From Campylobacteraceae bacterium (GTDB lineage Bacteria > Campylobacterota > Campylobacteria > Campylobacterales > BB28), in NCBI GenBank assembly GCA_016744535.1, contig JADGEE010000016.1, positions 1-40,006 of the forward strand: a DNA stretch of 40,006 nt, read 5' to 3'. The position numbers and the translations under genes were made by a program. Below are positions 1 to 40,006 of this stretch, piece after piece (positions within the stretch are counted from its first letter, which is position 1; each line of letters opens with the position of its first letter). A model generated the notes under the pieces. The model saw only the letters and a list, made by a program, of their open reading frames with translations. It searched no databases and had not been told where the DNA came from.

Positions 1-199
1 TTTTAATATATTCTCTTGCAAAAAAGATATTTTTTTCTAAAGCTTTTTTAAGAGCTTCATCTGCTACTTCAAGACCTAATGGTAAACTCTCTTGTAAAGT
101 AGGAACTTTTTCTTCAATATTTTTTAAATTTCCGACTTTTATATACATATCTGCATTTAAAATTAACGCAAAAAATAAAGATATTATTATTTTTATCAT
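1..199 (-). CDS. Exported protein of unknown function, 3' end cut off by window edge
   Basis: An open frame begins with ATG at 199 and stays open for 66 codons to position 1, so only the N-terminus is present. It starts MIKIIISLFFALILNA, a short signal peptide, and continues with a mixed, mostly helical-looking sequence (KVGNLKNIEEKVPTL). The ATG lies two bases after the stop of the lipoprotein gene before it, and an AGAGGT Shine-Dalgarno sits inside that gene's last codons, so the two are almost certainly co-transcribed and translationally coupled. I do not recognise the family. Being a partner of a surface lipoprotein, it is probably periplasmic or outer-membrane associated (inference). Confidence 0.7.
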   Translation of the reverse strand, partial: MIKIIISLFFALILNADMYIKVGNLKNIEEKVPTLQESLPLGLEVADEALKKALEKNIFFAREYIK

Positions 200-201
200 A
201 A

Positions 202-1296
202 TTAAACCTCTGGTAAAATATTTGTTATATTTGTTATATTTGAATTATTAATTATTGTAGATGGAGTAGTAATAGTTTCATTAGTTGAAATATTACTATT
301 TATATCTAAAATTGCACCTTCTATAATTGCTTCATAATAGTTATTATAATTCATAATATTCCAATTTGGCACAATTAAAATTTCTAACTCTGCTAAAGTA
401 CTATTTTCATTGGCATTAACTATTTTGTCAATAGCTTCAAAAAGATTTGTATTTGAAATAGTTGATTTAATAGCATTTTCTAATTTTAATAGAGGATTGA
501 TAATTGTGCTATTTTTTAAATTATTATAAATATTTAAAAATTTTGAATTAAAACCAATATCTCTATTTATATTTGGTAAAATATTACTAGAAAGTGTCGT
601 TGTATTAACACTATTCCCACTATTTTGAGTAGAATTATTAATATTAATTACATTATCATCACTCTCTTCATTTGTCAAATAAACATTTGTTAATTTCAAA
701 ATTAGAGCTATTTTTGCTATATCGTTATACTCTTTTGAAACTCTTAGTACATCAAAATCAAATGATGTAAATCTATCATCTAACCCAAAATTTTTAACTA
801 TATCATTATTATTGTAATGACCAAATATATTAACCATAAAAGTAGTAAATGGGTTTGCATTATAATAATTTGAAAAAGTATACATCATTGGACTATAAGG
901 CTCGTAAGTATCTAACCTAGAATTATTATTTGTATCACTATATCCACCCTCAATATAAACTATTTCTAAATTATTATCTGTTTTATAAAAATTATATTTT
1001 CCACTTCCAAACTCTTTAGCCTCTTCTTGAGCTATATAAACTTTTGCTTTTAATAGATAACCTGCTCCTGATACTGTTAATTCTCTCTTTATATCTACAG
1101 CCATATTAGTAGTTTCCACAACTATATTATTACTTGTTATATTAGTATTACTCTCTTGCATATTTTCTACTTCATTTTCATTAAAATTAGAAGAAGATAT
1201 GTTAGATTGTTCTGTTTTAGTATCTATGGAACTACTACCATTCCCACAACCTACCAAAAATGGAAGTAAAAAAAATGAAAAATAATACCTCTTCAT
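202..1296 (-). CDS. Outer-membrane/surface lipoprotein, homologue of the lipoprotein at 2784-4109
   Basis: 364 aa. The N-terminus has a type II signal peptide with lipobox LVGC (Cys 17), followed by a Ser/Asn-rich linker to about residue 60. Residues about 95-200 hold a module with the order G-x-YNF, GGYSDTNNNSRLDTYEP, NPFTTFMV, then helices. The same module occurs in the lipoprotein at 2784-4109 (YNF, GGFIDYNNNNTQDTGEP, NAFTTLV). The DxNxNxxxDxxE stretch looks like an EF-hand or dockerin-type calcium loop (inference). The last third (AIDKIVNANENSTLAELEIL) also resembles the end of that lipoprotein. It is rich in Asn, with few low-complexity insertions. An AAAAGG ribosome site precedes the ATG. 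It is separated from the upstream genes by a strong terminator, so it heads its own short operon with the gene at 1-199. Function unknown. Confidence 0.85.
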   Translation of the reverse strand: MKRYYFSFFLLPFLVGCGNGSSSIDTKTEQSNISSSNFNENEVENMQESNTNITSNNIVVETTNMAVDIKRELTVSGAGYLLKAKVYIAQEEAKEFGSGKYNFYKTDNNLEIVYIEGGYSDTNNNSRLDTYEPYSPMMYTFSNYYNANPFTTFMVNIFGHYNNNDIVKNFGLDDRFTSFDFDVLRVSKEYNDIAKIALILKLTNVYLTNEESDDNVININNSTQNSGNSVNTTTLSSNILPNINRDIGFNSKFLNIYNNLKNSTIINPLLKLENAIKSTISNTNLFEAIDKIVNANENSTLAELEILIVPNWNIMNYNNYYEAIIEGAILDINSNISTNETITTPSTIINNSNITNITNILPEV

Positions 1297-1356
1297 ATAT
1301 AACCTTTTTAAATTTATCTACTCTTTATAAAATAAAATACTTAAATTTAAATTTAT

Positions 1357-1388
1357 AAAAAATAGAGAAGAAAAAATCTCTATTTTTT
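1357..1388 (-). terminator. Intrinsic terminator after the 450-aa repeat protein
   Basis: A perfect 12-bp inverted repeat, AAAAAATAGAGA (1357-1368) and TCTCTATTTTTT (1377-1388), with an 8-base loop. On the minus strand it begins four bases after the stop codon at 1392 and ends in a run of T. A-rich and T-rich flanks make it usable in both directions. It separates the 8168-1392 gene run from the 1296-1 pair. Confidence 0.85.
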
Positions 1389-1391
1389 TAT

Positions 1392-2744
1392 TTAATTAAC
1401 TTCAAAAGTAACAGTTCCACCATCACTAATAATTTGTACATACTTAGCACTATTAGGAACAGTCACAGCCATTTCATCAAAAGTACCATCTTCCGTTATA
1501 GCATCTAAAGATGCTCCATATTTAGCTACGAAAATTGAATTTGCCCCATCCATTACTAAATTAATAACTAAATCAGTTCCATTAGATGTTGCAGTAGTAT
1601 CACCTGCTGCTGGAATTGATGGTATTCCATTTCCATCAACCTCTAATAAAGATACTGTACTAGCTTCAGGAGTTACTTCAGGAGTTACTTCAGGAGTTAC
1701 TTCAGGAGTTACTTCAGGAGTTACTTCAGGAGTTACTTCAGGAGCTACACTTCCAGATACACTAATAGCTGGGCAACCATTTAATGCAACTGATGTTGTA
1801 GGCTCAGCTACATCAGGAGTAGGAGTAGGCTCAACTACATCAGGAGTAGGAGTAGGCTCAACTACATCAGGAGTAGGAGTAGGCTCAACTACATCAGGAG
1901 TACCACTTAATTCAAAAGTAACAGTTCCACCATCACTAATAATTTGTACATATTTAGCAGTATTTGGAACAGTTACTGCCATACCATCAAAAGTACCACT
2001 TTCAGTTATAGCATCTAAAGATGCTCCATATTTAGCTACAAAAACTGAATTTGCTCCATCCATTACTAAATTAATAACTAAATCAGTTTCACTAGATGTT
2101 ACAGTAGTATCACCTGCTGTTGGAATTGATGGTATTCCATTTCCATCAACCTCTAATAAACTAATAGCTCTTAAACCTCTTGTTTTAGAGTTTGCAGAAT
2201 CATCATCTAAAACAACACCTTCTACACCTGCAGTATATGGACAATAATCTTCACCATTTACAATACCATCACCATCTGTATCAGCACTTAAATCAAATGT
2301 AGCTAAAGAACCTGTTTTAAAAATTAAATTAACATTAATTGTTTCAGAAGTTTTACCAAAGTAATATGGATTGTTACCTTTAAGCTTAGTTCCATCTACA
2401 AACATTAAATCTTTAACATCTGCTGTAACATCACTTTCATCACTTATTTGAATAATAGATGTAACTACACCATTCTCAATTGTCGCTTTATAGCTATCTT
2501 TTGGGTGACTTGCATCTAAAGGAGTAGCATTAACAACTTGAAAAGATGCAATTGAATCAAATTCAGATAAATTTACTCTAGCTGGGAAAATTAACATTTT
2601 GAAATCATCAATACCAGATTTTTGAGACCACATTGGCGCTTTATCATTACTACTTTCTAAAACTAAACTAACATCTGCAGCATAAATAGAAGAAGCTGCT
2701 ATTGCTGAAATTAGCAAGCCCTTAAAAAAATTACTTTTTATCAT
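1392..2744 (-). CDS. Secreted modular repeat protein with TSP3-like calcium motif and two copies of an ~85-aa domain
   Basis: 450 aa with a cleavable signal peptide (cut likely after SSIYA). Residues about 24-150 form a beta-rich N-terminal domain. DTDGDGIVNGEDYCP near residue 155 is a thrombospondin type 3-like calcium-binding motif. Two nearly identical modules follow, both starting SLLEVDGNGIPSIP and ending KYVQIISDGGTVTFE, at about residues 194-280 and 363-450. Between them lie three DVVEPTPTP units, a Cys-containing segment (LNGCPAISVSG) and a PEVT tandem. The pair CPYTAGVEGVVLDD and NGCP look like the two halves of one TSP3 tail split by the first module (inference). An AAGGATATTTAATG start context supports the ATG. 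Co-directional with and 39 bases from the lipoprotein upstream. Probably a surface or matrix protein; no enzyme motif seen. Confidence 0.85.
   Translation of the reverse strand: MIKSNFFKGLLISAIAASSIYAADVSLVLESSNDKAPMWSQKSGIDDFKMLIFPARVNLSEFDSIASFQVVNATPLDASHPKDSYKATIENGVVTSIIQISDESDVTADVKDLMFVDGTKLKGNNPYYFGKTSETINVNLIFKTGSLATFDLSADTDGDGIVNGEDYCPYTAGVEGVVLDDDSANSKTRGLRAISLLEVDGNGIPSIPTAGDTTVTSSETDLVINLVMDGANSVFVAKYGASLDAITESGTFDGMAVTVPNTAKYVQIISDGGTVTFELSGTPDVVEPTPTPDVVEPTPTPDVVEPTPTPDVAEPTTSVALNGCPAISVSGSVAPEVTPEVTPEVTPEVTPEVTPEVTPEASTVSLLEVDGNGIPSIPAAGDTTATSNGTDLVINLVMDGANSIFVAKYGASLDAITEDGTFDEMAVTVPNSAKYVQIISDGGTVTFEVN
1401..1650 (-). repeat. Direct repeat copy A (250 bp)
   Basis: Matches 1911-2160 with a constant offset of 510 bases, no gaps, and about 17 differences by eye (about 93% identity). 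It encodes the C-terminal ~85-aa module. Many differences are at third codon positions, so both copies have been kept under protein selection after a fairly recent duplication. Confidence 0.9.
1669..1740 (-). repeat. 12-bp tandem repeat (PEVT units)
   Basis: Six exact copies of GGAGTTACTTCA on the plus strand, coding Pro-Glu-Val-Thr units on the minus strand. The unit is a multiple of three, so slippage changes linker length and not frame. Confidence 0.95.
1811..1891 (-). repeat. 27-bp tandem repeat (DVVEPTPTP units)
   Basis: Three exact 27-base units coding a nine-residue Pro/Thr linker (DVVEPTPTP), flanked by partial units on both sides. In frame, so copy-number change alters spacer length only. 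Confidence 0.95.
1911..2160 (-). repeat. Direct repeat copy B (250 bp)
   Basis: Partner of 1401-1650 (about 93% identical). Homologous recombination between the copies would delete 510 bp in frame and remove one module with both linkers. Confidence 0.9.
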
Positions 2745-2783
2745 TAAATATCCTTAAATTAATTTTATTTAAATTTTTAGTTA

Positions 2784-4109
2784 TTAAAAACCAACACTAA
2801 TTTGCTCATCTGATGTACCTATGTTTTGCTCAGAACTTATATCACCTTCATTAGCAGTCTCCAATGTTTCTTCTGGATCGATAACACCATTATCAGGTGT
2901 TGGTGTTGGAACTGGTGCTGTTGGTGTCGGTGTTACTACAGGTTCAGTTGGAGTCGGTACAGGTGACGTTGGTGTCGGTGTTGGCACTGGAACTACTGTT
3001 TCATTATCTATTGGAGATGTTACAGGAGTAGACACAGGAGGCAATATAGTGTCAGTTACAGTTTCTGTTAAAAGAGTTGTATTAATAGCTTGAACACTTT
3101 CTGAATCAGTTGCACTCTCTAAATTTGATAATTCTGATATTCCAGTTGTATTAACTACAGCTGAATATATACTTTCACCTGTATTTATTTTTGAACTAAT
3201 TTGATCTAATAACTCATCATACTTATTTGTTTCAGTTGAAGGTAATACACCACTCGTATCATTTGTTGCAGTTGTTGTTGCTGTTCCAACTGTTGGTAAA
3301 ACAGGTGGAGTAGTTGAATCTTCACCATCTGCTCTTAAACTTCTGCCTATACTAGGTAATATATCTGCCGTTTCAGTTGCTGCCGTTTCAGTTGCTGCCG
3401 TTTCAGTTGCTGCCGTTTCAGTTTCTGCCGTTTCAGTTGCTACTGTTTCAGTTGTTGTTGCGACTGCAGCAGTTGAACTTCCATCTATACTTGGTAAAAC
3501 ACTTGAAGGTGCATCATCAGTAGTAGATGTATTTTCTGTTGAAGTAGCCTCACTTGATGTTGTATCAGTAGAAGATACTGGTGCTGTGACTTCAGTTGTT
3601 GCAGTTGTAGTTGTACTAGAAGTACCTTGGACTTGTTTTACAATTGCATTAGCTAAAACAACTTTTTTTTGAACTTCTAAACTTGCAAGGCTTGTATCTG
3701 AATTTAATTCGTCTATAGTAAGACCAAGTAAATCAGCTATCTCTTGTTCACTCTTAGAACTCTCTGTTACAAGTGTAGTAAAAGCATTTAAAGTAGATTT
3801 ATCTGCATCAGCACTTAAAGTAAGAGCTGTAGGCTCTCCAGTATCTTGTGTATTATTATTATTATAATCTATAAAACCACCTGTTGATAACATCTTTTCA
3901 GTTGGTTGAGCACTAAAATTATAAAAACCATTTCCTAACTCTGTTGCTGTTAAAGCCCCTGAGGTTACTTCTGCACTAACAACTGAAGCAATATCAGCCA
4001 CTTTAACTTCTTTAGTTTCACTAGAAGTACTAGAAGAACTACTACCACATCCTGTGAAATTAAGAGCTAAAAGTGAAGCTGCCGCAATACTAACTAAAGT
4101 TTTTTTCAT
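2784..4109 (-). CDS. Surface lipoprotein with large low-complexity insertions
   Basis: 441 aa. Lipobox LNFTGC places the lipidated Cys at residue 21, followed by a Ser-rich tether. Residues about 36-150 carry the module shared with the lipoprotein at 202-1296 (YNF, GGFIDYNNNNTQDTGEP, NAFTTLV, then the helical LLGLTIDEL segment). The middle is Thr/Glu/Ala-rich with a TAATE tandem and recurring VLPSI/ILPSI/VLPT pegs. A second conserved segment (YDELLDQISSKI, ISELSNLESA) parallels the end of the other lipoprotein. The C-terminus is a PTPT spacer. AAAAAAAGGAAAGC gives a good ribosome site. It follows the 1333-aa protein by 57 bases with no terminator, so co-expression is likely. Probably accessory to, or an anchor for, the surface layer (inference). 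Confidence 0.85.
   Translation of the reverse strand: MKKTLVSIAAASLLALNFTGCGSSSSSTSSETKEVKVADIASVVSAEVTSGALTATELGNGFYNFSAQPTEKMLSTGGFIDYNNNNTQDTGEPTALTLSADADKSTLNAFTTLVTESSKSEQEIADLLGLTIDELNSDTSLASLEVQKKVVLANAIVKQVQGTSSTTTTATTEVTAPVSSTDTTSSEATSTENTSTTDDAPSSVLPSIDGSSTAAVATTTETVATETAETETAATETAATETAATETADILPSIGRSLRADGEDSTTPPVLPTVGTATTTATNDTSGVLPSTETNKYDELLDQISSKINTGESIYSAVVNTTGISELSNLESATDSESVQAINTTLLTETVTDTILPPVSTPVTSPIDNETVVPVPTPTPTSPVPTPTEPVVTPTPTAPVPTPTPDNGVIDPEETLETANEGDISSEQNIGTSDEQISVGF
3365..3454 (-). repeat. 15-bp tandem repeat in lipoprotein gene
   Basis: Six 15-base units (CTGCCGTTTCAGTTG on plus, two slightly diverged) coding a five-residue Ala-Thr-Glu-Thr-Ala motif. In frame, so a site for length variation without loss of reading. 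Confidence 0.9.
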
Positions 4110-4166
4110 TAGCTTTCCTTTTTTTAAATTAAATTAAATTATAGAAAAGAGAAAAGAGAAAAGAGA

Positions 4167-7100
4167 TTACTTAATCCAGAAACCTTGACCTACTTCGATA
4201 GAAGTTGTACCATCGTTTGACCAAGTATTATCTTTAAATGACCATACTACAGTTGCGTCAGTTACAAGATCAAAAATATCAGATAAAGTTCCACCCATTG
4301 TAGCAGACATTAATGACCACTCACCAGCAGTAAATGTAGGCATTTCTGTACCATCACCACTATTAGCAAACTCATATCCAGCCATTTCAGCATCAGCTTT
4401 AGCCCAGAAACCTTTACCTGCTGGAACTTCACCATCTTGTGTCCAAGTACCATCAAAAGCCCAAGTTATAGCGATACCTTCTTTAGAAACAGTTTGAGAA
4501 GCATTAGAAGCATTTCCTAATAAATTCCATCCTACACTCAATGCTGGAGTAGTAGCAGTAGTCATTGCTTCAGCTGCTGTTAGAACTAATCCTACTAAAT
4601 CACCATTTGCATCATTTACAGTTACAGTAATTTCATCACCAGCTACGATAGCTCTACTAAATGAGATACCATCGATAGCACTTTGTACACTATAACCTGT
4701 ATCTGTAAAAGTAATACTAACAAGTTCATTTCCATCTGCATCAGAGAAAGTTGAAGTAGTTCCATCTACAGTCGAAGTTAAAACATTACCAGCGTTATCA
4801 ATTGCAGTAGCACTAGCTGCTGTATTTTCAGCTGTATCCATTGTTAAATCAGCAAAAGCAGTTGATGCATCAAAACCATCAGCCATTGTATCTATAACTG
4901 TAGCTACTTCAGCAGTTACAGTTACATCAACTGTAATAGTATCTGTTCCATCTGTTACATCAATAGTAGTTGTACCTTCAACTAAACCTGTAATTGTAAG
5001 CATTTCAGCATTAACTTCTGCTGTTGCAATTGAAACATTACTTTCAGTGGCTTCTAAAGAATCATTCATACCTGTAAATTCAATATCATATGTAGCTCCA
5101 ACTGCTACAGTTATAGGAGTTGTACCATCTTCCATTGTAGAACTTGAAGTTAAATCAGTAGATGCACCAACTGTTATAGTAGCATCTATCTTATTACTAT
5201 AACTAGAGGTTGCTTCAGTAGAGCTAGTAGTAGAACCTGTAGTTCTATCATCATATCTAATAGTAATTGTATCACCCTCTACTGCTTTTATTTTAGCACC
5301 AGATACAGATAAAGAGCTATCAACTTCTATAGAACCTGTAAATATTTTAGAAGTTGCTTCTGTTTCAACCAAAGTCATATCATAGCCAATACCATCAGAT
5401 GTTGAAAATACTTTAATATCTAAGGTATCTCTTGCTATAGCTGTACTTGTTAAATCATCATTACTATCATAACCACCATCTAATTCAGTTACATTAATAG
5501 TTATTGTTCCAGAAGTTTCAACATTAGCAGGAACATCTATTGTAGCTGTCGTTTGTGTAGCTGTTGCTAATTTCGATAATGTAACAGTTGAATTAGAGAC
5601 ATTTTTTGTATCACTATAAGTAACTTCAATTGTATCACCACTTTGTACAGCTAATTCTAGTGTCGTACTAGCTGTAGAAGTATTAGAAGTGCTAGCAGTT
5701 GTTGATAAATTTGTTGTTAAATATCCAGTAAATATACCAGTAGCTATATCAGTTTCAGTTAATGTTAATAGTTGCGTAGTATCTGATGTTGTTGAACGAA
5801 TATTAACAGTAATTGTATCTGCAGAATTAGCATCACTATTTTGGTCTAAATCAGTAACAGTAATATTAATTTGGTCACCATAAGTATTAACACTAGTTTC
5901 ATCAATCTCTAGCGTAGCAGTTGTATTAGTAATTGATGCCTGTGCATATCTATTTCCAGTATCACTAGTATTGTAATTACCATCAGCATCCTCATCATAT
6001 AACACTGTTAAAGTTGTAGATGACGATGTTGTAGCAACTACTGCCGTTGAATTCACATCAGTAGAACCAATTGTAACACTTCCTGTGAATACTCCTGTAT
6101 CTACACCTGTTTCAGTTAATGCAACACCTACGGCATTTGTATTACCTGTTTGAACATCATTAATAAAAACTTTTGATGTAAGATAAGTATAAGTATCAAC
6201 TGAAGTTGAATCTGTATTTAAATCTTCATCTGTAAGAGTCACTGTTACTGTTGAACCAGTTGTATATGTAGATGCGTCAAGACTAATTAAACCAACATTT
6301 TCCATTCCTACAAATGAAGCTGTAGAAGTTGGAGCAGTAAATGAAGATGCTGTTGCACCAGATACATTTACATAATCAAAATATTTAACAGTAGCCACAT
6401 TGTTAGATGTTAAATTAATGTCATTTGTAGCTCCAGTAGATGATTCATTTTGATTAGAAGCAACTAATGCTGTTATGTCACCAGATGTAAATATACCTGT
6501 ATTAACACCAGTTTCTGTAAAAGTTATTATATCTCCTGAATTACCTATACAATTCTTTTGACCTGCAGTTGTATCATAACTACTCGTACCACTAGAGTTA
6601 CAAACTGTAACATTTGATTCATAGTCATTTGAATAAACAACTTCAATTGCCTCTGAATTTTTATTTAAATCCATATCATTCAAAGTTAATACTACTAAAC
6701 CTAAATTATTTACAGTACTTCTTGAAACACTAATAGTTCCAGAGTTTGCTGAAAATGTAGCACTTGCACTAATATTGTTATCGCTTGTTGATGTTGTTCC
6801 ATCTAATAAATCGTTATATACTACTTTGAAAGTAGAACCAACTTCAACAGGAATAGGTGATGAAAGATTACTATCAATATATACAACATTTGAAATAGTA
6901 TCATCTGGCACTGCTTTAAAGCTTAACTCTTTAGTAAAAAGACCTGTATTTAAACCTGTTTCAGTCAAAGTTAAAGAGATATAAGTATCTTTTGTACCAT
7001 TTGTACCTGTAATATATAGAGTAGCTCCAACGCTGTAATCATCAACAGAAGATGAACTACTGCTTATCTGTTGAAGACTTGTGCTTCCTGTATTTAAATC

Positions 7101-8168
7101 AGTATCTGCTATAGATATTGTCATAGGTGTGTTTGCACTAAACGCACTACCACCTAAATCAACTGTACCTTGTGTTCCTGCTGAAACTTCCACAGTATGA
7201 GTTAAATCATTCTGACTTGAATCTGTCATAATGTCCATAGTGTAATCCATAGCCGAACTAGATACACCAGTTGAAACACCTGTTCCATAATGGATAGTTA
7301 TAGTATCGCCAGTACCTCTGACATATAAACTACTATTATTTTCACCATCAAGACCTGTATAATTAGTAGTTGATGATAAATCTGTACCAGTACTAAGAGT
7401 ACCTTTGAATATACCTGTATTATCACCAGTCTCACTAAGATTAAACTCTGCATAGTATCCAGATGTATTATATGCTCTAATTAACTTATAATTAGTTGCA
7501 TTAGAATCCATATTTAAATCGTTATCAGTTAAAACTATAGATATATTACCATCTGATAAACCGTAGCTACTAGAAACTAATACTTTACTCGAAGTTCCAC
7601 TAAAACTTGCATCACTAAATCCAATCTCTACAGTTTCACTCGCAGTATCACCATCAGCTACTTCTGTATAGCTTAGTGTTACAGTATCAGTTGTAGTTAC
7701 TGCTAAAACTGAATTTGTTCCAATAGTTGTACCATCACTACTATTTAAAGTAGTATCTGTTGTGAAAGTAATACCTTTTAAGTTATTACCTTTTCCTGTA
7801 ATACTACTACTTACACTTCCATTTAAATCTCCAAGTAAATCACCTATTGAACCATAAATGTATTCAGTTAAAGAACCTGTTGTAGTAGCATTTCTCTCTA
7901 AATTTTTATCTACACTTAAAGATGTACCTGTACTTGTAGCCGTAACTGCAAGCTCTTGTCCTCCAGAATTAACAGGAGAAGCTGTAGCATTATCATCTCT
8001 CGATTGAAGCTGTGCAAAAAGTGTCTGATAAATATTATATTTATCTTTATCTGTTTTTATAATTGGAACACCAAGCCCAGTAGCCATTACCCCTGTTGCT
8101 AAAACCGAAGCTGCAGCTAAACTTATTAAACCTTTTTGTAACAAATTACTTGAAAATTTGTTTCTCAT
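4167..8168 (-). CDS. Giant S-layer-like/adhesin protein with six beta-sandwich repeats, BIG2-like domain and tandem C-terminal GWNL-GFW modules
   Basis: 1333 aa, Thr/Ser/Asp-rich, with a signal peptide (cut near VMATG). From about residue 205 to 1000 there are about six units spaced 120-150 aa. Each has a D-x-DLN(T/M/K) stretch (TDNDLNMDS, TDEDLNTDS, TDLDQNSDA), followed some 45-60 aa later by an ETGxNTGIFTG-type stretch. The acidic D-x-D-x-N loops suggest calcium binding (inference). Residues about 1010-1090 read like a bacterial Ig-like BIG2 domain (ATAEVNAEMLTITGL). The end has two related modules, GWNLLG...GKGFWAK and GEWSLMS...GQGFWIK. One Cys pair (VTVCNSS, QKNCIGN) sits in the third unit. 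A TATAAT box, about 40-base leader and strong AAGGAG site suggest high expression. S-layer subunit or adhesin is the best guess; no family assigned. Confidence 0.85.
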   Translation of the reverse strand: MRNKFSSNLLQKGLISLAAASVLATGVMATGLGVPIIKTDKDKYNIYQTLFAQLQSRDDNATASPVNSGGQELAVTATSTGTSLSVDKNLERNATTTGSLTEYIYGSIGDLLGDLNGSVSSSITGKGNNLKGITFTTDTTLNSSDGTTIGTNSVLAVTTTDTVTLSYTEVADGDTASETVEIGFSDASFSGTSSKVLVSSSYGLSDGNISIVLTDNDLNMDSNATNYKLIRAYNTSGYYAEFNLSETGDNTGIFKGTLSTGTDLSSTTNYTGLDGENNSSLYVRGTGDTITIHYGTGVSTGVSSSAMDYTMDIMTDSSQNDLTHTVEVSAGTQGTVDLGGSAFSANTPMTISIADTDLNTGSTSLQQISSSSSSVDDYSVGATLYITGTNGTKDTYISLTLTETGLNTGLFTKELSFKAVPDDTISNVVYIDSNLSSPIPVEVGSTFKVVYNDLLDGTTSTSDNNISASATFSANSGTISVSRSTVNNLGLVVLTLNDMDLNKNSEAIEVVYSNDYESNVTVCNSSGTSSYDTTAGQKNCIGNSGDIITFTETGVNTGIFTSGDITALVASNQNESSTGATNDINLTSNNVATVKYFDYVNVSGATASSFTAPTSTASFVGMENVGLISLDASTYTTGSTVTVTLTDEDLNTDSTSVDTYTYLTSKVFINDVQTGNTNAVGVALTETGVDTGVFTGSVTIGSTDVNSTAVVATTSSSTTLTVLYDEDADGNYNTSDTGNRYAQASITNTTATLEIDETSVNTYGDQINITVTDLDQNSDANSADTITVNIRSTTSDTTQLLTLTETDIATGIFTGYLTTNLSTTASTSNTSTASTTLELAVQSGDTIEVTYSDTKNVSNSTVTLSKLATATQTTATIDVPANVETSGTITINVTELDGGYDSNDDLTSTAIARDTLDIKVFSTSDGIGYDMTLVETEATSKIFTGSIEVDSSLSVSGAKIKAVEGDTITIRYDDRTTGSTTSSTEATSSYSNKIDATITVGASTDLTSSSTMEDGTTPITVAVGATYDIEFTGMNDSLEATESNVSIATAEVNAEMLTITGLVEGTTTIDVTDGTDTITVDVTVTAEVATVIDTMADGFDASTAFADLTMDTAENTAASATAIDNAGNVLTSTVDGTTSTFSDADGNELVSITFTDTGYSVQSAIDGISFSRAIVAGDEITVTVNDANGDLVGLVLTAAEAMTTATTPALSVGWNLLGNASNASQTVSKEGIAITWAFDGTWTQDGEVPAGKGFWAKADAEMAGYEFANSGDGTEMPTFTAGEWSLMSATMGGTLSDIFDLVTDATVVWSFKDNTWSNDGTTSIEVGQGFWIK

Positions 8169-8207
8169 TTTGTCTCCTTACTTTGTTAATTGAATTAAAA
8201 TCTCGAA

Positions 8208-8213
8208 ATTATA
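8208..8213 (-). promoter_or_regulatory. -10 box for the giant surface protein
   Basis: ATTATA on plus reads TATAAT on minus, about 40 bases before the ATG at 8168. No clear -35, which is normal for the housekeeping sigma factor of Campylobacterota. A TAAGGAGACAAAATG ribosome site lies just before the start. Confidence 0.6.
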
Positions 8214-8304
8214 ACACTCTTTATTTAATACGATTCTTAAAAAAAGAAGTTTTAAACACCGCATTATAAAAGAAAGTATATGAAAATAAACTAAAATATA
8301 ATAG

Positions 8305-8326
8305 TGAAAAACTCATTTTGAATGAG
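8305..8326 (-). terminator. Intrinsic terminator overlapping the stop of the 38-aa gene
   Basis: Minus-strand hairpin CTCATT / AATGAG (8312-8317 with 8321-8326, 3-base loop) followed by GTTTTTC. The TGA stop of the small gene at 8313 lies inside the stem. Confidence 0.6.
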
Positions 8327-8429
8327 AATGAGCTCTTTTTCTTTTAAAATAACTTTTTAAAATAAAAAAAGCTATAAAAGCAATTACACTCATTCCACCT
8401 AAAAACATTTCTATTTCATCATCGCTCAT
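8313..8429 (-). CDS. Very small single-pass membrane protein (38 aa)
   Basis: ATG at 8429 is preceded by AAGGAGGAAAAG, one of the best ribosome sites in the window, and the frame reads MSDDEIEMFLGGMSVIAF then a hydrophobic stretch and a basic tail (KSYFKRKRAHSHSK) to TGA at 8313. One membrane segment spans about residues 9-25, with an acidic N-terminus and a Lys/Arg/His-rich C-terminus. By the positive-inside rule the tail is cytoplasmic. The start overlaps the last 11 bases of the gene before it, in another frame, so the two are translationally coupled. It ends in a terminator hairpin. Function unknown; small hydrophobic toxin and stress-type membrane peptide are both possible, with nothing in the sequence to decide. 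Confidence 0.65.
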   Translation of the reverse strand: MSDDEIEMFLGGMSVIAFIAFFILKSYFKRKRAHSHSK

Positions 8430-8601
8430 CTTTTCCTCCTTCATTGATTAATAATAAACCTATTAAATACAATCCTGCCATTAAAACAACAGCAAGAACT
8501 AACAGACTAATTTTACCACTTTCAATGAAAGTTTTAAATAAAACAACTCCACTTATGATATTAGCAAATTGTAATATAGCTTTACCAAACTCTTTTAACA
8601 T
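8419..8601 (-). CDS. Small two-pass membrane protein (60 aa)
   Basis: 60 aa with two hydrophobic segments, about residues 10-26 and 31-53, joined by a short polar turn (ESGK), and a charged tail (NEGGKDER). The layout recalls small DUF6722-like membrane proteins, but I say that from memory and with low confidence. An in-frame stop lies just upstream, so the ATG at 8601 is the first possible ATG. Its ribosome site (TTGAGGT) is weak and far off. The end overlaps the 38-aa gene by 11 bases. No function can be given. Confidence 0.6.
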   Translation of the reverse strand: MLKEFGKAILQFANIISGVVLFKTFIESGKISLLVLAVVLMAGLYLIGLLLINEGGKDER

Positions 8602-8795
8602 TTCAGATATATTTATACCTCAATATATATAATATAATAACTATGTGCTATTTGTGTGCTGTTTTTTGAAAAATTTAAAGTTTATTCAATCTTAGGTAAA
8701 TTAAATAGTGCTTTTCCAGTATCTTTAAAACTTTGCTACTATTTAATATAATATCGAATAATTTGAATAACTTTAAGTTAATATTTTTTCCTTCC
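8602..8795. other. AT-rich intergenic stretch with a long stem
   Basis: No gene seen. TTAAATAGT at 8701-8709 pairs with ACTATTTAA at 8738-8746, with two further GC pairs inside if one base bulges. The loop is about 23-28 bases and is not followed by a T-run on either strand, so a structured RNA or regulatory element is as likely as a terminator. Confidence 0.35.
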
Positions 8796-9137
8796 TTACA
8801 TAAATTTCATAAAACTAATGATAAAAATAGTAGAAGTTAAAGTTAAACCTAAAGACCAAATCATAAATCTATCCATTCTTAAAATAACAGCATCAAAACG
8901 CTTATCAACTTGTTCAAATCTCTTGTCAACTTGTTCAAATCTCTTGTCCATATCTTCTCGTAAATCTTTTATATCTTCTCTTAACTCTATATCTAAATGG
9001 TGAAAATGATTTGTTTGAGACTTCAAAACCATTATCAACTTATCATCTTGATTTAAAACTTCATCATCTCGTAACTTTTTTAAAACTCTTTTACTCTCTT
9101 CTTCTAAATACTCATCAAATATATTATTTTCAAACAT
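8796..9137 (-). CDS. Coiled-coil protein with C-terminal membrane anchor (Bdr-like repeats)
   Basis: I prefer the ATG at 9137 (MFENNIFDEYLEEE, 113 aa) because AAGGGAT lies about seven bases before it; a start nine codons earlier, at 9164, has no ribosome site. The body is a charged helix. In its middle are exact heptads DKRFEQV-DKRFEQV-DKRFDAV, coded by 21-base near-perfect DNA repeats, then one membrane segment (MIWSLGLTLTSTIFIISF) at the very end. The architecture (acidic N-terminus, DKRFxxV heptads, terminal anchor) matches Bdr-like and DUF1640-like coiled-coil membrane proteins often found near toxin-antitoxin or mobile loci. It stands alone here. Function unknown. Confidence 0.75.
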   Translation of the reverse strand: MFENNIFDEYLEEESKRVLKKLRDDEVLNQDDKLIMVLKSQTNHFHHLDIELREDIKDLREDMDKRFEQVDKRFEQVDKRFDAVILRMDRFMIWSLGLTLTSTIFIISFMKFM

Positions 9138-9188
9138 AAATTTATCCCTTTTTTTAATACACATTAGACTTCTTTCAAAACTAAAATC

Positions 9189-10553
9189 CTATACTCTTTT
9201 AAAATCATCTTCAACTCTTACAATATCATCTTCACCCAAATATTGTCCTACTTGAACTTCAATCATAACTAAATCAATAACACCTGAATTTTCAAGTCTA
9301 TGAATTTTTCCCATTTGAATATAAGTTGATTCATTGCTTCTAAGTAAAAATTCTCTATCATCAACTCTAACTGTAGCAGTTCCACTAACTACAATCCAAT
9401 GCTCATTTCTGTGAAAATGTTTTTGAAGAGAAAGTCTTTTTTTAGGCTTTACAATAATTTTTTTAATTTTATAGTTTCCACTCTCTTCTAAAGTTTGAAA
9501 AATTCCCCAAGGTCTATGAACTTCTAAATGGATATTTGGAAGAGTTGAATTTTCATCTTTTAATTTTTTAACAACTTCTTTAACTTTTTGTGAACTTCCC
9601 TTTTTACTAACTAATAAAAAATCTCCACTATCTACTATTATTAAACCATTAATATCTATTGTGGCAACTCTCTTTTTTGAAATAATTAAATTATTTTTTG
9701 AATTTAAATTAATAGAATCTGAAAGTGTATTTTTATCATCATCTTTATCAAGTTCACTATAAAGAGAATCAAAGCTTCCAACATCATTCCAATTAATATC
9801 AGCAGGAACAACTTTTACTCTATCACTTTTTTCTAATACTGCATAATCTATACTATCCTCAGGAATATTTTGCATATTTTCTAATTTTACTCTAACTAAA
9901 TTATCACTTTTTACTCTCTCATAAGCAATTTTAGAAGTCTCATAAATTCTAGGAGAGTGCTTTTTAAGCTCATCTAAAAAAACACCTGCTTTAAAACAAA
10001 ACATTCCACTATTCCAAAAGAAATTTCCTCTTTCTAAATAATCTTTTGCTAATTCAATATTTGGTTTCTCTTTAAAACTTTTTACATTAAATTCATCAGC
10101 TTCAATATAACCATAACCAGTTTCAGGATATGTTGGTTTTATTCCAAAAGTTACTAAAAAATTTTTCCTAGCTAACTCTTTAGCTTTTAATAAAACTTTT
10201 TCATACTCCTCTTGATTTTTAATTAAATGATCTGAAGGTGTAACTAAAAGAATAGTATCTCTATGGACTCCAAAAGATGCAAGTGCAATAGCAGGGGCTG
10301 TATTTCTACCAATAGGTTCAAGTAAAAAATTCTGACTTTTTAATCCTAACTCTTCAATTTGGTCTTGTGCTATAAAATATTGAGAATCATTCGATACAAT
10401 ATAGCTATTTTTACAACTTTTTTGATTTCTTTTAAGCGTCTTTTGAAAAAGAGAAACACCATTAAATATTTTTAAAAACTGTTTTGGCATTAACGACCTA
10501 CTTAAAGGAAAAAGTCTTGTCCCACTTCCTCCGCATAAAATTACATTTGTCAT
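9189..10553 (-). CDS. manC: Mannose-1-phosphate guanylyltransferase / mannose-6-phosphate isomerase
   Basis: 454 aa, full length for the bifunctional ManC/AlgA/RfbM family. It makes GDP-mannose from GTP and mannose-1-phosphate, and its C-terminal type II isomerase domain interconverts fructose-6-phosphate and mannose-6-phosphate. The nucleotidyltransferase signature LCGGSGTRLFPLSR is at residues 6-19, followed by MPKQFL. The cupin isomerase domain begins at about residue 345 (RPWGIFQTLEESGNYKIK) and has the metal-site stretch QKHFHRNEHWIVVSG. A TATAAT box (ATTATA on plus at 10577-10582) and AAAAGG site precede it. No other polysaccharide genes sit next to it, so the glycan it feeds (LPS O-chain, capsule or glycosylation of the surface proteins) cannot be told from this window. 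Confidence 0.95.
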   Translation of the reverse strand: MTNVILCGGSGTRLFPLSRSLMPKQFLKIFNGVSLFQKTLKRNQKSCKNSYIVSNDSQYFIAQDQIEELGLKSQNFLLEPIGRNTAPAIALASFGVHRDTILLVTPSDHLIKNQEEYEKVLLKAKELARKNFLVTFGIKPTYPETGYGYIEADEFNVKSFKEKPNIELAKDYLERGNFFWNSGMFCFKAGVFLDELKKHSPRIYETSKIAYERVKSDNLVRVKLENMQNIPEDSIDYAVLEKSDRVKVVPADINWNDVGSFDSLYSELDKDDDKNTLSDSINLNSKNNLIISKKRVATIDINGLIIVDSGDFLLVSKKGSSQKVKEVVKKLKDENSTLPNIHLEVHRPWGIFQTLEESGNYKIKKIIVKPKKRLSLQKHFHRNEHWIVVSGTATVRVDDREFLLRSNESTYIQMGKIHRLENSGVIDLVMIEVQVGQYLGEDDIVRVEDDFKRV

Positions 10554-10576
10554 AAATATTAACCTTTTAAATTTTT

Positions 10577-10582
10577 ATTATA
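10577..10582 (-). promoter_or_regulatory. -10 box for manC
   Basis: TATAAT on the minus strand, 24 bases before the ATG at 10553; AAAAGG ribosome site between them. Confidence 0.45.
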
Positions 10583-10643
10583 TATATATATTTATCTTTT
10601 TTAAATAGTGTTTTTACTATAAGGTAGATTTTTCTTTGTGTAA

Positions 10644-10659
10644 CATATCTATAGATATG
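10644..10659. promoter_or_regulatory. 16-bp perfect palindrome
   Basis: CATATCTATAGATATG reads the same on both strands. It lies about 90 bases before manC and overlaps the end of a short RHH-like fragment. It is long for chance, even at this AT content, and could be an operator. Confidence 0.4.
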
Positions 10660-10732
10660 ATTTTATATCATCACCAAAATATTCTTTTGCATATTTTATA
10701 ATTTTATCTTTAATATCATTATCTAATCTCAC
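10649..10732 (-). pseudogene. Possible remnant of a ribbon-helix-helix antitoxin-like gene
   Basis: Minus-strand frame of 27 codons from a possible GTG (VRLDNDIKDKIIKYAKEYF...) to TAG. The pattern V-R-L-D-x-D-I-x-x-K-I-x-x-x-A resembles the start of ribbon-helix-helix antitoxins. There is no ribosome site and the frame is closed upstream near 10750, so if real it is a decayed piece. Weak evidence. Confidence 0.25.
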
Positions 10733-10740
10733 TCTAAGCT

Positions 10741-11925
10741 TTAATAAAGAACTGATTTAAAGCCACTATTTTTTATTTTTATAATATCATTATTATAAAT
10801 TATTTGATTATTAAATATATTTTCATTAAAATTTTTATTCTTCTCTTTTATAATTAAATTAAACATATATTCTGTCCCTAAAGTTGTTGAGTAATTAATC
10901 CAATCATAATTTAAATCATTTCCTAAGAGTTTGTTATAATCACTTAATAGAGAATTTGAAACTTTTGAAATTGAATTTACAATTAATAATTTATCTCTAT
11001 CTCTATTTTGAGTTAAAGATAAAAGCAGTGGATTATAATTTACTTGAGTTGATAAAACTCTATAAATAGGCTTTTCATAAAAACTTAATTGTGATAGTAT
11101 TAAACTGCTTGTAATTACAGGAGTATTTAAAAAAATTGATGAGTAATTTAAATTTTTATTCCAGCCAATTAATCTCTTAAAATCTTGTTCATCTGAATCT
11201 ACTTTAGCTTTATAGATATTAGTTGAATTCTTCTCAATATATTTAGTTAAATTTTTACTAACACTACTCTTATCATAAAAAATTGATACTTTCTCGTTAG
11301 CAAACTTTTTTAATTTTTTAATTTGTGCTTTATAATCAATGCCTCCAAATACAATATTAGACGAGTTTATATCAGTAGAATTTTTATTTATAGTTGGAAT
11401 AAACAGATTTAGTCCTTGAGAATATTTATCTAAATATTTTAAACCACTATTTGTAAATATTGCAATTACATATCTATACTCTTTATCTTTTATCTCTTTA
11501 ATTGCTCTTTGAATATTAACTTCACTCTCATTAATAGAATCAAATGTCTCTATCTTAAATCCTCTGTCTTGTGCTAAAAGATAAGAGAGAATAGATTTTG
11601 TTGTACTAAGTGCATATTTTCCAATTTTTTTTTGAGGAAATAATATAGCAATTCTGATATCTAACATTAACTCTTTTTTTAAATTAAATAGCGAACTATA
11701 CATTAATAACTTATTTTTTAACTCACTATTAGAAATACTTTTATTGAATTTTGCTAAAAATGAAAAAACTTCTTTTCTTATTAAGTGTAAATTTAGACAC
11801 TCTTCATTGCAAGGCTTTGTAGATAAATCTATAATTTCACTATTTGGAATTGATAAAGAAGAGAGCAGATAACTCTTTGCATTTAAAAAAGAGATTAATA
11901 TAAATATGATAAAAATTATTTTCAT
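10741..11925 (-). CDS. Periplasmic protein of the substrate-binding/LpoA-like fold, function unknown
   Basis: 394 aa with a signal peptide (FIIFILISFLNA). Residues about 75-390 look like a type I periplasmic binding fold: RIAILFPQKKIGKYA as the first strand and helix, VIAIFTNSGLKYL, LFIPTINKN, then FGGIDYKAQIKKLKKFA and VSIFYDKSSVSKNL. This is the pattern of Peripla_BP_6/LpoA-type proteins, which bind ligands or regulate cell-wall synthases. An N-terminal Cys pair (PCNEECLNL) may form a disulfide. Its ATG overlaps the stop of the UDG gene by four bases (ATGA), so it is the last gene of the SOR-UDG operon. Known relatives are usually just called putative periplasmic proteins; no ligand can be named. 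Confidence 0.75.
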   Translation of the reverse strand: MKIIFIIFILISFLNAKSYLLSSLSIPNSEIIDLSTKPCNEECLNLHLIRKEVFSFLAKFNKSISNSELKNKLLMYSSLFNLKKELMLDIRIAILFPQKKIGKYALSTTKSILSYLLAQDRGFKIETFDSINESEVNIQRAIKEIKDKEYRYVIAIFTNSGLKYLDKYSQGLNLFIPTINKNSTDINSSNIVFGGIDYKAQIKKLKKFANEKVSIFYDKSSVSKNLTKYIEKNSTNIYKAKVDSDEQDFKRLIGWNKNLNYSSIFLNTPVITSSLILSQLSFYEKPIYRVLSTQVNYNPLLLSLTQNRDRDKLLIVNSISKVSNSLLSDYNKLLGNDLNYDWINYSTTLGTEYMFNLIIKEKNKNFNENIFNNQIIYNNDIIKIKNSGFKSVLY

Positions 11926-12581
11926 AATAGACTCTTTATTTTTAATAAATCTTGATATGCCTCTTTTTTGGCAGATGGATTTCTAAGTAAAAAACTTGGG
12001 TGATAAGTTGGAATTAAATAGAAGTCACCAAATTCAAAAACTCTACCTCTAACAGATGAAATTCTAGCTTTATCCTCTGTTAAGTAGTGGTAACTTGTAG
12101 CCCCTAATGCTACTATAATCTTAGGTTTTATGATTTCAATTTGTCTTACTAGATAAGCTTTACAAGTAGTTGCTTCCATTGGAGTTGGAACTCTATTATT
12201 AGGAGGACGACACTTAACTATATTTGCAATATATACATTTTCTCTTTTAATATCAAGTACACTCTCTATCATTTTTGTTAAAAGTTGTCCCGCCCTTCCC
12301 ACAAAAGGTTTTCCACTACTATCTTCCATAGCACCAGGTCCCTCACCTACAAACATAACTTTGGTACTTAAATTTCCCTCACCAAATACCACATTCTTTC
12401 TAGTAGCCGATAAATCACAAACAGTACAATTATTTACAATGTCTCTTAGTTTGTTTATATCAAAAGGTAAGTTCTGATGATTTTCTAGCGTAGTTTCTAA
12501 CTCACTAATATCTAAATAGTCAATTCCTAACATTTTTAGACTATAAAGATATTTTAGAGATAAAGCTTGAGATAACTCCAT
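11922..12581 (-). CDS. Family 4 uracil-DNA glycosylase, [4Fe-4S] type
   Basis: 219 aa. It removes uracil from DNA as the first step of base excision repair. Motif A is GEGPGAMEDSSGKPFVGRAG at residues 79-98, and motif B is PTYHPSFLLRNP near the C-terminus. The iron-sulfur cluster cysteines are C52 and C55 (NNCTVCDL), C124 (VKCRPP) and C140 (ATTCKAY), the classical family 4 spacing. An N-terminal ~45-aa helical extension precedes the core. It lies 11 bases downstream of the superoxide reductase gene and overlaps the next gene by four bases, so repair of deaminated DNA is co-expressed with superoxide defence. Confidence 0.92.
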   Translation of the reverse strand: MELSQALSLKYLYSLKMLGIDYLDISELETTLENHQNLPFDINKLRDIVNNCTVCDLSATRKNVVFGEGNLSTKVMFVGEGPGAMEDSSGKPFVGRAGQLLTKMIESVLDIKRENVYIANIVKCRPPNNRVPTPMEATTCKAYLVRQIEIIKPKIIVALGATSYHYLTEDKARISSVRGRVFEFGDFYLIPTYHPSFLLRNPSAKKEAYQDLLKIKSLL

Positions 12582-12592
12582 AAAGAGAAAAG

Positions 12593-12976
12593 CTATTCGC
12601 TAACCTCTACTGAAATTGGATCACTCTCCCATACTCCGTGCTTAGTACAGTAACTCATAGCACTTAACTTTAATTTTCTAGTTGGAACAATGTAAAAATC
12701 AACTTCTAAATTCTCTTTTTGATTTCCTAATGCACCTGCTGTAAAAGTCGCTTGTCCCAGTAGTGTTTCACCATTAAATAGTTGAACATAAGAGATATAA
12801 TGGTCAAAGTCATCTGGGTGAGAATACTCATTACCCATTTTAACTTTTACTTTAAATTTTTCACCTTTTTTTGCACTGTTTTCACAGTGTACAAATGGAG
12901 AGTGTCTATCTATAAAGTCTTTTTTTGCTTCTCTCTCAACTGTGTCAATATCTACATATCTATTAATTTTTGGCAT
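12593..12976 (-). CDS. Class II superoxide reductase (neelaredoxin type), Arg in place of the catalytic Lys
   Basis: 127 aa, one SOR domain without the N-terminal rubredoxin-like centre, hence class II. It reduces superoxide to peroxide in the cytoplasm, using an Fe(His)4Cys site fed by rubredoxin or similar donors. Ligands are visible and complete: H25, H53 and H59 (EYSHPDDFDH), C110 and H113 (SYCTKHGVWE). The usual E-K-H tripeptide before the first ligand reads D-R-H here, so the lysine thought to guide superoxide is an Arg. AAGGGAAGAATTTATG gives a good start. First gene of an operon with UDG and a periplasmic protein. It suits a microaerophile or anaerobe meeting oxygen. Confidence 0.9.
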   Translation of the reverse strand: MPKINRYVDIDTVEREAKKDFIDRHSPFVHCENSAKKGEKFKVKVKMGNEYSHPDDFDHYISYVQLFNGETLLGQATFTAGALGNQKENLEVDFYIVPTRKLKLSAMSYCTKHGVWESDPISVEVSE

Positions 12977-13057
12977 AAATTCTTCCCTTTTAAATAAATT
13001 AAGTTAAATTTTAACCTTTAAAGTATTAAAATAGCTTTAATATAGTCGATATCTTGA

Positions 13058-13063
13058 TATAAT
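13058..13063 (+). promoter_or_regulatory. -10 box for the WD40 gene
   Basis: TTGATATAAT directly before, TATAAT at 13058-13063, 26 bases ahead of the ATG at 13089; AGAGAG serves as a modest ribosome site. Confidence 0.55.
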
Positions 13064-13088
13064 TACAAAAAATTAAAGAGAGTTACCA

Positions 13089-15215
13089 ATGTTGAATTTA
13101 ATAAGTGAGTTAAAATTAAATAGTAGTATAATTAGTATTTCCATATTAGATAACTATATTTTAATGATGGATAATTTTTATAATATATATATAGTTGATA
13201 AAGATAATTTTAAATTAATTAAAAATATAAAGTTAATGAGAGTAAAAAGTTCTCTACACGAATATACTAAATCTATGGCTTCCTCAATTAAAGGCTACTT
13301 AGCGACTCCTGATAAAACATTAGATTCTCTTTTAACATTTCAATTAGAAGATAACTATTTTATTAATAAACTTTTTAAAACCTCTTGGCACACTTCAAAA
13401 ATAGAAGTATCTAAATTTTCAGTAGATTCAAAATATCTTGCAACTGGTGGAGCTGATGGCAAAGTTTTTATTTTTCAATTACCTGAAGGTGAAGTTTTAA
13501 CATCACTTCCAAATAGACCAGATTTTATCGCCTCAATAGATTTCTCTAAAAATGATAGACTAGTAGCAATTAGCTCTTATGATAAAACTTCACTTGTATT
13601 TGATTTAAAAAGAAATCTAATCGTTAGAGTTTTTAAAACTAAAGGTGTAGTTGAAAATTTAAAATTTTTTGATAAAGCTAAAAAAATATTTTTTGTTACA
13701 AGAGATGGAGCTTCAGGAGTCTATGATTTAATTGAAAAAAAAATAAATTTTTTAAACAATCACTTTAACTCTTGGCCAACCTCAATCTCTATTACAGAAG
13801 ATGAGGATTTTGCAATTATTGGAAGTAGAAAAAATGATATATATGCTGTTAGACTTGAAGATAATATAAAAGTTTTAGATGTAAGTTTAGATAATAATGG
13901 AATATCAAATGTACGAATATATAAGCAATCAATTATTATAGCTTTTATTGATGGAAGTGTAAAAATATTTGATTTTAACAAACATACTGATGAGTTAAAA
14001 TCATATTTAGATAAAGATGATTTTAAAAATGCCAAAGAGATTTTAAAGAAAAATATATTTTTGACAATTCATCCATTTTATAAAAAATTTGATAAAGTTT
14101 GGCCTGATATTTTACAAGAGGCTATAACACTTTTAAGTGAAGAGAGAATTGAAGATGCCGTTGAATTAGTTGCTCCCTTTGTGGATGACCCTAAAAAAGA
14201 TGAACAATTTAATATATACTTAATTAAAAAAGATTTAGTTAAAGAGTTTTTAGAATTAGTTGAAAAAGAGGATTATAAAAATGCTTATGTTTTAGTACAA
14301 AATAAGCAGTATTTAAAACATACAGATGCTTATAAAAAACTTGAAAATAGATGGCTTAGTATATTTAATAAAGCAAAAAAACTCTTAGAAGAAGATGCTA
14401 CAATAAATAAGAAACCAGCACAAGAGATGTTAAAACAATTTATGGCAATTGAAGAGAAAGCAAATATAGCCAAAGCACTATTAGTGAATCCATCAATATT
14501 TAAAAATGCAGAAAATTATATTAAGAATCAAAACTTTAAAGCTTATTTTTCTTTAGTTCAAAAACACCCATTTTTAAAAGATAGTGATTTATATCAAAAA
14601 ACTAGTAACTTAGGAAATATTCTTCTTACAAAAATGGTTGATTTTGAAAATCAAGAGAAATTCGATGAAGCAAAAAAAATTGCAAAAACATTAATTAATT
14701 TTGCAACTCATACACATATGGTAAAAGCTAAACTATTTTTAATAGACCAAAAGAAAAAAATGTTTCAAGCAATAGAGAATAAAAATTTAGAAGAAGTTTA
14801 TAATTTAGTACTAGAATATCCAGCTCTTAGCTCTTTAAGTGTTTTCCAAAAATTAGAAGATAAGTTTAATGATATTTTTGAAGATGCCCTAAAAGATGCC
14901 TTTAAAGGAGACCCTTCTGCTGTTTTATCTGAACTTGCTATATATCTTAAATTAAAATATTGGTCTGATAAGATAGCCTCTATTTTAAAAGTTGGATATA
15001 TTCAAGAGTTTAAATATAATAAAGATAAATATGGTGTAAACTGGGAAAAAAGTATTAAAAATTATTTAATTAGATTTGGAATTGATGGAGAGATAGAGAA
15101 AATTTGTGAAGAGTTTAAATTAAATGAAATTTTAGAAAAATTAAGTGATAGCGTAAATCCAACAGGCTATAAGAGTCAAGTATTTTTAGAATCTCTTTTA
15201 GTTTTTAATAAATAA
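13089..15215 (+). CDS. Cytoplasmic WD40 beta-propeller plus helical-repeat protein
   Basis: 708 aa without a signal peptide or membrane segment. Residues 1 to about 300 are a propeller with WD40-like blades (KFSVDSKYLATGGADGKVFIF, DFSKNDRLVAISSYDKTSLVF, DGSVKIFDF). From about 308 to the end it is all helical and carries about four units of 84-90 aa, starting near residues 308, 392, 482 and 565. Each begins F/Y-K-x-A/V-Y/K-x-L-V/L, then P or hydrophobic-L, then a Y/F-x-K-L/F-D/E stretch (FYKKFDKVW, AYKKLENRW, LYQKTSNLG, VFQKLEDKF). A propeller followed by a solenoid typifies scaffolds and coats. It is monocistronic, with its own -10 box. No partner is next to it; function unknown. Confidence 0.85.
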   Translation: MLNLISELKLNSSIISISILDNYILMMDNFYNIYIVDKDNFKLIKNIKLMRVKSSLHEYTKSMASSIKGYLATPDKTLDSLLTFQLEDNYFINKLFKTSWHTSKIEVSKFSVDSKYLATGGADGKVFIFQLPEGEVLTSLPNRPDFIASIDFSKNDRLVAISSYDKTSLVFDLKRNLIVRVFKTKGVVENLKFFDKAKKIFFVTRDGASGVYDLIEKKINFLNNHFNSWPTSISITEDEDFAIIGSRKNDIYAVRLEDNIKVLDVSLDNNGISNVRIYKQSIIIAFIDGSVKIFDFNKHTDELKSYLDKDDFKNAKEILKKNIFLTIHPFYKKFDKVWPDILQEAITLLSEERIEDAVELVAPFVDDPKKDEQFNIYLIKKDLVKEFLELVEKEDYKNAYVLVQNKQYLKHTDAYKKLENRWLSIFNKAKKLLEEDATINKKPAQEMLKQFMAIEEKANIAKALLVNPSIFKNAENYIKNQNFKAYFSLVQKHPFLKDSDLYQKTSNLGNILLTKMVDFENQEKFDEAKKIAKTLINFATHTHMVKAKLFLIDQKKKMFQAIENKNLEEVYNLVLEYPALSSLSVFQKLEDKFNDIFEDALKDAFKGDPSAVLSELAIYLKLKYWSDKIASILKVGYIQEFKYNKDKYGVNWEKSIKNYLIRFGIDGEIEKICEEFKLNEILEKLSDSVNPTGYKSQVFLESLLVFNK

Positions 15216-15225
15216 TGAGGAGATT

Positions 15226-15255
15226 ATGAAAATTTTAACTGGAGATAAATTTTAG
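15226..15255 (+). pseudogene. Nine-codon orphan gene start (MKILTGDKF-stop)
   Basis: A strong GAGGAG site, six bases spacing, then ATG and eight sense codons ending in TAG, eleven bases after the WD40 gene. It looks like the head of a second operon gene cut by deletion or a nonsense change; nothing recognisable continues in any frame before the convergent kinase gene. A functional minigene is possible but less likely. Confidence 0.35.
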
Positions 15256-15306
15256 ATTAAATATACTATAAAATTAACTTTTTTACCTTTCTAAGTGTCA
15301 AAAATT

Positions 15307-15342
15307 GGTAATTTTTAAAAAATTTTCAATTCAATTGAAAAT
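15307..15342 (-). terminator. Intrinsic terminator overlapping the end of the kinase gene
   Basis: Perfect 10-bp stem ATTTTCAATT / AATTGAAAAT (15322-15331 with 15333-15342) around a single base, then TTTTTT on the minus strand. The stop codon lies in the T-run. It closes the pseudopilin-priA-ispG-kinase run and faces the WD40 gene. Confidence 0.7.
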
Positions 15343-17606
15343 ATAGCTCCATCATCTATATTTGAGAGGTAAATCTTACCTTTCATACTATTTTCAATAA
15401 TCATTTTACTCATATAAAGTCCAATACCAGTTCCACTTGCAGTTTTTGTAGTAAAGTATGGATTAAATACTTTATCAATTACATCTAATTCAATTCCTCC
15501 TCCATTATCTTTTATCTCTATTTTTATATACTCTTTAATCTCTAAAATATTAATATCTATTTTTCCAAAAAAATTATTTTCTCTTTTTTCTCTCTCTAGT
15601 ATTGCATCTTTTGAATTATTTAAAATATTTAAAATTACTTGTTTAAACTCATTTTTATATCCTAATATTTTAACACCTTTAAATTCGGAAATATTTACTT
15701 CTATATTATGAACTTTAAATTGTGCTGATAAAATAGATATAACCTCCTCTATTACTTGATATACAAAAAACTCCTCTTTAGATTTTGTAGGTTTAAAAAA
15801 ATCTCTAAAATCATCAATTGTTTTTGACATAAAATTTATCTGTTTCATTGCTTTAGTTTGTATATTATCAATTGTTAAATCATCTAATTTTCCTCTTTTA
15901 TATAAAAATTTTACCTTTTGAACAATTAAACCAAGAACATTTAGTGGCTGTCTCCATTGGTGTGCAATAGCTCCAACCATTTCACCCATCTCTGCCATTT
16001 TTGTCTGTTGAATTAAGATTTTATCTTGTTCTCTTTTTGATTTTATATCTAATTTTACTCTCTCTTCCAAATTTTGGTTTAACTCTTTTAATTTTTTTTC
16101 AAACTTTACTCTATCAGTAATATCGTGAATAATAGAAAACAGAATAACTTTTTTATCTAAAGTATGAATTGGAGTTGAATCAACTTCTACATTTCTGACT
16201 TCACTTGAAGCTAACCTATGTTTAAATATAAAATAACTATTTTTTCTTTTTTTTGCTATACTCATCTCTTTTAATACTTCTTCTTTAGTCATAGTATTTA
16301 TATCATTAATTTTCATACCTATTAAATTTTCATATCCATAATACTTTTTAGCTGATAAATTTGCATTAATAATTAACCCCTCCATACTTTGGTCAATTAA
16401 AAGCATTATTGCAGAGTGTTTATCAAACATATCTTTAAATTGTTGTTCACTTCTATGCAATTCTTTTGTTCTCATTAAAACTTTATTCTCTAAATTATCA
16501 TTTAACTCATTTAACTTTTTTTCTGCGTTAATTCTTCTTAAAATATTTAAAATTAAATAAATCAAAAATATAATTAAAATTAAAAATGAAATTAAAACTA
16601 ACAATACTATGATTTTGTTTTCTTTATAAAATGTTTTAACTTCATATTTGATAATGGAATCTTTTGGAAGTAAATTAATTGATATATTAAATTTTTCTAA
16701 TTCTCTGTAATCAAATACAGCTCTATTTATTCCCTCTTTTTTAACTTTTATAGAACTTACATCTACTCCATTCAAAATTTTTTTTGCTATTTTAGATGCC
16801 TCTTGCCCTTGTGAATATCCACTAATTACATATCCTCCTACGATTCCTTGTTGAATATTAAATTCAAGTAAGCAGTAAGTTGGAACAGTAGTAGACTCTG
16901 TAATTATTTTTCCCATTTTTTCATAAGTTACATAATTATTATTCTTGTCTTTAAAGTAGACTCCTAAAAGTACAATACTATTTTTTGGTAAATTAGAGAT
17001 TTCACTTTTTAATCCATTTAGAGTTAAGTTTTCATTGTAAGTAAATTTAACTCTATCTTTAAATACTTTTACATCTTCTTTTATTGTTTTTTCCCAAGCT
17101 CTACCAGTCTTTAAGTAATCATTTATAATAAATATATTATTAGTATTTGGATGTAATTTTAAAATAAGTTCAACTGTAGATTTAACATCAAAAATCTCTG
17201 CAACACCTGTAAAATTTTTTAAATCTTTGATATCTTCATCTTTAAAGTAATTAACTCCACAAAATACAACTGGTGTTTCTGCAAATAAATTATCTCTATT
17301 TTCTCTTAAAAAGTCATAAGCGTTGTTATCTGAAGATATTATGCAATTAAATTTAGTATTAGAGTATTTTAATCTATATAGCTCTATTAATTTATTTAAA
17401 TACTCTCTATTATAAATTCTTTTTGTATCCATATTTTCAATATGAAATACTATATTTTCATCATTTAATTCATCTTTTATCGCTTTTGTAATATCTTGAA
17501 CCCAACTCATAGATTGATTATATGAGTGCAAAATTAATATATGTTTTGTATGTAAATTTTGTGCATATATAAATATTGGTATTAAAATAAGTAAAAATTT
17601 AAACAT
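15315..17606 (-). CDS. Membrane sensor histidine kinase with periplasmic ABC-substrate-binding-type sensor and PAS domain
   Basis: 763 aa. It has a signal peptide/first anchor (FKFLLILIPIFIYA) and a periplasmic domain of about residues 20-320 of the ABC_sub_bind type (HILILHSYNQSMSWVQDI, FCGVNYFKDED, GYVISGYSQGQEA). A membrane segment at about 329-355 is followed by a coiled coil, a PAS domain at about 390-500 and a second coiled coil. The H-box is AIAHQWRQPLNVLGL near residue 552. N-box (NILNNSKDAI), G1 (DNGGGI) and G2 (GTGIGLYMSKMI) are intact, so it should be an active kinase. No response regulator is adjacent. It starts two bases after the ispG stop and ends in a hairpin terminator. It probably senses a small periplasmic solute (inference). 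Confidence 0.9.
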   Translation of the reverse strand: MFKFLLILIPIFIYAQNLHTKHILILHSYNQSMSWVQDITKAIKDELNDENIVFHIENMDTKRIYNREYLNKLIELYRLKYSNTKFNCIISSDNNAYDFLRENRDNLFAETPVVFCGVNYFKDEDIKDLKNFTGVAEIFDVKSTVELILKLHPNTNNIFIINDYLKTGRAWEKTIKEDVKVFKDRVKFTYNENLTLNGLKSEISNLPKNSIVLLGVYFKDKNNNYVTYEKMGKIITESTTVPTYCLLEFNIQQGIVGGYVISGYSQGQEASKIAKKILNGVDVSSIKVKKEGINRAVFDYRELEKFNISINLLPKDSIIKYEVKTFYKENKIIVLLVLISFLILIIFLIYLILNILRRINAEKKLNELNDNLENKVLMRTKELHRSEQQFKDMFDKHSAIMLLIDQSMEGLIINANLSAKKYYGYENLIGMKINDINTMTKEEVLKEMSIAKKRKNSYFIFKHRLASSEVRNVEVDSTPIHTLDKKVILFSIIHDITDRVKFEKKLKELNQNLEERVKLDIKSKREQDKILIQQTKMAEMGEMVGAIAHQWRQPLNVLGLIVQKVKFLYKRGKLDDLTIDNIQTKAMKQINFMSKTIDDFRDFFKPTKSKEEFFVYQVIEEVISILSAQFKVHNIEVNISEFKGVKILGYKNEFKQVILNILNNSKDAILEREKRENNFFGKIDINILEIKEYIKIEIKDNGGGIELDVIDKVFNPYFTTKTASGTGIGLYMSKMIIENSMKGKIYLSNIDDGAIFSIELKIF

Positions 17607-17607
17607 T

Positions 17608-18687
17608 TTAAGAACTCTTTTCTATCTTCTCTATTTTTTTTATCTCTTTTTCTACTTCTGATAAAAATTTATCAACTAGCTCTCTCTCTCCTAGTTTTGC
17701 AATAACTTTACCTTTTTTAATAATTAATCCACTGCCCTTTCCATAAGCAATTGCAACATCTGCATTCTTTGCCTCTCCAATTGCATTTACAACACAACCC
17801 ATGACAGAGACATCAAGTGGAGTCTTAATATGTTTGGTCTTCTCTTTTATAATTTCTACTGCATCAACTAAATTAGCTTCTAACCTTGAACAAGTTGGAC
17901 AAGAAATTATATTTAAGCCCTCTTTTATAATTCCAAGACTTTTAAGAATCTCTTTTGCAACTTCTATCTCTTTTTCAAGCTCACCCGTAATAGAAACTCT
18001 CATAGTATCACCAATTCCATCAAGCAATAGAGAACCCAGTGCAATAGAGGAGCGAATTGAGGATTGAAAAAGAGTTCCAGCCTCTGTTACACCTAAATGA
18101 AATGGATAATTAACTAGTGGACGAAGGGATTTATAAGCCTCAACAGTTCTTAAAACATCACTAGCTTTAAGTGAAATTTTAATATTTTCAAATCCTAAGT
18201 CTTCTAAATATTTTATATTATAAAGGGCTGATTCAACCATTCCTTTTGGAGTTTGTCCATATTTATTATCAAATTGTTTCTCTAAACTTCCAGAATTTAC
18301 TCCTATTCTAATTGCTAAATTCCTCTCTTGACAAGCTTTTACAATTTGGGTTACTCTCTTTTTATCTCCAATATTTCCAGGATTTATTCTAATCCCATCT
18401 ACAAATTCTGCTGATATTAAAGCTAATTTATAATTAAAGTGAATATCTGCAATAATAGGAAGTTTAGTTAATTTTTTTATCTCTTTTAAGGCGTTTGCAT
18501 CTTCAACCTCTGGCACACTAACTCTTACAATGTCAGCTCCAGCAAAGTGTAGTCTATTAATTTGTTCAACCGTAGCTTTTACATCTCTTGTTTTAGAGTA
18601 TGTCATTGATTGAGTAGAAATTCGACTATCTCCACCTATGGCAACATTACCAACAAATATTTTTTTAGTTTTAACTCTTTTTATCAT
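17608..18687 (-). CDS. ispG: 4-hydroxy-3-methylbut-2-enyl diphosphate synthase (MEP pathway)
   Basis: 359 aa, the usual bacterial length. It converts 2-C-methyl-D-erythritol 2,4-cyclodiphosphate to HMBPP, the penultimate isoprenoid step. The N-terminal TIM barrel opens with [18 protein letters not shown], and the [4Fe-4S] ligands are in [13 protein letters not shown] (Cys-x2-Cys) and [12 protein letters not shown]. The sequence [12 protein letters not shown] is family-typical. The start overlaps the end of the acetyltransferase gene by 17 bases; the kinase follows after one base. All expected catalytic features are present; essential housekeeping gene. Confidence 0.97.
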
Positions 18688-19252
18688 TAATTAGCCTAAC
18701 TTTTTTAGAGGTATCATAAACTAACTCATAATAGTTATTATTGTTATATTCAAATTCTTGTATAACTTTAAGACCAAGTTTATTTATATGAGCATTATAT
18801 GAGCGAGGATTTGTTTTATTTATAAATGTTACTAAAATATGGTATTTTTTTGACATATTCTCTCTTGCAAAATCAAAAATTTTTTCTAATAATCCACTAC
18901 CTCTTGAACTTTTATCAATGCATATAGGACCATACTGATATGAGTTATTTGTATTTAGCTTTTCTCCTAAATATTTTAAATTAGATAAATCCTCTATCAT
19001 ATATTTGAACATTTTCCACTTTGACCAAAATTGCCAAGAAGCAGACATCACATAAGCTACAACTTTTTTATCTGTTTTTGCTATAAATAATCCTTGTTCG
19101 ATAATTATTAAATCGCTTAATTCTTCTTTTGTAAAAGGTGTTGTTACAAATCCATCTTTTTTATCACTTTCATTTATTGAATCTATTTGATACTTATAAT
19201 GAAGTTTTAAAATATCATCAATATCACTAATTTCAGCTATTTTTAATTGCAT
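18671..19252 (-). CDS. GNAT-family N-acetyltransferase
   Basis: 193 aa. The N-terminus ([24 protein letters not shown]) and the order of strands fit the GCN5-related acetyltransferase fold, using acetyl-CoA. The acetyl-CoA loop is recognisable as [17 protein letters not shown] (R/Q-x-x-G-x-G/A type). A later stretch, [20 protein letters not shown], matches the usual N-x-x-S-x-x-x-H/Y-x-K-L-G-F motif. Substrate unknown. AAAGGATAATCAATG supports the start. It lies between priA and ispG and its end overlaps ispG by 17 bases. Confidence 0.85.
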
Positions 19253-19282
19253 TGATTATCCTTTAATAATATTTTTTTAGTT

Positions 19283-21115
19283 TTAGCTAAAATTTACTGG
19301 GTCAATATCAATTTCACAATATTTAGTTTTGGAAAAATTTATAGCATTTATTAAATCTTTTACACTAAAACTTCTTAAAAGTATGTTATATCTAAATTTA
19401 CCTGCAATTTTAGAAATTTCAGCCTCTTTATGTCCTATTATTTCAATATTTTTAAATGCTTTTAAATTTTTAACCATTTTAAACATCTCTTCTCTTGCTT
19501 TATTATTATCTTTATGTGAGAATAAAACTCTTACTAATTTTGTAAATGGTGGATAGTTTAACTCTTTTCTAAAATCTAACTCATCTTTTATAAACTTCTC
19601 AAAATCTCCTAAATAATCTTTAAAAAAATCAATATTTAAAGTTTGAATAATAACTCTTCCATCACTTTTTCTACCACTTCTACCTGAAAGCTGGATTACT
19701 AAAGCTAATGCCCTCTCTCTAGCTCGAAAATCACTCATAGAGAGAATATTATCAACTCCTAAAATAATTGCTAAATTTACATTATGATAGTCGTGTCCTT
19801 TTGAGAGCATTTGAGTACCAACTAAAATATCAATTTTTCCATCATTAAAGCTATTTAAAATATGTTTTAATTTGCTCTCACTTTTTATCTCATCTCTGTC
19901 AAATTTTGAAATTACTACATCAAAATTCTCTTGTAAAAGCTCAACGACTTCAGAAGTTCCAATTCTATTGGCACTTAGTAATTCGTGTCCACACTCAAAG
20001 CATTTCTGTTTAAGATTAGTTGTATAGTTACAATAGTGGCATTTTAAAGCATTTATCTCTTTATGTAGACTCATTCCGACTTCACAATATGGACACTTTA
20101 AAATTTTTCCACAACTATCACAAATTAAATATTTAAAGTTTGCACGAGTAGGCAAAAATATAATAATCTGATGTTTTAAATTTAGAGTATTATTTATCTC
20201 ATTTAGTAAAAATGGGCTTATTTCTGTTTTACTTTCCTCAAAAAAAACCTCTTTTTTAGATTTAAAAAATCTTCCTTTTAATCTAAAGTGAGGAAACTTA
20301 TGATAACTGCTAACACTAGGAGTTGCACTTCCTAAAATAACTTTTGCGTTTAATTTTTTTCCAAAAAATAGAGTTAAATCTCTAGCATTATATCGTGGTC
20401 TCTGATTTGATTTGTATGAATCATCGTGTTCTTCATCAACTATAATTAAACCAATATTTAATAAAGGCAAAAACAGTGATGACCTAGCACCTGCAACGAT
20501 TCTAATTTCTCCACTATAAATTTTTTCTAATATTTCATTTTTTTTCTTTTTAGTAACTTTTGAATGCCAAATAGCAATTAAGTCTTTAAATTGAAGTTTT
20601 AATCTCTTTTCCATCTGTGGAGTTAAAGAAATTTCAGGTAAAAGCATAATTGCACTTTTACCATCATTTATAATTTTTTCCATTTTTTTAATATAAATTT
20701 CAGTTTTACCACTTCCAGTATCTCCAAAGAGAAGAGTTGTATCATTTACATTTATAAATTCAAATGCTTCATTTTGGAGAGATGATAATTTAATATCAGT
20801 TTCAATATTTAAATCTTTTGTTAATTGAGTATTTTTAAATGGAGTAAATAAATTTAATGAATCACCGATAGAACAAAAGTAGTAATCTCTTATAAATTTT
20901 GCAATTTCAATATATTTTTGTGGTAAAAAAAAATCTGTTATCTCTTCAACTTCTAAACACTTAAATTTTGGCTTATCAACTCTTTTAAAAACAACACCAT
21001 CTTTAATTGAATTTTTTATTTTTATTTTTATAAAAGTTCCATCTTTTAACTCTAGATTTGAGGAGTAAGTTAAAAGAAGAGGTGAATTAAGAATAGCTAC
21101 TTCATAAAAAATCAT
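19283..21115 (-). CDS. priA: Primosomal replication-restart helicase PriA
   Basis: 610 aa, similar to other Campylobacterota PriA and shorter than the E. coli protein. It reloads the replicative helicase at stalled forks. Walker A is GDTGSGKTEIY at about residues 130-140, the DEAH-type box is VDEEHDDSYK near 225, and SATPS follows. The zinc-binding insert has paired cysteines (CDSC, CPYC, CHYC, CFEC), all eight present. Helicase motif VI is QLSGRSGRKSDGRVIIQT. The ATG overlaps the stop of the last pseudopilin gene (ATGA). DnaB, the helicase it reloads, is also in this window at 37396. Confidence 0.97.
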   Translation of the reverse strand: MIFYEVAILNSPLLLTYSSNLELKDGTFIKIKIKNSIKDGVVFKRVDKPKFKCLEVEEITDFFLPQKYIEIAKFIRDYYFCSIGDSLNLFTPFKNTQLTKDLNIETDIKLSSLQNEAFEFINVNDTTLLFGDTGSGKTEIYIKKMEKIINDGKSAIMLLPEISLTPQMEKRLKLQFKDLIAIWHSKVTKKKKNEILEKIYSGEIRIVAGARSSLFLPLLNIGLIIVDEEHDDSYKSNQRPRYNARDLTLFFGKKLNAKVILGSATPSVSSYHKFPHFRLKGRFFKSKKEVFFEESKTEISPFLLNEINNTLNLKHQIIIFLPTRANFKYLICDSCGKILKCPYCEVGMSLHKEINALKCHYCNYTTNLKQKCFECGHELLSANRIGTSEVVELLQENFDVVISKFDRDEIKSESKLKHILNSFNDGKIDILVGTQMLSKGHDYHNVNLAIILGVDNILSMSDFRARERALALVIQLSGRSGRKSDGRVIIQTLNIDFFKDYLGDFEKFIKDELDFRKELNYPPFTKLVRVLFSHKDNNKAREEMFKMVKNLKAFKNIEIIGHKEAEISKIAGKFRYNILLRSFSVKDLINAINFSKTKYCEIDIDPVNFS

Positions 21116-21609
21116 TTAGTTAATATTAAGCAATCATCACCAGTTGTTATATCATCTACATCACAACTAAAAAGTCCATTAGTATCATCATAAGTAAAAT
21201 CTACTGTTCGTCCTGTTTCTATTTTAAATATAAAAATTTCGGGTGAAATTGCTTTATCAACTAAAGTTAATGCCTTTAAAATCCAACCACCATCACCATT
21301 ACTTGATATAATAGCTTCTTTTAATACATTATCAAATAGAGTTTGACCAGAAGCTATTGTAATAGCTGTATTATTTAAATCAACTGGATAGCGATTACTA
21401 CAACCACCACTTAACATATTTGTAGCAGCATTTGTATTTATTCCATTTTTAATAGAGGCTATTTGGCTTTTAGCTTTTGAAATATAAGCATCTGTTCTTG
21501 TTCCCATCATTTTTGGAACTGCAACTCCTGCTAAAATACCTAAAATAACAATTACAAAAATTAATTCTATCATTGAAAAAGCTCTTCTATTTTTCATATT
21601 TTTTTTCAT
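21112..21609 (-). CDS. Type II/IV pseudopilin
   Basis: About 165 aa if started at the ATG at 21609, which lies one base after the stop of the gene before it; an upstream start at 21633 inside that gene is possible. The class III leader ends in NRRA with cleavage before FSMIELIFVIVILGILAGVAVPKM, the standard pilin N-terminal helix (conserved Glu at mature position 5). The soluble domain has Cys residues near NMLSGGCSNRYP and at the end (FSCDVDD, DDCLIL), likely one disulfide loop. Made as prepilin, cleaved by PilD, and assembled in a pilus-like fibre for secretion or DNA uptake. Third of three pseudopilins in a row. Confidence 0.9.
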   Translation of the reverse strand: MKKNMKNRRAFSMIELIFVIVILGILAGVAVPKMMGTRTDAYISKAKSQIASIKNGINTNAATNMLSGGCSNRYPVDLNNTAITIASGQTLFDNVLKEAIISSNGDGGWILKALTLVDKAISPEIFIFKIETGRTVDFTYDDTNGLFSCDVDDITTGDDCLILTK

Positions 21610-21610
21610 A

Positions 21611-22063
21611 TTACCAATTTGTCTTCTCATCAAAATTAATTCTATACTCTATGGTTTTATTATCATCTAAAATATTTTGTTGTAAATTTTTAGATAATTC
21701 ACTTAACAATTCAAATTTTTCAGATTTAAGTGTAATAAAAATCCCATTTTTACCATCTATCTCGTGTATTTGAAATTTTACATTCAAGGTAAATGGCTTT
21801 TCAAACTCCAAAAACTCTATTCTATTTTCAATTAAATTAAACCCCTCTAAAACGATATTATCTTTTAAATCTATCTTTTGAGTAACCATATAGTTTGTTT
21901 GAATATTTTGAATAGAAGTCTTAATCGATGAAGATATAGTAGTAGCTTTCGCATCATCAATTAAGCCAATCCACTCTTTTATTTTTGGAGCCATAACAGC
22001 ATAAAGAACACCTATAATAATTAAAATAAGTAAAAACTCAACTAGAGAAAAAGCTCTTTTCAA
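21611..22063 (-). CDS. Divergent pseudopilin
   Basis: 150 aa. It starts MKRAFSLVEFLLILIIIG, a prepilin leader of only four residues (cleavage after Ala) with Glu at mature position 5, but the helix is less canonical than in its neighbours (VLYAVMAPKI). The globular part is short, charged and Cys-free (DLKDNIVLEGFNLIENRI), like a minor pilin. It is 12 bases from the pseudopilin before it and abuts the next. It could be an initiating or minor subunit of the same fibre (inference). Confidence 0.85.
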   Translation of the reverse strand: MKRAFSLVEFLLILIIIGVLYAVMAPKIKEWIGLIDDAKATTISSSIKTSIQNIQTNYMVTQKIDLKDNIVLEGFNLIENRIEFLEFEKPFTLNVKFQIHEIDGKNGIFITLKSEKFELLSELSKNLQQNILDDNKTIEYRINFDEKTNW

Positions 22064-22075
22064 AATTACCCTTTT

Positions 22076-22597
22076 TTACCAAACAATACTAAAACCTTGC
22101 ATTGTTACATTTTGGTCTCTAATTCCCATATTATATAAAACATCACAAGCACCAGTTTTTGTTTCTCCATCAATTTGCACCATTAGCCAAGGATAAGGAA
22201 AATTATTAGCTCCATTAGGGTCACCAGCAGCAGTCCATCTCATAGTAGCAATAGCCGCATTACTTGGACTTGTAGTATTTCCCTCCACTATATTAATAGT
22301 TATACAAGGACTATTTATGGCACTAGTTGTTGTTTGTATTTTAGTGTCTACTTGATATTGACTAGTTATAAGCCAAGAATTTATATTCAAAGATGGCACT
22401 GCCTGAGTAATACTTGGTACTTTTTGACTCATATATAAAGCAGGGACTGCTTGTGTAATAGTACCTACATCAGATTTAATTCCTGAAGCAGAAGCATCAT
22501 CTCTAGTTGCAGCTAACTTTGGAAGAGCCACAGAAGCTAAAATACCTAAAATAACAATAACAAAAATTAATTCTATCATCGAAAATCCGCGTTTCAT
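22076..22597 (-). CDS. Type II/IV pseudopilin, first of three
   Basis: 173 aa. The leader MKRG is cleaved before FSMIELIFVIVILGILASVALPKL, the textbook class III cleavage after Gly. Residues about 45-72 contain an internal echo, TITQAVPALYMSQKVPS followed by ITQAVPSLNINSW. Two Cys (NSPCITIN, TGACDVLY) are probably bonded. AGGAGTATAATTATG gives a strong ribosome site. It heads the run of genes that continues through priA to the sensor kinase. Campylobacterota use such pseudopilins for transformation (Cts system); the presence of comEC in this window fits, but type II secretion cannot be excluded. Confidence 0.92.
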   Translation of the reverse strand: MKRGFSMIELIFVIVILGILASVALPKLAATRDDASASGIKSDVGTITQAVPALYMSQKVPSITQAVPSLNINSWLITSQYQVDTKIQTTTSAINSPCITINIVEGNTTSPSNAAIATMRWTAAGDPNGANNFPYPWLMVQIDGETKTGACDVLYNMGIRDQNVTMQGFSIVW

Positions 22598-22644
22598 AAT
22601 TATACTCCTATTTTTTAACTATTTTTACACAAAAATACTTAATA

Positions 22645-22667
22645 AGTATATATAAAAAATATATACT
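22645..22667 (-). terminator. Hairpin after the small ZapA/B-like pair
   Basis: Perfect 9-bp stem AGTATATAT / ATATATACT with a five-A loop; the stop codon of the 72-aa gene lies in one arm. A short T-run (TATTTTTG) follows on the minus strand. AT-only stem, so moderate strength. Confidence 0.5.
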
Positions 22668-22884
22668 ACTTAGTTTTAATCTTTTCGTAAATATCTTTTA
22701 CATTCTCTAATAGAGTATAATATTCATAACACTTGTTTAGGTAAGCTGAAAGCATTGTTTTCATACTGTCTTTATCTGTTAATGTAAAGTCTTTTAAAAT
22801 ATCTTCTTCTATCTCTTTGGAAAATTTATTATCAAGAGATATATCATATTTTCTATTATCAATTGTGAGAGTAATTTTTTTCAT
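22666..22884 (-). CDS. Small protein, possibly ZapA-like
   Basis: 72 aa. The start MKKITLTIDNRKYDISLD is a beta-hairpin like the N-terminal strand pair of ZapA, which stabilises the FtsZ ring. After it come helices (KEIEEDILKDF, SMKTMLSAYLNKCYEYYTLLENVKDIYEKI). It is shorter than E. coli ZapA (109 aa), with the final coiled coil reduced. Its ATG follows directly on the stop of the coiled-coil gene (shared base at 22884). The ZapA reading rests on the N-terminus and on its ZapB-like neighbour; treat it as a hypothesis. Confidence 0.6.
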   Translation of the reverse strand: MKKITLTIDNRKYDISLDNKFSKEIEEDILKDFTLTDKDSMKTMLSAYLNKCYEYYTLLENVKDIYEKIKTK

Positions 22885-23174
22885 TAGCCAAGAACTTGTT
22901 CAATTTTTCCAAGAACTTCCTCAATTTCTAACTCTTTTAATTGTAAATCTTCTTCAAGTTTTCTAATTTCATTATCTTTTACCTCTCCATTAGCTTTTGA
23001 ATTAGTTAATTCATTTCTAACTCTCTCTAACTCTTCTCTTAATCCGTGATTTTCCTCTTCTAATCTTGTTTTTTCATTTTCTAAGCCACTATGTTTATCT
23101 AAAAGTGAACCTATTCTATCACTTAATTTTTCTGTAATCGATATTTTTTCCTCATTTTGTTGATTATTTTCCAT
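22884..23174 (-). CDS. Small coiled-coil protein, possibly ZapB-like
   Basis: 96 aa, almost entirely one long coiled coil (residues about 12-93): EKLSDRIGSLLDKHSGLENE, then runs of E/L/R heptads. It is acidic and has no Cys, Trp or membrane segment. In length and make-up it is like the division factor ZapB or a short structural rod. AAGGAGTTAAGAGATG marks the start. It is divergent from uvrB across a 73-base promoter region and joined to the 72-aa gene. Coiled coils are poor guides to function, so the name is tentative. Confidence 0.7.
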   Translation of the reverse strand: MENNQQNEEKISITEKLSDRIGSLLDKHSGLENEKTRLEEENHGLREELERVRNELTNSKANGEVKDNEIRKLEEDLQLKELEIEEVLGKIEQVLG

Positions 23175-23212
23175 CTCTTAACTCCTTATTTTTTTCATAA
23201 TATAATTAATGC

Positions 23213-23218
23213 TATAAT
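23213..23218 (+). promoter_or_regulatory. uvrB: -10 box for uvrB
   Basis: GCTATAATTTT holds TATAAT, 30 bases before the GTG start. AAAAAGGTAAAGG precedes the start codon. I see no LexA-type box. Confidence 0.55.
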
Positions 23219-23247
23219 TTTATCAACTTTTTATAAAAAGGTAAAGG

Positions 23248-25230
23248 GTGAAAGAATTTAAATTAGTAAGTGATTTTAAACCAGCAGGAGACCAACCAAC
23301 TGCTATTAAAACTTTATTGCAATCTTTAAAAGATAAAAATACTTATCAAACTTTAATAGGTGTAACAGGAAGTGGTAAAACTTTTACAATGGCAAATTTA
23401 ATTGAAAAGACTCAAATGCCGACACTTATTATGACTCATAATAAGACACTAGCAGCTCAATTGTATAGTGAATTTAAATCTTTTTTTCCAAATAATCACG
23501 TTGAATATTTTATTAGTTATTATGATTATTATCAACCTGAAGCTTATCTTGCTAGGTCAGACTTATATATAGAAAAAGATAGTTCAATTAATGCAGAACT
23601 TGAAAGACTTAGGGTTAGTGCAACTGCGAGTTTGCTTGAGTTTGATGATGTAATTGTAATTGCGTCAGTTTCAGCTATTTATGGTTTAGGAAGTCCTTAT
23701 GAGTATAAAAAGATGGTGCAAAAATTAGAAGTTAATCAAGAGATTAATCAAAGAGAATTAATGATAAGATTGATTTCTATGGGATATAGGAGAAATGATA
23801 CATATTTTGATAGAGGTGAATTTAGAGTTACTGGAGATGTTTTAGATATATTTCTAGCTTATAGTGAAGATGAAGCCTTAAGAGTTGAATTTTTTGGAGA
23901 TGAAATTGAGAGAATTTACTCTTTTGAAGTTATAAGTAGTAAAAAAAGTAAAGAGTTTAATGCTATTACAATTTATGCAGCTAATCAATTTATTGTAGGT
24001 AAAGATAAGTTAGCTATTGCAGTTAAAAAAATTGAAGATGAGTTGGCTAATAGGTTAGAGTTTTATAAAAATGAGAATAGAATGGTTGAACATCAAAGAT
24101 TAAAACAGAAAACAGAGTTTGATTTAGAGATGATAGAAGCCACGGGAAGTTGTAAAGGAATTGAAAATTATTCAAGATATTTAAGTGGTAAAGCCGAGGG
24201 TGAAACACCATTTAATTTATTAGATTATTTTGAAATTAAAAGTAAAGATTATCTTTTAATAGTTGATGAATCTCACGTTAGTCTACCTCAATTTAGAGGA
24301 ATGTTTGCTGGAGATAGAAGTAGAAAAGAGTCTCTTGTTGAGTATGGATTTAGACTTCCTAGTGCCTTAGATAATCGTCCACTTCAATTTGATGAGTTTA
24401 TAAATAAAGTGCCACATTATCTATTTGTTTCGGCAACCCCAGCAATTACAGAGTTAGAATTATCAAGTATCAAGACTGAACAGATTATTAGACCAACTGG
24501 ATTAGTTGAACCAAAAATTGAAATTAAGCCTATAGAGAACCAAGTTGGCACACTTTTTGATTGTATAAAAGATACGATAGTTAGAGGTGAGAGAGTTTTA
24601 GTTACAGTGTTAACTAAAAAGATGGCAGAAGAGCTTACAAAATACTATCTTGATTTAAATCTAAAAGTAAAATATATGCACTCTGATATTGATACAATTG
24701 AGAGAAATCAGATTATTATTGGATTAAGAAATGGTGAATTTGATGTATTGATAGGGATAAACCTCCTAAGAGAGGGACTCGATATTCCTGAAGTTAGTTT
24801 AGTTGCTATTTTAGATGCAGATAAAGAGGGATTTTTAAGAAGTGAAACAAGTTTAATTCAGACTATTGGTAGAGCTGCTAGGAATGTAAATTCTAAAGTA
24901 ATTTTATTTGCTGATAGAGTTACAAAATCTATGAAAAGTGCAATAGAAATTATTGAATATAGACGAAAAAAACAAGAAGAGTTTAATAAAAAACACAATG
25001 TTATTCCTAAAACTACGGTTAGAAGATTAGATGAGAATTTAAAAAAAGAGAGTGAAAACTTAAATTTAAAAAATTCTTTGAAAAAAAGTAACTTAATTAA
25101 ATTAAACAAGACAGAAAAAAAAGCACTTATTAAAGAACTCTCTAATAAAATGCACAAAGAAGCTAAAGAGTTAAATTTTGAAGAAGCAGCAAGACTAAGA
25201 GATGAAATAGATATATTAAAAAAATCTTAA
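23248..25230 (+). CDS. uvrB: Excinuclease ABC subunit B
   Basis: 660 aa, full length. It is the damage-verifying helicase-like subunit of UvrABC nucleotide excision repair, in the cytoplasm. Walker A is [13 protein letters not shown] near residue 39, the damage-probing beta-hairpin is [16 protein letters not shown], the DESH box is [10 protein letters not shown], and motif VI is [15 protein letters not shown]. The C-terminal UVR domain, which meets UvrC, is the last 35 residues ([20 protein letters not shown]). The start is GTG with AAAGG just upstream. Followed after 21 bases by the peptidase gene. Confidence 0.98.
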
Positions 25231-25251
25231 AAAAAATGATAGGATTTACAA

Positions 25252-26445
25252 ATGAATAGAATTATACTACTTTTTTTACTTTTTTTTACAACACTATTTG
25301 GGGCACATGTTGATGAGTTAAAATGGGGAAATGGAGAATCATTTTTAACTTTTTTAGAAAAAAATGCTATCCCTTTAAAAGTCTATTATAACTTAGACAG
25401 AGAAGACCAAGAGTTAGTAGCAGAGATTCGTGCTACTCAAAAATACCATATCTTAAAAGATAGCAAAGATGAGTTTGAACAAGCATTAATTCCAATTAGT
25501 GAAGAGATGCAAATTCACATATTTAAGGATAAACAAAACTTTATGGTTGATGTTATACCTATTAATTATGATTTGAAAGAGGAAACACTAACTCTATCTG
25601 TAAAACTTTCTCCATATCAAGATATACTAAATTCAACAGGAAATATAGCACTTGCAACTGAATTTTTATCAACTTATGGAAATAGTATAGATTTTAGGAG
25701 AGAGTTACAAAAAGATGATAAATTAGTTATTTTATATTCACAAAAATATCGTTTAGGAAAAACATTTGGTGAGCCAAAAATTGAAGCTAGTTTAGTAGAA
25801 ACTGCTGGAAAAAGTAATTATCTATTTTTGTATTCTGGTGGAAGATACTACAATGAAAAAGCCGTTGCAATTGATGGTTCATTTTTAAAAGTACCACTTA
25901 ATTATAAGAGAATATCATCTAAATTTACTCTTAAGAGATGGCATCCTATATTGAAAAAATATAGAGCTCATTTAGGTATTGATTATGCAGCCCCAAGAGG
26001 AACTTATGTTAAATCTGCTGGAAAAGGTAAAGTTATTCACAAAGGTAGAAAAGGTGGATATGGTAAAACTATTATTGTTCAACACGAAAATGGATATAAA
26101 ACACTTTATGCTCACTTAAAAGGTTATAGAAAAGGGATAAAAGTTGGTAAAAGAGTAAAACAAGGACAACTAATAGGATATGTTGGTTCAACTGGAGTTA
26201 GTACAGGACCACATTTACACTTTGGTGTTTATAAAAACTCTAAACCTATAAATCCAGCAAATGCAGTTAAAACTTATATAACTAAAAAATTAAAAGGTAA
26301 AAAAAGAAAAGAGTTTTTAAAAATTGCAAACAAACATAAAAAATTTATTGCAAATGCGATAAAACAAAATTTAACTCCACAAAAAATAAAAAAAGATTTT
26401 ATCTATTTAGTTAAGCTTGATAGAAAGGATGCTTTTCAAAATTAA
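25252..26445 (+). CDS. csd3: M23 peptidoglycan endo/carboxypeptidase, Csd3/HdpA-like
   Basis: 397 aa with a signal peptide (ILLFLLFFTTLFGA). Domains: an N-terminal inhibitory domain (LKWGNGESFLTFLEKNAIPL), a middle LytM-associated domain (SEEMQIHIFKD, SPYQDILNSTGN), then the M23 catalytic domain at about residues 230-345. Zinc ligands and catalytic His are in HLGIDYAAPRG (HxxxD) and GPHLHFGVYKN (HxH). Length, order and wording match Helicobacter Csd3/HdpA, which trims peptidoglycan crosslinks and tripeptides and sets cell shape. A helical basic tail of ~50 aa is extra. Periplasmic. It sits between uvrB and mgtE on the same strand. Confidence 0.9.
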   Translation: MNRIILLFLLFFTTLFGAHVDELKWGNGESFLTFLEKNAIPLKVYYNLDREDQELVAEIRATQKYHILKDSKDEFEQALIPISEEMQIHIFKDKQNFMVDVIPINYDLKEETLTLSVKLSPYQDILNSTGNIALATEFLSTYGNSIDFRRELQKDDKLVILYSQKYRLGKTFGEPKIEASLVETAGKSNYLFLYSGGRYYNEKAVAIDGSFLKVPLNYKRISSKFTLKRWHPILKKYRAHLGIDYAAPRGTYVKSAGKGKVIHKGRKGGYGKTIIVQHENGYKTLYAHLKGYRKGIKVGKRVKQGQLIGYVGSTGVSTGPHLHFGVYKNSKPINPANAVKTYITKKLKGKKRKEFLKIANKHKKFIANAIKQNLTPQKIKKDFIYLVKLDRKDAFQN

Positions 26446-26464
26446 TTATAACTAAAGGATTGAA

Positions 26465-27772
26465 ATGAGTAAAAGAAACATTCATCCATCAGATATTGCA
26501 AATTCTCTTAAGAAGAAAAAGCTTCAAGATAAAGATAAATTTTATGAATATATAAATAATCTTCCTGATAATATATTGGGAAGTGTCCTAATTGAACTTC
26601 CTGAAGCTGATAGAAATGATGCTGTTGAAAAGCTTGATACTGGTAAATTAAAAATTGCTATTGAAGAGCTTGAAACTGACGATGCAACAGATTTATATCA
26701 AGAGATAGAAGAGGCTGATGAAAATAAAGCGAAAGTAGTTTTTGAGAGTTTAGATAAAGAGGATAAAGATGAAATTAATCTACTCAAAAAATATTCTGAA
26801 GATAAAGCTGGTGCTTTTATGCAAATGGAACTTTTTGATGCTAGGGTTGATGAGACAATCAAAGATGCAGTAAAAAGACTTAGGCGTAAAAAAAATACAG
26901 GTGAACTTGTAAATATTCATCAAGTTTTTATCACAGATGAGTTTCATAAGTTAATTGGAGCTATTTCACTTGAAGAGTTAATTACATTTAAATTTTCAAA
27001 AACTTTTAGAGAAGTCTTAAATGAACATATGGAATTTATTGCACCTATTAGCATTCAATCAAATATGGATATACAAGAGGCTGTAAAAGTTTTTGAAAAA
27101 TATAATCTTCCTGTTCTACCAGTAATAAATTATGAAGGAAAGTTATTAGGAAGAATAACTTCAGATGATGTCTATGATATTATTGAAGAGAGTGCAACTG
27201 AACAAATTTATAATTTAGCTGGTGTTAATGATGAGGCTGAAGAGAATGAGGACATAAAAGAGATTATAAAAAAGCGTTCATTTTGGCTTTTAATTAATCT
27301 TTTTACTGCAATTATGGCATCTATTGTAATTGGAATTTTTGATGAAACAATTCAAGCTTATGTAGCATTAGCAGTTTTAATGCCAATAGTTGCCTCAATG
27401 GGTGGAAATGCGGGAACACAAACACTAACGGTAGTTGTTAGACAATTAGCCTTAGGTGAAATTGATTTTGAAAATGCAAAAGTTGCTGTTAAAAAAGAGC
27501 TAATAGTTGCTATATTTAATGGATTTTTATTTGCTTTAGTTATGGGAATTATAGCAATTACTTGGTTTGAAAATTATATGTTAGGGGTTGTTATTGGAAT
27601 TTCTATGATAATAAATCTTTTTGCAGCTGGATTTTTTGGTGCTATGATTCCATTAACATTAAAAAAATTTAAAATTGATCCAGCAATTGGAAGTACAGTT
27701 TTACTTACAACTGTAACTGATATAGTTGGTTTTTTTAGCTTTTTAGCATTAGCTAAAATTATTTTATTATAA
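26465..27772 (+). CDS. mgtE: Magnesium transporter MgtE
   Basis: 435 aa. The N-terminal superhelical domain (residues about 10-125, acidic, LIELPEADRNDAVEKL) and the CBS pair (about 130-250; FKLIGAISLEEL, NLPVLPVINYEGKLLG) form the Mg2+-sensing gate. Five membrane segments follow from about 270. The pore stretch MPIVASMGGNAGTQTLTVVV is conserved, as is RQLALGEI. Inner membrane channel for Mg2+ (possibly Co2+). AAAGGATTGAAATG is a good start context. Nineteen bases after the peptidase gene. Confidence 0.96.
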   Translation: MSKRNIHPSDIANSLKKKKLQDKDKFYEYINNLPDNILGSVLIELPEADRNDAVEKLDTGKLKIAIEELETDDATDLYQEIEEADENKAKVVFESLDKEDKDEINLLKKYSEDKAGAFMQMELFDARVDETIKDAVKRLRRKKNTGELVNIHQVFITDEFHKLIGAISLEELITFKFSKTFREVLNEHMEFIAPISIQSNMDIQEAVKVFEKYNLPVLPVINYEGKLLGRITSDDVYDIIEESATEQIYNLAGVNDEAEENEDIKEIIKKRSFWLLINLFTAIMASIVIGIFDETIQAYVALAVLMPIVASMGGNAGTQTLTVVVRQLALGEIDFENAKVAVKKELIVAIFNGFLFALVMGIIAITWFENYMLGVVIGISMIINLFAAGFFGAMIPLTLKKFKIDPAIGSTVLLTTVTDIVGFFSFLALAKIILL

Positions 27773-27781
27773 GATATTAAT

Positions 27782-28621
27782 TTGAATAAAGAAGATTTTT
27801 TTATCTCTTGCTTTTCTAAAAACTCCAAAAATTCTAAAAAATTTATAGGTGATGACGGTGCTGTTATAGGCAATTTAGTCTACTCGCAAGATGCTTTTTT
27901 TGAAAATATTCACTTTAAAAGAAGTTGGTTGAGTTTATCCCAAATTGCAAAAAAAGCTATGCTTATTAATATTTCAGATGCAATCGTAATGAATGCAGTA
28001 CCAAAATACGCCCTTTTAACAGTAGCTATTCCAAAAAATTTTAAAAGAGTTGAACTCGAAGAGTTAGCAAATGGATTTTTAACCATTGCAAAAGAGTATA
28101 ACATAGAGATTATCGGTGGAGATACAATTTCAAATATTAAATTAGATATTTCGATTACAATTATTTCAGAAATTAAAAAAAATCCCATTTATAGAAAAGG
28201 TTTAAAAGAGAATAATCTATTAGCATTTACAGAAAATTTAGGAAATTCAAAAAGAGATTTAAATCGACTTTTAAAAAATTTTAAAATAAATAAAAATTCA
28301 AAATTTATAAAACCAAAATTAAATCCAAAATTTTTTTATGAAATTGCACCTTATATAAATATAGCCTTAGATATTTCAGATGGATTATATTTTGAATTAG
28401 AGAGAGTTAGTAAAGCTAATAGATTAACATTTAAGTTTTTAAAAAATTTTAGTAAGAGAGTTGGATGTAGTGGAGAAGAGTATGAGATACTCTTTGGATT
28501 TAATAAAAAATATTTAACTAAAATAGAATCTATTGCTAAAAAACATAGAGTAAATTTAAATATCTTTGCTAAAGCTATCAAAGGAAAATATCAGAATAAG
28601 TGTAAAGCCCATCATTTTTAA
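27782..28621 (+). CDS. thiL: Thiamine-monophosphate kinase
   Basis: 279 aa, shorter than the E. coli enzyme (~325) but as in other Campylobacterota. It phosphorylates thiamine monophosphate to thiamine diphosphate with ATP. AIR-synthase fold motifs are visible: GDDGAVIG at the N-terminus, the IGGDTISN metal loop, LDISDGL, and GEEYEILF near the end. The start appears to be TTG, nine bases after the mgtE stop, with no clear ribosome site, so it may depend on coupling from mgtE. It ends in a terminator. Confidence 0.92.
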   Translation: MNKEDFFISCFSKNSKNSKKFIGDDGAVIGNLVYSQDAFFENIHFKRSWLSLSQIAKKAMLINISDAIVMNAVPKYALLTVAIPKNFKRVELEELANGFLTIAKEYNIEIIGGDTISNIKLDISITIISEIKKNPIYRKGLKENNLLAFTENLGNSKRDLNRLLKNFKINKNSKFIKPKLNPKFFYEIAPYINIALDISDGLYFELERVSKANRLTFKFLKNFSKRVGCSGEEYEILFGFNKKYLTKIESIAKKHRVNLNIFAKAIKGKYQNKCKAHHF

Positions 28622-28622
28622 G

Positions 28623-28644
28623 ATTTTTTATTTTAATAAAAAAT
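28623..28644. terminator. Bidirectional terminator between thiL and the HdrB-like gene
   Basis: 10-bp AT stem ATTTTTTATT / AATAAAAAAT with a two-base loop, beginning two bases after the thiL stop codon. Runs of T and A on the arms let it act for both converging genes. Confidence 0.6.
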
Positions 28645-28680
28645 TAGAAAAAAAATAAGAAAATGTGAAAATTGTACTAC

Positions 28681-29526
28681 TTAAATAAATTTTGGTTCTA
28701 TTTTATGATATTCTAATCCTATTTTTTTACTATCTACTTTACCAGTAGCTAATAATATAAGTTGTGCTAAATTTAAGAATGGTAATCTCATATCTCTACC
28801 CATTTCACACTCCAAGGCTTTTTGATTTTTATCAAACATAATAAATGCACTTGTCTCTGTTGATGTTACAATATCAGCACTATTATCAAACATATCAAGT
28901 AACATCTCTCCCGCTATTTGATGAGAAATTTTAGTATGAGAATTTAAATACTCAAATCCACAACTATTATAAATACTATCTAGTTTTATAACTTTTGCAC
29001 CAATAGCACATAAAATATCTTCGATTTGTTTGATACTAGTAGCCTCTTTAGTTTGACAATAACCATTTCCATAATATAAAGCTATATTGAAATCACTAAA
29101 AGAGTTTTTAACTCTCTCTTTTAAATTATCTAATCCAATATTTTGAGTTATTATATCAACTAAATGTGTAATTTTTACATTTCCTCGATACTCTTTACCA
29201 AGTTCTGCAAGTTTTACATTAACTTCATCTCTTAGCTTATTATTAGTTTTTAGACATTCTTTAGTTTTTGTATAACTATTAAAAGAGAAATCGTCATAAC
29301 AGATTAAATTAGCATTTGCCTCTTCAACTAATGCTAAATTGTAAGCATCAATAACTAAAGTAGTTAAACCGTCATCTAATAAATGTGTATCTCTTGAATT
29401 ACTAAAGTTTGAATTATCTATCTTAGCTATATCAATATTAAATACTTTTAAAAGTTCCATCGTAGCTACATCAAATGAATTTAAATCTTTTATATTAGCT
29501 ATATTTTCTAACAATATATATTTCAT
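28681..29526 (-). CDS. HdrB/SdhE-like (CCG domain) protein lacking most cluster cysteines
   Basis: 281 aa. It follows the two-domain pattern of HdrB-type subunits (heterodisulfide reductase B, SdhE/MfrE), which hold noncubane FeS clusters. LICYDDFSFNSYTKTKECLK occupies the place of the first CxxC region, and ALYYGNGYCQ that of the YYGCQ strand. KLDSIYNSCGFEYL stands at the CCG, DIVTSTETSAFIMF where the family has a CPxC pair, and MRLPFLNLAQLILLATG is the usual C-terminal helix. Only isolated Cys remain, so clusters of the normal kind cannot form (inference). It starts one base after the SdhB-like gene, as mfrE follows mfrB. Likely a structural or regulatory paralogue; role unknown. Confidence 0.75.
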   Translation of the reverse strand: MKYILLENIANIKDLNSFDVATMELLKVFNIDIAKIDNSNFSNSRDTHLLDDGLTTLVIDAYNLALVEEANANLICYDDFSFNSYTKTKECLKTNNKLRDEVNVKLAELGKEYRGNVKITHLVDIITQNIGLDNLKERVKNSFSDFNIALYYGNGYCQTKEATSIKQIEDILCAIGAKVIKLDSIYNSCGFEYLNSHTKISHQIAGEMLLDMFDNSADIVTSTETSAFIMFDKNQKALECEMGRDMRLPFLNLAQLILLATGKVDSKKIGLEYHKIEPKFI

Positions 29527-29527
29527 A

Positions 29528-30295
29528 TTAAGCCCCCTGCCAAAGTTTCTTCATTTCACCAATTAAACAATTTTCCTGTGCTAAAGTGCTTCTTGTTTTA
29601 CCAGTTAAATGTAAATTATTTCTAATCTCTTTTTTCTTATTTTCTACACTCTCATTTGAAAGTTGATTAAAAATTTTTCTTTGTAAAAATTTAACTTTAT
29701 CATCTAAATTTTTAGCTTCTTTACTTGAAAAGAACTTCTTACAACTTGAACTATATAGCCATATTCCATTATTTTCATCACTTAATTTTTCTAAAATTTC
29801 ATTCTCTTTAGATGGATATTTTTGAATTAAATCAATAGCTAATGCAAATACAGCATTACCTATAAAATCAGGGTTAAATCTTAAAATATCGCTTATATAA
29901 TATAAGTGTTTATAACTTTGATATTTACTTTTATCGCTATTATCAACGATACTATCAAAAATAGCAAGTTTTTTATTAAAATCACTATCATTAATAACTA
30001 AATCAGCAACTGCTCTATTATCTGCAATTGGTTCAATTTTTAATGAAGTTCCTAAACATTTAATTATATCTTGAATTGAAGTATCAAGTTTTGTAGCTCT
30101 ACCATTTACTTTTACATAAGCTTGTTTATTAGTTTCAAAAGAGAAGTGAACATCAAGTTTTCTAACTTCTTTTAAAACATCAATTAGTTTCTGCACCTTA
30201 TATGTTGTTACTGTTACCTTATACTCTTTATAGTATCTTAAAAAGTCTGTGTCAGCATTAAAACGAAAAACACTTAACTCTAAAGTTTGCTCCAT
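29528..30295 (-). CDS. SdhB/FrdB-like protein lacking FeS-cluster cysteines
   Basis: 255 aa. The N-terminus (LELSVFRFNADTDFLRYYKEY) and VTTYKVQKLIDVLKEVRKLD read like the ferredoxin domain of fumarate reductase or succinate dehydrogenase FeS subunits. The loop that should hold the [2Fe-2S] Cys reads SFETNKQAYVKVNGRATKLD, with none. The second half keeps the helical scaffold (FNPDFIGNAVFALAIDLIQK, NGIWLYSSSCKKFFSSKEAK) where CxxCxxC and CP motifs should be, again essentially Cys-free. This may be the DUF5644-type family of Campylobacterota (from memory). AAAGGAGCAGAAGTTATG supports the start. First gene of a two-gene operon. Confidence 0.75.
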   Translation of the reverse strand: MEQTLELSVFRFNADTDFLRYYKEYKVTVTTYKVQKLIDVLKEVRKLDVHFSFETNKQAYVKVNGRATKLDTSIQDIIKCLGTSLKIEPIADNRAVADLVINDSDFNKKLAIFDSIVDNSDKSKYQSYKHLYYISDILRFNPDFIGNAVFALAIDLIQKYPSKENEILEKLSDENNGIWLYSSSCKKFFSSKEAKNLDDKVKFLQRKIFNQLSNESVENKKKEIRNNLHLTGKTRSTLAQENCLIGEMKKLWQGA

Positions 30296-30401
30296 AACTT
30301 CTGCTCCTTTAAATAGGTTTTTACTACCAAAAATTTTAAAGTATTTTATCTACTTATTACTTAAGTGATAATTTTATTTAACTTATCAAGCTTTTTTAGT
30401 A

Positions 30402-30410
30402 TATTATAAG
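30402..30410 (+). promoter_or_regulatory. Putative -10 region for the CPBP protease
   Basis: TATTATAAG (overlapping TATTAT and TATAAG hexamers) 54-62 bases before the ATG at 30464. A palindrome sits just downstream, about where transcription should start. Confidence 0.35.
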
Positions 30411-30420
30411 GTATTAATAG

Positions 30421-30435
30421 GTTACTATTAGTAAC
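30421..30435. promoter_or_regulatory. Operator-like palindrome GTTACTA-T-TAGTAAC
   Basis: Perfect 7-bp inverted repeat around one base, 28 bases before the CPBP gene and just after its likely -10. The position fits a repressor site. A second, weaker palindrome centred on ACTTAAGT lies nearby at about 30361, towards the divergent SdhB-like gene. Confidence 0.4.
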
Positions 30436-30463
30436 AAATAAATTAACTTTTATAAGGTTAAAA

Positions 30464-31087
30464 ATGAATAAAAACAGATTAAAACTCTACTCATTTATTG
30501 GATTAAGTTTAATATTTATTTTGAATGATTTTCTACTTATGATAAGTAATAATTATATAGAGTGGTTATTAATAGATTATGGTTCACGAATTTTAGCACT
30601 CATTATAATTTTTTATTTAATAAAAAGAGATATCATTACTTTAAGTGAATTAAAATTAAATTTTATTAATTTTAAATTGCTACTTTTTTATACTTTAATT
30701 TTATCTATTTTAGGAATAGTGATATTTGAATTAATAGAACCAATTTTAGATAATATATTTAAAGATACAAGTTTAGTAGCTTTTCCAAAAATAGAGAATA
30801 ATATAATTTATATTTTAGATTTAACATTAGGTTTAACTTTAGTTGCATTATCTGAAGAGTTAATATTTAGAGGCTTGGCATTAAATATTTTAAATAAATT
30901 CTCTAAAATAAATATAATCTTATTCTCATCTTTTATATTTTCAATAATACACTGGTCAGCAGGAGTTAATTCATTAATTATAACTTTTATAATAGGAGTT
31001 CTTTTTATGATAGCAACACTAAGAGTAAATTCAATTTACCCAGTGTTATTAAGTCACTTTATAATTAATTTTTGGTTATTTTTTTAA
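30464..31087 (+). CDS. CPBP-family intramembrane glutamic endopeptidase (CAAX protease-like)
   Basis: 207 aa with about six to seven membrane segments. Conserved motifs of the ABI/CPBP family are complete: SEELIFRG near residue 131 (EExxxR), FSIIHWSAG near 158 (FxxxH) and SHFIINFW at the end (HxxxN). These residues form the active site in Rce1-type proteases. Bacterial members process membrane proteins or confer bacteriocin immunity; the substrate here is unknown. TATAAGGTTAAAAATG is the start context. Its last 12 bases overlap the convergent accC gene. Confidence 0.9.
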   Translation: MNKNRLKLYSFIGLSLIFILNDFLLMISNNYIEWLLIDYGSRILALIIIFYLIKRDIITLSELKLNFINFKLLLFYTLILSILGIVIFELIEPILDNIFKDTSLVAFPKIENNIIYILDLTLGLTLVALSEELIFRGLALNILNKFSKINIILFSSFIFSIIHWSAGVNSLIITFIIGVLFMIATLRVNSIYPVLLSHFIINFWLFF

Positions 31088-32419
31088 AAAGCCCTCTAAA
31101 TATCTTGTATCAAAGTCATTATTTTTAAAATCTTTATTATCCATTATTCTTTTATGAAAATCTATTGTAGTATGGATTCCTTCAACTTCAAACTCTTCTA
31201 ATGCCCTCTTCATTTTTGCAATTGCTCTCTCTCTAGTTTCAGCTTTTACAATTAACTTACCTATCATTGAATCATAAGTTGGCGGAACTATATAACCAGA
31301 ATAAGCGTGAGAATCAACTCTTACATCTTTTCCTCCAGGTGCTATCCAAGTTATAATTTTTCCAGGACTTGGTAAAAAGTTGTTTGGATTTTCTGCGCTA
31401 ATTCTACACTCGATTGAGTGTCCACTAACTTTAATACTCTCTTGCGAAAACAGTTCTTCATCTTCAGCTACTCTAATCATCCACTCAATAATATCTATAT
31501 TAGTAATTGCTTCACTAACTGGATGTTCAACTTGAAGTCTTGTATTCATCTCTAAAAAATAAAAGTTTTGGTCAGCATCAACTAAAAATTCAAATGTTCC
31601 AGCCCCACTATAATTTATATATTTTGATGCTTTTATAGCAGTTTCGTGAAGTTTTTTTCTTGTCTCTTGTGTTAAAAATAGAGCAGGTGCTTCCTCTACT
31701 ACTTTTTGATGTCGTCTTTGAAGAGAACAATCTCTTTCAGCTAAATGTATAACATTTCCGTGATTATCTCCTATTATTTGAACTTCAATATGTCTTGGAT
31801 TTTTAATAAATTTCTCCATATATATAGTCCCGTCACCAAAAGCAGTTAAAGCTTCAGCTTCTGCGGCTAAAAATGAATTTTTAATTTGCTCCTCTTTCTC
31901 AACAACTCTCATTCCTCTTCCACCACCACCAGAAGCTGCTTTTAAAATTATAGGATAACCTATCTCTTTTGCCATAGCTTTGGCGTGAGTTACATCTTTT
32001 ATTGAGCCATTACTTCCACCAGGAATTACAGGAACTCCAGCTTCAACCATAACCTCTTTAGCTTTAGCTTTATCACTCATAAGCACCATTACATCAACAC
32101 TAGGACCAATAAAAGTAATTTCGTGAAGTTTACAAATCTCTACAAAAGTTTGATTTTCACTTAAAAATCCATATCCAGGAAAAATTGCATCAGCTTCACT
32201 AATTTCAGCAGCAGAGATAATTCTAGGAATATTTAAATAACTATCACTTGAAGGTGCTTCACCGATACAAATAGTCTCATCAGCATATTTTAAATAACTA
32301 GCATTACTATCTGCTAATGAGTATACTGCCACTGCTTTTTTACCCATCTCTTTAATGGTTCTAATAGCCCTTTGTGCAATTTCACCTCTATTTGCGACTA
32401 AAATTTTCTCTATAGCCAT
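31076..32419 (-). CDS. accC: Acetyl-CoA carboxylase, biotin carboxylase subunit
   Basis: 447 aa, full length. It carboxylates biotin on AccB with ATP and bicarbonate, the first half of malonyl-CoA synthesis. Features in order: KILVANRGEIAQRAIRT at the start, GPSVDVMVLMSDKAKAKE, the ATP-grasp glycine loop AASGGGGRGMRVV, HLAERDCSLQRRHQKVVEEAP, and the catalytic EMNTRLQVEHPVSE. All key residues are visible. It starts directly after the accB stop. A pyruvate or oxaloacetate carboxylase subunit is less likely because the partner next door is a plain BCCP. Confidence 0.96.
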   Translation of the reverse strand: MAIEKILVANRGEIAQRAIRTIKEMGKKAVAVYSLADSNASYLKYADETICIGEAPSSDSYLNIPRIISAAEISEADAIFPGYGFLSENQTFVEICKLHEITFIGPSVDVMVLMSDKAKAKEVMVEAGVPVIPGGSNGSIKDVTHAKAMAKEIGYPIILKAASGGGGRGMRVVEKEEQIKNSFLAAEAEALTAFGDGTIYMEKFIKNPRHIEVQIIGDNHGNVIHLAERDCSLQRRHQKVVEEAPALFLTQETRKKLHETAIKASKYINYSGAGTFEFLVDADQNFYFLEMNTRLQVEHPVSEAITNIDIIEWMIRVAEDEELFSQESIKVSGHSIECRISAENPNNFLPSPGKIITWIAPGGKDVRVDSHAYSGYIVPPTYDSMIGKLIVKAETRERAIAKMKRALEEFEVEGIHTTIDFHKRIMDNKDFKNNDFDTRYLEGFLKK

Positions 32420-32863
32420 TTAAATTCTCTCAATTGAAAATAGTGGCATATCATACTCTATCGCTTGTCCATCTTCAACTAAAACTTCTAAAATTTTACA
32501 ATCAAATTCAGCTTCAATTTCATTCATAATTTTCATAGCTTCCAAAATACAGAGAGTTTGACCCTTACTAACTCTATCTCCAGCCTTTGCAAAAACGTCT
32601 GCACCTGGATTTGGTGCACTATAAAATGAACCAACCATTGGTGATTTTATATAATCCCCACTTTTTAATTCATTTTTTTCTGTTATAACTTTAGATATAG
32701 CTTCTTTTGGTTCAGATATTACTTGAGGTTCAGCATAAATAATTTCCTCTTTAGCAGAACCTTTTTCTAAAGTGATTGATGCTCCATCTTGATTAAATTT
32801 TAATCGAGAAAGAGAACTATCATCAAATATTTTAATTAATTCTTTAACATTTTCAAATTCCAT
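32420..32863 (-). CDS. accB: Biotin carboxyl carrier protein of acetyl-CoA carboxylase
   Basis: 147 aa from the ATG at 32863, which has GGGAG six bases upstream; a start seven codons earlier (32884) has no ribosome site. The N-terminal segment MEFENVKELIKIFDDSSLSR is typical of AccB. A linker is followed by the biotinyl domain with the acceptor Lys in CILEAMKIMNEIEAEF, and SPMVGSFYSAPNPGADVF holds the AccB thumb. Biotin ligase BirA would modify the Lys. First gene of accB-accC; divergent from dcd. Confidence 0.96.
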   Translation of the reverse strand: MEFENVKELIKIFDDSSLSRLKFNQDGASITLEKGSAKEEIIYAEPQVISEPKEAISKVITEKNELKSGDYIKSPMVGSFYSAPNPGADVFAKAGDRVSKGQTLCILEAMKIMNEIEAEFDCKILEVLVEDGQAIEYDMPLFSIERI

Positions 32864-32941
32864 ATTAACTCCCATATTATTCATAATAAAACTTTAAGCT
32901 TTATCATAACATAAATTTACATAAAAAATTTTTAACTATGT

Positions 32942-32947
32942 TATAAT
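32942..32947 (+). promoter_or_regulatory. dcd: -10 box for dcd
   Basis: ATGTTATAATTAA contains TATAAT, 28 bases before the ATG; AAGGAAAATAATG is the ribosome site and start. Confidence 0.55.
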
Positions 32948-32975
32948 TAATTTTTCAAATTTATTAAGGAAAATA

Positions 32976-33542
32976 ATGGGATTAAAAGCTGATAGTTGGA
33001 TTAGAAAAAAAGCTAAAAATGAGGAAATGATAGAACCTTTTTGTGAAGAACAAGTTGCCGAAGGTGTCGTTAGTTTTGGACTTAGTAGTTACGGATATGA
33101 TATAAGAGTTAGTAATGAGTTTAAAATTTTTACAAATATAAATTCAACTGTGGTAGACCCAAAAAATTTTGATAATATGAATGTAGTTGATTTTAAAGGT
33201 GAAGTAGCAATTATTCCTCCAAACTCTTTTGCGTTAGCGAGAACAATTGAGTATTTTAAAATTCCAAGAGATGTCTTAGCAATATGTTTAGGTAAAAGTA
33301 CTTATGCAAGATGTGGAATAATTGTAAATGTAACACCATTTGAGCCTGAATTTGAGGGACATATTACAATTGAAATAAGTAATACAACACCTCTTCCTGC
33401 TAAAATTTATGCAAATGAGGGGATTGCCCAAGTTTTATTTTTAGAGGGTGATGAGACTTGTGAAGTTAGTTACAAAGATAAGCAAGGTAAATATCAAGCC
33501 CAAAGAGGAATTACTCTTCCTAGAATTTTAAAAAATAGTTAA
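32976..33542 (+). CDS. dcd: dCTP deaminase
   Basis: 188 aa, normal length. It deaminates dCTP to dUTP, supplying dUMP for thymidylate synthesis. Family features: [60 protein letters not shown] with the catalytic Arg and Glu regions, and the trimer-forming C-terminus [13 protein letters not shown]. Monofunctional type by length and ending. Monocistronic, with its own promoter. Confidence 0.96.
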
Positions 33543-33633
33543 TTTTATAAATTATTATGTTAGAATCATAATTAAAACTTTAAGAGGAGTTAATTATAAA
33601 ATTTTATTATATATTTTATAGTTTTTTAAAATA

Positions 33634-34632
33634 ATGAAAAAAAAAGAACCAATAGATATAAATTTACTTTATATTGAAGATGAAGAGATAATTAGAACTG
33701 CAATAGAGAAGTTTTTAAAGAGAAAAGTGAGAGAAGTTCATATTGCAAAAGATGGGGAAGATGCATTAATACAATTTAAAAAACACTCTCCTGACATAGT
33801 TGTTAGTGATATAAAAATGCCTAAAATGAGCGGGTTAGACTTAGCAAGAAAGATAAAAAATACTAATAAAGAGATTCCAATTATTTTTACAACTGCTCAT
33901 ATCGACCACGATATTATGATTGAAGCAATAGAGATTGGAATCGATAAATATATAACAAAGCCTATTGATTTAATTACACTAGAGAGTAGTATTAAAAAAT
34001 TTGCAGAAAATTTGCATTTAGAGAGAAATTTAAATGAACAAAGTAGAGACTTAACAAAACAGACACAACTTTTAAAAGAGTATAAATTGGCAATTGATGC
34101 GAGTGCTATCGTATCTAAAACAGATAAAAAAGGTCTTATTTCTTATGTAAATGATGAATTTTGTAAAATTTCTCAATACTCTAGAGAAGAGTTAATAGGT
34201 AAATCACACAATATCGTTCGCTCACCTGATATGAAATCAGAAGTTTTCAAAAAATTATGGGAAGTTATTTTAAATAAAAAGTGTTGGCGAGGAGTTATTA
34301 AAAATAGTGCAAAAGATGGAAGTGCTTACTATACTGATACAACAATAACACCTATTTTAAACTCAAATGAAGAGATTGAAGAGTTTATTAGTATCAGATA
34401 TGATATTACACAAAGTGAACTTAATAAAAAACGAAGAGAAAAAAGTATAATTTTAAGTAAATCTAAACTATTTGAGACAGGTAAACAGAGAGAATTAATA
34501 TTTCAAAAGAAAATTGATAATTTAAAGATGTATATTGAACAAAAAAATAAACAGATAAAAATATTAGAGACAAAAAGTAATATTTTAGAGATGAGAAACT
34601 CTAAATTAAAAGAAAAACTTAAAAATAATTAA
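33634..34632 (+). CDS. Response regulator with REC and PAS domains and a coiled-coil tail
   Basis: 332 aa. The REC domain is at residues about 9-130 with acidic pair E15/D16, phospho-acceptor D59 (VVSDIKMPK), Thr in FTTAH and Lys in YITKPID, all intact. A PAS domain follows at about 150-265 and reads like the Aer-type PAS (SREELIGKSHNIVRSPDMKS, WRGVIKNSAKDGSAYY). The rest is a basic coiled coil. No DNA-binding, GGDEF or kinase domain, so output must be by protein contact. The ATG has no ribosome site, while a strong AGAGGAG at 33583-33589 has no start codon after it. No kinase next to it. Confidence 0.88.
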   Translation: MKKKEPIDINLLYIEDEEIIRTAIEKFLKRKVREVHIAKDGEDALIQFKKHSPDIVVSDIKMPKMSGLDLARKIKNTNKEIPIIFTTAHIDHDIMIEAIEIGIDKYITKPIDLITLESSIKKFAENLHLERNLNEQSRDLTKQTQLLKEYKLAIDASAIVSKTDKKGLISYVNDEFCKISQYSREELIGKSHNIVRSPDMKSEVFKKLWEVILNKKCWRGVIKNSAKDGSAYYTDTTITPILNSNEEIEEFISIRYDITQSELNKKRREKSIILSKSKLFETGKQRELIFQKKIDNLKMYIEQKNKQIKILETKSNILEMRNSKLKEKLKNN

Positions 34633-34735
34633 ACTATTTTTAATAAAAAATCTAAAATTATATGAATTTATGTTAATTTATTTAAAAAAAGTGTAAATTT
34701 TTCAAAAAACTCACAATTTTAACACTTTTATTTAG

Positions 34736-34741
34736 TACAAT
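34736..34741 (+). promoter_or_regulatory. -10 box for the OmpR-type regulator, with an upstream inverted repeat
   Basis: TACAAT in TTTAGTACAATAC, 44 bases before the ATG at 34785. Just before it, AAAAGTGT (34687-34694) and ACACTTTT (34722-34729) form an 8-bp inverted repeat that may be an operator or the terminator of the preceding gene. Confidence 0.45.
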
Positions 34742-34784
34742 ACTATTTATAAAAAATTTTAACTTTGAATTGATAGGTTGTTAA

Positions 34785-35492
34785 ATGAAAAAAAATAGAG
34801 AATTTATGGGATTACTTAAAGAGTTAAGCGTATTATATGTTGAAGATGAAGAGGGTGTTTGTGAAAATATTGCAGAATATCTAAGAAGATTGGTTAAAAA
34901 TGTATATATAGCCACAGAAGGACATGAGGGTTTAGATTTATATCTTGAATTTAAACCAGACATTATTATTTTAGATATCAATATGCCAAATTTAAATGGA
35001 ATTGAGTTAGCTAAAAAAATTCGAGTCAATGATAAAAAGAGTAGAATATTAGTAACTACTGCATATACTGATAAAGAGTATATGCTTGATGCGGTTGAAC
35101 TTATGCTAAGTAGATATCTTATAAAACCATTTGACACTTCAGATTTACTAAAAGCATTAGAGAAGTGTGTAAATGAGTTAAGAGAGATAAGATTTAAGAA
35201 AAAAGAGTTTAATTTAGGAGAAGGAATTATATATGATTATAAAGCTAAAACTTTATATATGAATGGAAAAGATATCTCCTTAACAAAACACGAATTAGCA
35301 CTACTTGATTTATTTATTGAAGAAGAGGGAGATATAATGACTTATGAGTTTATAGAGTATAGAGTTTGGGATAAAAAACCTATGACACCAGAGGGACTTC
35401 GTTCATTAATCAAAATTCTACGCAGAAAAACATATCCTGAATTAATAGAAAATATTCATGGTATTGGATATAGATTAAAAATTATAGATTAG
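34785..35492 (+). CDS. OmpR/PhoB-type DNA-binding response regulator
   Basis: 235 aa. REC domain at about 12-130 with D64 as acceptor (IIILDINMPN), acidic E20/D21, Thr in LVTTAYTD and Lys in YLIKPFD. The winged-helix DNA-binding domain is at about 150-233 (GKDISLTKHELALLDLFI, RVWDKKPMTPEGLRSLIK, IHGIGYRLKI). Activated as a phosphorylated dimer, it should control genes at direct repeats. The kinase two genes downstream is the natural partner. TAGGTTGTTAAATG is the start context. First gene of a three-gene cassette. Confidence 0.95.
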   Translation: MKKNREFMGLLKELSVLYVEDEEGVCENIAEYLRRLVKNVYIATEGHEGLDLYLEFKPDIIILDINMPNLNGIELAKKIRVNDKKSRILVTTAYTDKEYMLDAVELMLSRYLIKPFDTSDLLKALEKCVNELREIRFKKKEFNLGEGIIYDYKAKTLYMNGKDISLTKHELALLDLFIEEEGDIMTYEFIEYRVWDKKPMTPEGLRSLIKILRRKTYPELIENIHGIGYRLKIID

Positions 35493-35503
35493 GTTTAAAA
35501 TAG

Positions 35504-36064
35504 ATGAAGTATAAAAAAATTGGTTTAATAATTTTTTTAGTATTTAATTTGCAAAATTTAGTTTATGCAGATAAAGAGATATCTTTGCTTAAAATTCAAG
35601 CAAAACTTTTTCCTAGAATTATACTTTTTGATAAAAGTTTTAAAGATAGATTAAGTGATGGATTTATTAATTTTGTGATTATTGCAAAAGATAGTGATAA
35701 AAATGCCAAAAATTTTAAAAAAATGATAGAAAAAAATTATCATAATAGTATTAATAAAATTCCAATTAAAATAATTATAAATAATGGTATTAATCTGTTT
35801 AAAAATTATATTCCAACAGCAGTCTATTTTTTTGATGCCAAATTAGTTACTAATGATTTATTCAAAAATATATGCAAAAATAAAATACCATCATTTGGAT
35901 ATAGCGTTAAATCTTTTAAGTTAAAAGCTTTAATTACAATAGAAGTTTTAAACAAAGTAAAACCTCTTATTAATAAAGGAGTCTTAAAACAATGTGCTAT
36001 TCCATTTTCTGCATCATTTTTAAAACTTGCTAGGATTTATGATGAAACTAACAATAAGAAATAA
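35504..36064 (+). CDS. Periplasmic YfiR-like (DUF4154-type) protein
   Basis: 186 aa with a signal peptide (IIFLVFNLQNLVYA). The order of segments, AKLFPRIILFDKSF, INFVIIAKDSDKNAKNFKKM, IPIKIIINNG, TAVYFFDAKL, IPSFGYSVKSFKLKALITIE and a final FSASFLKLARIYDE, follows the YfiR/DUF4154 fold. Members of that family sit in the periplasm and restrain a partner inner-membrane signalling protein. Here the partner is most likely the kinase encoded next, whose start overlaps this gene by 23 bases. One Cys near CKNK and one near KQCAI could bond. Sequence similarity is weak, so the family is an inference. Confidence 0.65.
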   Translation: MKYKKIGLIIFLVFNLQNLVYADKEISLLKIQAKLFPRIILFDKSFKDRLSDGFINFVIIAKDSDKNAKNFKKMIEKNYHNSINKIPIKIIINNGINLFKNYIPTAVYFFDAKLVTNDLFKNICKNKIPSFGYSVKSFKLKALITIEVLNKVKPLINKGVLKQCAIPFSASFLKLARIYDETNNKK

Positions 36065-37385
36065 AATTGTATTTGTCCAAGCAGTTTCAATTTTATCGAT
36101 TTTATTTTTATTAATGATTTTTAATAGTAGAGTTATTCAAAAAGAGTTTTTAAATTCAGAAATTAGAAAAGCTGAAATTATAGCTGAAACTATCAGTGGT
36201 TTGATTTCAGCTTCACTGGAAATTGAACTAATTGAGAGTGCTATAGAAGTTCTTGAAAATACTCATAATAATAATCCAAATATTATTAAAACTGAAATTT
36301 TAAACTTAAATGGAGAAAAAATAATAGTTGTAGAGAATAGAAAAACTAATAACACTAGTGAAAGTATTATTATTAATAAAAAAATATTAAATAGTGTGGA
36401 AACATCAGAAATTGCTATTATGAAAATTCATTATTCAACTTATGAGTATGAAGAGTTACAAGAGAGACATAATACAATATTTTTACTACTTTTAAGTTTA
36501 GTTGCCATATTTATACTTCTCTCTATATACATAGCAAATAAGCTTTTATCTCCATTTTATAATTTAGCAGATAAATTAATGAATTTTAAACCTGAAGAAT
36601 CTAATACCATAATTACTCAAACTAATAGAGAAGATGAAGTTGGAATTATTCAAAATGCTATTTATACAGTGGTAAAAAAATTAAATAGACAGCAAGATTT
36701 GTTAATACAACAATCAAAATTAGCAGCAATGGGTGAAATGATAGGAAATATCGCACATCAATGGAGACAACCCTTAGCACATATATCTGGAGTTTTTATG
36801 AATATAGAGGGAGAAAATGAATTTGGGGAATTAACTGATGAGTATTTAAATAAAAAACTTAAAGAGGGAACTAAAGTAGTCAATTATATGTCAAAAACAA
36901 TTGATGATTTTAGAAATTTTTTTAAATCAGATAAAAATATAGAAAAGTTTAAATTTAAAGATTCGTGCCAGAGTGCTATATCACTAGTTAAGCCATCTTT
37001 AAAATTTAATAATATATCATTTGAATTCGAAATTTCAAATGATGATGTAATTATAGGTCACCCTCACGAATACTCTCAAGTAATTTTAAATATTATTTCA
37101 AATGCAAAAGATATTTTATTAGAGCGAAAAATAAAAAATCCAAAAATTATTATTAAATTATTTAGAAAAAATAATAAATCTATAGTATCAATTTTAGATA
37201 ATGCTGGTGGAGTTAAAATAAATCCAATTGAAAAAATATTTGAGCCATATTTCACTACCAAACATAGCTCTCAAGGAACAGGAATAGGGCTTTATATGTC
37301 TAAAATGATAATAGAAAAAAATATGAAAGGTAAACTTATAGTTAAAAACCAAAAAGATGGTGCAGAGTTTCAAATTATAATTTAA
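36042..37385 (+). CDS. Membrane sensor histidine kinase of the HQWRQPL type
   Basis: 447 aa from the second of two adjacent ATGs, seven bases after AGGA; an upstream TTG at 36027 is unlikely. Membrane segments at about 9-29 and 143-165 enclose a small periplasmic sensor domain, followed by a HAMP-like linker (NKLLSPFYNLADKLM). The H-box NIAHQWRQPLAHISGV is near residue 238, N-box NIISNAKDIL, G1 LDNAGGV, G2 GTGIGLYMSKMIIEKN. Its catalytic half closely resembles that of the kinase at 15315-17606. Upstream overlap with the YfiR-like gene and the OmpR-type regulator make it a complete two-component system. Confidence 0.93.
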   Translation: MKLTIRNKIVFVQAVSILSILFLLMIFNSRVIQKEFLNSEIRKAEIIAETISGLISASLEIELIESAIEVLENTHNNNPNIIKTEILNLNGEKIIVVENRKTNNTSESIIINKKILNSVETSEIAIMKIHYSTYEYEELQERHNTIFLLLLSLVAIFILLSIYIANKLLSPFYNLADKLMNFKPEESNTIITQTNREDEVGIIQNAIYTVVKKLNRQQDLLIQQSKLAAMGEMIGNIAHQWRQPLAHISGVFMNIEGENEFGELTDEYLNKKLKEGTKVVNYMSKTIDDFRNFFKSDKNIEKFKFKDSCQSAISLVKPSLKFNNISFEFEISNDDVIIGHPHEYSQVILNIISNAKDILLERKIKNPKIIIKLFRKNNKSIVSILDNAGGVKINPIEKIFEPYFTTKHSSQGTGIGLYMSKMIIEKNMKGKLIVKNQKDGAEFQIII

Positions 37386-37395
37386 GGTAAAAATA

Positions 37396-38835
37396 TTGAA
37401 AGAGATTTATGATTTAAGTATTGAAAAAGGGATTTTCAGTGCAATTTTATTTAATCCCGAAGTTTACGAAGATATAAGTGAAATTTTAAAAGCAAACGAT
37501 TTCTATCTTCCAATTCACAAAAAAATATTTCAAGCAATGGATAGGTTAAATCAAAAAGATGAACCTATTAGTGAAGATTTTATTAAAAAAGAGATGGGAA
37601 GTGATTTTGATGAAGAGGCTATGATTGAAATTATCGCTTCAAATCCAATTACAAATATAAATCCATATTTAAAAGAGTTAAAATCAAAAGCTATTAAGAG
37701 AAACTTATCAAAATTAGCTAATCAAATTCAAAAAGATGTACAAGATGAGAAAGGTAATGATGAACTTTTAGATTCAATTCAATCAAATTTATATGCAATT
37801 TCACAAGATTCAACTTCAAATGATTTTAAAGATTCAAAAACTGTAACAATGGAAACTTTAGCTCATATTAGAAAAATGAAAGAGAGAGGCAATTCTCTTT
37901 TAGCAGGATTAGATACTGGATTTATGAGTTTAAATCGAAAAACTGCTGGATTTAAAGATGGAGATTTAGTCATAATTGCCGCTAGACCTGCAATGGGAAA
38001 AACTAGTTTTGTACTTAATATAGCCTTAAAAGCACTCCAAAGAGATGAGGGAGTTGCAATTTTTTCACTAGAAATGCCATCAGAACAATTAATGTTAAGA
38101 CTATTAAGCTCACACACTTCAATTCCCCTTCAAAACTTAAATGTGGGAAACTTAAATGATGAGGAGTGGAGTAGGTTAAGTAGTGCAAGTGATGATTTAG
38201 CAAGTAAAACTTTTTTTATTGATGATTATGGAGCGTTAAATATAAATCAATTAAAATCAAAACTTAGAAAACTAAAAGGAAAACATCCTGAAATAAAACT
38301 AGTGATAATTGACTATTTACAGCTTATGAGTGGAACTGGAAATAAAGATAGACACTTAGAAGTTAGTGAAATTAGTCGTAGTTTAAAAATGTTAGCAAGG
38401 GAGTTAGAAGTTCCTATTTTAGCACTTAGCCAGTTAAATAGGGGGCTTGAAGCTAGAGCTGACAAACGACCTATGCTAAGTGATTTAAGAGAATCTGGAG
38501 CAATTGAGCAAGATGCTGATTTGATTATGTTTGTTTATCGTGATGATATATATAGATATAAAGAAGAACAAGAGAAGAAAAAAGAGGCAGAAAAAAAGGG
38601 ACAAAGTTATGAGACTAATTTTGAATTTAAAGAAGAAGAAGATGCTGAAATTATAATTGGAAAGCAGAGAAATGGACCAACTGGATTTATAAAGCTTAAA
38701 TTCCAAAAGGGGCTTACTAGATTTATAGACCCTGAAGAGACTCAAATTGTTTATGAAAAGGCTTATGGAAGCACTCAACATACAGAAGCTAAAATGAATA
38801 TTAGCTCCCCTCAAATACAGAGTGTTACGATATAA
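37396..38835 (+). CDS. dnaB: Replicative DNA helicase
   Basis: 479 aa. The 5'-3' hexameric helicase of the replication fork. The N-terminal collar is at about 1-150 (IEKGIFSAILFNPEVYEDI). The RecA-like domain has Walker A AARPAMGKTSFVLNIA, SLEMPSEQLMLRLL, Walker B LVIIDYLQLMSG and the arginine-finger stretch ISRSLKMLARELEVPILALS, then DLRESGAIEQDADLI and GKQRNGPTG. A charged Lys/Glu insertion (EEQEKKKEAEKKGQ) is typical of the lineage. The start is TTG with AAGGT eight bases before. No intein. Its end overlaps comEC by 14 bases. Confidence 0.97.
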   Translation: MKEIYDLSIEKGIFSAILFNPEVYEDISEILKANDFYLPIHKKIFQAMDRLNQKDEPISEDFIKKEMGSDFDEEAMIEIIASNPITNINPYLKELKSKAIKRNLSKLANQIQKDVQDEKGNDELLDSIQSNLYAISQDSTSNDFKDSKTVTMETLAHIRKMKERGNSLLAGLDTGFMSLNRKTAGFKDGDLVIIAARPAMGKTSFVLNIALKALQRDEGVAIFSLEMPSEQLMLRLLSSHTSIPLQNLNVGNLNDEEWSRLSSASDDLASKTFFIDDYGALNINQLKSKLRKLKGKHPEIKLVIIDYLQLMSGTGNKDRHLEVSEISRSLKMLARELEVPILALSQLNRGLEARADKRPMLSDLRESGAIEQDADLIMFVYRDDIYRYKEEQEKKKEAEKKGQSYETNFEFKEEEDAEIIIGKQRNGPTGFIKLKFQKGLTRFIDPEETQIVYEKAYGSTQHTEAKMNISSPQIQSVTI

Positions 38836-40006
38836 TTTAACTCTAAAAGATATATCTCTTTTTTCTCTCTTTTTGCTTTTTATATTCTCTATTAATATAA
38901 CTAGTGAATATTTAAAATATAGAGAATTTAAATCCAAAAATTTTATAGAAATTAAAGCGATAGTTTTAAATCAATACAAAAAAACTAGGGGCAATAATTT
39001 CTATTTTGTGCTAAAATTAAAGACTCAAAATTTTATATTTTACACAACTACTTGGGATAATTTAAAAGATATTAAAGAGCTAAAAATTAGCTTAAAATTA
39101 ATTCCTAAAAAAATAGAAAATTTTAACTTTTTTAAATATTTAAGTGGATTTTACGCTTTTAGCTTTGATATTAAATTATTAAGAGAGAAAAATTTAAAGT
39201 TTAAAATATCTGAATTTATAAAAAATCAACACAAAAGCTTACTTTTACAAGAATTTTTTTCAGCTATATTTTTGGGGACAACTATATCAAAAAACTTAAG
39301 AGAAGTTGTTTCAGCATTTGGAGTATCTCATTTAATCGCAATTAGTGGTTATCATATAGGAGTTTTAAGTCTATTTTTATTTTTTATTATCTCATTTGTT
39401 TATAAATTTTTTCAAAATAGATACTTTCCATATAGAAATAGATTTATTGATATTAGCTTTATGGTATTTATAATTTTACTTTTATATCTATTTTTAACTG
39501 GCTTTATTCCATCATTAGTTAGAGCTTTTGTGATGGCAATAGTAGGTTTTTTTCTATTAATTCGAGCTGTTAAAATAATCTCTTTTTTTAATCTATTTTT
39601 AACAATTTTAATAATTATAACTTTTTTTCCAAAAATAATATTCTCTATTGGATTCTGGTTTTCAGTTAGTGGTGTTTTTTTTATATTTTTATTTCTACAC
39701 CACTTAAAAGAGTTAAATAGATATTTTACAAAAATAAGTATTAACTTTTTTCTATTTTTTGCAATGCTTCCACTTAGCTATTTTGTATTTAATCAATATT
39801 CAATTTATCAAATTTTAGCTCCATTTCTATCAATAGCTTTTGTAGCTTTTTATCCGCTGGAGATTATTTTGCATATTTTTAATTTTGGAGATTTATTTGA
39901 TAAACCTCTTTTATGGCTTCTGAATTTAGAAATAAATTTAAAAGAGATTCAAGTCTCAATTTATTTTATAATTTTTTATATATTATTTGCAATACTTAGT
40001 ATATAT
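38822..40006 (+). CDS. comEC: ComEC/Rec2 DNA-uptake channel, 3' end cut off
   Basis: An open frame from GTG at 38822 runs 395 codons to the window edge without a stop. No ATG or TTG lies between the in-frame stop at 38795 and this GTG, so the start is well bounded. N-terminal membrane segment (LFSLFLLFIFSI), then a small OB-like soluble part to about residue 140. The competence domain has the signature SAFGVSHLIAISGYHIGVLS at about residues 160-180, then several membrane segments (LTGFIPSLVRAFVMAIVGF). ComEC carries single-stranded DNA across the inner membrane in natural transformation. It overlaps the dnaB stop by 14 bases and may be translationally coupled to it. Confidence 0.92.
   Translation, partial: MLRYNLTLKDISLFSLFLLFIFSINITSEYLKYREFKSKNFIEIKAIVLNQYKKTRGNNFYFVLKLKTQNFIFYTTTWDNLKDIKELKISLKLIPKKIENFNFFKYLSGFYAFSFDIKLLREKNLKFKISEFIKNQHKSLLLQEFFSAIFLGTTISKNLREVVSAFGVSHLIAISGYHIGVLSLFLFFIISFVYKFFQNRYFPYRNRFIDISFMVFIILLLYLFLTGFIPSLVRAFVMAIVGFFLLIRAVKIISFFNLFLTILIIITFFPKIIFSIGFWFSVSGVFFIFLFLHHLKELNRYFTKISINFFLFFAMLPLSYFVFNQYSIYQILAPFLSIAFVAFYPLEIILHIFNFGDLFDKPLLWLLNLEINLKEIQVSIYFIIFYILFAILSIY

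Follow-up and report, generated by a model that had tools for sequence, protein, structure and literature searches.

A pair of adjacent genes in a 40,006-nucleotide stretch of Campylobacterota DNA (the window) almost certainly encodes, judging from sequence comparison, a cluster-free paralogue of the SdhB–SdhE module of the cytoplasmic enzyme SdhABE. The paralogue is ancient, arose once in this order, and has been kept either as an adjacent pair or as a fused chain. Databases already list the family, with no function assigned, as DUF5644 plus HdrB-like_C, Helicobacter pylori HP0468 and PDB entry 3KWL; what is new is its single origin from cytoplasmic SdhB–SdhE, its position directly upstream of sdhA-sdhB-sdhE in 11 genomes, and its persistence in 17 genomes that lack SdhE and MfrE.

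Family matches and fold of the gene pair

The FrdB/SdhB-like protein (DUF5644; 255 aa; 29528..30295, minus strand) comprises a β-grasp ferredoxin-like domain and a helical domain, with cluster loops shortened or substituted. The HdrB/SdhE-like protein (HdrB-like_C; 281 aa; 28681..29526, minus strand) has a two-lobed CCG fold, and a single base separates the two ORFs. The first-pass annotation had recognized FrdB-like and HdrB/SdhE-like character in two adjacent genes; the ORFs lie exactly there, and both profile and fold matches agree. The FrdB-like protein exceeds the curated cut-off of DUF5644 (PF18712; 1.5e-7, 31.8 bits against 25), falls slightly short of that of Fer2_3 (2e-5, 25.0 bits against 27), and scores 22.1 against 88 for dhsB and far below the cut-offs of NF004616 and MFR_FeS_SdhB. 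The HdrB-like protein passes the Pfam cut-off of HdrB-like_C (PF22196; 9e-13, 48.5 bits against 33.4) and matches TIGR03288 HdrB (1e-29, 103.5 bits) and NF042965 (2e-22, 80.1) below their curated cut-offs of 345 and 500, respectively. Sequence matches to solved structures include HdrB chains for the HdrB-like protein (3e-22) and 3KWL for the FrdB-like protein (4e-9). On such scores, the homology of both proteins to the SdhB and SdhE families is well beyond chance.

AlphaFold2 models (pLDDT 88.6 for the FrdB-like and 90.0 for the HdrB-like protein) predict the ferredoxin-like plus helical two-domain fold of SdhB/FrdB for the former and the two-lobed CCG-domain fold of SdhE/HdrB for the latter, so the first-pass reading does not fail for want of either fold. 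In Foldseek searches against the PDB, the FrdB-like model matched 3KWL best, followed by SdhB/FrdB chains with TM up to about 0.7, among them 2wp9_B (E 3.9e-9, TM about 0.7); the HdrB-like model matched HdrB chains at TM 0.88, with 3KWL seventh. Racemase and sugar-binding-protein folds also matched the HdrB-like model, weakly, and were judged to reflect generic two-lobed similarity. The alignments supplied to AlphaFold2 included true SdhB and SdhE rows, which could help the fold; 3KWL provides an independent crystallographic check. Archaeal HdrB (TIGR03288; 5ODC, 8RVU) is the best fold match to the HdrB-like half and scores strongly by sequence, yet its CCG cysteines are absent from the HdrB-like protein.

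3KWL (514 aa, H. pylori) belongs to the same family as the window pair, which passes the Pfam cut-off for DUF5644. Its residues 25–221 match the FrdB-like and residues 306–507 the HdrB-like protein within a single fused chain, whereas the window carries two genes, and sequence identity is only about 20%; a full-length fusion of Helicobacter type (L005) aligns with 3KWL along its whole length. 3KWL has been tabulated as a protein of unknown function (PMC3397514) and HP0468 listed as DUF5644 (PMC9570263), and these two entries combined identify 3KWL as HP0468. PMC6090961 mentions that HP0468 was a hit in a GWAS and cites its up-regulation by H2. One of the papers found names DUF5644 and two name HP0468; none assigns either a function, and no relation of either to SdhB–SdhE appears in the literature searched. 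A search under Cj1459, which we take to be the Campylobacter jejuni name of the look-alike, returned nothing.

Joint loss of the cluster cysteines

Cysteines were counted against aligned rows of the true subunits from this order, 13 for SdhB and 16 for SdhE. Of the 22 aligned cluster-cysteine columns (12 from SdhB, 10 from SdhE), the window pair retains 2, bearing out the first-pass observation that nearly all were gone from both proteins. The FrdB-like protein keeps one of the 12 SdhB columns (C185, present in 10 of 29 look-alikes), and the HdrB-like protein one of the 10 SdhE CCG-motif columns (C189), at which 4 of 15 look-alikes have cysteine and the sister genome has leucine. The [2Fe-2S] loop of the FrdB-like protein is shortened by deletion and has lost all four cysteines. 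The fourth cysteine site of the next group stays in register, YYACP in true SdhB against a look-alike consensus of YYASP, which points directly to a cluster-bearing ancestor. Among the aligned look-alikes the replacements at former cluster sites are consistent: serine at the YYxCP site in 24/29 FrdB-like halves, and in the HdrB-like half aspartate or glutamate at 78 in 15/15 and serine at 188 in 12/15.

Outside the clusters, 25 of 27 well-conserved columns of the FrdB-like half carry the same residue as true SdhB. This half is thus an SdhB framework minus its clusters, and its conserved polar residues may be purely structural. The HdrB-like half has acquired many conserved residues unlike those of true SdhE (F228, M230/F231, K236 and H274, besides D/E78 and S188). 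Fold, segment order and gene order (B then E) are common to the look-alikes and SdhB/SdhE of SdhABE (type E complex II); the look-alikes differ in having lost 20 of the 22 cluster cysteines together with the cluster loops, and in forming a separate clade. True SdhB and SdhE coexist with the look-alike in the same genome (L004/L063).

A single clade maintained under selection

Each half forms a look-alike clade of its own (100/100 support), separate from SdhB/FrdB/MfrB in one tree and from SdhE/MfrE in the other. As had been proposed, the two halves shed their clusters within one lineage and stayed together. The FrdB-like clade attaches by a long branch beside the SdhB rows of cytoplasmic SdhABE, and the nearest true relatives in the two trees are SdhB and SdhE of SdhABE. 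The look-alikes do not group with MfrB/MfrE; both trees reject an MfrBE origin, and the MfrB–MfrE parentage named at first pass gives way to SdhB/SdhE of the non-exported enzyme. MfrB and MfrE of 8-methylmenaquinol:fumarate reductase (NF042952, NF042965) are distant homologues in a clearly separate clade. That reductase is Tat-exported (PMC2680327), and a Tat motif is present in MfrA of L074–L077 and L086, whereas the look-alike has no evident signal peptide; the N-terminus of SdhA from the window genome (L063:10587-12299) has no Tat motif.

Cluster-free orthologues occur in the sister genome and in about 38 of the 120 genomes sampled from the order. The latter count compares a profile of the FrdB-like half with an SdhE model over the same 120 genomes, matches being classed by score, frame and position. 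A direct search with the window protein recovered two relatives only, and whole-genome profile searches were needed for the rest. DUF5644 alone is found in 72/150 genomes of a second sample, all listed under the same order. Frames are open and motifs conserved throughout the order, and purifying selection is seen in three lineages. Between the window pair and its sister copy, dN/dS is about 0.31; true SdhB/SdhE, compared across these two genomes, give about 0.15. Local decay is rejected: the sister genome (L001) and the order at large keep cluster-free copies under selection, and the close relatives, in which full cysteine motifs would have meant simple decay in the window, are themselves cluster-free. 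The sister record DZAZ01000012.1 (L001), titled Helicobacter cetorum, carries the same look-alike genes as G004, which belongs to the window's genus, and its species name looks wrong.

Every look-alike locus read contains both halves, adjacent or fused. The fusions take two forms: the longer, of about 496 aa, retains both HdrB lobes (Helicobacter type), and the shorter, of about 325–400 aa, lacks the HdrB N-lobe. Open frames of either size occur in genus g24, and on the tree the fused and separate states must have interchanged at least three times. Gene fusion is classic evidence of partners acting together, and its repetition here supports physical association of the halves. The N-lobe was dropped in many fusions, so the SdhE-like interface is incompletely kept. 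With joint cluster loss, adjacency or fusion, and selection all in place, the first-pass idea of a conserved non-redox pair appears to be the right reading.

Genome context and co-occurrence with complex II

At nine loci (L002, L035–L039, L042, L043, L054) sdhA, sdhB and sdhE come after a fused look-alike and share its strand. Two more genomes have the same spacing by coordinates, giving 11 genomes from several families. At one of these loci (L042:5840-6196, family f14), an apparently membrane-type ORF of 119 aa lies between the fused look-alike and sdhA. The look-alike of the window genome is unlinked to sdhABE; the genome encodes an intact true SdhABE on contig 37 (L004, L063). In genome G041 (contig 37, 18686-19387; L065), an in-frame TAA splits true SdhB into two ORFs, either a sequencing error or a lesion.

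Beside the pair, at 27782..28621 on the plus strand, lies a gene of cluster c2 that we take, by sequence recognition, to be ThiL-type. In several families the thiL-type gene adjoins the look-alike or sdhABE. Outside the families in which the look-alike precedes sdhA, it sits beside ThiL/TruD and a superoxide-reductase-like gene, and in families without a look-alike (L067, L068) the same ThiL/TruD and superoxide-reductase-like genes flank sdhABE. The simplest reading is an ancestral locus of ThiL/TruD, look-alike and sdhABE, from which either part would later have been lost. These neighbours and a uracil-DNA glycosylase suggest no common function and serve as markers of the ancestral locus. Relative to the thiL gene, the look-alike pair is inverted between window:27782-30295 and L001:8001-10464. 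At window:10741-12976, the superoxide-reductase-like gene, the uracil-DNA glycosylase and a third conserved gene lie together, away from both sdhE and the look-alike; genes like this trio follow one or the other in other families.

The co-occurrence check proposed at first pass was carried out on the sampled genomes. No SdhE or MfrE was found in 17 of the 38 look-alike genomes, and of the 91 genomes that do have one of these subunits, 70 carry no look-alike; the two are, if anything, anti-associated (Fisher odds ratio 0.21, p 6e-4, uncorrected for shared ancestry). Genomes with classic FrdCAB only occur both with and without it. The 70 genomes imply that the look-alike is dispensable for the SdhABE/MfrABE enzyme. 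The 17 rule out strict dependence on SdhABE and mean that the look-alike is not merely a servant of SdhABE; its clients, if it has any, must then extend to classic FrdA or to something else. They also make it less likely that the look-alike serves solely as a dominant regulator of the real reductase, as had been suggested. Genome G069 (family f8) has five Fer2_3 matches, several of classic FrdB length, without SdhE or MfrE. Sdh5/SDHAF2 (PF03937) gave no match in any of the 120 genomes, nor in the Pfam scan of either look-alike.

Possible roles of the look-alike module

The pair probably performs a non-redox job tied to the SdhABE enzyme family. Three features together suggest a complex II flavoprotein as partner: the operon link to sdhABE, the SdhB framework kept in the FrdB-like half and the lack of Sdh5/SDHAF2 from all 120 genomes. 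An SdhB–SdhE duplication in or beside the sdhABE operon would have yielded two halves whose mutual binding would mirror that of SdhB and SdhE. Devoid of clusters, the module could not pass electrons and would act as a non-redox placeholder, its SdhB-like half docking on the SdhB/FrdB-binding face of the flavoprotein, whether SdhA or, where SdhABE has been lost, FrdA. Once docked, it would either see the free flavoprotein through flavinylation and assembly, as a chaperone, or hold it inactive. Chaperoning or holding the flavoprotein is the job of Sdh5/SDHAF2 in other proteobacteria. That flavinylation factor (E. coli SdhE, YgfY) has no sequence relation to the look-alikes, for which an analogous role only is proposed. 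E. coli SdhE/Sdh5 binds FrdA on the same surface as FrdB (PMC5773532), and an SdhB mimic could occupy that face too; while bound, E. coli SdhE is reported to inhibit succinate/fumarate interconversion (PMC5773532). Our leading, though tentative, proposal is that the look-alike is a non-redox SdhB/FrdB mimic that docks on a complex II flavoprotein as a placeholder, serving either assembly or regulation. That it is a dedicated Campylobacterota placeholder standing in for the missing Sdh5/SDHAF2, with HP0468 as its fused form, is a slightly bolder conjecture, offered with more reserve.

The pair may instead have been repurposed for a partner other than complex II, its acidic and serine-lined HdrB pocket binding a ligand or metal in a sensor or scaffold. 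This would suit the HdrB-like half's own set of conserved residues, the persistence of look-alikes where SdhABE is gone and the up-regulation of HP0468 by H2, as cited in PMC6090961. The idea is only slightly less likely than the placeholder; against it, operon linkage with sdhABE recurs in several families, the FrdB-like half is nearly unchanged from SdhB outside the clusters, and many members have dropped the N-lobe bearing D/E78, so that the pocket is not universal. Persistence without SdhABE weighs the other way for a negative regulator or decoy, which would vie with true SdhB for binding to SdhA and keep the dehydrogenase partly inactive when clusters are scarce. An SdhB mimic encoded directly upstream of sdhA in several families, and the inhibition exerted by bound E. 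coli SdhE, fit such a decoy, but we regard it as unlikely.

Electron transfer by the module seems very unlikely. A few cysteines are partly conserved (HdrB-like C76 in 10/15 and C157 in 8/15, besides FrdB-like C185), as a subunit still redox-active through residual cysteines or a replacement cofactor might have, but none is conserved family-wide among the 29 FrdB-like and 15 HdrB-like look-alikes aligned, the 356-aa L002 member has no cysteine at all, and the former four-cysteine loops are deleted or occupied by bulky residues, making such a subunit highly improbable. Hardly credible, too, is a functionless duplicate heading for loss: its faster evolution than true SdhBE and its patchy presence would be expected, but the open frames, conserved motifs and purifying selection described above, the confident folds and the repeated fusions that keep frame all speak against it.

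The pair clearly exemplifies how two electron-transfer subunits can lose their cofactors in concert and still be retained together. It also gives an evolutionary origin and a testable list of partners to a protein conserved in Helicobacter and many other Campylobacterota, whose family crystal structure dates from 2010. If the flavoprotein is the partner, the placeholder reading would bear on complex II flavinylation in an order with no Sdh5/SDHAF2 in any sampled genome.
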